64,000 nt of DNA from Ochromonas danica (Eukaryota > Sar > Chrysophyceae > Chromulinales > Chromulinaceae): the NCBI GenBank assembly GCA_015146655.1, contig VKHL01000068.1, positions 86,088 through 150,087 on the forward strand, given 5' to 3'. Positions 1 through 64,000 of this stretch are shown piece by piece. A program made the translations under genes and the position numbers. A model generated the notes under the pieces. That model was not told where the DNA came from and ran no database searches. It saw only the letters and a list, made by a program, of their open reading frames with translations. How positions within the stretch are numbered: position 1 is the first letter of the stretch; each line of letters starts with the position of its first letter.

Positions 1-535
1 GGAGTTATCTTGTTCGATGTTGTGCTGAGAGTTCAATTGGCCCTGGCCCTTTCTCTCCCTGGACGAAAGAGGTTGACTTGCCTGCCCCTATTGCCAGACA
101 GTTCTAAGGCATGCCTGTGGGGCTGTCTCTCTCTCTTTCATTGGCAATGTAAATACTGTTTGTTACGTGGTTGTAGACCTAAAGTACTACTAAAGGTACT
201 AGCTACTATGAGGAAGATTGTCTAACTTGAGAACAAAGGAGGTGAATACTTCGATGGAGTTATTTATGCAAACGCTAAGACACAAACAATGGACGAGACG
301 AAATAGAGTAACAATACCAACAGAACAACAACTACTACCACAAGTACTACTACCACAATGATGCACACAATGACCGCATTGACAGGCAACAACAACAACA
401 ACAGTCGCTTCTAGAATGCCACTGTTGTTATCGGTGGCTATCTTATTAACACTTTGTAAAGACACTTTGGTTAACACTCGCTAACCAACACATTCAACGA
501 ACGCTAAGAGACAGTAGCGACAGAGAGAACAGAAC
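1..535. other. Non-coding spacer downstream of the PAS gene
   Basis: I see no convincing gene here. The reading frames are short and low in complexity, because CAA, ACT and CACA-type triplets dominate from about 300 to 400. The stretch probably holds the 3' untranslated region of the minus-strand PAS gene that ends at 536. Confidence 0.5.
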
Positions 536-1352
536 TTACAAGAGACTCTGCTTTTGTAGGATAGATCCTAACTGATGAATATGATCATCTTCATGATCAT
601 GACTCTGCGCAAGATGATGATGATGGACAGTACTGTTATGAAGAAGATGATGATGACGATCTTCTGCTGCAATGCCATTAGTACTTCTTATCATACGATG
701 AACATCATCTTCATCATAACCATTGTTATACGACAACTGACTAACTACTGCTGGTAAGGCAGTGGAAGTAAAAGGCAGTGGAGAGGGTGTGGCGGAGGCT
801 AAGGGCTTGACTGTGACCACCAGATGGGACAGCAGATAGTCGCCATAATAGTTAGGCGACATGACAGGAGAGACTGATAACGTACACACGAAAGGTGCTC
901 CATCTTCTTCTCGTCGACATCCGATTATCTCTGTATGTGTTTGACCATGATGACGAACACGTTCAACAATCTATACCATGACCATGATCATGACCATTAC
1001 AGGACAGAGTATGAGAAGAGAAGAGAGAGACGGACCTGGTGGAGGGATGGCAGAGAACTCAAGAGAGGACCTTGTAACTTCTTCAAGGTCAGTCCTTCAA
1101 TCTCATGTTGTTCATATCCTGTCAAACGTGTCCAAGCCTTATTAGCAAACAAGACTGTCTGTGGAAAGCTAGAATGACAGATGATTCGAGCTAGACAAAC
1201 AGTCATCAGTCAATCTCCTACTATAGGCTAGAAGAAGGACAGTGTGTACCTTCTTCACACGGCTCCATGGCTTGGGCAAGTGTGATAACCATGGATGATG
1301 AGATGACTTTGTGAGTAAGCGGATAAAACACGCTTAGTCTAGCTCCTTCTTA
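536..1352 (-). CDS. PAS-domain protein, LOV-like without photoactive cysteine (copy A)
   Basis: Minus-strand exons are about 1352..1250 (5' end unsure), 1190..1036 and 970..536. Splicing joins one PAS fold: a segment with FANKAWTRLTGYEQHEIEG, then LQGP, then a strand region ending HLVVTVKPLA. The order matches the PAS_9/LOV family, but the LOV motif GRNCRFLQ is replaced by GLTLKKLQ, so the cysteine that binds flavin is absent. A sensor or protein-interaction role is therefore likelier than blue-light reception. The C-terminal tail is rich in His and Asp/Glu. A paralogue with the same intron positions lies at 2063..2880. The second intron uses a weak GTCCGT donor, and an N-terminal exon may be missing from this model. 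Confidence 0.6.
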
Positions 1353-2062
1353 AGCCTTGGAAAAGCATACAAGGCCAGCAGCAGGGCGGAGGGCGGAGGG
1401 GGGAAGATGAGAAGTGACTCAGTCAGTCTTCCCTGCCATTAGGCCTCGTCAGTGCTTGTCTCTGCTGTTATTCACTCAGTAGCATGGAGCATTCATTCTT
1501 CCCATGTCGAGGCCTTGGCGCAGGCGAAGGACCACGCCACACTCGCTGCTCCTCCCCCGCCACGCTTCAACTGCAACCCACCTTCGCTCAGATCCAGACC
1601 TAGACTGCCAGATCTAATCAGACTGCCAGACCCTCAGACCTGGACTCAGGATGCCAGACCTACCCTAACCCAGATCTGGAGATTTGACCAGGAACACTAC
1701 CTAGGTAGTGAAAAGCGAGCTAACAGCAGGCAAGTCCATGAAGGGAAGGGACATTAGAGTTAATTTAAGCTAAAGGAACTCATCATGACACAACAAACTA
1801 TTATAACTATGATGTTTCTCGCTCAATAAGGTCAGTAACAACAACAGATAGATCATGCATGTTTCAAAAGGCAATGCAATGCAATGCAAACGTCGCAGAG
1901 GGAAGAAGAAGAAGAAGAAGAAAACAAATATAGAGCAGCATCCACGACAACATAAGACTACGAAGACAAGAAGACGAATCGAGGACAATTATCGCAACCA
2001 AAAGGGTAACGGCATAGTCTACACTAGACACAGTATGTACATCTAATGACAGGGGAATGAGC
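1353..2062. other. Spacer between the two PAS genes with CCAGA-rich stretch
   Basis: No supported gene. From about 1590 to 1690 there are many copies of CCAGA/CCAGAC-like words, a pattern that recurs upstream of other genes in the window. A purine run of GAA repeats lies near 1903-1922. Open frames here are low-complexity and lack family resemblance. Confidence 0.5.
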
Positions 2063-2880
2063 TCACGAGTCGCTGTTGCTCGCCGCCGCTTGATTGGTTG
2101 ACACGGAGCTCGTCTCATCTTCATTGTCGTAGTCTGAGGAGGTCTCTGTCAGCTGAGAGATAGAAGACGCACTCGTACTGCGACTGCTACCTCCCACATG
2201 CTTCAACGAAGAAATCTCACTAATTACTGCTACAAAGTGAGTGAGAATAAAGTCACCATAAAAATCCCTCGAGATAACTGGATAAATAGTAATCGAAGCT
2301 GCAAAAGCTGATCCGGTTTTCTTGTAGCTGACTAATTCACCATGTGCAAAGCCACTACACCGAACCTTCTCTAACAACTACCCACACACACAATAACACA
2401 CAATAACAAACAGAATGACAATTAGTTGCTTGCTTGAAAGGAAAAGGGGGTAAGAGGGTTTGTATGTATTTCTCACCTTGTCTACTTTGCGTTTGTCAGC
2501 GAGCGGGCCGTGCACTCGACTGAGAGATTGTCCTTCAATCTCGTGCTGCTCGAAGCCCGTCAACTTGGTCCAGGCAGCATTAGCATAGAGAACATTCTGT
2601 GGGTAACTTGCATGACAGACTATTCGAGCTAAAATAATGCAACAACGACATCCAGACAACCAGTCAGTCCAAGAAGTGGAACAGTTAGTCGAGGAACATG
2701 ATGCAACTCACCTTCTTTGCATGGGAACTCCATTGCCTTGGCCAGAGAGAAGGAGATAGTATTGAGAGAGGAATAAGGCTCTTGACCACGAGGCATGGGG
2801 TCACAGACCACTTGTTCTGACAAGCTAATATGAGCTGATTTGGTCATTTCAATGCCAATGCTTGTTATTTGATTCAAATC
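2063..2880 (-). CDS. PAS-domain protein, LOV-like without photoactive cysteine (copy B)
   Basis: Minus-strand exons 2880..2712, 2628..2477 and 2377..2063 join in frame through clean GT-AG sites (GTGAGT and GTGAGA donors). The joined protein has a PAS core: YANAAWTKLTGFEQHEIEG, then GPLADKRKVDKLLEKVR, then GELVSYKKTGSAF, ending THFVAVISEIS. This is the PAS_9/LOV layout, yet the position of GRNCRFLQ reads GQSLSRVH, so there is no photoactive Cys. A Ser/Asp/Glu-rich tail follows. The first listed exon opens after an acceptor at 2881, so an upstream start exon probably exists, perhaps near 3020, but I could not connect it in frame. Copy A at 536..1352 is a diverged tandem duplicate. Confidence 0.65.
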
Positions 2881-3321
2881 CTGTCAATAGACTTGAATGA
2901 AGATAGAAGTCAAATAATGTATTATAGACACTAGAGAACTTGAAAATAGACTGTCTAATTAATTATGAGATTGTTCTCCAAGAACGTCAGTCGCTTAGAG
3001 TGACATACCTCACATACCTCATGGCTGGAGAGATGGAGAGAGGTACGTGTACCTAACACAAGAGCAGCCCTTCCGGCCCGCTGCTTCTGTCTTCGCTGCT
3101 GCAACATACGCACGCAACAACCCAAGACCACGTCACTGTCTGCTAATCTCGATATTGATCAAATTCGACTTTGATACATTTTTGGATATTCGGAATTTTG
3201 ATATCTCGAAGTTTCGGAGTTTCGTTAATCGTTGGTGGGTGGGTGGCGGGAAGTTAAGCTATGGGTGGTGCGGTGCTCTCTTTGTGGCTGCCACCACAAG
3301 AAAGGAAGGGAAAATAATACG
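2881..3321. other. Divergent spacer between PAS gene B and eL18
   Basis: This stretch lies between the 5' side of the minus-strand PAS gene and the start of the ribosomal protein gene on the plus strand, so it should hold two promoters. A short missing first exon of the PAS gene may also lie here. I see no TATA box or other named element. Confidence 0.4.
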
Positions 3322-4061
3322 ATGGGTATCGACTTGAAAGCCGGAGGTCGCAGAATTGGCCACAATGTGCGCCGTGCTGCTGTTTCTAACAACCCTTATG
3401 TGAAGCTCTTGGATAAGCTCTACAGGTAAGAGTGGAATTCTCATAGAATGGGTGGGAGGATTGGATTGGCCCAACCATCAGCCAGGCCCGTCTGTCCAAT
3501 TTCATTCTTGGCACCTGTATGATTATTTCTATTACACAGTCACTTACTGTTTGTCTGTTCCTTGTAAATGTGTGGATTAGCTTTGTTGGCCGAAGAGCCG
3601 AGTCCAAGTTCGCCACCACCGTGGCCAACAGACTTCGCATGTCCAGAATTAACAAGGCTCCTCTTTCTCTCTCTCGCCTCGTCAGATACATGAAGGGTGA
3701 GCAGAAGGAAGGCAAGGTTGCCGTCATTGTGGGCACTGTCACTGACGATCCTCGTCTGTTGGAAGTGCCTGCCTTGAAGGTCGCTGCCACTCGCTTCACT
3801 GAGACTGCCCGTGCCCGCATCATCAAGGCCGGCGGTGAGGTCTTCACCCTCGATCAGTTGGCTCTTCGTGATCCTAAGGGCACCCAGACTGTGCTCCTCC
3901 GTGGTCCTAAGAACGCTCGTGAGGCTGTCAAGCACTTCGGCCACCGCACTTCCCCCAACAACCCTCACACCCACGCTGGTGTCAAGCCCCGTGTCATCTC
4001 CAAGGGCCGCAAGTTCGAGCGTGCTCGTGGTCGCAGGAAGTCCAACGGCTTCAAGGTCTAA
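3322..4061 (+). CDS. RPL18: 60S ribosomal protein eL18
   Basis: Exons 3322..3425 and 3581..4061 give 194 residues, close to the usual 188 of eL18. The protein starts [18 protein letters not shown], and it contains [18 protein letters not shown] and the C-terminal KFERARGRR, all typical of eL18. It is a structural protein of the large cytosolic ribosomal subunit. The 155-base intron sits after KLY, a position early in the gene. Codon use is strongly biased towards C-ending codons (GCC, AAG, CGT), unlike the neighbouring genes, which fits very high expression. The stop at 4059-4061 is followed by a short pyrimidine-rich tail before the convergent neighbour ends at 4211. Confidence 0.97.
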
Positions 4062-4210
4062 AGACCTTGAGGGCCGCCCTTGTCTGCTGGTGCTGTGGCT
4101 GTGTGTCTCCTCCCTTTAACCTAACAGTCGCCCTGACCCTACACTACACGTCTTACTCCTACTTCTTGCACTCATACACAGATACAATGTTAGCTTAACA
4201 AATACAATGA

Positions 4211-7200
4211 TTAGATGAATCGCACTGGCTCAGGCAGATTGCCTAGTAAGGCCCTTAGCCCTCGTAACAGACTGTCTCTCTCGGCTAGTGATCCCAGCGA
4301 CACGTCCAGACTCCGCTCTGCACTAACAATGGAGAGACAGCATGTCGGATCGACCAATCCAGCCTTGCGGAGAACATCCGTTTGCACGCCTTTACAGACT
4401 TCACGAATAGACGTGAGAGGGATAGAGGAGGCTGTAGTGGAGGCTGAAGTTGGCACAGAAGATTTGGAAAATCCTCGCAACAATCCACCCCAATCTCTCC
4501 CTGGCACATTACTCCATTGAATACTCTCAGTATCTTCATCATAGCGTAGAATCTTTCGTTTCGGGGCTCCAGCACGACCATATTTCACGACTTGAATCCC
4601 TGTTTCTCGCAACTGAGTCACCACTTGATCTCCTTCAGCAAACACAGACTTGCGCTTTACTAAAGGCACTACTCGCTCTGTTGCACTCTTTGTGCTATTG
4701 TTGTTGCTATCATCACCACGTGACTGACTCTGACCATGTGGTTTATTAGGAGTAATGAAAGTGGGACGATTCTGGAGTAGAGGATGTTCGCCATCAACAT
4801 GAGGCTGCTGCTCTTCTTCCTCTTCTTGCTGTTGCCTCAACTTGGCATATCTCTCCTCAAGAAGCTTCTTTTGTTCTTCTCGATCAGCTTTCAAGTCAAC
4901 TCTCTCTTTCCTTTCTGAGAATCTGATACTGTATGTTGAAGGGCGGATGGTCGCGTTGTTGGATATTGCAGGAGATTCAACAGGAAGCACCGAAGGAACA
5001 GAAACAACTGCTGGAGTGACAACAGAGGTCTCAGTCGTAGGCTGCTGAGAAGATGGTACGACGACTTGTTTTGGCACAAATTCTTGCCTGCCACCAGCAC
5101 TCACTCTGTACTCAGCACTATTTGTAGGAAGATCTGCCAATGAAAGAGGAAGACGCTGAGAAGACTGCTTCTCTACTATGGATGGTACAGGAGGATCATA
5201 ACAATCTTCTTCATGCGGTACTGAATCAGGGAGGGAGGAAGAGGGTGGCTCGAAGTCCACTGTAGCCAGCAGGGCAGCAGTGAAAGCTGAGCTGTGACTT
5301 GGTCGGGCAGGTGGAGGACTAAATACACGCTGTTGTTTCAATCCTCCTTCTCCCTCCTCTCGCATATCATCCTGTCCTTGCTCATGTTGTTCTCCTTGTT
5401 CATGTTGCTCTTGTTCGTATGATAGTTGAGATTGTTCCATGCGCACATTATATTCTTCCCTTCCCATCTCATTTGAACGGAAGAATGCAGGAGAAGACAA
5501 TTTCAAACGTGAAGACTCCGTATGTTCGAGATAACGTGAAGGAGAATTAGGCCTTGATCTAGAGGGAGAGCGTGAACTAGACCTTGACCTAGACCTTGAC
5601 CTCGATCGAGACCCTGACCTAGAGCGAGACCTTGATCGCATTCTGTTTCTTGCACGAGAAGATCGAAGAGAGGAAGGAGAGGAAGGATTAAGATATTCCT
5701 CTTCTTCATAATATTCATCATAATCTTGTTCATCATCATTCACTTGAAGATGATCAGGAATCCTTGGAATACGAGGACCTGTGGGAGGATAGATATGAGC
5801 TCTGGTGAGCAGGAAGGGTTCGGAGTGTTTGGCTGCGAGTTCATTTGGCGGATAGTCACGCAGTTCGATAGGCTTGCTCTCCTCTGCATGATATCTGTGC
5901 GTTACTGCTTCAGTGGCGTCAAGAAGATGGTTAGAAGTCTCGAAAGGTCGAGGCATAGCAGGAGACCTGGCTCTGGGGCTTTGATCATTATTGCTGCCAA
6001 TCTTTAGCACATGGGCATGGAAGCGTGCGATACTTTCACTTGCTTGTGTAGGACTGATTGCCTCTTTACCAGTAGATGCAGGCGGTGAAGATGCTGGTGG
6101 TGGGGGAGAGAGTGTAAATGATGCAGAAGGGTCATCATCGGTGCGAATGCGATAGCGAAGATGTTCAGGGAAGGGTCGAGGAGCAGGAGAGCGTGGACTA
6201 GTGCCTGTTGCTGCTCCACTATTTCCTACACTTGCTGTAGTGCCGCCACTACGACGCAGACTACTATTCGCTCCTTTTCGTTCTCCAGCAGAGACCATAG
6301 AAGTGGGTGACGTCATTGACACGGAGACCTGACGATGATCCACTGGGGCAGCATCTGCTCGTCGAAGTAGAACGAGGTGATCTTGTCCATGGAAATACCA
6401 TCCCTTTTGCTTTCTTCTCTCATATCTCCTTCGGAAAGCATCTGTTGGAATGACTTCATGGTTACGAAGGGATTCTCGAAAGCTCTCCTCATAGCTATGC
6501 AAGGGGATAATACTTCGTCCCTTTTGTGTATTGAGTACAGATTGAGTAGGGTGCAGATAGGAGGTCTCTGCTGTTACCACAGGTTGGGTACATCTGCGAG
6601 AGGAAAGGCGTTGTTTGGCAGGGAGACGGGTAACAGGAGGCTGTTTTCGTGCTGACAGACGAGCAGGTAAGACACGACTGCGAGCCATTGAACTACCCAC
6701 TCCCACACTTTGTGCACTAGACCCAAATCGCAAACTAGCTATAGCATCATTTTGTAGTTGTAAAAGACTTCTCTCTTCTAGTCGATCCATGGCTTCTTGA
6801 GGATAGTACACAGGAGCAGATGAAGAAGAGATAGTTTGTGAGAATAATGGGAAAGGCAAGACTGCAGGGCGATGGACAAGACCATGACGGGATGTCCTAG
6901 ACTTTCTCCATGAAGCAACAGTGTGTTTTTCCAAGGAAACAAAAGAGGAAGAAGAGGAAGAGGTAGTAGCACGAGGTTTGTATTGTTCCTCAGCAAGATG
7001 ATGAACTGTGGCCACTTCCCCTGCTTCCATTCTTTGTAAGAGATCAATCAAGGAGCTTTCATAACGTAATGATAGACGTAAACCACGGAGTAACTGGGCT
7101 TGACGACGAGCTAGACTCTCTTCATCTTCTCCTGCACGTGATGTCTCTAGAAGACCATCACTTTCATGACCAGAAGGATATAGAAAGACTAAAGCTAGCA

Positions 7201-9757
7201 TCTCTTCCTTTTCATTTTCATCTTCTCCTTGAATTGATAGAAATGTGCTAAGTGCTTGATAGAATGCACTTTGTGGGTCAACCTCTGCTTTATCAAGTGC
7301 TAAACCAACTTCCAAACACACTGTGATAAGATCCCTCCTGGACACTAACGTAGTATTTAACATCTCTGCTGGTTTAAAGATCTCTCTTGATAGATGAAAA
7401 CCTTCTAAAGAATGAAATCCACCACCACCACCATTATTATTATTATGATCACCATATTCTTCTCTCTGTTCCAACACGTCCAGATCTTGTCCCTCTCCTA
7501 TCGTCGACCCGGTTGACATTTGCATCAACCAATCCAAACCTTCATAAATCCTTTTACTACTTCTTCGAACCAGTTGTCGAATATTACGCTGAGTGAGAGA
7601 GGAGGTGTTATAATGAGCTAGCCGTTGTCCAATGAAGATACTGGGGGTAATTGAATCTTGCTGTGCAGGAGTCAAATGAGCTGCACAAGAAAACAATCGC
7701 CATAGCAACCAGATGAACGTTGACAAAATATCAAGACTATGCCAACAATTCTGATCTTCTTCTGCATCCTCAGATTGGGTTGGTGAGATTTCAAGAGCTT
7801 GTACCCACCAACTGATATCAAAATGCTTGTTAACGAGATGACGCACACGACTAGGTTCAATCACTTCTTCATTCTCTAATGAATCAGGATCCCCTCCAAC
7901 TACTTTGATAAGATTAGGTAACAAGAGGAGATGAAAAATCATATAATGCACAGCCTCTCGTCCACCAATTTCTTGTACTGCTCGACAAAGTGTTACGGCT
8001 GTAGAAGGAAATGCAGCAAAAGCTTTAGTAGAGAAGGAAACATCAATAAAACGATGTGCAGCAGCTAATAGATTGACAGCAACCTCTCCCATTTCTTCTT
8101 GTTTTTCTCTTAGAGATGTTGGCTGTAATAACGCAGAGAGTGCAGGGAGAACAGGTTGCCATACTGCTCGAAAGAATGCAGTGACATCCCTACGAAGAGC
8201 ATAACAGCGAAGTAAACATGTCAAGACAGACTCTCTGCCTACAGCAGAAAGGGGCTGTGCTAAAGGATCCCAAGCTAATGCCATCTCCGGGTCTGTTAGA
8301 AAAAGAGCTCTAGCGATAATATCTCGCCTTATCTGATCTCCGCCAGGTAAAATATCCTCCAGTTGACTAAGATGACTCAGTTGGTGATTTAATGCTTCCA
8401 AGAGTAATGCTGTGGTAAGTGATGCATCTGCAGAAAAGGGGTGCAATAATCGATGAAGTACTACGAAGGCGAGATGCAGTCTAACCGTATGCAAAGCCTC
8501 TGCATTGTTACCATCAGCAGCATTGGCAGTACCAGCTGGGGATGTGCTAGTTAAAGCCTGGACAATTAACTGTGGTTGTTGTCTAACTTGTGTCACAATA
8601 TCACTTGCAAGACTGATTAACACGTCACTTTCTTCAGAGCTATCAGTGCTGGCGAGACTAATACGTTGCTGCCCGTCAGCAAAAGGCAATTGACCAATCA
8701 AGGAGAATTGATAACCAGCATCTGCAGCCAATGTGGATCGCAGACGTAGCAGGAGGCGATGAACTTTCCCCATCACATTTTCAACATCCTGACGAAGAAC
8801 ATTCAAACTTGACAAGGAAATGGGGAGATGAGCGACATCTCCTGTACGGTATGGTGCCAGCTCATTCGCTGGTTCGACAATAGCCAGCAGTGCTGCTTTC
8901 CATCTCTCCCAAATATCCACAGTCTCTGTTTCCTTTTCGTCTTCAGGTGGAGCAGGTAGGGCATTGCCATCCAATACTTCATACGGTGCCGAGGAAGTGT
9001 TTGGAACTTCAGCTTCATCCTCTTCTTGATGATAGCCAGCATCATACTCTTCTTCTCCATCACTATCGAGGTTTTGTACTAGCAAAGCAGGAGGTGCAGG
9101 GGGAGGAGGAGATAAGCGACCCAAGGTATTGACAGATGATGCCTGATGATACCGCTGAGACAGGGTCTGTTCCTTGGGGGTACTAGCTACTACACTGCTT
9201 TGCTCCTGATGATACACGGGGTGCAGTGGTCGTGCTTGTTGTTGTTTTTGTTGCTGTGTTTGTTGTTTTTGGGTGTTGCGCTGGTCGCTTGGCGCCTTTT
9301 GCTCCTCTGACATCTCCTGCAGAGAACTCACTGCCTTCTCGACAGCAGCTTGCTCGTTTGGATAGTATAATATCGAGGAGATATAGTCCAGATCTAACCC
9401 TAGTCCAAGCAAGAGTTCAACGAGACAATCGCGAAGTGCTGGATGATCCCACAGAGAGAGGTTGAGATCAGCATTATAATAGTAATACTCCATCCCTCCT
9501 GAGGGAGACTTAATCTCTTTGATTGACCATCCAAAGGGAAGTAATCGTTTCTTGGCAATGGAGAGTGCTTGTAGTAGTAATGGATGCTCACGCATCTCTT
9601 GACTTGTCTTGATATTGCGGTAGATCTTTAGAGGACCACCATTTCCATCAGAAGAGATCTTAAAAGCTCGTATCCAATTTTCTGGTAATGGAAGACGAGC
9701 TTCTTCTTCAGGGGAGATATCTTGAAATCGACTAGTCATGTTGTCTTCTTCATCCAA
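4211..9757 (-). CDS. Giant WW-domain protein with SR-repeat region
   Basis: A single uninterrupted exon encodes 1,848 residues. Near the N-terminus a degenerate WW-like unit (residues 25-60, W28) is followed by a good WW domain at about 73-106, with GW near 77, YYYYN at 91-95 and LWDHP at 102-106. WW domains bind proline-rich ligands. The WW plus WDHP ending recalls the N-terminus of centrosomal CEP164, but the rest does not let me claim that identity. A helical middle (about 280-900) looks like an armadillo or HEAT-type region without clear repeats. An Arg-Ser dipeptide stretch at roughly 1372-1407 and a Glu/Gln coiled coil near 1640 follow. No intron in 5.5 kb is unusual here. Its start faces SDHAF2 at a distance of 159 bases. 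Confidence 0.8.
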   Translation of the reverse strand: MDEEDNMTSRFQDISPEEEARLPLPENWIRAFKISSDGNGGPLKIYRNIKTSQEMREHPLLLQALSIAKKRLLPFGWSIKEIKSPSGGMEYYYYNADLNLSLWDHPALRDCLVELLLGLGLDLDYISSILYYPNEQAAVEKAVSSLQEMSEEQKAPSDQRNTQKQQTQQQKQQQARPLHPVYHQEQSSVVASTPKEQTLSQRYHQASSVNTLGRLSPPPPAPPALLVQNLDSDGEEEYDAGYHQEEDEAEVPNTSSAPYEVLDGNALPAPPEDEKETETVDIWERWKAALLAIVEPANELAPYRTGDVAHLPISLSSLNVLRQDVENVMGKVHRLLLRLRSTLAADAGYQFSLIGQLPFADGQQRISLASTDSSEESDVLISLASDIVTQVRQQPQLIVQALTSTSPAGTANAADGNNAEALHTVRLHLAFVVLHRLLHPFSADASLTTALLLEALNHQLSHLSQLEDILPGGDQIRRDIIARALFLTDPEMALAWDPLAQPLSAVGRESVLTCLLRCYALRRDVTAFFRAVWQPVLPALSALLQPTSLREKQEEMGEVAVNLLAAAHRFIDVSFSTKAFAAFPSTAVTLCRAVQEIGGREAVHYMIFHLLLLPNLIKVVGGDPDSLENEEVIEPSRVRHLVNKHFDISWWVQALEISPTQSEDAEEDQNCWHSLDILSTFIWLLWRLFSCAAHLTPAQQDSITPSIFIGQRLAHYNTSSLTQRNIRQLVRRSSKRIYEGLDWLMQMSTGSTIGEGQDLDVLEQREEYGDHNNNNGGGGGFHSLEGFHLSREIFKPAEMLNTTLVSRRDLITVCLEVGLALDKAEVDPQSAFYQALSTFLSIQGEDENEKEEMLALVFLYPSGHESDGLLETSRAGEDEESLARRQAQLLRGLRLSLRYESSLIDLLQRMEAGEVATVHHLAEEQYKPRATTSSSSSSFVSLEKHTVASWRKSRTSRHGLVHRPAVLPFPLFSQTISSSSAPVYYPQEAMDRLEERSLLQLQNDAIASLRFGSSAQSVGVGSSMARSRVLPARLSARKQPPVTRLPAKQRLSSRRCTQPVVTAETSYLHPTQSVLNTQKGRSIIPLHSYEESFRESLRNHEVIPTDAFRRRYERRKQKGWYFHGQDHLVLLRRADAAPVDHRQVSVSMTSPTSMVSAGERKGANSSLRRSGGTTASVGNSGAATGTSPRSPAPRPFPEHLRYRIRTDDDPSASFTLSPPPPASSPPASTGKEAISPTQASESIARFHAHVLKIGSNNDQSPRARSPAMPRPFETSNHLLDATEAVTHRYHAEESKPIELRDYPPNELAAKHSEPFLLTRAHIYPPTGPRIPRIPDHLQVNDDEQDYDEYYEEEEYLNPSSPSSLRSSRARNRMRSRSRSRSGSRSRSRSRSRSSSRSPSRSRPNSPSRYLEHTESSRLKLSSPAFFRSNEMGREEYNVRMEQSQLSYEQEQHEQGEQHEQGQDDMREEGEGGLKQQRVFSPPPARPSHSSAFTAALLATVDFEPPSSSLPDSVPHEEDCYDPPVPSIVEKQSSQRLPLSLADLPTNSAEYRVSAGGRQEFVPKQVVVPSSQQPTTETSVVTPAVVSVPSVLPVESPAISNNATIRPSTYSIRFSERKERVDLKADREEQKKLLEERYAKLRQQQEEEEEQQPHVDGEHPLLQNRPTFITPNKPHGQSQSRGDDSNNNSTKSATERVVPLVKRKSVFAEGDQVVTQLRETGIQVVKYGRAGAPKRKILRYDEDTESIQWSNVPGRDWGGLLRGFSKSSVPTSASTTASSIPLTSIREVCKGVQTDVLRKAGLVDPTCCLSIVSAERSLDVSLGSLAERDSLLRGLRALLGNLPEPVRFI

Positions 9758-9916
9758 GTCTCAATTTCTCCATCAATACCCATCCTCACCTATCCATCTT
9801 CTCAACGGAAAAAACTAGTTTCTCTGATGAATAAACTAGTTTCTCTAGCGCAAAGTAATAACATCAAGCCACCGCACTCCCTCCCCTTGGACTTTCCAGA
9901 CTCAATAAGAAAGAAA
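9758..9916. promoter_or_regulatory. Bidirectional promoter region, WW protein / SDHAF2
   Basis: Only 159 bases separate the divergent start codons, so both promoters must overlap here or inside the first codons. A direct repeat of the word AAACTAGTTTCTCT occurs at about 9812 and 9834. A plus-strand frame open from 9722 would extend SDHAF2 upstream, but it would overlap the start of the opposite gene and would bury the mitochondrial presequence. Confidence 0.45.
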
Positions 9917-10414
9917 ATGAAGGCCTTTAAGATTGCTACTCGTGTTCTGACCTCCAAGCCTAGGATTATTCGACCCTTCTCTACAAGCAATGAGCCCCCA
10001 TTGCCTGGATTGTCCAGCAGTCAGGCAGAGAAGGTCTACAATCGGAACAATCAGATGCGATCAGAATATGAGGCTATTAAACCAAACATGAATGAGAAGG
10101 AATTTGATGAAGTTAGAAGAAAGAGACTTATCTATCGTTCAAAGCAAAGAGGATGGCTGGAAGTTGATATTCTCCTTGGCTCCTGGGCTGCCAGACATGT
10201 TCCGCAGCTGACCAAAGAACAGATGGACGACTATGAGGCCATCCTCAGAGAGGAAACCATTGACATCTTCAACTTTGTCTCTGGAAAAGATGCTTTACCA
10301 GAGCGCTTGCAAGGGTCTCAGATCATGAAGCAGTTGCAGGAGTATGCCATGAAGAGCGAAGTGACTGATCCTGAACGATATGAGCAGATCAAAACCACCA
10401 CCAACCTCATCTAA
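9917..10414 (+). CDS. SDHAF2: Succinate dehydrogenase assembly factor 2
   Basis: The 165-residue product has an N-terminal basic, Ser-rich stretch (MKAFKIATRVLTSKPRIIRP) expected of a mitochondrial presequence. It then has the SDHAF2/Sdh5 core at about 66-145, with RRKRLIYRSKQRGWLEVD. This family binds the flavoprotein subunit SdhA in the mitochondrial matrix and promotes covalent attachment of FAD, so it is needed to build complex II. I chose the ATG at 9917 because the presequence begins exactly there; an in-frame ATG at 9722 overlaps the divergent neighbour. The family is normally 150-170 residues long, which fits. There is no intron. Confidence 0.9.
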   Translation: MKAFKIATRVLTSKPRIIRPFSTSNEPPLPGLSSSQAEKVYNRNNQMRSEYEAIKPNMNEKEFDEVRRKRLIYRSKQRGWLEVDILLGSWAARHVPQLTKEQMDDYEAILREETIDIFNFVSGKDALPERLQGSQIMKQLQEYAMKSEVTDPERYEQIKTTTNLI

Positions 10415-10599
10415 TCCACCATACCTCCTCTCCTCTGTAATATAATCATAGAGACATTTCTCCTCTCTCTCTCTCACTGCTCTACCACTCACTCACTGTC
10501 TGTCTCTCTCAACCTCCCACCGCAACATCCAGTAAATTTACACTATATTCAGAAAAAAGATTCGCTCACTATTTCAAACTACAGTAGAGAGTTTCTTTC

Positions 10600-11583
10600 T
10601 CAACCCTTTTTCTCCAACTCAGAGAAGAGACATCGATACAAAGGATCAGCATTCAAATCATCGTCCCCCTCTCGTTGGAACCGCCGCAAGAGACTGTTGA
10701 AGGATTGCAGTCGATTCTCTTCGCTCATCTCTCGATTGGCAAGTTCATGTAGTTCAGCAAGGCGATGATTCGAGCGAGCAGCCATTTCTCGCCTAGAGGT
10801 AGTCTCCTCTACCACTTTCTCCAGTTCCACCGCCACTGGACCTTTGGCAAAGCCCACTAGGCAGTACAAAATAGTTCCGGCTTGACAATCGGATCGAAAT
10901 CCTTGTTTAGCTTTCACTTGCATAACAATGCCAAAAACTTGCAACACGTCCACTGCTGACTGGATCATATCCTTCGGACAGTCATCCATTGACTTCGAGA
11001 GCTCTTGCAGTGTGAGTGGGTCATTCGTCATCAGCAGAGCAATCAATCGCTCAAGCACTTGTTTATAAGGTGGACGCGGAGCTTTGGTAGTGGTTGCAGT
11101 TCCTGTGCCACTTTCTTCAGTCGCAGGAGGTGCAGTGGCAGCGGTAGATGCCACAGCCACTTTGCTAGGAGGAGGAGGTGGTGGTGGGATGGGAATAACC
11201 GGGGGCGGAGCCATGACAGGAGGAGAGCAAGGAACCGCAGAAGGTAGGATGCTATGATGAAAGCTCATGATAGGCGGTCGCTTGGCGATGAGAGGAGGAC
11301 GACCTCGCGGCCGCTTGGCAGGACTGAGGATGAATGGGAAGACATGAGATGTGCCAGGTGGAGCAGGCAGTGACTGTCGAGGCGAGAGTTCAAGCTTCTT
11401 AGTATCCACACTTGCCTTAGATCCGACTTTCTTCTTCTTCTTTTTCATATCACTGCTATTGCTATCCGACAAGTCATAGCTCACATCATCGAAACTAGCC
11501 TTCGATTTGCGGGTACGATTGGGTCTTCCTATTCCACTACCTCCAAAAGCATCAACACTATCAATTGATTCAAAAGGATCCAT
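10600..11583 (-). CDS. AT-hook protein with winged-helix-like domain
   Basis: One exon encodes 327 residues. The N-terminal half is disordered and basic, with a lysine run at 47-52 and a classic AT-hook core KRPRGRPPL at 90-98, which binds the minor groove of AT-rich DNA. A proline tract follows. Residues of about 170-245 (from YKQVLERLIALLMTNDP onwards) alternate helices and strands in the manner of a winged-helix domain, and the C-terminus is helical and charged. A nuclear, chromatin or transcription role is inferred from the AT-hook. I do not recognise a named family. The gene converges with SDHAF2 on its 3' side. Confidence 0.75.
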   Translation of the reverse strand: MDPFESIDSVDAFGGSGIGRPNRTRKSKASFDDVSYDLSDSNSSDMKKKKKKVGSKASVDTKKLELSPRQSLPAPPGTSHVFPFILSPAKRPRGRPPLIAKRPPIMSFHHSILPSAVPCSPPVMAPPPVIPIPPPPPPPSKVAVASTAATAPPATEESGTGTATTTKAPRPPYKQVLERLIALLMTNDPLTLQELSKSMDDCPKDMIQSAVDVLQVFGIVMQVKAKQGFRSDCQAGTILYCLVGFAKGPVAVELEKVVEETTSRREMAARSNHRLAELHELANREMSEENRLQSFNSLLRRFQREGDDDLNADPLYRCLFSELEKKG

Positions 11584-11870
11584 ATTGTTAGCAAGAATGG
11601 ATTTTATGTCTTGTCATGAACAAAATGAGGAAAGAGTGTAGAAACACTTCTTAAAACGACTTCTCAAACTTGTTGTGGCGGTTGGTTGAGTGGCGGTTGA
11701 GTTTCGTATTTCGTGTTTCGGCTTGCCGTATCTTGAAACGGTGGGAGAAAGTCGTTGGAAAGTAGTGGCGCTCCACTCAGCCACAGAATGCGCCCCACAG
11801 CTTCACCCTCAACCTCTTCACTTTGAACATCGCCAACATTAGATCTGATTGTTGTTCTTAACCAGAGAAA

Positions 11871-13493
11871 ATGTCTGAAGTCAGTCCTTTAGCAAAGACC
11901 CTTGCCTTTACTGGTATTGGCTTACTTATTGCGTTCTCAGGTGGGTAGAAAGCTCTTAGTTTTAGTTCATTTCTGTGCAATATTAGTGGTTTTATCCTGG
12001 GACTTGCTGTTACAGCTTTGATCGCAAGTTTACCACTTCCCCTGCCCTCTCACCAGGATGCTCAGTCTGCCAGCAGTGTTGTTATCAATAATGGAGACAA
12101 TGCTTGGATGATTGTGGCCACTATCTTGGGCTTCTTCTTGTCTCCTGCGCTGGCCTACCTCTATGGTGAGTGCACTTGAAGATCAGTCTTTTTTCACTCT
12201 GTGACCCTTCTCCTCCCTCGTAGGTACTCTCTATGGCAACGCTAGTGAATTAGTTCGCAATGTGATTATCACTGGAGCAATGATCACCTTCTTGTGGGTG
12301 CTTTTCTCGTAAGTGCACCAAACGTCAACTACCTATAACGGCCACGTCACCTCACATTTCTATCATATAGTTTCTCTCTCATTTATGGCAAGGATGCCGG
12401 ACGCAATGGTATTCTCTCTTATCCTAAGACTTACTATATGTTTGCCCACACCATCGGCTTCACTGCTGACCTTAACGGTGCTGACACCATCCCTGCCAAC
12501 ATCTATGCTGTCTTCGAACTTGGCTTTGCCTTGGTCGCTGCTACCATTGTTGCTGCCTCTGTTCATGGCCGCGTGAATCTCCATGGATTCTTATTCTTTA
12601 TCTTCGCCTGGCACTTGACTGTGTACGCTCCTGTGGCCCATGCCGTCTGGAACTACAACGGTGTCCTCTTCACCAACTACGTCACTGACTTTGCTGGTGG
12701 ACTTGTTGTTCATATCCTTGCATCCTCTACTTCCTTGGCCTTGCACTTGGTGCTTGGCAAGGACACCATTCCTAAGCCTGGCCCTGTTGCCGATCCCGAG
12801 AAGGCTCTCTATCTTTCCTTCTTGGTCTGGTTTTTGTGGTTTGGCTTCAACAGCGGAAAGTCTCACGACGCCAGCCAGGTTGCTGCTCAGTCCATTGTGA
12901 ATACTATCGCCGCTGGTATCATCAGCGTTCTCACAGCCTTCTTATATAATCTTATCTTCGAGAAGCCATTCACTTCTATCACCATTGTCAATGCCTTGAT
13001 CATTGGTCTTGTTGCCATTACCCCTGCTGCTGGCTTCGTCACTGTTGGTGGTGCTCTTGTCATTGCCCTTTTCTCCTATGTTGCTGTTGCCTTTATCTCC
13101 AACTTCCTTGCTGGAGAAGGCAACAAGGCCAACGAGTCATTCAGCGTTCTCCTCATCCACAGCATTGCTGGTACCACTGGATTCATTTGGACCACTATTA
13201 TCTCTTATAAGTTCGTCAACTTGAAGGGAAACAACGGTCTCACCTATGGTCGCGGTGTTCCTTTGGGTTACCACATTGCTGCTTGTTTGGCTGTTTGGGC
13301 TGCCAGCTTCATCGCTAACTTTATCCTTGCCTTCATCTGCAACCTGTTGGTTCCTATCGGCGAGACCGGCTCTGAGTATGTTTACAAGGCTGAGGAGAAC
13401 AATCATGTTGAAGCCGCCGAGCCTGTCTCAGTTCCTCATCAGGATGATGTTGTCAAGGAGAAGCAGAGCGGTCTTGAGCTATCTGCCGTTTAA
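11871..13493 (+). CDS. AMT: Ammonium transporter (Amt/Mep/Rh family)
   Basis: Exons 11871..11940, 12016..12165, 12224..12308 and 12371..13493 join in phase to 475 residues, the usual length for eukaryotic AMT with 11 membrane spans. Recognisable family segments include TDFAGGLVVHI (the conserved Asp of the binding site and the first pore His), FGFNSGKSHDAS, GLVAITPAAGFV and LIHSIAG (second pore His). The tryptophan of HAVW, equivalent to the periplasmic gate residue, is kept. It moves ammonium across the plasma membrane for nitrogen uptake. The usual HGVGG around the second His is altered to HSIAG, so transport behaviour may differ from the textbook members. The C-terminal tail is short and charged. 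Codons are C-rich, which suggests strong expression. Confidence 0.95.
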
Positions 13494-13703
13494 ATTGTCT
13501 TTGATAGCGTTTTAGTAGTTATGTTTAATGGTTTTGGTATGCATGGTAAAATGTAACTGAAGGAAGAGTTTAGACGGGCACTGAAACATCCGGCATTCCC
13601 CGCGGTGCTCCTTTTTGTCAGATTTAAATTTAACGAAATTATTATGAAATTATTATTTACATAAGTTTTTACTTGTACATATCATACAAGGGTGGAGCAA
13701 TCA

Positions 13704-14324
13704 TCATGTGGAGGCATCTCGATCGACAGACTGTCGTCGTACTTTGCCTTTCTTTCTCGTCGTCCTCTTACTGCTTTCACCTGGAGGAACATAAACCGGC
13801 AGATGCCGCCAATTGCTTTGAATGGATGACTGGGATAGAAGAACCTGCCAATCTGATGCTATCGTCTGCATGAAAGTGGGGGAAGAAGACTCTGCTGGCC
13901 CTGTCCTGCTGGAGGAGGCAAGAGACGAGGAAGACCGACTACTGCTTCCATCCAATATTTCAAACACTTGAACTTGCCTCAGCTCATATTTATTCCAGAG
14001 CATAGACGGCTGGAATAAGAATATTCGAATGGCTTGATCTCTTTTCAATGGTTGTGTAAACTCTGTGCTAGAAATCACAAAACTACATTGTGCATCATGT
14101 TCAATGTATGGATCTTTCATAAGAGGAATGGACTTCATCAAAGGTCGGAAGGATTGACCAATTAGTTGTGTTATTAAAATGGATGCTGTATAGTAATTCT
14201 GAAATTTAATAGCAAAGTGAGTAGGGAAGATGTCCACAACTTCCATGTCGAAGTAGACTTGACTGGGTTTGTTCTCTATTCGAATAATAGTGCCTTTTCT
14301 TGTTGGAATCTCCTTACCCAACAT
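13704..14324 (-). CDS. NICN1: Nicolin-1 homologue (tubulin polyglutamylase complex subunit)
   Basis: The 206-residue product matches the nicolin-1 pattern: a beta-rich N-terminal part with FQNYYTASILI at 41-51, then MKDPYIEHDAQ, then IFLFQPSMLWNKYELRQVQVF. Mammalian nicolin-1 has the equivalent NYYTAFLSI, MPDPHSEEGAQ and LRQPSPLW segments. It is a non-catalytic subunit of the tubulin polyglutamylase complex that modifies axonemal and neuronal tubulin. Its presence supports a flagellated organism. The C-terminal 60 residues are Ser-rich and basic, are not part of the family core, and could be a microtubule-binding tail. The gene converges on the ammonium transporter. Confidence 0.8.
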   Translation of the reverse strand: MLGKEIPTRKGTIIRIENKPSQVYFDMEVVDIFPTHFAIKFQNYYTASILITQLIGQSFRPLMKSIPLMKDPYIEHDAQCSFVISSTEFTQPLKRDQAIRIFLFQPSMLWNKYELRQVQVFEILDGSSSRSSSSLASSSRTGPAESSSPTFMQTIASDWQVLLSQSSIQSNWRHLPVYVPPGESSKRTTRKKGKVRRQSVDRDAST

Positions 14325-14821
14325 GCTTCAAGACAAACACCTCTATCAATACTCTATTCACTTGTCTTCTTTTTCTTTTATTGTCAGTAGTTTTCAACTA
14401 ATCTCTCTTGATAGCTATTTATTTCAAACAACAAGGTGGTCTAGAGGTCTAGATTCTGGACTTCTGTCTGGTGGTCCACCCACAGCAAGGCAGGCGCCAT
14501 CACATTTGCAACATCACAACAAATTAACATCTTGTAACCTTATCAACAGGTAGTAAACAATCATCTTCTACTATTTTATATATATAATCATTTCAATCTA
14601 TTTATTCTTTTATTTTGTATATTGATTATTTTAATCAATAAGAATGATAAAAGATAGTAGTATTTCTTTGATGTTATTCTCATAGTAAAGTTGTTGTAGT
14701 CTTGGCAGTGCCTGTGCTGGTCGTGGAAAATGCTCTTCTCTTGCTAATGACCTCCTTCTCCATGTGTTTGATATAGAGAGATTAAGACTCTTCCTTCTTC
14801 ATTCTATTCTACTTAAATATC
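14325..14821. other. AT-rich divergent spacer, nicolin-1 / HDAC locus
   Basis: No gene is supported. The central part (14570-14680) is very AT-rich, with TATATATAAT. A tRNA-like A-box word near 14440 does not continue into a cloverleaf. The region must carry the promoters of the two diverging genes. Confidence 0.45.
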
Positions 14822-17800
14822 ATGGAGGATCAAGATTTGCATCATAAATTTAAAGATTGGCTGACAATCTTACAACATGCATTTCAGGTGAGTTAGGAAC
14901 ACTTTGTCTTCCTCAGTCAACCCTCTCTCACACTTCCTATCCTCTTCTAAAAGACTTCTAAATCAGAAGAAAACGATAAGAATGATATAGAAGAAGCTGA
15001 CAAGTTGATTGATAGTATTGAATCCACACTCAAAGCTGATGAACAAAATCTGCCCTCATGGATCTTGAGACGACCGAGTCTATCACAGAGTTTAGTCTCT
15101 ACTGCTGATGATTTTAGACGTAGTTTAAAGCAGATTTGCTTACCAAATATTGCTAATCGATTTCCTTCTCTAAAGGATGAGGTTAGTCGATGTCAAGAGA
15201 ATTTCCTTGAAGTCGATATGGGACCTGAGCAAAAGTCAAGTGAGACTGAGATTGAAGTAAAGACCTTTCTATCAGTAAAGCTAGGAGATAGAAGTAAGGC
15301 CTCTTGAGTATGTTCGTGTTGATTTCTGTTGATTGATTGATTGTTTGGATGGATGATGACAATAGGTTCTGTGGCAGCATTATGTAAGCTTGCAGATTAT
15401 GCACATAGACTTGGAGTTGTCCAAGAGAAGGATAAAGCCAAGGTTGAAGCCTTAGTAAAGAAAGAAGAGAAACGTAAGCAGAAGTTTGAAGCAGATTTGC
15501 TTCGCTGTCAAGAGAATAGGAAAAGACGAAGGAGCGGTCGTACATAAGGCATTGACTTTGGCTAATGATCGCCTTAAAACTCTTGATAAAACACTTCGTG
15601 AAGCTACAGAAGAGGAGGAGAAAGCAAGAAAGGTATCTTCTAATTGTCTTATTCTATGCTCTTTGTCTAATCAAAATGTTCAACCAGGCGTATGAGCTGG
15701 CCATGCAAAAAACCAAAATAGTGCGCAAACGAATCTCATCGTTTGAAAGTTTTCATGAGATGTTGAATACACAAGCTGAGATTATGTGTAAAGTCAATGT
15801 TTTGCGTAGATCTGTTGCAGAATTTAATCATCAAAGTGCAGCACGGAGATTACAAATGCTTGTCTCTCTAGCCAACTATATGAATACCAACTTACAGTCA
15901 TTCATGCAAAATGAAGTTATGATAGAGTCTCATTCACTTTTCGAGTTTCTAACAAGTCAATTCTATCAAGTGGGAGAGATTTTGCGAAACTCAGCCAATG
16001 ACATTGCCAGTGCCCAGGAATCATTAGTGCTCATTCTCCGTATTGGCTTAGAGACTTTAAGAGTATGGAGAGGATTAGGCGCTGATGAATTCTACTCCAA
16101 TCTGATGTCTGAAGTATCTGGCTTTGAGAACTTCCTCAGGAATTCATTGGGACAATTGACCAACTCTTCTTCTTCATCAGTTATTACTCAATCGTCTGAT
16201 TCTTCCCAGGAGAAGCCACAGACGATTGTGCTTTATTATGATAAGATCTTCCATGATACTCCAGAAGATCATGTGGAGAACCAAGCTCGTGTCTCTATTT
16301 CCCTCAAGTTGTTGAAAAAACGTGTCCATCATCAAGAGGAGTCTTTGCGCTCTGTGGTACTTCATAATTGTGATGATATTGTTTCTCCTCCAGCTTGGTG
16401 TCTACCTCTCGTTCACAGCCCTCAATATTTGAGTAGACTGGCTGACCTGGCAGATGAAGCCAAGAAAGAAGATCTCTATGTCCCTCTTGAGTTTGATACC
16501 GAGTGGGAGAGCTTCGGCGAAAGCAGCGACTCTGAGAAAGAAGAAATAGATACCAAGAAACACCGAAGACGGCGCAGCAATACACGAACAAAGAAGTTGA
16601 GCTATGTCTTCGATGTTAACAATGAGATCGGCTCTGAACTGGGGCAGCAATCGTCAAAAATTCTGCGCAAAATATTGACACCATGCAAGGTTGATATGGC
16701 TTTAGCCAATGTTGTTAGTAGGACTGAATCATTAGCCACATCATTATCACGGCAGCATGCTGTTAAGTCGGAAACAGCAACTGAGCGTCAATCCACTGAG
16801 AAGTCTTCGCGAAGTTATCGCGTGAAAACACCATACGGTGTTGTCATCACTACGCAAGAGATTCCCACCTCGAAGAATGGAATGGTCAAGGTTGTGTTCG
16901 ATTGGGGAGCGACAGGATACCTCAATGCTAGTATCGTGGAGAGAATGCCGTCGAAGACGACCACTTCTCGACCAGCACCAACTCCTTCAACAGACAACCA
17001 ACCAGACCGCGTGCAACCTTATCAAGATCCTTCCACAAGATATGTACACACTGATCTTAAGCTTCACAAGCTGTTTCGTCGTATTCTTGATCAAGTCAAG
17101 GTTCAGCGCCTTCTATTGGACAAGATCGGTGTCAAAGATGCAATCCTCAGCCTTTGGATGCATGGCCGTACTTCTGTTGGCGTCACTGCCAATGTCGAAG
17201 TGGGCATCAAGGCTTGGTTGAAACGTTACGATTTAGCGAAAGTGGATGCTCTGCTTGCGGAAAAGGAGCAACGCATGCTGCCCCCTCAACCACACATTTT
17301 CCTTGAGGAACTAGAGCGCTTAAAACTTCCTGAGCCACCCGAAGTATATCCTATAGCACCTATCAGGATTGCAAGTATGGAGAGCGACTATAAACACCTT
17401 AATGCTCTGCCTGACTTCAGTAGTGCTGAGGCCCTTAGGGAGGATGCTCTGAAGTACTATCTGGCTCGTATTACGAAGAAATCGGGTGGCACACGTGTTA
17501 GTGGCCCTCGTAAACCTCGTAATCAAGGTGCTCAAGGGCAGAGCGAAGCTGCCAGTCGTCGAAAGTCTGATCCCAACAAATCTGGTGGACGCTCTCGCGC
17601 ACCTCGGAAGGTGGTTTGGGGTCGCAATAATGAACCACCACTGGCAGCTTCTGGCCTCTCCCCCAAGGCATCTCGCAGCATGAGTGAACTACTGTGCTAT
17701 TTGATGTACGTGTTATCAATCAGCTTGAATTTGAATCAAGGAAGCTTCGCAAATGATTTGACCAGACGGAACAATGCGTTTGTTTCCCAAACAATGATCT

Positions 17801-18896
17801 CTTCATGGGTACGATACAGGATGGCTCCTAACATGACCAAACTTGTGAATAAGCTTGTCTATGATTGGGTTGTTTTTCACAAGAGATTACTTGCCCCCGA
17901 AAACTTGCTGAAGTTTGATGAACTCGTTGCACTCTATGAAGAGCTTGATGCACTCAAGTATTTCGACAAGCTGGGAGAAGACTCAGCAGAGAATCTTTTG
18001 GTGCCCGATGTCAAAGAAGAGACAGGAGAGGACGCCTTGTTTACTGAAGAAATGAAAGAAAGTATGGAAGAAGAGGTTGAAGAAGAGATGGATGAGATTC
18101 CTAACCCTAATTCATCTTTTGTTCTTGAAGTAAAGGCAGAAGATCACCTTCCAGATGAAGTCGCTGCTGTAGATGACATTGCTGTAGACGCAGTCGCTGT
18201 GGATGAAGAGGATGATGGTGATTTGCGCAGCCTTGAAGGAGAAGCGCCTAATTCATCTCATGCTGTAGCGAATTCATCGCTTGTGCCTCAACACATGCTC
18301 TTTGGAACGCAACCAAGCGATTCTCCTCCAACCACTGATGCTCCAACCACGATTGATATGGAAATGGAGGAGAGACCTGCATCGCCTCTTGCGGTTGAGC
18401 CGTTACCTTTTACTCCGTTCACTTCACTGGAAATTAGTGATATCGATCTTCATGCGGCAGCAATGAAGGAGATTGAACGCCGTCATTTAACTCACTCTTA
18501 CACGGCGATGGAGGCTACTTGTGTATCATATCGTCTGACTCAACCCATGCTGTCCAAGTTTAGTAAGGATGCGGTACTCTCAACAACACTCAAGGCTCGC
18601 ATGGTTCGAGCTTCTTTAGTAAAGTGAGTTGTGGTCTTGTTGGTCTGGTTTGTTCTTGTATGGTTCTTATTCGATTGTTTTTCTTCTATAGCTGGCTAAA
18701 CTATTCTTGCCCTCGTCCAGTCTCTCAGAAAGATGAGAATTCATTCTGTTCTAATTGTGGCATATCCAAATTTTCCTATCCCAATCAACTGACTTTCCTC
18801 GGTCATGTTGGTCAATGTGGCAAGATTCGTCTTGATAGCCCCGCTGCGGCCCACTTGATCAAATTGGACGAGGAAGAGGAAGTGATTGAGGAATAG
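14822..18896 (+). CDS. Split histone deacetylase, N-terminal part (to in-frame TAG)
   Basis: Exons 14822..14887, 14954..15293, 15366..15473, 15520..15632, 15688..18623 and 18692 onwards join in phase. The third intron is only 46 bases. Residues 1-370 are helical with a coiled coil near 170-240. At about 388-485 comes the N-terminal third of an HDAC domain: YYDKIFHDTPEDHVENQARV and later LVHSPQYLSRL. The rest of that fold is missing here and resumes at 19790. In between lie an SH3/tudor-like unit with VKVVFDWGATGYLNAS, a helical unit ending KAWLKRYD, a basic linker, an acidic region and a CxxC...H...C cluster (CSNCG...HVGQC). TAG at 18894 ends the frame after VIEE, but the same frame stays open to the next donor at 19012. 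I believe this and the next entry are one gene. Confidence 0.75.
18894..18896 (+). other. In-frame TAG inside the HDAC reading frame
   Basis: Counting from exon 18692, this TAG is in frame, at about codon 1256 of the assembled reading frame. The 115 bases after it remain open in the same frame, contain no ATG in that frame, and splice at a consensus GTGAGT (19012) in the right phase to the PHD-finger exon. Other genes in the window, such as those ending at 32259 and 38258, use TAG as a normal stop, so the code is not reassigned. A sequencing error, an allele, readthrough or a recent nonsense change are all possible. Confidence 0.7.
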
Positions 18897-20934
18897 ACTC
18901 GCCCCTCTCGTGGACGCAAGAGTTCCAAACATGCACAGAAAGCTCAAGAAGAGAATGATGATGGTGATGTTCTTACAGACAATGATGACAGCGCCAACCT
19001 GGAGGTTTTAGGTGAGTGATAACAATATGACATCTTATTGCTTCCTCAAGCGGCTGCTAATGTTGCTCATCCTTCGTGCTTAGAGGATATGGAGAAGCAG
19101 CTCGATAACCAGATTGTTTCCATTTTGCGAGACACTTTCAGTCTGTCGGAGCCTTATGATAGATGTAGAATGTGCGGAGAGTTGATTGCCGTCGACGACA
19201 CTACGCTTCGTTGTGCCACTTGTCCATGTGTGTATCATGTGCGCTGTGCGGGTAGACAGAGCAATGAAAGTGGCTCGGTGTGGCATTGTACTTCTTGCCA
19301 ATCAAAGGGAATCGAGCATGCCGAAGAAGTCCTAGGATTAGACAACAAATCTCAATATTGCGTGCATGGTGCACTTCTTTTTCTTTATGTTCATACCGAT
19401 CGATGTTGGAAAAAATCTTTCATTTTAGGTGTCCATTCTGCCGAACCTTCTCTTGTATTAGTCAAATGGATGGATAGAGGGCAGAGTTATAAGTGGGTTG
19501 ATATTAATGCCGTGCGAATTCTAAAAGCTGCCAAGTCATCCTCTGGCGCTTCGGAGGGGCCGCGTAAACGTCGTAGAGAATCGATAACTACCGAGAGAAA
19601 TGTGATAAATGGGAAACGGCAGCGCACTAAGTTTTCTTCTTCTGTATTGCATGCTATGGACGGGGACTCTGATGAGGACTCTGACGGACGAACATCACGG
19701 CGGAGAAGTTCGAATGGTCGTCGCACTTCTTCAGCAAAGACTAATGTTGATGATACTGGAATTAAGATGAGCAATGCCGGCGATGGAATGACAGATACAT
19801 ACATTGGTAGTCAGTCACTTCAAGCTGCTCTATGTACGGCTGGCTCCGCCTGCAGGGCTGTAGATCTGGTGATGGAAAGGCCGGGATCGAATGTTTTCGT
19901 TTGTACTCGTCCTCCTGGGCATCACGCCGGCCGTTATGGCTGCACTAGAGGATGTCTAAGCACTGGGTTTTGCCTCTTAAACAATGCTGCTATTGCTCTT
20001 ACCTACGCACGTGTTCGCTATGGTGTGCAGCGCGTTGCGGTGGTTGATATCGACGTCCATTTTGGTAATGGAACTGCTGAAATTTTGCGCTCTGATCCGA
20101 ATGCTTTTTTCGCCTCAGTTCATATGGTTTATGGTACTCAAAATGATGGTCATTTTGATGATAATAAGGATGTGGAAGCTTTTGGCTTCTATCCTGCTTT
20201 TATGGGCCGAACAGAGGTCATGGCTAACTATGTCAGTGTGGGTATTCAGCCCAGCAACTTCAGTGACGTCATTGAGAGACACTCGCGGCTACATAAAGCT
20301 CGCGCTGAAGATGAAGAGGAGAGTGAGGTTGAAGTGGAAGCGGAAGCAGAGGTGGAAGGGGAGGACGATGATGACAGCATTATGTCTCTGGAGGATGGTG
20401 CTGAGGCTGCTGTTCCTGCTGCAACTGCCGCTAGCGAAGAGAAAGCAAAGGAAGAACAGCACACAACATCTGACTCAAAACCTTCTTCTGCAGAGTCTGT
20501 TGCTGGGGGTGTAACATTTATTGGCCCTGAAGGATATCTTGCTGCTCTACGAGATGTCATTATTCCCAAGATGGAAGAGTTTAAGCCTGAGTTATTAATT
20601 ATCTCAGCCGGATTTGATGGATATTTGTCTGATCCCCTTGGGAATGAACTGAAGTTATCGCTTGATGATTACACCCAAAGCACGTTAATGGTAAGGTTTT
20701 CTTCTACTTTGCTTTGAGTTTGTTTGTTGACCTTACTCGATGTGTTTTGTGTTTTCTTAGCTTACATCCAGTATGGACAGGTTAGCTAGTCGAGCAGCTG
20801 GTCGTCCTTGTGGTGGCCGAGTCATCAGTTTGTTAGAAGGTGGTTATGATACTTCCCCCTACTCGCTTGGTCTGGCAAGATGTGTAGATGCTCATGTTGG
20901 GGCTTTACAACAGACGGGTGTTGCTCAATCGTAG
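18897..20934 (+). CDS. Split histone deacetylase, PHD finger and catalytic part
   Basis: Coding sequence is 18897..19011, 19051..20690 and 20761..20934; the first in-frame ATG after the TAG is at 19089. A PHD finger comes first (CRMCG...CATCPCVYHVRC...WHCTSC), then a tudor/PWWP-like stretch, then a basic linker. From about 19790 the deacetylase domain resumes: DTYIGSQSLQAALC, RPPGHHAGR with the catalytic His pair, DIDVHFGNGTAE with zinc ligands, SAGFDGYLSDPLG and finally LLEGGYD with the catalytic Tyr. These are class II HDAC signatures with all active-site residues kept. An acidic Glu/Ala loop of about 75 residues interrupts the domain. The part lacks the first third of the HDAC fold, which is found at 16219-16520 in the preceding entry. 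The enzyme should remove acetyl groups from histone lysines in the nucleus. Confidence 0.85.
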
Positions 20935-21319
20935 ACCTTACCCTTAGCTTCTTATTTGCTTTACTTTTATGCTCTTTTCTCCTTACTGTTCAAGATTGAG
21001 CAATTCGTTGAGTTTGAACGTCTTGCTTTTCGAATCAAGATTAAGATGAACGAACATTCCCTCATCTGAGCGTTTCTGGGTGAACAACCCGTTTTTCTCT
21101 ACTTCACGTTGAATCTCCCATCCTCCAACTCCCAGAAGTCACAGAATACGAGTTAAAACTTCATTTTTGTGGCAACCAGTGCTGGTTTTGGACAATGCAG
21201 TCGTCAGCAGCAGAGCACCACCACGAGGCAAACAACAACAAGACAGACAAGAGCCTGTCATCTTTCACTTGGGAAGCATTGCTATCATTGCCTTCTGGTC
21301 ATTAATAGGATTCTGACAG
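20935..21319. other. Spacer, HDAC 3' end to plastid-type protein
   Basis: No gene is supported. A CAACAA/ACAACAAGACAGAC-like low-complexity run lies at about 21195-21255, just upstream of the next gene. Confidence 0.45.
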
Positions 21320-22173
21320 ATGATGAGAATTCTCTCTATATTCTCTATCTTCATTTTTCTGCTATTCCTGCAGCTTTCATGCATTGATTCCTTCAAGATT
21401 CAACGCTTCAACCCAGCTTCTCGAATGATGCCTCAAGCAGCATATTGTGGTGGTGAGCGTTGGAAAGAAATAGATGGACGAGTTGATCCATGGATTGACG
21501 GAATAATGCTGACCCGTGAGCGCGAGGATGAGGGCATGAAAAACCTGCAGGATGGCTATGATGCTAAGCGACGGGCTGACTTCAATCTACGCGTTGGAAC
21601 AGCATTGGAAACACTTCGTCGGCAACTTCCTTTAGTCTTCTACGTCTCTTCCATGGACTATTCCATCTTTGCCAACATGATCACTCTGGCGGATGGCAAT
21701 CGCAACAAATTGGTGGTGCAAAAGTCATTCTACATTGCTGCCATCAATTCCTTGCGTATGGCTGCCTCTCTCTCTTCTATTTATCCTGGACTTAATCTCA
21801 AGAAAATCGAGTATGTGGAGGATTCACGAACAATCCACTGTCTGGTGGACATGGTATTGCCTGATACTGTTCGAGTCGATGGACAGGTGAGGTTGCCCTC
21901 TTATCCACTGACTACTTGCATTAGCCGTTTAACCTGTAGCTTGTTGCTCAATAGTCAATGTGGCAAGGCAATATTTATTTTGGCCTGAATGCTGATGGCC
22001 TCATCGATACGATGATCTTCGATCGCAAGATTAACCCCTTCCGTCCACAGATGCCCAGCACTTATCCTTGGTTCCAACAAACCACTCGTTGGCAGAGCGA
22101 GCTCATTGCTGTCTCTGTCCCTTTAGAGAGCTCAATAATCGACTGGGACGATCATGAGCATATTCTACAATGA
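21320..22173 (+). CDS. DUF2358-like protein, putative plastid targeting
   Basis: Exons 21320..21886 and 21955..22173 give 261 residues. The N-terminus is a clear signal peptide (hydrophobic residues 3-20) followed by DSFKIQRF, which resembles the bipartite presequences with an aromatic residue used by algae with complex plastids. The body has RADFNLRVGTALETLRRQLP and, across the splice, VDGQSMWQGNIYFGLNADGL and MIFDRKI. That layout, with a W-x-G then DGLI then FDR, recalls the DUF2358/C6orf136 group, whose function is not established. The C-terminus is open-ended without special features. The start could be either of two adjacent ATGs; I took the first. Targeting is inference from the presequence only. 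Confidence 0.7.
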
Positions 22174-22473
22174 GCTCATCTCTTCTGTAGCATTTGTTAA
22201 TATATATTCGACGTGGTTTGATTGATGTGTTTGCCTCCTACATGATACCTTCCCTGCAACTTGTTGCGTTCGTTGCTTTCAGCCTTTGTATATTTTCCCT
22301 TTAATTGGATGGTTAAATATTACTTTCCATGTTGTGTTGGTCTTCTTCTGTCTGCTCGTCCCTTTTAGAGATTTTAAAGTCAGAAAAAGCGACTTTCCAC
22401 TGCTGAGAATCGGATGCGAGCAAGCTGGAGTTGTTTTGAATGACAAGAGCAGCGAGGATTAGGATCAGCAGGG

Positions 22474-23289
22474 ATGCAACAGAGACCTTCTTCTGACCAC
22501 CCTCCCACTGAGTACAGTTGGTTAAAAACTAGTGGTCCACCCACCCATTTAGAGGATATTGAAAACAGGACTGAGGAGAAGGAGGCGTCAGACGAACCAT
22601 CCTGGCTGCGAGACTCTCCTTCTCCTCCACGCGCTGTGCCTCCTCCACGCTCAACGCGGAAGTCTGTTTTGAAGTATCCAAAGTCATCTTCCACAACAGT
22701 TAGAAACAGTGACTCTCTCCATGAGGAGGATTGTTGCTGTTGTCCACGAGACCCTGTGCTGTACTGGTTCTCCCTCTATCACATCTTCTCAGGACTCTCA
22801 GGTGTCTTGGCAATCTGTGCTAGTATCACAGTTGTCATTTCCAAGCATTCCTCTTGGAGAGATATGGTGCTCTATAGCTATGGCACAGTGTTCAGTTGCA
22901 TCATCGTGGCATTGGAGTTGGACTTCCAGGCAGTCGTCCAACGCCTTCGTCTATTAGAACTATGGCTCTTCCGTGGTCTCTTCTATTCTTTCGTAGGCTT
23001 CCTACTCTTTGCTGGATCAGATCCATTAGACCATGTCTTGTTTGTAAATATTGTTGGGTTGTTATTGTTTCTGCTGGGATTGGGTTATTCCATTATGGTG
23101 AGTCAGTGAGTAGTCTTCTCTTGGTTTGGTACCTCTTGGATTGACACATTACCTCTTGGTTTGGTGCTTGTTATATAGGGTATGTTATGTGTCAAGAGCA
23201 TTGTTGCTGCGCGGTATGAGTCGCGTCAGTCTACTTCTCCCTATATTGAGCTAACAGACGACTTCCAGCCCTCGCCCATGAAGACCTAA
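22474..23289 (+). CDS. COPI-associated / TVP15-like four-span membrane protein
   Basis: Exons 22474..23097 and 23179..23289 give 244 residues. The first 88 residues are disordered and rich in Pro and Ser, and a CCCC cluster just precedes the membrane part, a likely palmitoylation site. Four membrane spans follow (about 95-120, 128-150, 160-180 and 188-210), with the family-like LWLFRGLFYSFVGFLLF. This resembles the COPI-associated protein family and yeast Tvp15, which sit in Golgi membranes. The C-terminal tail ends LTDDFQPSPMKT in the cytosol. The assignment rests on span order and the RGLFY motif, so it is moderately sure. Confidence 0.65.
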
Positions 23290-23408
23290 CCTGACCTGAC
23301 CTGATCGCTAAACTGTAAATACTGCCCAGGAGACACTGATAACAGAGCTTTTAAACATACACACACGAGGCACATTCGTAAGGTACTTGCTACGTATCAC
23401 TGCGCTGC

Positions 23409-24723
23409 CTAAGGCTGCTGGGGTTGGGCATTGGCAGCGGCGGCTTCGGTTTGCTTATTGCGCCAGGCCAGCAAGCCGTCAGATAAGACTTTGCTCACTG
23501 GGTTGATGCAATCAGCAACAATGTTCTCATTGGTTAAGTTCAGACGACCAGCACGATCCACGCATATGCGCTCAGCGACAGAGAAAGGTGTCTGACGCAG
23601 AGGGAGATAGGCAACAGTCAAGTCCTCGCCAGCAATGGAGAGGGGCAGCAGCACACGTCTACTCTCCAGCCAAACCTGAACCTGCTGGTTTAAGAAGTTG
23701 ACCAAAGGATCATAGCAGACAGAGGCGAAGTTCTCTTCAGTGAGTTGCAGTGTCTGTGCTTGATCGAGACAGACACGGCGAGCAACAGATTGCACGGAGT
23801 CACGCTCAGGCAGGAAAGATAAAGGCAACGCCTGGTTATTGATATCCACAGAGGTTGTCAATGTCTTGCTACGAACCCAGTCCTGAACACGTGCTGTTAA
23901 AGCTTGTCCGACAGCATTCACACAAGGTGCGAGGGTCTCTCCCGTCACTTTGAGAGAGTCGGCATAACCTCTGCACAGTCGCTCAGCCATCTCCTCGGGG
24001 GACTGACGCTCAGGTAAGAAACGAACTTCAAAGGGTAGGTCCTCGATAGTCACAGTGGTGTAGAGAGTCTTCTCATCAAGCCAATCAGCAGTGCGACGGC
24101 GAAGATATTGTGCGACTCCTTCAGCACAAAGAGGTCGACTTTCCTCATTGAGAGCTAACTGTTCCGCTGCACAGAGACGTGTAGCAAGCTCAAGGACATT
24201 GTCTCGTTCAGGGAGGAAAGAGACGTCAAAGCGAGTGCCGTTGACGATGACAGGCACTTGCAGCGTGCGCTGTGACAGCCAGCGATCCACAGCGCTCTGC
24301 ACATAGCGCCCCACCTGCTCCACACAGTTTGGCAGTGTCTCCTGAGTGATACCCAAGGCACTACCTTGCTCTGTGCAGAGTTTGGTTGCCATGTCTCGGG
24401 CAGTGACGAGCTCTGGAGCGAAGCTTAAAGTAAAGGCTGAGCCCTCCACAGTCACGGGCACCTGCCAATTAGAGAGACAGACAGATAGACAGATAGAGAG
24501 ACAAGGCAGAGGTCAGCAGTCGTATGACAAAGACAGAAACAGTAGAAGAAGGCTGACTCACATCGATATTACCCAATCGTGCCGTAACACCACCAGTGGT
24601 AGTAGTAGTAGCAGTAGTTGAAGATGTGGTGGCACTCTGCTCAGTGGCCACTTGAGCAAAGACTCTGTGAGTGAGGAGAAGAGAAGAGAGGAAAAGTACG
24701 AGAAGGTCTTTGATGTACATCAT
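23409..24723 (-). CDS. Secreted protein with five paired-cysteine repeats
   Basis: Exons 24723..24562 and 24461..23409 join in phase to 404 residues. A signal peptide (MMYIKDLLVLFLSSLLLTHR, cleavage near FAQ) is followed by a Thr-rich linker and then five tandem units of 66-70 residues. Each unit runs: a short beta segment with hydrophobics, LSFLPER or a variant, a helix with A-x-x-L/V/I-C, a second helix with L-T-x-E and a second Cys, then V...WL...TL. Each unit thus carries one Cys pair, probably a disulphide. The last 10 residues are Ala/Gln-rich. I do not recognise the family. The protein should be extracellular or in the secretory lumen. The single intron falls right at the start of the repeats. 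Confidence 0.8.
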
Positions 24724-25062
24724 CTACTAGCTAAGAGAAAGATCAACGAGTGGATTTTCAAATTTCCACCTCGAAGTTATTACTAACTATCACAACAGAG
24801 AGCCACAGAGAACAACCCCAGCAGCAGCAATCCACCGCATAACATTATTACCTTCCCGCGCAATCACAAAAGAGAAACCGACATTACCACACAATGTAAT
24901 AATAGTATTGTAATCACGCATTGTAATAATATTACATGGTGTTCTCGGTGCTGGCTGGATGCTTTGTTGGGATAGAATGAATTGGATTTGATCACAATAA
25001 ATCAATTTCATTACCTTTGATTGATCAGATATAATACTAGTAGTAATAATAGTAATAATAGA
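24724..25062. other. AT-rich divergent spacer with ATTGTAATAAT repeats
   Basis: This spacer separates the divergent starts of the secreted repeat gene and DAD1. Near 24890-24945 the word TTGTAATAAT or its variants occurs three times, and TAATAATAG words follow near 25040. No gene is present. Confidence 0.45.
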
Positions 25063-25548
25063 ATGAATTCCTTACAACAAGTCTTCCAACGTGTGAAGTC
25101 AGACTATCTTAGCACTAAGAATAAGAAGTTCCTAATGGTCGATGCACTCATTGCCTACACACTCGCCACAGCCCTCTTACAGGTACACCCCTCCTGCTCC
25201 TCCTGCTCCTCCTCCTCCTGCTCCTGTCTGAGATGACAGTCTTGGTGTTCTCAGATCGTCTATGTGGTGCTGGTGGGTAACTTCCCTTTCAACTCTTTCC
25301 TCTCAGGTCTCTTCTGCCACTTGGGCATCTTCACTCTGGCAGGTAGGCGACCCCTCCTCCTCCTCCTCCTCCTCCTCCTCCTCCTCCCTCTCTCTCTCAT
25401 TGGCGACTAACTCTTCTCTCTTGTAGTCTCTCTGCGACTGCAGCTGTCCTCCTCAGAGTTCTCCTCTGTGGCACCAGAGAAGGCCTTCGGAGACTTCGCC
25501 TTCTCAGTCGCTGTCTTGCTCTTCGTGGTCTTTAGCTTCTTGGGCTAG
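25063..25548 (+). CDS. DAD1: Oligosaccharyltransferase subunit DAD1/OST2
   Basis: Exons 25063..25182, 25255..25342 and 25427..25548 give 109 residues, close to the usual 113. Diagnostic parts are VDALIAYTLATALLQ, then VGNFPFNSFLSG and then PEKAFGDFAFSVAVLLFVVF. DAD1 is a small three-span subunit of the ER oligosaccharyltransferase, which moves the dolichol-linked glycan to Asn of nascent proteins. The introns are 72 and 84 bases long and contain CTCCT repeats. The first ATG in good context was taken; an upstream in-frame TTG is ignored. The gene diverges from the secreted repeat protein. Confidence 0.95.
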
Positions 25549-25696
25549 TCCCCCCTTTGTCCCCCCTCTGCCCCTCCCTCTGTAATCCCTCCTAACCACA
25601 CACTTTCTTTTTACACCGTACCTCATCTTCTTCATACAGTCTTCTCGTGTTGTTTTGCTCACCATGATGCACGACTGCTAGCTGGGCTGGAGCCCC

Positions 25697-25731
<35 letters not shown>

Positions 25732-26093
25732 TATGTGGTGCCGGAAGGAAGGCAAAAGAAATGATTGAATCATCTCTCAGATATCATGACAAAGGGAAGA
25801 GTTAACCAATAGCTTGTAGTAGACTAGAGCCTATCCTATCACTTGTTGACTAGACTATCATCCACTACAATTCCATTCTATAGAAGCGAAATAAGGAATT
25901 ACACAATAATAGTTAGTATATTACTTAACTCCCTCTAAGGAAATACATAACGCTTCAAAAGGGTGAAGTGTTGAAGTTGCCAGTGGTGGGGGTAAGTTAG
26001 TGAGAAAAAGTCACTCTTATTCGAGTTGTCTGAGAGAGAAGAGTGAGATTTTGGTTGCCCAGTCGCCACAGTCTATTAGCCCATCAAATAGCT
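25549..26093. other. Spacer with GT microsatellite
   Basis: A run of about 14 GT dinucleotides lies at 25700-25729. Otherwise no gene or RNA is seen. The stretch holds the 3' region of DAD1 and any promoter of the next small gene. Confidence 0.6.
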
Positions 26094-26432
26094 ATGACTT
26101 CTTTCTTCGCCACACTACGACAGCTGCTAAGCCACTTTCTTAACTCTGTGTTACTCTTCCTCGAGAAGACTCTCTTGACGAAAGTGGACGAGTTTGTCAT
26201 TACAAGTGGTAGTGGGAAGGAGGAGGAGGAGGAGGTGGTGCAGGAGGAGCAGGAGGGGGTACTACGACCCCTCACAATCAGTGACAGAGAGAAGATGCGT
26301 GAGGCTTTCCGCCTCTCTTCCATGCGACAGTTTCATCTCATCAATGCTACCACGAGACCTAGCACTCCTCCTGCTCCTGCTGCGTCTCCTCCTCCTGCTG
26401 CTACCGGGGTACCCTCTCTTGGATCCATCTGA
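26094..26432 (+). CDS. Small hypothetical protein, hydrophobic N-terminus
   Basis: The frame encodes 112 residues. The N-terminus MTSFFATLRQLLSHFLNSVL could form an amphipathic or membrane helix. A Glu/Val-rich stretch, a helical segment (ISDREKMREAFRLSSM) and a Pro/Ala tail follow. I recognise no family. The Glu run is encoded by GGA repeats, so part of it may be a microsatellite artefact. The open frame and the ordered segment near 75-95 favour a real gene, but the support is weak. Confidence 0.35.
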   Translation: MTSFFATLRQLLSHFLNSVLLFLEKTLLTKVDEFVITSGSGKEEEEEVVQEEQEGVLRPLTISDREKMREAFRLSSMRQFHLINATTRPSTPPAPAASPPPAATGVPSLGSI

Positions 26433-26906
26433 TGTCTGTCATCCCTCCGTCTCTTCGTCTGTACAATTGTTGCTGTGTGTGTGTTTTGAGGTAGTGTGTG
26501 TGTGGTGTGTGCACAAGGTAGTGCATGAGGTAGTGTAGTGTACTGTGTACTATGACATGGTATGATGCATACTGTACTGTGGTAGTGTAGAGTAGTGTAG
26601 TAGTGGTGGAGAGTGTAGTGTAGCTACAGTATTGCAGTGGAGGTAGTCATCGAGGTAGTCATCGAGGTAGTCAATGAGTCAGACAGTGAGACAGTCTACG
26701 AGATGTACAGTGACCTCAGTCAGAGTCTTATTGTTGTCTTCTACTGTAATATTGAAGTGATCCTTCATATCATATCATATCATGATAAACACTTTATATA
26801 TACTATACACAGTTAACACACACACACACTGTAGTACACACACATAGTACACACGGTTATCTACAATAGCTACGGTTAGTAGCAGTAGTAGTAGTAGTAG
26901 TTGTGG
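26433..26906. repeat. Low-complexity GTAGT / GTGT / ATATC repeat region
   Basis: The plus strand is dominated by GTAGTG, GTGTGTGT and GTAGT words. There is a triplicated GAGGTAGTCAT unit at about 26639-26672, a CATATCATATC run near 26768, and CACACACA and TAGTAGTAG runs near 26820-26900. No gene is supported. It lies downstream of both flanking genes, so it is a convergent 3' region. Confidence 0.65.
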
Positions 26907-28449
26907 CTATGAGATAGAGCAGACTTGACTCTCAGAAGTGAATTGCACTGCTTGAGATGGCAAGATGGCTTCCTTCTGCTCGTCTAGCTTGACATAGGCA
27001 TGGAAGTTGACCAGGAAGGAGGCATAGACTGGTCGATGGTCACTCGTGCGAATAGACGGATCACTATTATAGGCCAAACACTGTACTTGACTATTGGGCA
27101 CATAGAGGATGCGGTCAGTCCAAGAAGGCACTCGACTCTTCGGCCCGCTGTCATAAATATCCGAATTCAGATCGAACTTGTAGGTTGGGCGGAAGTTCAG
27201 TGGTGGTTCTATTAAGAGAGACAGTCTGGTAAGGAGGAGGAGGAGGAGGAGGAGGGAGAGACTTACCGATGAAATTGGGGAAGACTAGTCCTGCTGCCAT
27301 GCTAACACGCAGCTGATCGTTGCTGAGCATGACTTCGTGCATCTCACTGGCGAGCAACTTGTTGACTACTGAGCGATTGCCATTAATACGATAATTGAGA
27401 TCTCCCATGAAGACGACAAAGTCAGCAATCTCATCGAGAGTCTTCCCTCCTGTGAGGAGGAGGGGGTTGTTGGAGGTAGAAGGTGTGGGGGAAGGGGTAG
27501 GAGAAGGTTCCTCTGGCTCATCATCTGAGTCCTCCTCCACCACTACCACACCAACACCACCGCCATCACCACTACCACCTTGTGTCTCTATCTCTACCTT
27601 CTCTGCCCCTCCTTCACTCTGTGGTGGAGGAGGTATAGGACTACTACCCGCAGTGACGGCTGCTACAGTTGCTGTGGGGTCGTCCACTGCTACCACTTCT
27701 CCATTACCATTACCACCACTGACAACTATCTTACTACCTCCTAGAAAGCTCTCCTCCTTCTTCATTAATAAACCTGATAATGTCCGATTAATCTTATGAA
27801 ATTCACTATTTCGTTTCATTACAGCCCCTTGATGTGCTGACAAATGAGCATTAACGACTACAATACGTAAACTACCAATACGAAGTAATACTCCTACAGC
27901 ACCTTTATTACCTAATGTATTCCCTGCTCCACATGCTACTGCAGCAGAGGTAGCAACGGTACAAAGTGAAGTTAAACTTTTGTGTACAAAGGCCATAACG
28001 TGTATAGCCTGTAAGGTATGTGATCGTAAGGGAAAGTAGTTAGGACCTAAGACATCTCGTAGATAACCTTCCCAATTCTTCTTACTAGGATTGATAGCCG
28101 ATTGTGCTATAGATCGTTCACATTCTTCTGTACCAATAATGTATAAATGGAAGCGATGAGGTGGTAAGAGGGATTGAGTCAAATTCTCCTTGTTTGGTGG
28201 TGATTTAGCGCATAAATTCCATGTTACAGTACGGATAAGAAGGCGTTTGTTGGTCATGACCCATTTGACCACGTCTTCATCACTGGAGGTGTGGAGGTCA
28301 GGCCAGTCTTTGTCAGTGAAGTCTTCCAGGAGAGGTTTGGGCCAGACGAGAGGACCATCAGGTGGTGGGGGCTCTGCTGTGGGGGTAGGAAGAGTAGTAG
28401 GAGTTGGAGTAGTAGTAGTAGAGGAGGTAGACTCTTGAGGAGTGGCCAT
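26907..28449 (-). CDS. Inositol polyphosphate 5-phosphatase
   Basis: Exons 28449..27267 and 27208..26907 join in phase to 494 residues. The catalytic fold of type II 5-phosphatases is complete: TVTWNLCAKSPP at the start, GNTLGNKGAVGV, NAHLSAHQ, FMGDLNYRI, PTYKFD, then SRVPSWTDRILY and SDHRPVYASF. These enzymes take the 5-phosphate from inositol lipids or soluble inositol phosphates. The second exon holds the last catalytic motifs. Between NAHLSAHQ and GDLNYRI there is a low-complexity insertion of roughly 130 residues made of Gly, Val, Pro and acidic residues. The N-terminal 30 residues are a Thr/Pro tail. No CAAX box or membrane anchor is seen, so the location is unclear. Confidence 0.92.
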
Positions 28450-28914
28450 CTAGACTAGTCAAGGTCAGAGCAGTCAGAGTCAATCGGTCTAGTCTAAGAT
28501 GGCAACGGGAAGAAGAGGCAAGTGGCAGTTATACAGACAGCCAGAGAGCCAGAGAGCCAGACAGCCAGACAGCCAACCATCCAGACTAGAGCCGTCTCGT
28601 GATGCTGTAAACTGTAGACTATAAGATTTGGCGATTGCTGTACGATCGCAATACTTTTAGTTATTCTTTGAATTCATAAGCAAAGCTATAATCTGAGTGG
28701 TTAATTTACTATCAGAAGCATCTATAAAACCCTATAAACTACTTACTATTTAAATTCTTCAATACCCTGTAACTGCTAAAGGGTAGGCTCACTAATGATC
28801 TTGCCGAGGCATTTGCTAGAAAGCAGGGGCAGTTGTGAAATGAACAGTTTAACAACAAATAAAAATACCTATCCAATGGGAGAGATCCACTCACTCGGAG
28901 GAAACCCTACACGG
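28450..28914. other. Spacer with CCAGA-type promoter words
   Basis: Directly upstream of the 5-phosphatase start, at 28535-28590, CCAGA and CCAGACAG words repeat about seven times, the same pattern seen near other starts. The part from 28620 to 28790 is AT-rich. No gene is seen. Confidence 0.5.
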
Positions 28915-30114
28915 TTAAACTTCAGCTTGTGGTTGTTTGGCAGCCCTGAGAGGATTCTGCACGGTCTGCAGGGAAGACCCAGCCACAGGCTTGGCTGCTA
29001 TGGAAGCCTTCCACTGACTGACTCTCAAGGCATGTGCTCGCTGCTCTGCAAGATGAATGACTGAAGCTCGTTGGTCAAACTTCTGCTCAAAAGTCATGGG
29101 AATCCAGACCACATAGAGTATAATCAAAGGGAAATAGGCTGACAGCAGCACCCATGACCCCCAGTTGCGCATTCTCGCTCGAGCTTCTCGGCTCATAGTG
29201 AACATGGGATAGGCTGCATCATCGGTATCATCGTCCAAGATGAAGATGTTGCCTAAAGCCCACATCATGTTTCCAATAACCCAAATTAACTGAGCAATAT
29301 AATGAACACAATCTTCCATCATGCGTTTGGTTTTGAAAGTGGTGTAGATAAAATCTAAAGATAGAAAGAAAGTGGGGATAAAACAAATGACCCACGGATA
29401 TGCACAATATTGATTCCAACTAAGATCTTTGCCTAGCCAGCATAAGGTGTGCGCATGTTCATATTGGCGCCAATATTTAAAATATGAAAAGCGCGAGTGT
29501 AGCCCTGGTCGACTGTAAATGGAATCATCATAGTCTGCCATGTTGAGGATACCCAATGGACGCAGAACAACATGAAGGAAAAGGATCCAAGCAATGGCAG
29601 TCTCCATCATAATAGCAACTCGAGGGTAGACGTAGTCATCGTCACCATTGAAGACCTCGCCAGACATCCAGACGAAGTTAGCCGCAAGCCAGAGAATGAC
29701 GGCCACTACCATGTAGACTTCCTCCAAGACTTTAGAATCCATGGCATGATAAGCGAGCACGAGACACCATAGCATAGCCATAGTGCCGAAAATAAGTGAT
29801 GGCCAGTACCAGTCTTGTGACCAGGAGAGATCTTTAGCAATCCACAGGTAGATATGGAAGTTCTCACTACCTCGAATAGTGTAATAATACTCTAAATCCC
29901 ATCCACCAGAAATGAAGAATTTCTTCTCAACGAACTCTTGCCAGGAGAAAGTGAAAGGTTCATCTTCCTTATCAAAGAGAGTATCACGACAGGTTGAAGG
30001 AGGAGCAGGTAAAGGAGCTTTTTCTTTCTTCTTCTCATCATCCTCATGATGATAATGATGAGAGTGATGAGTAACTTCTACTTCATGCGCCAGGTCATTG
30101 TTGCTTTTGATCAT
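28915..30114 (-). CDS. Multi-span membrane protein with internal duplication
   Basis: One exon encodes 399 residues with about eight membrane spans. The N-terminus is cytosolic-like and His/Glu/Lys-rich. Two halves repeat: the first contains LWIAKDLSWSQDWYWPSLIF and the second LCWLGKDLSWNQYCAYPWVI. Each is followed by two spans and by GEVFNGDDDYVYP or GNIFILDDDTDDAAYP. The shared pattern is a KDLSW motif, then spans, then an acidic loop ending in AYP/VYP. The acidic loops could bind cations. I do not know the family function. The gene diverges from WDR46 at 30372. Confidence 0.75.
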   Translation of the reverse strand: MIKSNNDLAHEVEVTHHSHHYHHEDDEKKKEKAPLPAPPSTCRDTLFDKEDEPFTFSWQEFVEKKFFISGGWDLEYYYTIRGSENFHIYLWIAKDLSWSQDWYWPSLIFGTMAMLWCLVLAYHAMDSKVLEEVYMVVAVILWLAANFVWMSGEVFNGDDDYVYPRVAIMMETAIAWILFLHVVLRPLGILNMADYDDSIYSRPGLHSRFSYFKYWRQYEHAHTLCWLGKDLSWNQYCAYPWVICFIPTFFLSLDFIYTTFKTKRMMEDCVHYIAQLIWVIGNMMWALGNIFILDDDTDDAAYPMFTMSREARARMRNWGSWVLLSAYFPLIILYVVWIPMTFEQKFDQRASVIHLAEQRAHALRVSQWKASIAAKPVAGSSLQTVQNPLRAAKQPQAEV

Positions 30115-30371
30115 ATTCTGTCTGACACCTTGACCTACTGGCTATAGACCTACAGAGACTCTGAGAGTGTGTGTGAGAGAGGGACAGAAGAGAGAAGACA
30201 AACTGAAAGAAAACTGAAAAAAATCTGAGGCCACAAGCACAGAGAGGATAGATCCAAAAAATCATTTCACCAACCCCCCAACCCAGACCCCCAAAAAACT
30301 GAAAAACACCTTGAGAAGGCAAAAGAGCGTTGTTTGGAAGACAAAGTGTTTCTTGAAAATAGTTGGTTGAG

Positions 30372-32259
30372 ATGAAAGACAAAGCCATCAGAACAGATTC
30401 ACAGGCTATGAAGCAAGGGAATAAAGCTAAGCGTGCTCATGAAGGAGCAAAGAAGTATAGTCGTGGTAGTACTTCTCTTTATGATCCTTCAGCCTCTAGT
30501 GGAGGTCGGAAAAGTCTCGCCTTGCGTGCTCTTCTCTCCACGACATCTGACAATATCAAAGAAGCAGTTGAAAAAGCAGCTGAAGTAGAAGTACTCTTAC
30601 CAGGTGAAAGAGGAGGAATTGAGCTGGAAGAAGACCATCTGCGCACCTTTAAGCTCAAGCAGAAGGAGATTGTGTCTCAGGTGGACGTCAACACCGCGCA
30701 GAAGGCCTTCGACCTGCACCTCACTTCCTTCGGACCCTACCACCTCAACTATAGTCGCAATGGACGGTAAGAACCCCTTCCCTCCCCTTCCCCTTCCCTC
30801 CCCCTACTCATTAGTCACCTCTCTGTGAGACAGACAGCTGCTATTTGGTGGACGACGTGGACATGTCGCCACTTTTGACTGTCATACCATGTCAGTGGGT
30901 ATGGAATTACAACTACAACAAGAGGTCTTTGATGTGCAATACCTGCACAATGAGTCTCTCTTTGCTGTCGCTCAGAGCAAGTATGTCTACATCTATGACA
31001 ACCAAGGCGTGGAGATCCATTGCATGAAGAAGCATCAACATCCTCTCGCCTTGGAATACCTGCCTTATCACTTCCTCTTGGCTACAGTTGGTCAGAGTGG
31101 TCAAGTGAAGTGGCATGATGTGAGCACGGGAGAGTTGGTTGGAGCTCATAACACTAGCCTGGGCTCATGCCATATTATGAGACAGAATCCTGCCAATGCT
31201 GTCATGCATCTTGGACATAGCAATGGAGTTGTCTCCTTGTGGAGTCCTACAGTTGGCAAGTCCTTAGCATCCATCTTCACTCATGCAGCCCCTTTGACAG
31301 ACATCGCCATCGATCGCCAAGGCATGTACATGGCCACTGCTGCTATGAATGGACAGATGAAAGTTTGGGACTTGCGCATGCTCTCTCCTCTACACACGTA
31401 CAACTTGAAAGCTCCTGCTCAATGTCTGGATATCTCTGAGACGGGGTTGTTAGCTCTCTCTATGGGTCGTAAAGTGGAAGTGTTACAGCATGCCTTCACA
31501 AAGTTTCACGAGAATGTCACTTACATGGCTCATGAGCTGTCTCCTCCACCCAGACAAGCTGTTCGTGGTACTAGTGGTGCTGCTTCACGTCAATCTCTTG
31601 CTTCCAGTATTGCTGTCTCTAGCTTGTGTTTCCGCCCTCTAGAGGATATCTTAGGCATTGGCAGCAGCCATGGTGTATCCAGCATTATCGTGCCTGGCTC
31701 AGGTGAACCCAACTTTGACTCCTTCGAAGCCAATCCTTTTGCTACTAGAAAGCAACGCAGAGAAGCAGAAGTGCAGCAGTTGCTTAATAAGCTTCCTGCC
31801 GATATGATTGCTCTGGGTAAGTATCTTTCGTTTGGTCTGCTCAGCTTCTCTTGTAGACTGTGTAACTGGATGTGATGTATGTGATCAGATAACAATGCTG
31901 TGGGCACGGTGGAGAGAGATGATGTTAATGCCCTTCGTAGAGAGCAACAAGAGGTGATGAACAAGACCACAGCTGAAAGAGAGAAGAAGGTTAGTGCCCC
32001 CATAGCATGTGCTGTTCTTACAGTGATGATGATGCTAATCTCATATATTGCATATTTGCTATGATAGGAGAAGCAACGCAAGCGTGGTCGCAATAAGATC
32101 TCTGCTAGATTAAAGCGCAAGCAACAAAATGTTATTGACGAACAAGTCGCCAAAGCTAAGGAAGCTCGTGAAAAACTGGAAGCACAGAGTCGGCAGCATA
32201 AGGAACAAGCAGCACAGGAGGCCAAGTCTCTCGGTGCATTGGCTAGATTCAAGAACTAG
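30372..32259 (+). CDS. UTP7: WDR46 / UTP7 small-subunit processome protein
   Basis: Exons 30372..30766, 30834..31816, 31889..31989 and 32068..32259 give 556 residues. The WD-repeat core has the family hallmark YLHNESLFAVAQSKYVYIYD, the repeat words VKWHDV and MKVWDL, and FEANPFATRKQRREAEVQ near the end, followed by a Lys/Arg/Glu-rich helical tail. WDR46/Utp7 acts in the nucleolar small-subunit processome during 18S rRNA maturation. The start at 30372 is the first ATG; the first exon is basic, as in the family. The splice at 30766/30834 restores LLFGGRRGHVATFD in frame. Confidence 0.93.
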
Positions 32260-32323
32260 GAGGATGTGTGCTGTGTATATAAATTACATTATCTCTAGCA
32301 AAGACATTATCATCATCCCCACA

Positions 32324-33387
32324 CTAAGTTGATGAAGCATCGATTGGGGCAGGAGGGGAAGAGTGGGAATTATCAGTTGGAGCTGGCACTGGCGCAGGGA
32401 CAGAATCAGCAGCAACAGCTGTGCTAACTTGCTGCTCTGTGGTTTCGGACTGATTGGCATGAGTGGCAGCTATAACATAATCATAAGACAGCGGGATTTT
32501 CCCACCATTAGCCTTAATTGTAGCCCGAGTTCTAGATCTGAGATCATACATTCCAAGTCAGTCTCATCACATAATACTAGTAATAGGATACACAGAAGTC
32601 ACTTACTCTAACTCCATCAAATAGTGGTCCATTCCCTGCCTCAACAGAGAGTGCTCCATAAAATCCAACTTGCTACGAGCAACACGGATTTGACGCACAG
32701 CGGAATCTTCAGAATGAAGAATAGTGAAGTTGCGTGTCTCGATCACCTTCAGACCAGCATTGCCCAGATGGCGAGTCATCCATGACAAAGGGAACTCTCT
32801 GGGGGAGGCAAAAACAAGACAATTACACAGACACACATATATGAGAAAGCCAAGCCAATCAGCCCCAGAGAGTCTGTCTCTCACCTATAAGGTCTGTGTC
32901 CTGCTAGGAGGATACAAGCATCTCGTGCACGACGAATTTCAGAAATGACATTTGCTGGAGGATTGACTTCATCAGGTATAGGATTCATACCAACAAAGTA
33001 CATTCTTCCATTAGGTAAAAGATGTTTTTGTAGTCGTTGAATGATGACGTCTTGTTCGTAGGGAGAGAAGCCGTCGACAGCGCCTATGAGGTAGTCAGCT
33101 AAGATGGTGTCATACATGCCCAAGGTAGAGCAGAAATGATCATCCATCCAGTTGCCAACTACTATTTGATCACTATCACGTAATCCACGAAGAATACCTT
33201 CATCTTTAATGATTTGATTCTTCATGTTCTGATCTGCTGTGATAGCAGTCCAAGAAGAGGTTGACAACGTTTGAATCCATTTTAAAGAGTGAAGTCCTGT
33301 TCCAGCATCCAGGAATCTTCCCCAAGGATGTCCTCCTTGGACTCTTTCAATGGAAGAGAACAAAGCGTCAGCCATTTTCTTTCTCAT
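32324..33387 (-). CDS. SAM-dependent methyltransferase
   Basis: Exons 33387..32885, 32798..32607 and 32537..32324 give 302 residues. The class I methyltransferase glycine motif reads RFLDAGTGLHSLKWI near residue 25, an acidic motif is at ITADQN, and motif IV is TILADYLIGAVDGF. The post-motif strand LPNGRMYFVGMNPIPDEVNP follows. The substrate cannot be told from the sequence. The last exon is a disordered Ala/Pro/Thr tail. The frame runs upstream to 33417, but only with a non-ATG start, so I used the ATG at 33387. It shares a 154-base divergent spacer with the deubiquitinase gene. Confidence 0.8.
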
Positions 33388-33541
33388 CTCTGCCTTGCCC
33401 GCCAAACAGGACAACAAACAAGATGGAGAAAAAGCTGTTTATCTAAATCGAAACAACGCGTTTCTCTGTTGTTGTGCTTTGCTTCGCTGTTGTTTGACGT
33501 GCTGTGTTGGTTTGTCTTGCTCTCTCAGCAGAGCTCTTGGC
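33388..33541. promoter_or_regulatory. Bidirectional promoter region, methyltransferase / deubiquitinase
   Basis: The divergent start codons lie 154 bases apart. The middle part is rich in TTGCTT and GTTGT words. No defined box can be named. Confidence 0.4.
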
Positions 33542-35337
33542 ATGAGCAGCTATCGACCCAGTGGACCCAATGCTCAGTATTTGAGTTGTCCACATATAAA
33601 TGTAGGTACGATAGCGGCTGCGAAGGTTCGATTAGACTGTCTTTTACGTGAAAAAGTGCCAGTCACCTCCGCCACCCATGTCTGCCTCGTTTGTAGTCGA
33701 TATGGCAGCTTTGCCTCCGGCGCAGATTTCAGAAAGCATCTGACTGCGTATAATCACTTGTTCTGCATGAGAGCTGGCTCGCCTCATGAGATTTACTGCC
33801 TACAGTGTGGTGACTACCAGTATTGCTCCCTGTTTGACCGTATTGCAGGACGCAAGCGACCCTTTCTTGACCCTTTGGAGGCGCTTTCATCGTATCAAGG
33901 CAATACTTTGAGCCTTGATGGTGCCGCCGCCGCCCCCAGAGGGTTGATAAACATGGGTGCAACATGCTTCATAAACTCCTCTTTGCAAGTGCTCTGCAGC
34001 TTCTGGCCATTTGCTCATGCCAAGGCTTTCCTCAAGCATAAGCAACTCTGTGCTTCGGATAATGCATGTAGCAAAATTGGCGATGATGCCAGCAAAGCTG
34101 ATCGGAAGAAATGCATAGCTTGTGAGTTCCATCAAGTAGCTCAGGCTTTGTGGTAAGCACCTTATTCAATCAAACATCACTCCTTCTCTGACATGACATT
34201 GAATCTCAGGTCACCGAGTGATAGAAGTCCTTTGATTCCTTCTGACTTGCTGTATTCGTTTTGGAAGACAGTTGATTATATGGCTGGATATGTGCAACAA
34301 GATGCACACGAGTTCCTCATCGCCTTTCTCAACTGTTTGGAGAGTTGCCTGGACAATCCACAAGAAAAGGACAACGATTCTTTCAGCTCAATATATTCAG
34401 GTGTGGTACAGTCCACGTTGCACTGTGCTTGTTGCAGCTACTCTAGTGTCAAGAAGGAACAGTTCATAGATCTTAGTCTGAGCATGGACAGCTCGACCTT
34501 GCCCACGTAAGTTACTTCTTGAACTTGGTTGATTCACTTTATCCTTTTACTAACAGTTTGTTGTATTAGTGATACCTTGGAGGCATCGGAAGGGTCCAGT
34601 GAATGTGAGATTTCATTGCATGATTGCTTGGGGTACTTTACCATATCGGAACAGCTTTCTCAGAAGATGGTGAGCTCTTGCTTCTGGCATTGTAATTTAG
34701 CATTTAACCCGGTATTGTCTTTTAGTTTTGCCCAAAGTGCAATGCCGACCAACTTTTCCAGAAGCAACTGTCTATCTTCCAATCCCCTGACTTGCTCATT
34801 CTTCATCTGAAGCGCTTCGACTTCATGCGACAAAAGAAGATCAACGACTTTGTTCGCTTTCCCATTGATGGATTGGATTTGTCAGCATTCCGAACATCAA
34901 CACTTGAAGCTGAAAACGATCAAGATCCTTCCGATTCTGACCTATACAACTTACAAGGACTTGTTTGTCACAGCGGATCACTCCATCAGGTAGTCTAGGC
35001 TCTTAGAAGGCTTTCCCTATACAACGCAAGTCGAGCCTTCATTTAATTTCCTGTTGTAGGGACACTACATTTCGTATGTTCGCAAAGAGGATGGCCAAGG
35101 CGGATCCAGCTGGCTTAGGTGAGCCATTCCCTTGCATTTCCAATAAAAGGATTTTGATGTGATATTGATACTGTAGATGCGATGATGAACGCATATCATT
35201 TGTCTCTGAAGCAGATGTTGAGAGTGCACAAGGGTAAGAGTTATTTTTCTCATTGTTATTACGATGTTTTCCTAAGTGGAGTGTACAGATATATGCTGTT
35301 CTACACACGTGGCAGGCAAGATGACAGCACAACATGA
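33542..35337 (+). CDS. USP22/Ubp8-type ubiquitin-specific protease
   Basis: Seven exons (33542..34152, 34210..34506, 34570..34669, 34726..34989, 35060..35118, 35177..35233, 35289..35337) give 478 residues. A ZnF-UBP domain comes first (CPH near 17, CLVC, H pairs, CLQCGDYQYC). The USP domain follows: GLINMGATCFINSSLQVL with catalytic Cys142, the QQDAHEF helix, zinc pairs CxxC near CACC and FCPKCNAD, LLILHLKRFDF, then GHYISYVR with catalytic His426 and WLRCDDE with the Asp, ending GYMLFYTRGR. This layout is that of USP22/Ubp8, the deubiquitinase of the SAGA coactivator that acts on histone H2B, though USP44/49-like relatives share it. All catalytic residues are kept. Confidence 0.92.
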
Positions 35338-35403
35338 TCGTTCGCAGTATTCGCTCGTCAAGATCTAATTAGGAATATAGCAGATGGTTGTTTGTGTAAA
35401 TGG

Positions 35404-35787
35404 TTAAGATTTCAGTTTAGTTAGCCATGTTTCATATTCAGTATCGTAGGCCAACTGTTCCTTTTCAATCTGCTCTTTTAATTGTTGAATATATTGAATG
35501 ATTGGCTGGATCGACTGAGCCATGCGAATGCTGGCTTCCCTTTGAACTTGCAGCTCACACTCAATGGTACTGTTCGTCTTCTCCATATCACTCGCTTCAC
35601 GCATAATAGAAGACAGCTGATCACGAAGAGACTTGAGCTTCTCCAATAAGGTGGCCAAGTCCCCATTGAGCTTATTTTCCAACACTTTCAGATGTTTTAG
35701 TTCCATCTCATGTGATGTTTGCTGTCTCTGCAATAGCATGGCTTGTTGTAATAAGGCTTCAATTTCATACTCAACATTGGAAGTCAT
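35404..35787 (-). CDS. Small coiled-coil protein
   Basis: One exon encodes 127 residues that are almost entirely helical heptads from about 5 to 120, rich in Gln, Glu, Leu and Lys. There is no signal peptide or membrane span. It could be a structural or complex subunit, but I cannot name the family. It lies tail to tail with the deubiquitinase, only 66 bases apart. Confidence 0.65.
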   Translation of the reverse strand: MTSNVEYEIEALLQQAMLLQRQQTSHEMELKHLKVLENKLNGDLATLLEKLKSLRDQLSSIMREASDMEKTNSTIECELQVQREASIRMAQSIQPIIQYIQQLKEQIEKEQLAYDTEYETWLTKLKS

Positions 35788-36023
35788 CGGGTCACTCTTC
35801 GTCCTTAGGAATGTCAGGAATAGATTAGATTGTGACTGATTGGATGAGTGACTGACAGCTGATCTGACTGCTAAAGATACTGTTCAATCGATAGAAACTG
35901 AAAAGATGATGACGGCGTATCTTTCAGTTTGAGAAAACGTGAAGCTCTTTAGTGAATCTGTATATCTTTCAGTTTATTTACAGTGGTAGAATGGATAGGG
36001 CAATATGTGTAGGGTTATACAGT

Positions 36024-36825
36024 CTATTTGCCCTCTTCATGACTCTTCTCTGGAGTTGTTGCTGGGTTGAGACTTTGTAAGGAATCTCTGATTTTTGTTG
36101 CTAAAGATCGATCAGCAAAATCCAGCATAAGAGAGAACTTACTCAATGAGGACAGCATAGTCAGCCAATTGGTGCAGCTGTTGACCTCGCCATCACTCAC
36201 AGCGGTGGTGGAATCGTCTACATTAGAGGAGCGTTGCTCATGCACAGTGACAACCGCCAGCGCAATAACTTCAAGAAGGTCCACATCCGCCCCTCTGTTC
36301 AATATATCACGTACCTCTCCCAGCCCAAGCTCTTCCAAATACCTGCACCATCAACAGCATTAGCATCCCACAAACCAAGCATAGAATACAATAGACTGAC
36401 CTCATCTTCCCCTCGTCACTGTTGATTCGTCGTAGATCTCTTTCCAATTCCATAGCAGAGCGAGGCTTTCCCTTCTTTGCTTTGACTTTCTCTACAAAAG
36501 CTTCATGCTTTCTCATTGTTTCTTCTCGCGTCTGCTCCAGCTCTAAGAGCTGTGTACCAGACTGCTGAGAGACATGGGAGTGCTTCTTCCAGCCTTTCTT
36601 CACATTGGACAGACTCTCCACTTCCTTCTTCGTCAGCTTCTTGAGATGTGCACAGGCCACCATAGCTTTGAATTCGTCGTAACTCGCAGCAACCTTCACT
36701 GCGCGTTTCTTCATGTTGTCTGTCTGTCGGTATCGCGTGTCAAACTCCAGCGCTGCCTCCAACTCCTTGGCTAACCGTGCAGTGTTAATATTACCTTCAG
36801 CATCTAGGAAGGATTGGGTCGACAT
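36024..36825 (-). CDS. CCDC103: CCDC103 homologue, dynein-arm assembly/attachment
   Basis: Exons 36825..36401 and 36342..36024 give 247 residues, near the 242 of human CCDC103. The N-terminal part contains LAKELEAALEFDTRYRQTDN, SYDEFKAMVACAHLKKL, equal in layout to the family's KELQAALTADEKYKREN and SYEEFRGIVLASHLKPL. The C-terminal part has a helical unit with LTMLSSLSKFSLMLDF, like the family's SLASTGRFTLNLSLL. CCDC103 helps anchor axonemal dynein arms on outer doublets of cilia. Together with nicolin-1 it argues for a flagellated organism. It diverges from the NSUN gene with 152 bases between starts. Confidence 0.85.
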
Positions 36826-36977
36826 GCTAATGTTGATGTTAATGAGTGAATTCCAGTTAAGCACGAGGAATAGAAATATGAACAGCGAGGGCTGTAACTG
36901 CTCGTCTAGAAGTGTCAGTTATAAGGTCAAATACGATACTTTTCGAAGAAGGTTTGATCAGTTTTGAAATCGTGGAA
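36826..36977. promoter_or_regulatory. Bidirectional promoter region, CCDC103 / NSUN
   Basis: Only 152 bases lie between the two start codons. The upstream frame of the NSUN gene is open to 36912, but without an ATG. Confidence 0.4.
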
Positions 36978-38258
36978 ATGGAGGAATTGGTCAAATTACT
37001 GCCTCGATATTTGCGAAGACCAGCAAAATTCAAAGCCTCCAAGGAAGAAGAGGTTGTAGAGAATGATATAGTGAGACGGGTGGAGTGGTTGGATGGATTC
37101 TACGCTCTGCCTGGCAACTGCTCCTTGTCTGTGCTGAAAGGCGAGGGCGAGGACTATCGCGCACAAGGTTTCTTCCCCATGGACGCTGCCTCAGCACTCG
37201 CCGTTGCAGCCTTAGACCTTCCTTGTAATGCTCCTGTGAAGGTACTAGACCTCTGTTGCTGTCCTGGCAACAAGATGCAGTACGTGGCCGAGCAGGTGCA
37301 CGAGCAGTCCGTCATTGTCGGGGTGGACATCTCACAAGATCGCATATTTGTATGCAAGTCCCTTCTAGAGCAATGGCAGAGCTGGATCTTGTCTCAGAAG
37401 GTCAGTCCTTCTCAGGTCCCTCGTGTGTTGGTCTTCAAAGCAGACGGACAGACCTTCGGCCCCAACTCATTCGGTCACCTCTTAGCTGACTCAACTTTCG
37501 TCTTCCAAGAGCTTTCATTGGGAAAGAGTGGCAAGTCACTTCGTAATAAAAGTTCTCGGGCCAAAGAGCGTCATGCAATGGCTTTGATTAGTCAGACTCT
37601 GAAGGCAGGTAGTGATGCTGGGGGAGAGCAGAAGGAGGAGGAGAAGGAGGTAGCATTGCGATTGGACCAGTTCGATCGAGTGCTCGTCGATGCTGAATGT
37701 ACACATGATGCTTCTTATCGTCACATGTGCTTTAGTAGCGAAAGTCGCAAGTGGTCATCTTCCTCTCCACATCTCTCTCATGATATCACTGACCTGGACC
37801 AGCTGGACGAGAAGAAGACAGAACTGTTAGAACTACAGCGTTCCTTGTTGAGGAATGGATTTCATCGACTTGCTCCAGGAGGTAGCCTTGTTTATTCTAC
37901 TTGTTCACATGATGAGGCACAGAATGAGGATGCAGTGCGATGGCTACTACGAGAGGAAGCGACTGCTCAGCTTGTGTCCATCCCATGCACGAAAGACAAC
38001 CACGAGGAACAGACTTTGAGAGAAATTGCGAGATTAACTGGTGCAGAGGATGAGCCTTCTGAGGCTGAACCTCCTTCGAAGCGTGCTCGAGCAGAGCTGC
38101 ATGGAGAGAATTCTGCTGAACGGCTAGTTCAACTTGTCTGTCAACTTCGACGACCTCCGCTACAGGAATCACCATTTCTACCTGGTACCATTAGAATCGG
38201 AAGTGAAGTGGGTATGTCAGGTCATTTCATTGCTCGTATTAGCAAGATGAAAGTCTAG
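36978..38258 (+). CDS. NSUN-type RNA cytosine-C5 methyltransferase
   Basis: A single exon encodes 426 residues. The family fold is visible: KVLDLCCCPGNKMQYVAEQV (AdoMet motif I), VGVDIS, VLVFKADGQTF, then VLVDAECTHDASYRHM where the usual PC is EC, and LVYSTCSHDEAQNEDAV with the catalytic TC motif. Both active-site cysteines are therefore kept, although the proline of the PC motif is changed to Glu. The C-terminus ends with the family-like GHFIARISK. The enzymes make 5-methylcytosine in rRNA, tRNA or mRNA; which substrate applies here is unknown. The subgroup may be close to NSUN3/4/6, a tentative view. Confidence 0.85.
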   Translation: MEELVKLLPRYLRRPAKFKASKEEEVVENDIVRRVEWLDGFYALPGNCSLSVLKGEGEDYRAQGFFPMDAASALAVAALDLPCNAPVKVLDLCCCPGNKMQYVAEQVHEQSVIVGVDISQDRIFVCKSLLEQWQSWILSQKVSPSQVPRVLVFKADGQTFGPNSFGHLLADSTFVFQELSLGKSGKSLRNKSSRAKERHAMALISQTLKAGSDAGGEQKEEEKEVALRLDQFDRVLVDAECTHDASYRHMCFSSESRKWSSSSPHLSHDITDLDQLDEKKTELLELQRSLLRNGFHRLAPGGSLVYSTCSHDEAQNEDAVRWLLREEATAQLVSIPCTKDNHEEQTLREIARLTGAEDEPSEAEPPSKRARAELHGENSAERLVQLVCQLRRPPLQESPFLPGTIRIGSEVGMSGHFIARISKMKV

Positions 38259-38332
38259 ACTAGATAGGAAGTCTGATATCTTTGTACAAATCAACATAAC
38301 AAGAGACAAAGAAGCAAAAGACTCTTGATGAG

Positions 38333-40003
38333 CTATTTCCAGGACTTCTTCCATGCTTCCAACTTCACCACTCCAAACTTCGCTTCATCACGGCTCTCTT
38401 CTTTATAATTGGCGGGACGAACCTTCTTTGCTACTGGCACTTCTTGAAATTCACGCCAATTTCCAACTCGTTTGTCTCTCCTAATATACCACATACCACA
38501 CACACACACACACACACACACATTTCAAATAAGCATAAGAGATGATAAGATTCATGAAAACAAACAATAACGTTGAAGAAGATCGTACCTATCTTCATCA
38601 GCCCACTTCTTCTCAAAATCCATGGTCTTTTCCAGTTTTTCCTCTTCAGCACTTTCCTGCATCTTCTCACGAGCAGAATAGGCTCTACGATTTTGATCAC
38701 TCTTGCGTCTCATCATCTCCAGTTCTGCAAAATGCTTCATCAACGCCTTTTGTCTTTCTTCTTCAAAGTTTGGCAGATCAGATTCTTTTGCCTATTCATT
38801 CATTCATCATGACCATATTAAAGATCAGTAATAAAGGGTATAATATGAATAATATATATGTCATGCAATGTAATGGTAGTAGTAGTGGTGGTGGTATCAT
38901 ACCCCTTTGTTAATCAACTTCCGTCTTTCTTTCAACAAATCTGTCGTAACATTTTCAATATGCATGACAAGCATACGACGTTGATCAGGATCCATTAGCT
39001 TAGCATAGGCTTCTTTAACTTGTTCAAAGGCATCACGTGCTTCAGGCAAATTGCGAAGACGATCAGGGTGAACTTTCAAAGAGAGCTTCTTGTAACGAAA
39101 CTTGATATCCTCATCATTAGCATCAACATCTAGTTGCAATACATAGTAGGGATTAAGGTTCTTCCACTCATGATGTTTGGCTAGAAGGCGTTCGACTTGT
39201 TCGCGTCCACTGCCAAGGTCTTGCTGGGCATACTTCTCTGTTAAGACGATGACTTCCTCCTCTTCACCTGTCGCTTCTACCTCTTCACTTGCTGTCTCAG
39301 GCTGGACTGAGCTAGTTACCTCAGTGAAGAAAGATGCTAACAGATCATCTTCAGCCTCTTGTACAGGCTTCGATGTCTCCTTGTTTACATTCTCTTCCTC
39401 GACCTCTTTAGCACTAGAAAGGTCAGAAAAGAAGCCTTGTAGCATATCATCTGCTTGTGCTGCTTCTTTCTCACGAAGAATCTCTTGTCGAATTTCATTT
39501 CTTCTCTTCATACGCTCTTCTTCTGCTTGACGTTCTATCGCAGCTGCTTGGAAACGATGATCTTTATCTATTAACAGTGCTTCTTCACATGCTTTAAGAG
39601 CTGACCATAATGCTTGATTGTTACAGTCTAACTCAATGCCTTTCTTGAAAGAAGTAATAGCAGCATCAAATCGACGTAAACTTTGTTGTGCGACACCTAA
39701 TCGATTATATCCTTTTGACCAATTAGGTGCTAATTCAACACATTTCTCTGCATCATGTAATGCCTTGCTTTTAGAATCAGCTTTCATATATGCAGCTGAT
39801 CGATTACTATAGAAGATGTGATTATCTGGGTCCAAGTCAATTGCTTGGGAAAACAATTTGATTGCTTCTTCAATATTACCAGCTTGGAAAGCTTCATTTC
39901 CTTGGTCTTTGAGATCATTAGCAAGTTGTTTATATTCTTCAATTTCTTTGGTTTCTTCTTGATCAACAGGTTGTTGTTGTTGTTGTTCTTCCATTTTCTC
40001 CAT
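38333..40003 (-). CDS. TPR - DNAJC8 fusion J-protein
   Basis: Exons 40003..38903, 38791..38589 and 38480..38333 give 483 residues. Residues of about 25-130 are three STI1-like TPR units (GNEAFQAGNIEEAIKLFSQA, YSNRSAAYMKADSKSKALHD). A charged linker follows, then a J-domain near 280-345 with the HPD motif in LKVHPDRLRN. The tail (LLKERRKLINKG, KHFAELEMMRRK, and at the end VGNWREFQEVP) follows the DNAJC8/Spf31 pattern. DNAJC8 is a spliceosome-linked J-protein that normally lacks TPRs. The TPR could dock on Hsp70 or Hsp90 C-terminal EEVD. The ATG at 40003 was chosen; the frame upstream to 40039 has no ATG. Confidence 0.85.
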
Positions 40004-40222
40004 TTGGCATTGCCTTTCCCTTTGGCATTTCCATTCCACTGACGGGCGTTAACTTAAGTAGTATGACTGTCACACACAGCAGAGAAGAGGAAAGGCTAGT
40101 TTTGCGAAAACAGGAAAATACGACTTTCTTGCACCCCCACCACACAGTGTCAGCAGCAAAGAGATCAATCAGAATGACATTTCGTCCACAAGTCACTTGG
40201 TATCAGTTACTTTTGTTCCGAA

Positions 40223-41645
40223 ATGGATGACAAAGAAGAATTTTCTTCTCTTATAAGTGGTGTGCAAGCGTTCTTGGGGATGATGAGAGTTGATTTAGAA
40301 CAGATTCATACAGAACCAATGTCATTGAAAGGAAACACTTTGGCTTTTCATGATGAACACAAGTATACAGCAGCAGCAGCTTCACCAATAAATAACAGTA
40401 AAGAGCTTCTTTCTGCTCTTCTTATTGCTTTATTTTTCGGTTTATTGCTCTTCTTATTGCCCGTTTGACTTTTTTCGGTTTAATTTACATTTAGAACCAT
40501 GGTACTTGTGTAGAACCAGAACCACGATATTGATTTCTCATAAGTTTGATTTGCGTGGCTTAGTTTACGATCTAGCTGGAAGAAAGGGTGCTTCTTACTA
40601 TAATGAAGAAAGAACCTCAATTCAATATGACGCTGATCAAACTCTTGTGATTAATGTATTGTTTAATGCTGAAAGTCAGTGCGGGATTTTCCAATCAGAG
40701 TTGGAGGGAATGGTGAAACGTGTTTTTGATGCTCAAGCTATAATTGTTCATGTCCGACAATATACCGCTGTAAAACGACCCACGCATCCTGTTGCAATTC
40801 TATCGTCGGACTATGTCTCCACTGACAACCCCCTTTCGGACGACGACTCGGTTGATTCCCGTTTGTCCTCCCCCGATGACACCGAGGTTGACCCTTCCAT
40901 GCAACCGATTCTGTGGGAAAATGTGAATCTATCATGTTTTAACGGTGGATGCAAAAGGAAGAAATGTCACCTGATGTCCCAGACCTTTTATACTCAACAC
41001 GCTGACAATGAAAATAATGTATTGATCATGTCTGGTGAGAACCGCGTTTCGAAGGGTATTCTCCAAAGATTGCCATCAGATGGCTGAATGTCACAGACAA
41101 AGTGGTGCGAGTGAAAGGCGAAGATTTAATATTCTGCGATGTCGCTATTGAATGTGTGAATGAAAATGTTTTTAATTGTGTCGGATATGCTATCAAAGAC
41201 GGATGCAGCCAATTGGATGTATGAGACATCTGTAGCGGTGCCAGATCCAGTTCAATTTCGGGAGTTTTTGACATTTAAGTATCTGGAGACTAAGGGACTG
41301 CAGAAGAGCAGCAATGGATCTGAAAGTGCTGCTGTAAATATGAGCAGAGTGAGAGCAGAGGTCGAATGGAAAATGGAAGAAGACCCTGAAGTCACCGCAG
41401 ACTTGAATATCAAGCATAACAATAAGCGCGCAATTGCTGCTTTGACAGTAGGTGACGATGCGTGGTGAGTAGTTGATGCTAACAAGTAATGAAAATGATA
41501 TAGTTATTGCATGTTGTTGGTTTCACGTTGAAGACGTTTCTTGACGCATTGTTGGATCTGCGGGTGTATTTACAATAATGAAGTTGTCTGAATGGTTAGG
41601 TATGGTAAAGTTGATCCCAGAGCATTAATTAGGCCTACCCCTTGA
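40223..41645 (+). CDS. Hypothetical protein, multi-exon, one doubtful junction
   Basis: My best model is exons 40223..40397, 40495..41034, 41055..41218, 41265..41464 and 41600..41645, 374 residues. The first intron contains a copied GCTCTTCTTATTGC word, and the fourth is 46 bases. Joining 41034 to 41055 needs an intron of only 20 bases (GTGAGA to AAG). A one-base error in the sequence is an equally good reason for the frame change, because both sides look coding (CHLMSQTFYTQHADN before, RWLNVTDKVVRVKGEDL after). There is a CxxGxxxxxC cluster near FNGGCKRKKC. No family is recognised. The model ends 25 bases before the convergent TANGO6 gene. Confidence 0.5.
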
Positions 41646-41670
41646 CATTTTCTTCAACTTCCGACAGATA

Positions 41671-44600
41671 CTAATCTCCTTGCATAAAGTTATCAAGACC
41701 TAAATAAGACACTGTGTAGTGATGAAGAGCTTCCATCGTCCGTAATGCTTGATTACGCACTCGCTCATCTTTGTCACTAGCAGCACTCTGCTTGCTCTGC
41801 CTTAGCATGAGCTTTAGGAAGTGGTAATGCTCCTCCCTCCCATCGAAGAGTAGCTCATGGTGGTGCTCGATTAAGTACCGAAGCAAGAAAATGGCAGACC
41901 TGCTCATTTACCAGCAAAATCAACTAGTCACTCATCACATTCCAATTACCAGAACAATGAAAATAGCTCACCTGCGTGCTGCAATATGTGCGGGAGAGTT
42001 CGCAGACTCCATCTGTAACACTCCCAGAGCCACTAGCAGGACATCCTGGAGATAGTTCTCCGCCGCAACACCCACTGCACACCCTTCACCCTTCTGGTCT
42101 TGATAAACAGGCAGCTGTTGCATGTAGACTAATGCCTGACCTAACAAGGAGAGAGCTGATTGTCGTAAATAGAGATCGTCAGCTTCGCTCCCTTCTCTCT
42201 CCATCTTCTCCTTGTCCAACTGGGAATTATCTTGGCAGACAGTAGGCGATGACTTCAACCGCCCTGTTGAGATGTCCACAAACTCTTCCTTGGCCTCAGA
42301 GCCAAGTCGTCGTCGAGCAATACGAATACAAAGTGCTATGAGGCCTTGGGCCATATAACGCATCCAGCTCGGCCAAATCCCAGGAAGATGTAAAACACGC
42401 TCTATAGCAGCACAACAGAATGTTCTGAAACGAGCAGTCCGCATTTTATTGCGGAGGATGAGAGGAAGATCTAAACCCAGCTTGATGAGGACATCTCCCT
42501 CCACACAGGGTGTGTTGACAGAAGAGGTATCACCAGCACCAGCACTATAACTACTACTCAGTTTTAATAGTTGCTCTTTGCCATAGACTATTTCGGCTTC
42601 ATCTCCACCAAAGCATAGAACCAACACTGCCAAAGAAGAGAAACTACGAGCTTTAGCGCAAAGTTTCACTAAGGCCTCGATGACTGTAAGGTGTAGATAA
42701 GAGTCATTGGAGGGAAGCAATGGCAACAACGTGGTGAGCAACAGCGACAAATGGTCGTTGACAATCTATTCATATCATGACATAAACAGTTATAACACAA
42801 CTCAAGTGATATACCAATGAACATGTTTCTGCACCTTTTGCGTAGTGGAATTAATCAACTTGGTGATCTGCTTCACACCAAAAGCAGCAAAGACAACAAT
42901 GTCACCGTCTTCTGTGTTGGTATTGATCGCCTCTTGAAGATGGGTTTCTCGACAAATCCCACGAATCTGACCAGCAAACGAAAGAGTTGATTCACTACTG
43001 ACCTCTTCGCTTGATGAAGACAGCGGGACAGTAGCACAAAGATGCATAATGGCCATAGAGAGATCTGTGATGGTTTTGATCATATCTCCCCATCGTGTTT
43101 CCATGTTATTCCCCTCACATTGTTCTCTACTCTCGACCTTGAGAAGAATACCTTGTAATGATGGAAGCAAGGAAAGAAGGGCTTTCTTCATATCCACAGG
43201 CAGAAGAGCAGAAGACAGAGGCTTCAAGTGTGAGTGGTGTGCTTTGTCTTGACCTTCTTCTAATCCTTGTAACCATAACTGCTGGGAGGAGACGAGAACT
43301 GCCAAGATGTTCATCACTAACTCCATCATATCTACTGATTGAGATGACAAGATGTTCTTCTCCCTCTTACTGTCCTTTTCACTCATATCAAGGTCATTTA
43401 CGCTAATTTCTTGGATCAGCTTGGAAGTAGATGACTTCTTAACCTCTGTATTCACTTCTTCTGTGTGGTCTTCTTCGTCCACAGTCTCTAGTCCCTCCGC
43501 ACATCTTTCTAATACAGTTCCAAGCAGTTCTACAGCACGAAATCCTATCATAACAACAAGGTGGATTGAGCAGGTGATGAAATGACAAGACAGTGACAAT
43601 GAGTTGACTTACCATCACATTGGATTACGGCCTCCACTGCCGCAGGATGTTGAAGCAACACATCCAATACTTGAGCGGAAATGGAAGCATTGCTGTTAAA
43701 CTCAAAGTGAAACACACGTCGTAGTAATTGCACAATAATTCCAGAGAGCAAGGTGCTCATGGCAGCAGCAGGAGAGTCTCTGGACATGAGAGATAGCAGG
43801 ACATCAACACGATGTTTGATAGTCATGCTCTCCTCTTGTTCATCTTGTTTTATAGCAGCTAAGAGCTGAAGAGGTGTGTCAGTACGCAGATTGACTAACT
43901 GCTCTCCAGCCCCAGCAGAGATACCCTGTGCAGTGTTGGCATGATGGGAGTGATCGAGGAAAGCCAACACAACACATTCTCCTTGCTCTGGCCATCCACA
44001 CAATAAACTACACAGCAAACTCTTCATATCCACTTCATTTTCTTTATCACTACTTGACACAACTTTCAAGAATGCTGACTTTTCATTGAGTTTTAAAGTC
44101 ATTAGATGAAGCATCGCCTGAGGGATTCGCAACTTGTAGAGAGCTTTGAGCAATGTGTCGGGACTTGCCATTGGGACCATAATCAACATGGCTTCTAATG
44201 AACGAATACTCTCATCTAAACGAGCATGATCGACTTTTCGTGTTTCAATCACTTGAACTAGAGGGTGTAACATGGGTGATAAGACCAACTCGGTGGTCAG
44301 CTCTGTCTGACTCATTAGCATGGCATGGACTAGAGTGACACCATTCGACAACAACCCACTATCTTTGCCCTCTATTCCACCTATGAAAATCTCTTGTACT
44401 TGTGGTGCTAAAAGAGTATAATAAGAGCGAGGGCTTTGAGAGCGCGGCTGCGCTGCTATCATGCGTGCTACTTGTACTTGCATTGAGGCCCAATGAGGCG
44501 AGCCAGCCATCCCTGTGATGTCATGTCACTCACAGTCAAACACAAGCTAACATAAGTTACACACTATATGACAAAACCCACCATCAAGATATCCAGAGAA

Positions 44601-45455
44601 CACTGCCTGCACGCCTCCAGAGGACTCCAACACTTGACGCAACGTCTCTGACGCCATTTTACGCAACCAGACAGGCCCTGAAGTAAATGACCGAAGCTTA
44701 CTGACCAACATCATTTTATACTTATCAGTAGCAACTAGTTCGTTGAGAAGAGCCTGGTAGCGTGTGGTTATAGTTTCATTCTTGGAAGCCTTCTCCAGAA
44801 AGACATAACATGCTAGTAATAGCCTGCCAAAGTTCCTGGGTAGCACCATGCTAGCAATCATGTCATTGCATATGAGATGATGGAAGAGATCAACTCTGCT
44901 CACAAAGGTTACCATGGAGTCCACAGGCATTAGAGGCTTTCCATCCAATTCCACGAGAGCATCTGGTGGAATGACCATGGCATTGGGTAAGCGACTGCTT
45001 GGCAGTGTGAAGGCAGAGGCTTTGTCCAGTGTGGGTTGGATACCAAAGACCCATAATAGCTCCAAGGCAGTGTAAAGGACTCGAACATGATTGATACTGA
45101 CCATAGCCTGACTGCCTCCTGTTCCACCATTACTACCCTTCCTTTCCCCATCACTACTAGGAGCAGTAGTCGACAGCAGAGAGTCAATCATTTGCATAGC
45201 TGGGATTAGCAAAGAGGTGCAGTAGAGTTGGATGACTTGACTAGGACTGCTTCCTGTCGCCACTACTTCCTCATCACAGTGTCTGCTACTGGCAGAGATG
45301 ATGATAGTCTGCAAGAGGTCTAAGAGGGAATACTTTCTAGACTGACTACCTCCACTATTTACACCATTACCACCTGATTTCACTTTCTCATAAGGTAAAA
45401 GAAGATCTAGATCATCAATAGCTTTCCTCAGGTCCATTACAATCAATTCTTCCAT
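41671..45455 (-). CDS. TANGO6: TANGO6 / RTP1 homologue
   Basis: Exons 45455..44582, 44512..43613, 43544..42835, 42765..41972 and 41899..41671 join in phase to 1,168 residues, near the usual 1,000-1,100. The whole chain is helical, armadillo-like. The segment IVNDHLSLLLTTLLPLLPSN through YLHLTVIEALVKL fits the RTP1_C1 unit, and AARRSAIFLLRYLIE to the C-terminus fits RTP1_C2. Yeast Rtp1 helps assemble and import RNA polymerase II, and TANGO6 was first linked to secretion and Golgi organisation. Assignment rests on these C-terminal units and on the helical architecture. Confidence 0.75.
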
Positions 45456-45670
45456 CTTAACCTTCTTCTAGAAATTTAGCAATTTGACTGTCTGGATATC
45501 TGAAGATTTGGCTCTTTGTCTAGGTGGACTGTGTGTGCTGGCATGATGTCAGAACAAGAGAGGAGAGAATCAGAATCATCCCATCACTATCATCACCACC
45601 ATCACCCTCCTGCTATCACTGCTACTACTCATAACACTATCTTCTGTTATAGGATAGAGCAGATTGAGCC

Positions 45671-46863
45671 ATGGGTCTAATGATCATCTCTCTTCTCTTT
45701 GTCTCTCTATGCTGTATGACAGCTACTACCGCACTCTACATGACGAAAGGAAGAAGATTTGGCATCATTCTACCTCTCATAGGAGGAAGAAGCCAAAGAA
45801 CAAGTCTAGCACTGTCTTCCTTGTCCACTGAGACTGATACTGTGTCAGCCACTCAAGCCCTTGCTCCTTCCTTTACTAATGGCAGTAACAAGACATGGCT
45901 ATGGAGGGGAAAGCATCGTATCAACTATATTCATGCTGACTCTGGTAAAGTGAGTACAAAGCCTCCTGTACTACTCATCCATGGTTTTGGTGCCTCTGCC
46001 TACCACTGGAGATATAATATACCTTATCTCTCTCGTAAATACAATGTCTTTGCTATTGACTTGTTGGGATTTGGCTGGAGTGATAAACCCATTCTAGACT
46101 ATACCGCTGACATCTGGCGAGATCAGATCTTGGACTTTATTCGAGAGGTTGTTCACCCAGTTAGTGAAGGTAGACAACCCTGTGTTGTGGTAGGTAACTC
46201 CCTGGGTGGTTACTCTGCACTCGCTGCTTCGGCTAGTGTAGCAGCTGAGCGTGAGGGACTCATTCGTGCCTGTGTGTTACTGAACGTAGCTGGTCGCTTC
46301 CGTCCCCTCGACTCTTCCCTCCCTGATAATAACACTGTGAAACCTGCTATAGTCAGAGTTATTAGCAACCTTCTCGAGCGAGTCATAATTGGAGCATCTT
46401 TTCTATATACGCGTAGACCTGGTCGAATTGCACAGATTTTACGTCAAGTCTATCCTGTCGATCAAAGCAAAGTTGATGATGATCTCGTTCAAAGTATCTA
46501 TCTTCCTTCAGAGCATGAGAATGCTGGAGAAGTGTTTTATCGGGTAGTGTCTCGTAATGGACGAGGACCTGCAGTCTACCTTGATGACCTTCTCACAAAT
46601 CTCAATCTACCTCTTCTTCTTCTTTGGGGTGCACAGGTAAGCTATCACTTTGTTTCCTGCCATGCAAATAGATCATACTGTAGATCATATGCAAAATGTG
46701 CTAATAGGATCCTTGGATCCGCATGAAGGCCGCGGATCGTATTCAAGAGCTCTACCCCTCTGCTGCTAGAGTCAATGTCGAAGCTGGTCATTGCCCCCAC
46801 GATGAGGCACCCGAAGCAGTCAATGTCGCTCTTGATGACTTCATCAAACAACTGACAATGTAG
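45671..46863 (+). CDS. Alpha/beta hydrolase, putative plastid enzyme
   Basis: Exons 45671..46636 and 46708..46863 give 373 residues. The N-terminus is a signal peptide (MGLMIISLLFVSLCCMTATT) ending at ALYM, then a basic Ser-rich stretch, as in presequences of complex plastids. The hydrolase fold has the oxyanion segment HGFGASAYHWRYN, the nucleophile elbow GNSLGGY with Ser near 176, the acid in GAQDPW (Asp323, first codon of exon 2) and the His in EAGHCPHDEAP. Plant relatives of this type include pheophytinase-like enzymes of chlorophyll breakdown; the true substrate is not known. All catalytic residues are present. Confidence 0.85.
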
Positions 46864-47090
46864 TGTCGTCTAAACTACTATTATTCCATCTTTCTTCGTG
46901 CATGTAGTCTCTTCATGTCCTTTCCTTCAACTTAACTCTCTTTCTGCCTTCAAACACGTAGTCTAGTATACAGGCTATTGGTGATTTAACAGACTTGATA
47001 GACTATCTAGCTATCTATCACATCACATCACAATTATGTTACTGGCTGCTGCTGTATTAGAGAATAGCTGATCACTTCACTCACTTCACT
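46864..47090. other. Convergent 3' spacer
   Basis: This short tail-to-tail spacer carries only 3' regions. CTATCTATCACATCACATCACA and ACTTCACTTCACTT are simple repeats near 47008 and 47074. Confidence 0.4.
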
Positions 47091-48168
47091 TCACTTTCGT
47101 ACATTCTTTTCTATTCGTGCAAATTCTAGACTTATATCTTCAGCAATAGCTTTCATGTCTTCTTCTGGTGAAGAGTATCGTCGATTGTTCTCCATCGTCG
47201 ATTCTGAGCTCATATCAAGGGATACAAGCTGGGGAAGATCATTCAGATTAGGCCCCTTACGAGAGAGCAAAGCTTTCATGGGCAACCTGGGAGGCAGCTC
47301 AGCTGTCTTCTGCTGTTGCTGTTGTTGCTGCTGCTGGCTCACTGGCCGTGACTTTTGGACGGCAGGGCTGCTGTTCATCATTATAGACGAAGAAGCAGAC
47401 TGCCTCCTCTGTGGACTACCAAAAGGAGTCGTGTTTGTAGTTGCTGCCATATAGGTTGGACTAGTCAGAGAGCTGCTGAATGACTGTAGATTGGGAAACT
47501 TGCGCTCCATGGTGCGGAACTCATCCGCAGCGAGATAGTCCAACTCCTGGCTCTCCACCTCCACCTTGCGCTCATCCAGGACATGCTTGCGGTACTGCAG
47601 AGCAAGTTGATCAGAGACAGGAAGCTTGGCTGTTGTGCCTCTGTCCAAGTAGGGGTCTCTGTACTCTCCAGTCATGGAGGCGAGGATGTCCGCTTTGCGT
47701 CTTTCCAACATGCGCTCGTATTCCTCCCTCTCAGCCTTTGCCATGCGCTGAAGCTCCTTCTGGAATTGCAGCACCTTATAGGGACTGTCTTGGTTCTTCT
47801 TCTTCCAGCGAGAAACCATGTCCTTCCTCGCATTGCCATACATCTAGAGGAGGTGCAGAGGGTGTGTTGGTTGAGAGTTACTGGGATAGGGTGTAGGAAG
47901 AGAGAGGGATCTTACCACTACTCGCTGATGCTCTTCTCTTCTCATTCTCTCACTAGAGATGAGGTTTTGTCTTAAGACCTTTTGTTGGATGGCTTGTGTA
48001 TCATGAGCCACTGGGTATTATCATGTAATTACTTGTGTGTTAGTCTAAGGTTATTGTGACAGAGGAGGGACTGGAGAGAATCCTACCTCTTCTACGGGTC
48101 TCTTCACTCACTCTATAGACATTGATATTTCCTGTTGCTGTCAACAATCCCGCACGATGTGACTCCAT
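47091..48168 (-). CDS. Coiled-coil protein with polyglutamine tract
   Basis: Exons 48168..48087, 48010..47916 and 47843..47091 give 309 residues. A basic, helical centre (WKKKNQDSPYKVLQFQKELQ, then ERMLERRKADI) probably makes a coiled coil. A Ser/Thr linker, a nine-residue Gln tract near 47310 and an acidic C-terminal helix follow. I do not recognise the family. The polyQ is encoded by mixed CAG and CAA, which is stable. The start ATG at 48168 faces the MPDU1-like gene over 165 bases. Confidence 0.65.
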
Positions 48169-48333
48169 GGATTCTGCTGGTCTCAACTAGCTAATCTCTT
48201 TCCCCTGGTCTGTGCCATGAAACCGCTATAAGGAGGACCAGATGTCTAACTGGCCAGATTTACAGATTCCCAGTTTACCAGGTTTCCAGAATTGAGCGAG
48301 GGGCTGTTCCGTCCAGAACAAGACTTGGCCAAG
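48169..48333. promoter_or_regulatory. Bidirectional promoter region with CCAG words
   Basis: These 165 bases lie between two divergent ATGs. At 48250-48292 they contain TGGCCAGATT, ACAGATTCCCAG, TACCAGGTTTCCAG, the same word family found upstream of the SAC gene (57100) and the glycosyltransferase (60070). A shared promoter element is possible. Confidence 0.45.
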
Positions 48334-49179
48334 ATGGTGCTAATCAACCGACTGACAGCTTTCTTCTTCTGCTTATGCCTAGGATGTTGCTTCTCCTTTG
48401 CCAAGTTAGGTGGAAGAAGCAGTAGAAGAAGTAGTGATAGCAGTAATAGAAGAATACTCTCCCAGCACCAGCGCACACGCTCTCATACACTGCTCAAGCC
48501 TCACCACGCGATGCTGACTGAGTTGACTGAGATGACTGAGAATAACCTTATCAATATCATTTCTAGTGCCTCATTCAAAGACAATATTGCCAATTATGTA
48601 GGCTATGCAATGGGTGTAGGTTCCACTGCCCTCTATGCCCCCATTTTGTGGAAAGTCTTGAGAAATGAAGGCGTGGAGGGTCTCTCAATACAGACATGGA
48701 TTTTCAACGTACTTGGCTATGCACTGTCTATTGCCTATCCGTTGAAGAAGGCCTTCCCTCTCTCGACCTTTGCCGAGCTCCTGGGGTCAGGTCTGCAGTC
48801 TGTGATCATCCTGGGGCTTATTAGTCAACACTATCAGAAAGGGGGGAGGTTCCTTGCAGGCATCTCTATGCTCTCTATAGCATTCGCCTGGTTCCTTGTG
48901 ACACCGAATCTACCCCTGCAATTCCTCAATACTGTTCAAATCGCTGCCATGCTGCTATGCAACTATGCCAACATACCTCAGATTATTGTCACCTTCCAGC
49001 GAAAGAAAGCTTCCTGGAGTGCAATAACGGCTTTTCTTAGTGCAGCGGGATGTGCGGTAAGGATCTTCACGACAATGCAGCTCACCCAGGATATGCTGGT
49101 GCTCTCCGGGTATATCTTGGGATTCATAACCAATGGCATCTTGTTAGCGCAAGTCCTTTTATATCGTAATAACAAATAG
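48334..49179 (+). CDS. MPDU1-like PQ-loop membrane protein, putative plastid targeting
   Basis: One exon encodes 281 residues. The N-terminus is a signal peptide (MVLINRLTAFFFCLCLGCCF) followed by SFAKLGG and a basic Ser/Arg stretch, a form expected of bipartite plastid presequences. The membrane part has two PQ-loop repeats: GSTALYAPILWKVLRNEGVE with GLSIQTW, and ANIPQIIVTFQRKKASWS. About seven spans are present. The family includes MPDU1, needed for use of dolichol-linked mannose, and plant plastid relatives of unknown role; SWEET-type sugar carriers share the fold. I favour the MPDU1-like group because of the GLS and SIAYPL segments. The start at 48334 is the first ATG. Confidence 0.75.
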   Translation: MVLINRLTAFFFCLCLGCCFSFAKLGGRSSRRSSDSSNRRILSQHQRTRSHTLLKPHHAMLTELTEMTENNLINIISSASFKDNIANYVGYAMGVGSTALYAPILWKVLRNEGVEGLSIQTWIFNVLGYALSIAYPLKKAFPLSTFAELLGSGLQSVIILGLISQHYQKGGRFLAGISMLSIAFAWFLVTPNLPLQFLNTVQIAAMLLCNYANIPQIIVTFQRKKASWSAITAFLSAAGCAVRIFTTMQLTQDMLVLSGYILGFITNGILLAQVLLYRNNK

Positions 49180-49279
49180 CGATAGGATTGTTGTTGTAGC
49201 ATAGTCCTACCTAGTCACCTTCTCCTCCTCACACCTTGTAATTCATCATATTAAGTTATATGCTTCTTTATTTCAAAAG
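49180..49279. other. 3' spacer of the PQ-loop gene
   Basis: This is a short AT-rich 3' flank without features, ahead of the decayed ORF. Confidence 0.3.
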
Positions 49280-49976
49280 CTATTTCAATTAATTTCACCG
49301 GCCAAACCAAGGCCGGTCACAACTGCATCGTATTGATCCTACTGAACTTCCTCCACAACAGAACTTCTTTGATACCCTACAGGAGCAACAATTTCCTTTG
49401 AAAGACCATGCCCTTAATCAGTTATTCATCCTTCAGAGAGACATACGACCATCCGAAGAGGAACAAGAAGAGGAAGAACTCATTCCATGGTCCGCTAGGA
49501 CATAGCATTGAAACAACCCAACCCCCTCCGGAATCAACTCCTTTGCGCTGGACATTGTGATGGAGAACCTGGCGGCCCCTCGTTTCTTCCGCGCAGTCAA
49601 AGCCCCGCATCTAAACCCATATGCGGTCAAGAGAAGCTCGTCCACTATGGGAAGCACGCGACCCTCGTTAGGCACACGCCCAAGTTGTACAATGATATCT
49701 AAACAACAGGCCGCCTTTGTCCTTCTGCCTTCAGGAAATCTTCCCATCTTGATTGGATCCCCGAGCGTTTCGGACCTTCTCCCGTTAATTGTCCCTGTCG
49801 TGGCGAAGGTGAATGCGAAGCAGTCAAAACCTATACATGCATGTACAAGGTTTATTTCACTGGTCTAGAGCACAATGCTCCGCGAAGGAGATGGATTTTC
49901 GGGCAAGATACCTTAGATGAATTTGGATTTTCCAGATTTTCTGTGCTGACATCGAGGGACCAAACTTTAACTTAAC
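49280..49976 (+). pseudogene. Decayed open reading frame, unknown family
   Basis: One plus-strand frame reads well from about 49300 (QLHRIDPTELPPQQNFFDTL) to a TAG near 49503. A second frame reads from 49553 to TAA at 49974, with only one stop (near 49700), giving CPCRGEGECEAVKTYTC and FGQDTLDEFGFSRFSVL. The composition looks like protein, with a cysteine-rich secreted-type module. No ATG or intron rescues the frame simply. I read it as a relic of a gene or element. The stops could also be introns that I failed to resolve. Confidence 0.4.
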
Positions 49977-50180
49977 GATGTGAGCTTGGAGTTGGAGTTC
50001 CAGAATTGAAAGTCGAATTCTACAAGCTGCAACTCACAAAAGAACACTTCAATTCGGAATTTGGTTTTGGGGCGAAACTGTTTTGAAAGATTGTGAAAGA
50101 TTGCATGCTGTGATCGTTGGCATCTGATTAGTTCTTATCATTGAGATTCTCTTGATTTAAAAATTAAAAGAGTTGGTAGA
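49977..50180. other. Upstream region of the repeat glycoprotein
   Basis: AT-rich stretch without a gene, probably the promoter of the repeat glycoprotein that starts at 50181. Confidence 0.35.
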
Positions 50181-52668
50181 ATGAAGTTCTTGGTTCCAAC
50201 TTTGGTTTTGTTGCAATTCGGGGCTTTCCTTGGACTCTCTACCTCCACCACTGCTCCGATGGTAACTTTCGTCCCGCACCTCCTTGTTTCAAAACATTTC
50301 CTATCTGATCTTGCAATAATTTTCGAAATAGAAACGCGAAAAATTTGACAATTTTGATCGTCTATTCTCTTCGAGTGACCCATTCGAAGGTCTGACAAAG
50401 AATGCGAACCCGCCTCTTGTGTCTGAAGGCAGTTCTTCTGCTTTACGCAAAGGACTCCGATTAGAAGGTGTCCCACCAGGACCTTCAATGAACCCAACCT
50501 TCACTCCGACATCGAGAGCCCCAACTCACGCTATGACCGATGCCCCTTCTAGAGCTCCAACTCACGCTACGACCGATGCCCCTTCTAGAGCTCCAACTCA
50601 CGCTACGACCGATGCCCCTTCTAGAGCTCCAACTCACGCTGTGACCGATGCTCCTTCTAGAGCTCCAACTCACGTTACGACTGATGCTCCTTCTAGAGCT
50701 CCAACTCACGCTACGACCGATGCCCCTTCTAGAGCCCCAACTCACGCTACGACCGATGCTCCTTCTAGAGCTCCAACTCACGCTACGACCGATGCTCCTT
50801 CTAGAGCTCCAACTCACGCTGCGACCGATGCCCCTTCTAGAGCTCCAACTCACGTGACTACCGATGCTCCTTCATTTGCTCCGTCTGTGGTTCCCAGCGC
50901 GATTCCTTCCTTTGCTCCAACTCACGCTGTGACTCATGCTCCTTCCAGAGCTCCAACTCACGTGACTACCGATGCCCCTTCTAGAGCTCCAACTCATGCT
51001 GTGACCGATGCTCCTTCATTTGCTCCGTCTGTGGTTCCCAGCGCGATTCCTTCCAGAGCTCCAACTCATGCTGTGACCGATGCTCCTTCCTTTGCTCCAA
51101 CTCACGCTGTGACTCATGCTCCTTCCAGAGCTCCAACTCACGTGACTACCGATGCCCCTTCTAGAGCTCCAACTCATGCTGTGACCGATGCTCCTTCATT
51201 TGCTCCGTCTGTGGTTCCCAGCGCGATTCCTTCCAGAGCTCCAACTCATGCTGTGACCGATGCTCCTTCCTTTGCTCCAACTCACGCTGTGACTCATGCT
51301 CCTTCCAGAGCTCCAACTCACGTGACTACCGATGCCCCTTCTAGAGCTCCAACTCATGCTGTGACCGATGCTCCTTCATTTGCTCCGTCTGTGGTTCCCA
51401 GCGCGATTCCTTCCAGAGCTCCAACTCATGCTGTGACCGATGCTCCTTCCTTTGCTCCAACTCACGCTGTGACTCATGCTCCTTCCAGAGCTCCAACTCA
51501 CGTGACTACCGATGCCCCTTCTAGAGCTCCAACTCATGCTGTGACCGATGCTCCTTCATTTGCTCCGTCTGTGGTTCCCAGCGCGATTCCTTCCAGAGCT
51601 CCAACTCATGCTGTGACCGATGCTCCTTCCTTTGCTCCAACTCACGCTGTGACTCATGCTCCTTCCAGAGCTCCAACTCACGTGACTACCGATGCCCCTT
51701 CTAGAGCTCCAACTCACGTGACTACCGATGCCCCTTCTAGAGCTCCAACTCATGCTGTGACCGATGCTCCTTCATTTGCTCCGTCTGTGGTTCCCAGCGC
51801 GATTCCTTCCTTTGCTCCAACGCTTGCTCCTTCCTTGTTACCCAGTAGTGCGTTTCCGAGTCGTATGCCTTCAAAGGCCCCTTCCGTCACTCGTTATCCT
51901 ACAGCTAGTAGTGCTCCCACCGCTACTGTTGCTCCCACCAACTCTTTTGCTCCGACGCCAGCTCCTTCCACTCGAGCTCCCACGATAACACGCAGCCCAT
52001 CATTTGCTCCTTCCAGAAAACCAACTGCATCTCCATCCCGTTTTCCTACCACTCAAGTCTTCCCAGTGCTTGTTGTATACAGTAACATTGCATTAATGGT
52101 AGATTATCAGCGGGACTTGAATGCTCAAGAGCAATATGCTGTTCGTTTGGCTCAGTCACGTATTTTAAATATCGGCGTTAGTACTGTCGCATATATCCGC
52201 ACAGATCGCATTTTCATCACTTCAAGTCGCCGCAGGCTTGGTGCAAATGTAGCGAATTATACTGTTGCGGTGACCTCAACATCACTGGCGCTGGTGGATT
52301 ATCCTGAGTTTGTCGACAATGTTACAGCCCTCTTCAATCAAGTCTCCGACACAATGACTCAAAGTGTTAGTGACAGCACTGAGTTTACATTACAGTTGGG
52401 AGCTGCTGCTGTTGATGCTGATGCTACCAACTTTATCAATGTCACTATTCCTTCTACTTTGCAGTTTGTTACATTGTCGTTGAACAGCCCACCGACGTTC
52501 AGCCCAACCAACCATCCTGGACATCACCACCATAGACTCACCAAAGGGGAAGTTGCTGGTATTGTAATTGGCTCTGTTGTCGGAGCTGCTATTTTGGCCT
52601 ATATCATCTATATCGTACTCACTCGATTAGTGATCAAAAACACCTACAAAGTAGCCAGCAGCGGCTGA
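50181..52668 (+). CDS. Cell-surface repeat glycoprotein, type I membrane
   Basis: Exons 50181..50261 and 50332..52668 give 805 residues. The first exon is a signal peptide (MKFLVPTLVLLQFGAFLGLS). After a short head comes a repeat zone of about 450 residues. It begins with about ten 12-residue units (SRAPTHATTDAP type) and goes on to a 60-residue higher-order unit repeated four times. The zone is rich in Thr, Ser and Pro, so it should be heavily O-glycosylated. A globular domain of about 150 residues follows (from FPVLVVYSNIALMVDYQRDL), then a His patch and one membrane span (VAGIVIGSVVGAAILAYIIY) with a short tail. Such proteins are common in ochrophyte cell coats. The exact repeats may be collapsed or expanded in assembly. 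Confidence 0.85.
50509..51830 (+). repeat. Nested tandem repeat, 36-bp and 180-bp units
   Basis: From 50509 to about 50870, 36-base units encode SRAPTHATTDAP variants. From 50940 to about 51710 a 180-base unit recurs with almost perfect identity; for instance the 60-base blocks starting at 51001, 51181, 51361 and 51541 are the same, as are those at 51061, 51241, 51421 and 51601. The unit length is a multiple of three, so the frame is kept. The identity points to recent unequal exchange or slippage. Confidence 0.95.
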
Positions 52669-53791
52669 TAGACTTATCTATTGTCTCCGCCGCACACTAC
52701 TCTCCACAAACTACTTAACTAATATCACTGCCTACCTCTAATATTATTACTATTATCTATTATTATTGCTGTTGTCATTATTACTATTTTAAGATATTAT
52801 TATTGATGCTATTGTTATTACTATTTATACTACCTCTGCTATCACTGACCTGTTACTACAGCTAGCTACTACTACTACCTCCCTCCCTGCCTCCCTCTCT
52901 CTCTTTGAACGACAAACAACGAACAACGATATACTACCGGACTAAATCTAATACTTTTGTTGACGCAAGCCTCTCACTCTATCTCACTATACACCTTCTA
53001 ATATCTACTAGTAGTGCAAATCTGCTTGGTCTTCTTTCCCTGGCTTTACTTCCCCTTACCTCTTTCGGGCTATTTAAATGAATCATTAAATGCCTGGAGG
53101 GGCAAGTCACAGTGTCAGCGAGAAGAGCTTCTCAAGTTAATAGGGCATTTGGATGATGTAATAATTTACAATCTTAAATCTCCCACAAGAACGTTTCCTT
53201 TTGCACCTTTTGCGTTGTTTTCTCACAGAAGGAATAAGCTAGGTGACACAGTTACCTTTTCATTCAACCAGTCTCGTGACTTTCCTATTCTATCTCTCTT
53301 TATTGTGGCTTCTTTTATTTAGAAGTGCTCTATTAAAACAGATTTTACACTACTCTTTGAACACTTCCGACTAAGAGGGTCAACTACGGAGGGGATAGGC
53401 TCTTGTTATCACCAAGAATCTAACGCATGTCAATTGTGCCTCAGCTTCTTGGTTTGAACCGTGATTACGAGACCCCCTCACCTCTATTTTTCTTGCAAAC
53501 CTCAGCGGCAGGCGCCATAGTACATTTGAAGAACAGGCATCATAGTACCTTCCGATTCCGATTGACAATGTTGATTACACTGATGGGATGAGGAAGACTG
53601 ATCGGGAAGGGACTGACTGCTGCACAATACTGAGTGAGTGAGTGGGAGAGTGAGAGAGAGTGTGTGATAAGAGGGACTGCACAGGGTGTGTGTGTGTGTT
53701 TGTGTGTGTGAGTGAGAGAGTGTGCTGTGAGGGACTAGAGACTAGGGTCAGTAAGTGAATCACAATCTTGACTATAACAACCTCTTTGCTC
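52669..53791. other. Long AT-rich spacer, simple repeats
   Basis: From 52735 to 52830 TATTATTATT-like runs dominate. A GTGTGT and GAGAGT run lies at 53640-53730, just upstream of the next gene. A frame at 53014..53322 is open but low-complexity and resembles no family. A piece near 53504 (GGCAGGCGCCAT) is shared with 14487 but is too short to call an element. I see no tRNA. Confidence 0.45.
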
Positions 53792-54299
53792 ATGACAGAA
53801 CCAGAGAGAAGCACTACTAGTAGCAACAGAAAAAAGATCCTTCCTACGGAGATACAAGGTAGCTATGATAAGCTAAAAGTGAAGATCTCTCAAGAGTTGG
53901 ATTTCATCGAATCTCATTTCTTTGATCAGAACAAGGCCATGGAATCTTCCATCAGAGGTCAACTGAAGTCTGCTCAAGCACTATCCAATCCGATCAAACA
54001 AGAGCTACTACCACAAGCTTCTCGTTCTATTACCACTTGCAAAGAGAAATTGACCACAATTCAGAACATGGAGCAACATCTTGCTTCCAATACCAAAAAA
54101 CTAAAACAATGGGAGAGAAATGTGCAGTTCCAAGATATTGCTCAACGACAACTGGAAGTCTTGAGAAGACAGGTAAGTAGCTGACATTCATTGCACATAC
54201 TGTTTACATCCTAGGTAGCATAACATGTTATCTCTATTGCGGTACTGCGACTAGTTGCAGGCCTTAGAGAGCGAAGCACAGAGGTCAATTATCAGCTAA
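53792..54299 (+). CDS. Small coiled-coil protein
   Basis: Exons 53792..54172 and 54261..54299 give 139 residues. It is a helical, Gln/Lys-rich protein (ESHFFDQNKAMESSIRGQ, KLKQWERNVQFQDIAQRQ) without a signal or membrane span. The size and heptads recall BLOC-1/BORC-type subunits, but I cannot claim that. The second exon is only 12 codons and ends 30 bases before the SAC gene, in the convergent direction. The splice choice (acceptor at 54260) avoids an early stop. Confidence 0.6.
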
Positions 54300-54328
54300 T
54301 AGACACGATCGACCTGACTAAAGAGGGA

Positions 54329-57072
54329 CTATATGTCTTGAAAATCTTCGTCTTCCATGCTTTCAATGTACTCAACAAGCTCATGTAACATGTTATCGAA
54401 TACTTTGTTTATTGGACCAATCAGTCCTTTCACCAACGAACCACTTCGTTCTTCATCAAGAGATGCCTTTTCCGAAACAACAAGCTCTTCTATAGTTATT
54501 GAGTGCTCAGGAAGAGGAATTTTCACATCTTCACTTGCAGCAATGACGCTTGGCAACTGTGATTGCCAGGCGGAGTGGCTAACTTCGTCGTTTGATGCGA
54601 TATGAAGAGCTGTACTGTCACAACTGTCAATAGTCAACTTGTCTTTGTCTTCCTCGTCGGATTTTGCATCATTACAAATCTCATCATTGTCATCAATCTC
54701 TTCCTTCCTTATGCTAACCTCTTCCACTTCCATTTCCACTTCCTCTTCCTCTTCTGCGCTATCCTCACCTTCACTTTCACCATCATCCTCGTCATCTTCA
54801 TAGCTATCTACTGTCTCACTAACCTCGCCATATTTCCGCTCGATATCTGCAGGGAAAGAACGGATCTCAGTATCCTCTTCCATTCCCAACATTGTATTCA
54901 ACGCAATTTGCCGCTGAGGGTCACGATAATTATTGGAATAGTATCTGCGCACGTACGAAATTGCATCCTCCATCACACCATGCCTGGTTCGAGTTCCAGT
55001 AATTGTGACATCTCTCTTCATCGCTCTAACAGCAATGCACACTCGATCACCGCTGACATTCATGCAACTGCAGCTCAAATCAGTGTCTCACCTTGATCCA
55101 GCATACAAGATACTGAGTTGATCTCCTAGCTCCGCCCAGAGCAATCGGAACTTCCGCTCAGCATCCTGTTTGACCAACTTGTAAGCACGCAAACAACACA
55201 TGATGACATCATGAAGAGAGAATTAACGTACCGAGTTGGGTAAATGAAGACTAGTCTTCAATATTCGCAATGCTTCAGGGTTGACATCAGGATAGAGAGC
55301 TGCCACTTGCCGCATCAAAACCCATCGCGACACTGTCGTCTATTATCTCATCACAAGGAATTAGACGAACGAGACCATCAAGTCGAGTGACAGCTCTGTA
55401 CCTGTATCACATTGGTTCGATCGAGACAATCCACACAATTGGTACGAATAAGATTAGTTTGACTTCGCTTGACGAATGTACTTTTGTCTTCTCTTTTGAT
55501 ATTCTCCATGAGAAAGAAAGCACGATCGCTATTGAGAGCTGTCTCAAGATAACCATGAAGCTTATTGAGAGTAGCCTTTACACCATCATGCTTGACTTTA
55601 TAGTGATAATCCATCCATAAATAGCGCCACATTATATTGAGAGGTCTTTCTGATCTTTGCAATAGACGTGTTTCAAAATCTCGCAAAGTGACTTTGTTAC
55701 GATCTTGTAAATCATCAGAAAGTGTTCTTCCCTGACTAGTCGAGATCCTCATCATAATAGCATGCCATAGAGAACCTAACTTACCTTGATCTCCTTTCTT
55801 ATCAATCAGATTGATAAGAAATAACTGAGGTTTTGGAGATGTCCCAGCAGGTGTCGCTAGTCGATAAGCTGAGACAAGATGAGAAAGATGGCTTTTCATA
55901 GCCACCTCATGAGACACATCATTTACATTCTCCACACAACCAGATTTAAAGACAATCTCTGGTTTCATCTTCCATGGAGTTGGTTGACTCCAATGAAGTG
56001 GAATAGAGCCTCGAATCTGTACAAAAGATGTCCTAGCCTTGCCATCTGGTCGACTGACAATTTGTTCAATCTCCACAAAGTTAGCTACTTCACCATCACA
56101 ATCACTTCCACGCTTCATATACCTATGACAGAAGAAAACGATCAAGTCGAATCAAGAGGTGAATAGTAGAGAAGCAATCATATCATACCTAGGTCCTTGA
56201 TTGCGCTTAGATCGTCTCGCTAAGAGAAGAAAGTCCACTTCCTTGCCCAACACCTCTAATCGACTGCTATAAACATAGGCATTGACAAACTTAGTGATAT
56301 ATGGCCGATACTGAGGATCATCTAATAACTGGATGACATGCTCATTCCAGAAGAATCTCCCTCCATCCAGTTCCCCTTCTGATCCTTCTCGTCCTGCTTC
56401 TGTCTCCTCTTCCCTCTTCTTCTCCCGCGATGATGAAAGACGGTTAGACTCTAGACTATGCAAGATATCATAGGATCCGGTAGAGAAGAGGAATTGATGA
56501 CGATTGAGTGAGTGTAGGAGCTGCTTCATTCTTCTCTGATGGTCTTGTATGAGGGAGAGGTTGCCATTCGTAGGGAAAGTGACAGAGCGAGAAGGAATTC
56601 GCACCAACTCGATCTGCTCTACACGATGAATACTTCCAAGAGATGAGACTTCCTGTAAAGGTGAGGACTTCTTCACCATAGCAATATAGTAACCTAGAGG
56701 TAGGCGATAGAAGCCAAAGATGGCGACATATCGCTTGTATTGCTTGCCTAGCCACATTTTATGACTGCCTGAGTGAAGGGACACTTGCACACTTGTCTGA
56801 TTGGATAGAGAGAGAGAGATAGACTGGGAGAGATCTGTGGTGGATCGAATCATCAGACCATTATCATCACTGTGCAGGAAGAGTGACTGTGTTGGCGGGA
56901 CTGCGCATTCCTCATGAAGGTTGACAATGCCTTGTAAATGAGCAGAAACAGATGATACATGCCGTCCACTCACTGCTTTACTATTGACTAAATAGAAAGA
57001 TGGTGTAAAGATGCAAATCTGAGAGATCAATAGCCATACTAGAGGAGAGGAGCACCACGCCATGGTTTCCAT
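54329..57072 (-). CDS. SAC-domain phosphoinositide phosphatase
   Basis: Exons 57072..56189, 56122..55402, 55339..55232, 55165..55092 and 55025..54329 give 827 residues. The SAC domain has FVNAYVYSSRLEVLG, YMKRGSDCDGEVANFVEIEQ, SFVQIRGSIPLHWSQ and the catalytic CX5R motif in TNCVDCLDRTNVIQ (about 522-535). The usual YYxNNxRD element is present as RRYYSNNYRDPQRQ. The enzymes dephosphorylate phosphatidylinositol mono- and bisphosphates. Unusually, the N-terminus is hydrophobic (CSSPLVWLLISQICIF), so the protein may be an ER or endomembrane anchor or be secreted into a lumen. A long acidic region sits before the C-terminus. The FIG4 and SAC1 subgroups are both possible. Confidence 0.88.
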
Positions 57073-57500
57073 GTTTTGTCACCTCGGCTGTCTGGTATGG
57101 TGGCATGCCAGATTTCCAGATTTGGAGAGTTAGGATGGCCAAACATCGCTTTCACTTGTAGCAAATCCGTAAATGTTCCAGCCGTCTGCGGTAATGATGA
57201 TCCATAGATCCAGCAGCTCCGGAGCAACCACATGATGGGTTACAGTAATTCTATGGGACATGGCAAAGCATGTCTGTTAGAGGTATTGTTAACTTAGACT
57301 AGGAAGTTTAGTCTAGAAGGGTAGTTGTAGTCTAGTCTTGTAGTGATTTGATTGTGTGCACCGGTGTGTCTGTGCCAGGACACTCGACTACCACATTTAA
57401 GGACAAGTTATTGAAGATTAGGAGAGAGATTAGTAACTTGAGCACAGACAAGATTTCTACATTGCGATGTTGAAGGTTTTGATACTTGCTACACATATCA
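57073..57500. repeat. Direct-repeat copy 1 (spacer part)
   Basis: The sequence from about 57104 to 57348 is nearly the same as 60067-60288, and the part from 57373 on matches 60444 on. It includes the CCAGATTTCCAGATTT promoter-like word upstream of the SAC gene. Compared with copy 2, about 140 bases are missing or replaced near 57349-57372. Confidence 0.85.
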
Positions 57501-57507
57501 AAAGTAT

Positions 57508-57726
57508 TCACTTCTTCTTGGGCAAAGGCTTGGTGTTCAAAGTGTAGTCAATCTGGTTGTCTCCATCTTTGACAACAATCTTGTAAATATTTCCAACTTC
57601 TTCTTCCCAGCCTACGTGGTGTAATGATGCCTCTTTTCCTTTCTTTTTAAAAATGTACTTGATTATATTACTAATGGATGGCTTGGAAGAGCTTTTTGCG
57701 TCAACGAAGCTAATGTAACATAACAC
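57508..57726 (-). pseudogene. Truncated copy of the 3' end of the 664-residue gene
   Basis: The last 28 or so codons (EVGNIYKIVVKDGDNQIDYT and on to PLPKKK) are identical to the end of the gene at 60580..62710, and the identity continues into the 3' flank. Upstream of that, the reading frame encodes an unrelated Lys-rich stretch and runs into the glycosyltransferase 3' end. It is thus a broken duplicate, part of the direct repeat that flanks the glycosyltransferase gene. Confidence 0.75.
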
Positions 57727-57753
57727 TGTAAGTCCACAATAATACAGCTTGAA

Positions 57754-59763
57754 TTAAAAACTAACTTCCTCCCAATGTGGTGCCACAATTTGATGAGCCC
57801 AACGATTATGTTCTTTCCATCCAGGATAGGTCACCGAGCTATTCACCGCACGAGTCAAATAAGCACCCCATATATGAAAAGTTGACCAACATAACACAAA
57901 ATCATCACATTGCATCATATATTGCAAATGTTTCATGGTTTGGTCAATATTACGACGATCTCCTGGCCAAACCATCAACTCCTGACGTTTTAGAAATGGT
58001 CGAATCTTCTCTGCTAATTGCTCTCCACTACCGTCATTCCCAAAAATATGAACTGTATGATCATCACGTAAAATTTTAGGAAGTGCTTTCTCATAGTATC
58101 TCATAGCGATTGCTTCCCATTCAGGATGTGACTCTTCCTTCCCACCACAAACACCAATCATCAAATTGCGACCAGAATATTTCTTCTTCCACTCAGAACC
58201 AACATATGATTCCAAACGATTGCGAAGAAGAGGTGCAAAGGGATAAATATCTTTTCCTTGCATTATTACCCCTTCTACTGCGATAGAGGAAGTCATATTC
58301 TTTTGGTCAGTAATGGCAGGTAAGTCTTGGAAGCGATGAAGAGTGACGGTCTCACCAACTGGTTGGCAATCGCGTGATTCAAAAGCATCCATCATGATTC
58401 GATCTAAACCAGGATGATCCCAATAAGCAACGGAAGTATTTCGAGATATGGATGCATCTTGTAGTTGTGTCGGCATCACATATGGGACTCCCAGCTGATA
58501 TGCTCGAGCCACAACTGCACCAATTGCAAACAATTGATTACCGATTTGGCCCGAAACAGATTTCAGAATTAAGCATGGTGGTTTGTGAATAGCATCTTCT
58601 TGCTTGCCATAACGATCGAACATGTGGCGATGTGCAAGATTCTCTTTGACAAACCAAGGGGCGCTAATGTCGTCTGATTTCTGATATTTTAAGACAAGAA
58701 CAGATCTTTCCAATAATTCTACACCCGAATGTGCATGATTAGCAATATAGGTCAACTCATTATACGGAGCTCGATTTGTTTGTGCTTCAGCATAGGACAT
58801 GAGTTTCATTCGAATAAAATGAGGACTACCAAAATAGGACAAATGCCATCCATGCATGAAGTCTTCTGTTACGACTTTTCTTCGCATTACATTATCTTGC
58901 ATATCTTGCATCGACCATTGAGAACCAACAAGATTACCAGGACAAGCTGAACGTTTGAAATTGTGAGATACAGCAGGCCAATGAAGAGAGTAATGATGAG
59001 TTCTGGTGGTAAAACCTGTGCATTGATTGCCATAGTTACAATAACGCAATGATCGTAGCCAGTGACGATCAACTATCTCATCCGTGTCGCTCATCATGAT
59101 CATGTCATTTGCTTGAGGTCCACCAGGAATAAATTGTACCAGAGAATTGCGAGTATTAATCTCACAACTAAAAGATGCCGTACGAAATGCATCCACATTC
59201 TTTTCATGAGTTCGGGAAGTAGCTTGAATGCACTGTGCACGAGTTGATGATCCATCAACATAGATGATCTTATGAATAAAAGATGCTAATCGTTCTCCAG
59301 CAAAAGCAGGAAAAGATCGTGTTTTAGGCTTACCTGTGAATGTAACCTCATCCTCATACACGATAAACAAGTCTACAATATCTGCTAGTTCATAGACACG
59401 AGCTTCCATAATATCAAATTCACTGTTAAATAAAGTAACATCAATAATACGTCCAGTTAAAGCTCCATCACGCTTTTTTCCCCATCCACAATTTACAGGG
59501 TTAGACAAAGTCTTAGCTGGAGGTACAGTGTGGAGAGAATAAGCGATCGGAGGAACAGAACGAAATTGATTCACATAATAGGCTAAAGTTTGATTGCTTG
59601 CCTCCCAGTTTGCTATCGCACGATTCTCTGCAGCTTGAACAACATGGTTTGGACAAAGAATAGAATAAAGACATAGAAGACAGAAAGGAGACCATAGCCA
59701 TAAAAAGGATGGTGATAGGATAGATGAGGACAAGAGAGTGGAAAAGAATAAAGACAGTAACAT
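57754..59763 (-). CDS. GT17 - GT11 glycosyltransferase fusion
   Basis: One exon encodes 669 residues from the ATG at 59763; an in-frame ATG at 59814 and a GTG farther up would extend it. A hydrophobic N-terminal segment (LLSLFFSTLLSSSILSPSFL) gives a type II Golgi topology. The first half is family GT17: RIIDVTLFNSEFDIMEARV, EVTFTGKPKTRSFP and the metal-binding MMSDTDEIVD. GT17 members add bisecting or terminal GlcNAc to mannose of N-glycans. The second half is GT11-like (alpha-1,2-fucosyltransferase): SVSGQIGNQLFAIGAV and QCDDFVLCWSTFHIWGAYL. The HxRRGD motif that GT11 uses to bind GDP-fucose reads IGVCGGKEESH, so the acceptor or donor must differ or the domain is inactive. The gene is flanked by direct repeats. 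Confidence 0.85.
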   Translation of the reverse strand: MLLSLFFSTLLSSSILSPSFLWLWSPFCLLCLYSILCPNHVVQAAENRAIANWEASNQTLAYYVNQFRSVPPIAYSLHTVPPAKTLSNPVNCGWGKKRDGALTGRIIDVTLFNSEFDIMEARVYELADIVDLFIVYEDEVTFTGKPKTRSFPAFAGERLASFIHKIIYVDGSSTRAQCIQATSRTHEKNVDAFRTASFSCEINTRNSLVQFIPGGPQANDMIMMSDTDEIVDRHWLRSLRYCNYGNQCTGFTTRTHHYSLHWPAVSHNFKRSACPGNLVGSQWSMQDMQDNVMRRKVVTEDFMHGWHLSYFGSPHFIRMKLMSYAEAQTNRAPYNELTYIANHAHSGVELLERSVLVLKYQKSDDISAPWFVKENLAHRHMFDRYGKQEDAIHKPPCLILKSVSGQIGNQLFAIGAVVARAYQLGVPYVMPTQLQDASISRNTSVAYWDHPGLDRIMMDAFESRDCQPVGETVTLHRFQDLPAITDQKNMTSSIAVEGVIMQGKDIYPFAPLLRNRLESYVGSEWKKKYSGRNLMIGVCGGKEESHPEWEAIAMRYYEKALPKILRDDHTVHIFGNDGSGEQLAEKIRPFLKRQELMVWPGDRRNIDQTMKHLQYMMQCDDFVLCWSTFHIWGAYLTRAVNSSVTYPGWKEHNRWAHQIVAPHWEEVSF

Positions 59764-60066
59764 CACAGAGTCATAAGTCTTTAAAGTAGGCCTACTATCT
59801 GGCCGTGGCGGCATATCTGGTCTTGGGACTTTTAGGCCATATCTCACTCATTTAAGGCCACGTGGCCGCCATGGCCCATAGGCCTGCCAAATATGCGACT
59901 TTTGAAAGAGTAAAGTCGACAATACAGGGTTTCAACTATCAAAACTATGGAACCGTGGCCTAGGACCAATGGCCCAATTCCAGGACATGGTATAGGACAG
60001 ATGGCGGCATGGCCTAGATGGCGTGTGGCTTTGAGCCACCCTAATTCTATGTCTGGCCTGGGGGCA
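59764..60066. other. GGCC-rich spacer upstream of the glycosyltransferase
   Basis: TGGCCG, GGCCAC, GGCCGCCATGGCC, GGCCTA and GGCGGCATGGCC words crowd 59785-60060. They make short palindromes, a composition unlike the rest of the window. This stretch should include the promoter of the glycosyltransferase. No gene is seen. Confidence 0.5.
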
Positions 60067-60579
60067 TGCCAGATTTCCAGATTTGTGATGGCCAAACATC
60101 CCTTTTACTTGTAGCAAATCCGGAAATGTTCCAACCGTCTGCGGTAATGATTATCCAGCAGCTCCGGAGCAACCACGTGATGGGTTACAGTAATTCTATG
60201 GGACATGGTAAAGCATGTCTGTTAGAGGTATTGTTAACTTAGACTAAGTAGTTTAGTCCAGAAGGGTAGTTGTAGTCTAGTCTTGTAGTGTGCCCGTTGA
60301 GTTTATTGAGAGTGATTAATTGAGTGCAATTGAGCAACTGTTGAAGAGAATGCAAGTGGAAGATGAGGGGAGCAATGTAAGTCGAACTCTTGCACGCTGC
60401 ATTCTTGTGCATTTTAGAAGCTGCCCAACTGTCGATTATGCTGAGGCCAGGACACTCGACTACCACATTTAAGGACAAGTTATTGAAGATTAGGAGAGAG
60501 ATTAGTAACTTGAGCACAGACAAGATTTCTACATTGCGATGTTGAAGGTTTTGATACTTGCTACACATATCAAAAGTAT
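60067..60579. repeat. Direct-repeat copy 2 (spacer part)
   Basis: This matches 57104-57500 (copy 1) closely, with an extra stretch of about 140 bases at 60289-60440. The repeat continues into the last coding bases of the 664-residue gene up to about 60675. Confidence 0.85.
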
Positions 60580-62710
60580 TCACTTCTTCTTGGGCAAAGG
60601 CTTGGTGTTCAAAGTGTAGTCAATCTGGTTGTCTCCATCTTTGACAACAATCTTGTAAATATTTCCAACTTCCTCACTGATCACGATATTACTCAATCGA
60701 TCTCTGATAAAGGAGCTGATATCAGGATATTCCTCAGAAGTTGCTACAACCACCACCCAAGAGTGTTGAATGGCTTTGCAGATGCGGCGAGGGATGGTTC
60801 GCTTCGTGTCTTGTGAGCGTGGCTGGATGGTGGCATCCTCACAAGAAGAATCATCCATCTCAGTTTCAGCAGTACAAAGAACACCGATATAGCAACCACG
60901 AACTCTCCCCACCATCCAGAGCATTCCATTCAAAAAGTCAGCTCTGCGCAAGAAGCGGAATATTGATTTGGAGGGATATGTGCCATCCACCACAAGTCGG
61001 CCTTGCTCATTGCCAAAATTGATATGTTCAATGAGCTGCTCATTCAACTCTTCTCCTTCGAAGTAAGGTCTGGGCCAGAAAAGACGCACACTGAAAGGAA
61101 ACAAGCTCTAATCGTATACAAGATACAGAAATTGAGATTATCAAACATAATCAAGCATGGAATAATAATAAACCTTACCCCTGTAATCAAGCTGTTTCCT
61201 AGAGTTTTCGGAGTAATGTAAGTGGCAACAAGCAGTCCATCTCGTTGTTGAACTGCCGGACTATGGGTGTTGTGCAATCCGAATTTCATGATCCCTTCCT
61301 TGCCAGTTCCTGCCTGAAACATCAATGCCACCGATTAGCCACCTCGCAATATTTCATAGACTTCTTAAAATAAACTACCTGAGTCCACACTGGAACACCT
61401 GAAATGTTAGCCATCCAAGGAAGTTGTTGGAAACCTGCGAGATGCACATTGTACAGATCGAAAGAAGACAATAGCAAGCCTTGACGAGGATTCTTGAAGA
61501 CATTCAATTTGATTCCTAAATACTGTTGCCCCAAGGCGAACATATGATAAGTTTCAGAGGTGCCTTGGACGAAGTTATCTGATAAGAAAGACAAGGCCAA
61601 TGGCCACAGATGGGTGTTGTTACCGAGATGCTTGCAGCGTTGATACTCTCTAGTCTTACGAATCATAACTGGATGAGTAATTAGCCCAGCAGACCAATAC
61701 AAGGGGACATTCTCATCCTTCTTCTCAGTCGAGAAGGCGTTACAACCATAGATCGCAGGCAACTCTTCGAGTGTATGATTTAGCTTCAGCCCACGAACAA
61801 AACCTACAAAATAGAGTGCATCATAAGCCTCCTTTGACGGTCTCCATGATGAATAAGCCAGGAAGTCAGCTAACTGGGAGGTGCCCGCTTCATCCTGCGA
61901 TTTGCCCACAATCAAGTTGACTAACTGGTTTATGTTGTGGCCGAAGTTGCGCTGACGAGTTCGTTCGAAAGCTCTTGCACTGGCAGAGAGATTTGCTACA
62001 CCATGTAGAGGGTCAGTACACAGCATGACATGGTAGACAATCCGATTGATCAGACGTGCAGCTTTTTCACGAACATTCAGGTCAGATGCAAAGTCGAAGA
62101 TATTCAAGAGTGCTGACATGGTGTACGGCAAGTAAACATGTGAGTTAACCTCATAGACACCATTAAAGCGGCTATCAAGATGAATATCCAAATACTTGAG
62201 GAAGATGCTAGTCACCACGGCAGCATTGCTGTCCAACCCAGGCAGTCCCTCAGAGGCTGTTGTAGTCGAGGAGCGGCTTTGACAGTATTGATAGTAAAGA
62301 TAGGCAGAGCTCAAGGTCATAAAGATATGATTTTCAGACCAGAAGACCATTTTATCGATGTTCTGCGTAGGCTTCTCATCCGTGACGGGCCAAAAGGGAA
62401 AAGTTCTCAAAGCCTGACAGATACGCTCCTTGGATTCATGGATTTGTTGCTGAATCTTGGCATCAGAAAATTTGCTTTCATCAAGAAAGAGTATTCGAAT
62501 GAGGCAGATCATAGAGAAATCACAGTTTCCCTCGCAGTTTCGGATATTTCGTGTGGCTTTGTTGACAAAGGGTTGATCCACATCTCCTGTCTCATAGGCG
62601 ATAGTAATGAAAGCATTTTTATCTCCAAGTTTACCCTTGGTGACATTGCGAAGTTCTAACAGACGAGTATTATACTCTTCTAGATGTTTCGTATAATTTT
62701 CTTCGTCCAT
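60580..62710 (-). CDS. Conserved-looking protein of unknown function, 664 residues
   Basis: Exons 62710..61379, 61313..61179 and 61107..60580 join in phase. The N-terminal two thirds are helical with Trp/Tyr-rich turns (TFPFWPVTDEKP, HIFMTLSSAYLYY, LADFLAYSSWRP), which suggests an alpha/alpha toroid. The C-terminal third is beta-rich with LFPFSVRLFWPRPYFEG and HSWVVVVATSEEYPD. No signal peptide or membrane span is seen, so it is likely cytosolic. I do not recognise the family. The acceptor at 61108 rather than the closer one at about 61092 is needed to keep the frame. The 3' end and flank are copied at 57500-57603. Confidence 0.75.
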
Positions 62711-63076
62711 CTTGTCTTTCGTTCAATCTTTCTTTGCCTTCATTCAAGACCAGCAACAACAAAACGAGTTTTTTGGGGGTTATTTTAGATGCTTTCCCGC
62801 GCAAATATGCCTATCCGCGCAAAATGTCGCTGTCCATGTCCTCTTGTTACTTTGTTCATGATCGACCCACCACCCTCTTCACATTCAACATTCATTGCCT
62901 TATTGGCGTCTTTGACACCAATAAGAGGGGCAAGTGGAATTGATAAGAGCCCTGAACCGGATTGGGTTGTTTAGCTCCAACTAATTAATTGGATCCTGCT
63001 AGTCTACTCATACTCTGGCAGTCAGTCGGAGAGTTTTGATGGTTGGTCTGAGATCTTCGAAGGTCATCAGAAAAGA
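62711..63076. other. Spacer, 5' side of the unknown gene
   Basis: Divergent spacer between the 664-residue gene and the plus-strand pseudogene. An open frame at 62734..62943 exists but has no recognisable character. Nothing else is supported. Confidence 0.4.
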
Positions 63077-63300
63077 ATGAGACGGAATATCCTGAATATG
63101 CTGCTTTTAGTGGCTCTATTAAGTCTCAACCTTCGTCCACTTCATAGCTCTTTAGCGTAGGAAATACACGAGCACGAGAGAAACTGCACTTCAAAGGTTG
63201 CGCGTTATTCGAATCAGATATCTGGTATGGGCAGTAATCTTCACGTCTGGACGCAGGCTGTTTGGGACGCAGTGATACATAGATCAGCGTCAACTTGAGG
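63077..63300 (+). pseudogene. Broken copy of the secreted protein at 63679
   Basis: The ATG at 63077 opens a signal-peptide-like frame (MRRNILNMLLLVALLSLNLR) that hits an in-frame TAG at about 63158. After the TAG the same frame resembles the downstream gene: SNQISGMGSNLHVWTQAV, but Cys codons are changed to Arg or Trp. It then ends in TGA near 63298. Compared with the gene at 63679, about 60 bases are missing. It is a tandem duplicate that has lost function. Confidence 0.7.
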
Positions 63301-63678
63301 CGGATAACCCATCATTCATAAGGAGAAACGTTCAGAGCGTAATATGACCTATCAGCGATAATGTAGAGAACATTACTTTGGTCACACTGCAGCACTAGGA
63401 ATTCGAATTCCTATGTAAACAATTCCAATCTAACTAATTCCAATTCAAAATTAGTTCATCATTGCGAGATTGAGTTCAACAATTTCTTTTACGTTTTTCA
63501 AGCGGAATTGAAGATGCTGGTAACTGGTACAGTAACTTTATGCTGGAAATGAGGGTTTGGAATGAGAGCTCCCTCTCCACCGAATACAATCGACTTTCAG
63601 ATTCGGTTTTCACACCTTCATCTCAGCAAAGTGCGACTTCAAGGTCAGCCCGAGACGGTCGAAGGTCATCAGAAAAGA
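63301..63678. other. Spacer between pseudogene and gene
   Basis: No gene is supported. An ORF at 63540 overlaps the real start in another frame. AT-rich words AATTCCAATT repeat near 63405-63445. Confidence 0.4.
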
Positions 63679-64000
63679 ATGAGATCTGGATTGGATTTCC
63701 TGAATATGCTGCTGCCTATGGCGGTTCTATTAAGCCTCAACCTTATTGTCCAGTCCCGATCTGAGCACTTGACGCATGAGCTGAATAATGTGTGGATAAA
63801 TCGTTCACTTCACAGCTCTTCTTTAGCGAAGGAAATACACGAGCACCAAAGTAAGTGCACTTCAAAGGTTGCGTGTTATTCGAATCAGATATCTGGTATG
63901 GGCAGTAATCTTCACGTCTGGACACAGGCTGTTTGTAATGCAATGCAGGCGGGTGAAACCTTAATTCAGTCCGATGAGAACTGGATCTGGAACGACAAAG
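63679..64000 (+). CDS. Secreted protein, partial at window end
   Basis: The frame opens with MRSGLDFLNMLLPMAVLLSL, a signal peptide or type II anchor, and stays open to the end of the window (107 codons). After a short stem (SEHLTHELNNVWINRSLHSS) it reads CTSKVACYSNQISGMGSNLH, VWTQAVCNAMQAG and ENWIWND. Several Cys and the GMGSNLH segment look like the start of a luminal enzyme domain, possibly a glycosyltransferase, but the family is not clear to me. A GTAAGT lies inside CAAAGTAAGTGC near 63857 and could be a donor; reading through keeps the frame and matches the pseudogene copy, so I treat it as coding. Confidence 0.65.
   Translation, partial: MRSGLDFLNMLLPMAVLLSLNLIVQSRSEHLTHELNNVWINRSLHSSSLAKEIHEHQSKCTSKVACYSNQISGMGSNLHVWTQAVCNAMQAGETLIQSDENWIWNDK

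Follow-up and report, generated by a model that had tools for sequence, protein, structure and literature searches.

A candidate class II histone deacetylase gene of Ochromonas danica with a probable reader-bearing insert in its catalytic domain

Gene model and the two deacetylase parts

The stretch of DNA analysed (the window: 64,000 nucleotides of contig VKHL01000068.1 of the photosynthetic ochrophyte Ochromonas danica, positions 86,088 to 150,087) carries on its forward strand a candidate histone deacetylase (HDAC) gene, the features of which are given in Table 1. The first exon lies within an open frame of 1023 amino acids (15556–18627 in the ORF list), and its coding score was +217 bits against background in frame 0 and negative in the other two frames. 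Upstream of this exon, the reading frame shifts near 15470–15550; this was rejected as a lesion, since a 46-nt GTAAGC...AATAG intron at 15474–15519 would reconnect the frames. The three introns within the gene have ordinary ends and bring both HDAC parts into one frame, as a sequence-only reading of the window had claimed, but only if an in-frame TAG, which that reading did not mention, is passed over. Exons 15688–20934 contain no stops other than this TAG and the terminal one. The first ATG of the next long ORF is about 386 bases past 20934.

Table 1. Features of the candidate HDAC gene (positions in the window).
Feature	Position	Strand	Basis or remark
Exon: N-terminal helical region, HDAC N-part, first half of insert	15688–18623	+	Ends in phase 2
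HDAC N-part (HVENQARV, LVHSPQYL motifs; Pfam positions 1–60)	16219–16494	+	PF00850 11.9 bits, E 0.14 alone
Insert, ~1,050 residues once spliced, in loop L2 of HDAC fold	16495–19793	+	Profile matches and alignment with 11 HDACs
Possible Tudor/SH3-like unit 1	16813–16947	+	By eye only
Intron, 68 nt, GTGAGT...TATAG	18624–18691	+	T 54%
Junction exon with C2HC cluster and in-frame TAG	18692–19011	+	
C2HC-type Cys/His cluster (CSNC...HVGQC)	18747–18818	+	Sequence; Zn_Ribbon_1 E 0.099, under cut-off
57-nt GT...AG stretch around TAG, multiple of three	18882–18938	+	Composition coding-like, not intron-like
In-frame TAG between the two HDAC parts	18894–18896	+	
Intron, 72 nt, GTGAGT...CTTAG	19012–19083	+	
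Exon: PHD-type finger, possible Tudor-like unit 2, HDAC C-part	19084–20690	+	PF00850 158 bits, E 4.5e-46
PHD-type finger, C4HC3	19158–19310	+	PF00628 17.5 bits, E 0.0044
Possible Tudor/chromo-like barrel 2	19374–19526	+	Predicted strands 97–104, 107–114, 123–127, 136–139, low confidence
HDAC C-part: DTYIGSQS, RPPGHHAG, DIDVHFG, SAGFD	19794–20690	+	
Acidic low-complexity insert within HDAC C-part	20304–20489	+	
Intron, 70 nt, GTAAGG...CTTAG	20691–20760	+	
Last exon: HDAC end, catalytic Tyr in LEGGYDT, terminal TAG	20761–20934	+	PF00850 258–295, E 0.015

The upstream part of the HDAC domain (N-part) begins with QTIVLYYD at 16219 and continues through HVENQARV (16270–16293) and LVHSPQYL (16408–16431) to VPLEF, which ends at 16494, and the downstream part (C-part) contains DTYIGSQS (from 19794), RPPGHHAG (19908–19931), DIDVHFG (20046–20066), SAGFDGY (20604–20624), and LEGGYDT (20833–20853); these motifs confirm the placement of both parts in the sequence-only reading. 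The last four retain the zinc-ligand motifs His-His, Asp-x-His, and Asp and the catalytic Tyr, and the catalytic residues are all in the later part, as had been proposed. By sequence, the protein is class II rather than class I, on the basis of RPPGHHA and of the best PDB matches of the C-part (HDAC6, HDAH, and HDAC10), and the class IIa mark, a His replacing the catalytic Tyr, is absent because LEGGYDT retains the Tyr. An acidic stretch ahead of the SAGFD part is also present in L010, an ankyrin HDAC of the same genome.

It was found that the two parts cover complementary portions of the PF00850 profile, the upstream exon matching positions 1–60 and the downstream exons positions 63–263 and 258–295, so that the whole catalytic domain is accounted for between them. 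When the N-part was placed before the C-part, the match was a single stretch over positions 1–295 with 190.0 bits, compared to 172.8 bits for the C-part without the N-part and 176.9 bits when the letters of the N-part were reversed. The N-part is not the first third of the fold, as had been suggested, comprising just 60 of the 298 profile positions. With the insert retained, the complete protein scored 175.3 bits in three stretches, which is 2.5 bits above the C-part alone. A search of NCBIfam gave no match.

The N-part alone is below library-wide significance, was missed in the first exon by the Pfam scan at first pass, and had no match among PDB chains by sequence at E ≤ 10. With two profiles, it ranked first of 352 ORFs of the window and scored above all 2000 of 2000 shuffles. 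Its mean z value against other HDAC front parts was 2.0, within the range of 1.2–4.1 found for seven intact HDACs, which are equally weak in this region. In pairwise comparisons with 11 HDACs, only one (L004) exceeded all 300 shuffles and six yielded nothing. L010, the HDAC closest to the C-part, had no N-part similarity (z −0.8), and the idea of one paralogue nearest to both parts was rejected, the N-part being nearest to L004. Structure predictions were of poor quality: that of the first exon alone (824 amino acids) had a mean pLDDT of 36.9, and that of exon 19086–20690 with four spirochaete HDACs had a mean pLDDT of 42.2, with HDACs as the best fold matches.

The inserted stretch and its modules

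The insert, previously estimated at about 1,000 residues, is close to that size after splicing and appears to interrupt the HDAC domain in loop L2, which forms the substrate rim beside the active-site mouth. In L008, a sister HDAC of the same genome, the corresponding loop is lengthened. The earlier description of the insert as carrying a Cys/His cluster and a PHD finger holds for the C2HC cluster and for a PHD-type finger with C4HC3 ligands (CRMC...CATC...H..C...WHCTSC), in which a W precedes the last pair. The finger fails the curated Pfam cut-off (17.5 vs 24 bits for PF00628), and a C1_1 match at the same place (20.2 bits) is likewise under its cut-off. The best PDB sequence match is the CHD4 PHD (E 0.015), and by sequence the finger is weakly closest to the PHDs of CHD4, ZMYND8, and PHF21A. 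The Tudor/SH3 units of that description did not find such backing: the candidate units had no Tudor or SH3 match in Pfam at E ≤ 10 (HMMER filters drop most matches above 0.1) and none in PDB by sequence, and the second is a possible barrel of low-confidence strands. A Pfam search with the full protein (E ≤ 10), in which the filters drop most weak matches, gave neither AP2 nor Med27.

There was no sign of a mobile insert, the first-exon protein matching only itself in the genome; the segment 18400–20000 likewise matched only itself and an 83-base fragment at the end of contig C121. A DT motif is present at both insert edges (FDTEW and TDTYIG, very short), and local alignments there gave nothing convincing.

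The in-frame TAG and rival explanations

The open reading frame of the HDAC gene is interrupted by the TAG at 18894–18896. Removal of this codon as part of an intron at 18882–18938 was rejected, because the T content of the stretch (19% vs 46% in five introns) makes it look coding, and skipping of exon 18692–19011 was rejected because the loss of its 320 bases would shift the frame. The 114 bases past the TAG had a coding score of 13.9 bits in the same frame, running into an intron of matching phase; this score exceeds that of 89% of 421 coding windows, and 0.45% of the 1122 windows presumed to be non-coding scored as high.

The use of TAG as a sense codon was evaluated in the 145 kinase matches obtained when 123 of 336 candidates were scored, 26 of which contained a stop; nine of these were examined, comprising every match whose only stop was a TAG (eight) and one whose only stop was a TAA. 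In seven cases, the TAG fell within codons 1–4 of the match, at an exon edge; the eighth TAG (L028) was in an intron-like stretch, and the TAA was the last codon but one. Furthermore, TAG terminates 5 of 23 ORFs of the window (stop-to-stop, with gene ends unproven). Reassignment of TAG to sense was rejected on these grounds. The TAG may represent a recent nonsense change or strain variant, an error in the sequence, a stop that is read through, or a codon spliced out unseen; most likely, it is a strain variant, recent change, or sequence error in an otherwise coding gene and not a gene boundary.

The profile complementarity, the shuffle and ORF controls, the comparison with intact HDACs, and the coding signal of the junction exon together best support a single class II HDAC gene, the catalytic domain of which is interrupted in L2 by a reader-bearing insert, with a candidate protein product; on sequence evidence, we give this reading a probability of roughly 0.6. 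The TAG could instead have ended an interrupted HDAC that once existed, leaving a dead gene or a strain-specific null allele with at most a short protein that has the N-part, the first half of the insert, and the C2HC cluster, without the catalytic part. This is unlikely: the TAG is present, is no sense codon in the kinase matches examined, and no second complete copy of the gene was found in the genome, whereas the coding score persists on both sides of the TAG, neither the catalytic residues nor the intron ends are damaged, and the exons are otherwise free of premature stops.

It is improbable that two head-to-tail genes are present, the first ending at 18896 with the N-part as a relic and the second starting from the first in-frame ATG at 19089 with the PHD, the Tudor-like unit, and the C-part. 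Local spacing is short, so the resulting 192-base intergenic gap would not be absurd, but the bases past the TAG are coding in the same frame up to a phase-matched intron, and the HDAC encoded by the second gene would be without profile positions 1–60, exactly those found upstream. A chance upstream match, in a PHD-HDAC whose HDAC start is truncated or very diverged, seems equally hard to accept: the stand-alone and pairwise scores of the N-part are weak, and oomycete class II HDACs with a PHD are described as having it at the N terminus (PMC5112689), but the N-part outranked the other ORFs and all shuffles, lies in the right order with the right boundary, and is in a region where intact HDACs score as weakly.

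Proposed function and comparison with known deacetylases

If the gene is a single interrupted HDAC, the N- and C-parts would form a single barrel, from which the insert would loop out next to the substrate groove. The PHD might then dock a histone H3 tail, which could bring acetyl-lysines on that tail, or on a neighbouring one, to the catalytic zinc and so tie deacetylation to reading. A rather speculative extension is that tail binding by the PHD opens or aligns the active-site mouth, gating catalysis from within, and that the TAG yields both a short form that lacks the catalytic part and a full eraser made by read-through or splicing. In most cases, the reader and the eraser are different subunits of one complex, e.g., in Rpd3S and NuRD. 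If the proposed arrangement is true, a PHD inside the HDAC fold couples the two activities at the rim of the active site, and the protein is a natural test of whether L2 gates HDAC activity.

No case of a reader inside an HDAC domain was found in the literature searched, and no relatives with the same layout were found in viral contigs; four prokaryote loci were undivided HDACs. HDAC6, HDAC10, and bacterial HDAH/lysine deacylases, which resemble this HDAC as the best PDB sequence matches of the C-part and as the best fold matches of the low-confidence model of exon 19086–20690, have an ordinary domain without interruption. The ankyrin class II HDACs L008 and L010 of the same genome are similar in the C-part (48 of 85 residues identical for L010) and share an HHAGxxG-type loop, but their front part is undivided, with Pfam matches in one stretch each (3–155 and 2–149). 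Ankyrin HDACs are also reported in oomycetes (PMC5112689).

Human class IIa HDAC4 has a structural zinc-binding subdomain (PMC6294515), and this is similar in being an extra zinc-bearing element within the fold at the same active-site rim, which in HDAC4 binds a partner. The HDAC4 subdomain is short and accompanied by His for Tyr, whereas the O. danica insert is far longer, has separate fingers, and occurs with the Tyr kept.

The sequence-only reading knew of no characterised HDAC with this layout, and the literature searched yielded none with a reader within the catalytic domain, but the combination of a PHD and a class II HDAC in one oomycete protein is already in print (PMC5112689). These oomycete HDACs carry PHD, two AP2, and Med27 domains; the PHD and AP2 are described there as forming a cascade at the N terminus, with Med27 at the C terminus. 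The O. danica gene is like them in combining a stramenopile class II HDAC domain with a PHD finger in a single protein, and unlike them, as described, in the lack of AP2 and Med27 in Pfam and in the HDAC N-part that precedes the PHD. Domain scans may report proteins of the O. danica type as "PHD, then HDAC", missing the N-part. Because Pfam missed the N-part of the first exon here, the published oomycete PHD-HDACs (PMC5112689) merit re-examination.

A deacetylase domain in two complementary parts

When compared with the Pfam Hist_deacetyl profile (PF00850), region 19086-20717 matched positions 63-263 with 158 bits (E 4.5e-46), and the last exon matched positions 258-295. The first exon entire (977 aa) gave no HDAC match in Pfam at E ≤ 1, and the front piece excised from it (the N-part) matched positions 1-60 with 11.9 bits (E 0.14). 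The full protein including the insert scored 175.3 bits in three stretches, the remaining HDAC portion (the C-part) by itself scored 172.8 bits, and the two parts with the intervening stretch removed scored 190.0 bits in a single stretch over PF00850 1-295. A control construct, in which the N-part letters were reversed before the C-part, scored 176.9 bits over positions 44-295. Therefore, the N-part contributes 13 to 17 bits when adjacent to the C-part. At the level of the profile, the earlier claim that the HDAC halves complete each other is borne out.

The N-part was also compared with 11 other HDAC front parts, seven from this genome (which has about 10 other HDAC loci, from 13 further matches) and four from spirochaete loci. 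The alignment was built with the window sequence included and that sequence was removed afterwards; against the resulting profile, the first exon ranked 1 of the 352 window ORFs of at least 60 aa (10.3 bits vs. 5.9 for the second), and the N-part scored 15.2 bits, relative to a maximum of 10.5 among 2000 shuffles. With a profile from the same alignment that kept the four class II paralogues only, the values were 13.2 and 7.9 bits, respectively. Pairwise, the N-part score with HDAC locus L004 was higher than all 300 shuffles, the scores with L005, L008, L002, and L006 were equalled by 2, 10, 17, and 27 of 300 shuffles, respectively, and alignment with the remaining six of the 11 gave nothing. 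A phmmer search of the PDB with the N-part yielded no match at E ≤ 10. The front region is weakly similar among intact HDACs as well: using hand-cut parts and means that include pairs with the window protein, the mean z was 2.0 for the window protein and 1.2 to 4.1 for seven intact HDACs (six of this genome and one spirochaete).

The complementary HDAC parts, the catalytic residues, and the PHD pattern are all seen in the sequence. The layout is real and unusual, and we give a probability of roughly 0.6 to the reading of a single class II HDAC gene with an interrupted catalytic domain.

Gene structure and the internal TAG

Features of the HDAC gene in window coordinates
Feature	Position	Strand	Basis or remarks
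HDAC gene exons	15688-18623, 18692-19011, 19084-20690, 20761-20934	+	splice-site and frame reading
HDAC gene introns	68, 72, 70 nt	+	5′ ends GTGAGT, GTGAGT, GTAAGG; 3′ ends TATAG, CTTAG, CTTAG
C2HC-like cluster	18747-18818	+	sequence
PHD-type finger	19158-19310	+	C4HC3 pattern

The spliced frame of 1,679 codons ends with a TAG and contains one further stop, an in-frame TAG at 18894-18896. Additional 5′ exons are probably located within 14823-15632. Coiled-coil-like exons were noted upstream at 14823-15695, with a frame change near 15470-15550 that a very short intron could explain.

The sequence-only reading of a split HDAC with a PHD finger inside holds as a layout, but it overlooked the in-frame TAG, a key feature. 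The in-frame coding score over the 114 bases 3′ of this TAG was 13.9 bits. This value exceeds those of 89% of 421 coding windows, which were drawn from the ORFs used to train the model, and 0.45% of 1122 overlapping windows in stretches presumed to be non-coding reach it. The composition of a 57-nt GT-AG stretch surrounding the TAG is coding-like. These two signals argue that the TAG most likely lies within an exon of a single gene, where it may represent a nonsense mutation, a strain variant, a sequence error, read-through, or unusual splicing. A sense TAG was found in none of eight kinase matches with a lone TAG, and no second copy of the HDAC gene region was found in the genome. At its very end, contig C121 (locus L014, 1511-1593) carries 83 bases of the HDAC gene in antisense orientation (window 19497-19579, one mismatch), beside a gene that by eye resembles a PI3-kinase; this piece may be a partial duplication or an assembly artefact.

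The genome searched comprises 31.2 Mb in 337 contigs, with the window at C68:86088-150087. Its 47 chlorophyll-binding-protein matches indicate a photosynthetic eukaryote, and plastid-type leaders and PSRAPT repeats among the window proteins, features typical of ochrophytes, suggest that it is probably an ochrophyte. Four chlorophyll-binding matches at C224:8673-16382, with equal scores and a regular 2,407-base spacing, may reflect either a tandem array of recent origin or a repeat introduced by assembly. A long protein with PSRAPTHATTDA-type repeats was seen at window 50332-52668.

Position and content of the insert

In the alignment with the 11 HDACs, the break follows the VHSPxY helix and comes before the DT motif that precedes the RPPGHH strand, in loop L2 at the active-site rim; by eye, the DT motif of the window protein seems to be the counterpart of D759-T760. 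The same alignment showed a lengthened loop at the insert position in the sister HDAC L008. The front part is undivided and in a single frame in seven other HDAC loci (L001, L002, L004, L005, L006, L008, and L010), as confirmed by Pfam in six of them. One-span matches were obtained for L003 (from profile position 4, with eight stops inside) and the contig C51 HDAC (from position 11), and the C6 match, from the profile search alone, starts only at position 39. L008 (C13:42767-46360) has ankyrin repeats. Its frame also holds, further upstream, a presumably Myb-like motif of the THAQKYF type, and the protein is possibly another DNA-binder fused to an eraser. An acidic low-complexity insert lies within the C-part at 20304-20489, and an acidic stretch also precedes the SAGFD part in the ankyrin-repeat HDAC L010.

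The PHD-type finger scored below the Pfam cut-offs for both PHD (17.5 vs. 24 bits) and C1_1 (20.2 vs. 26.5 bits). Its top PDB match was a CHD4 PHD (E 0.015), and by hand count 45 of 49 PDB matches at E ≤ 10 are PHD proteins by name. No obvious aromatic cage was seen in the finger by eye, so that it would more probably read unmodified H3K4 than K4me3. The Cys/His cluster and PHD pattern previously described in the insert were found; inspection by eye suggests the Tudor/SH3-like units, with low-confidence predicted strands for the second only. Two other stretches of the insert (17071-17232 and 17689-17883) have a helix-turn-helix or CUT-type look by eye and matched no Pfam profile.

Proposed mechanism and published HDACs

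In the mechanism that we propose, both HDAC parts would form one barrel with the insert looped out next to the substrate groove, and the PHD finger would dock the H3 tail and offer acetyl-lysine to the zinc. This predicted active, reader-gated enzyme is less certain than the reading of one gene.

Among the papers listed by searches of the open-access journal literature, none was seen to report an HDAC whose catalytic domain harbours a reader. Class II HDACs of marine stramenopiles are catalogued in PMC3145265, and the term "PHD" is absent from its text, as are "deacetylase", "HDAC", and "PHD" from that of PMC2705460 on oomycete domain fusions. PMC5112689 already describes class II HDACs of oomycetes that combine PHD, two AP2, and Med27 domains, and others that carry ankyrin repeats.
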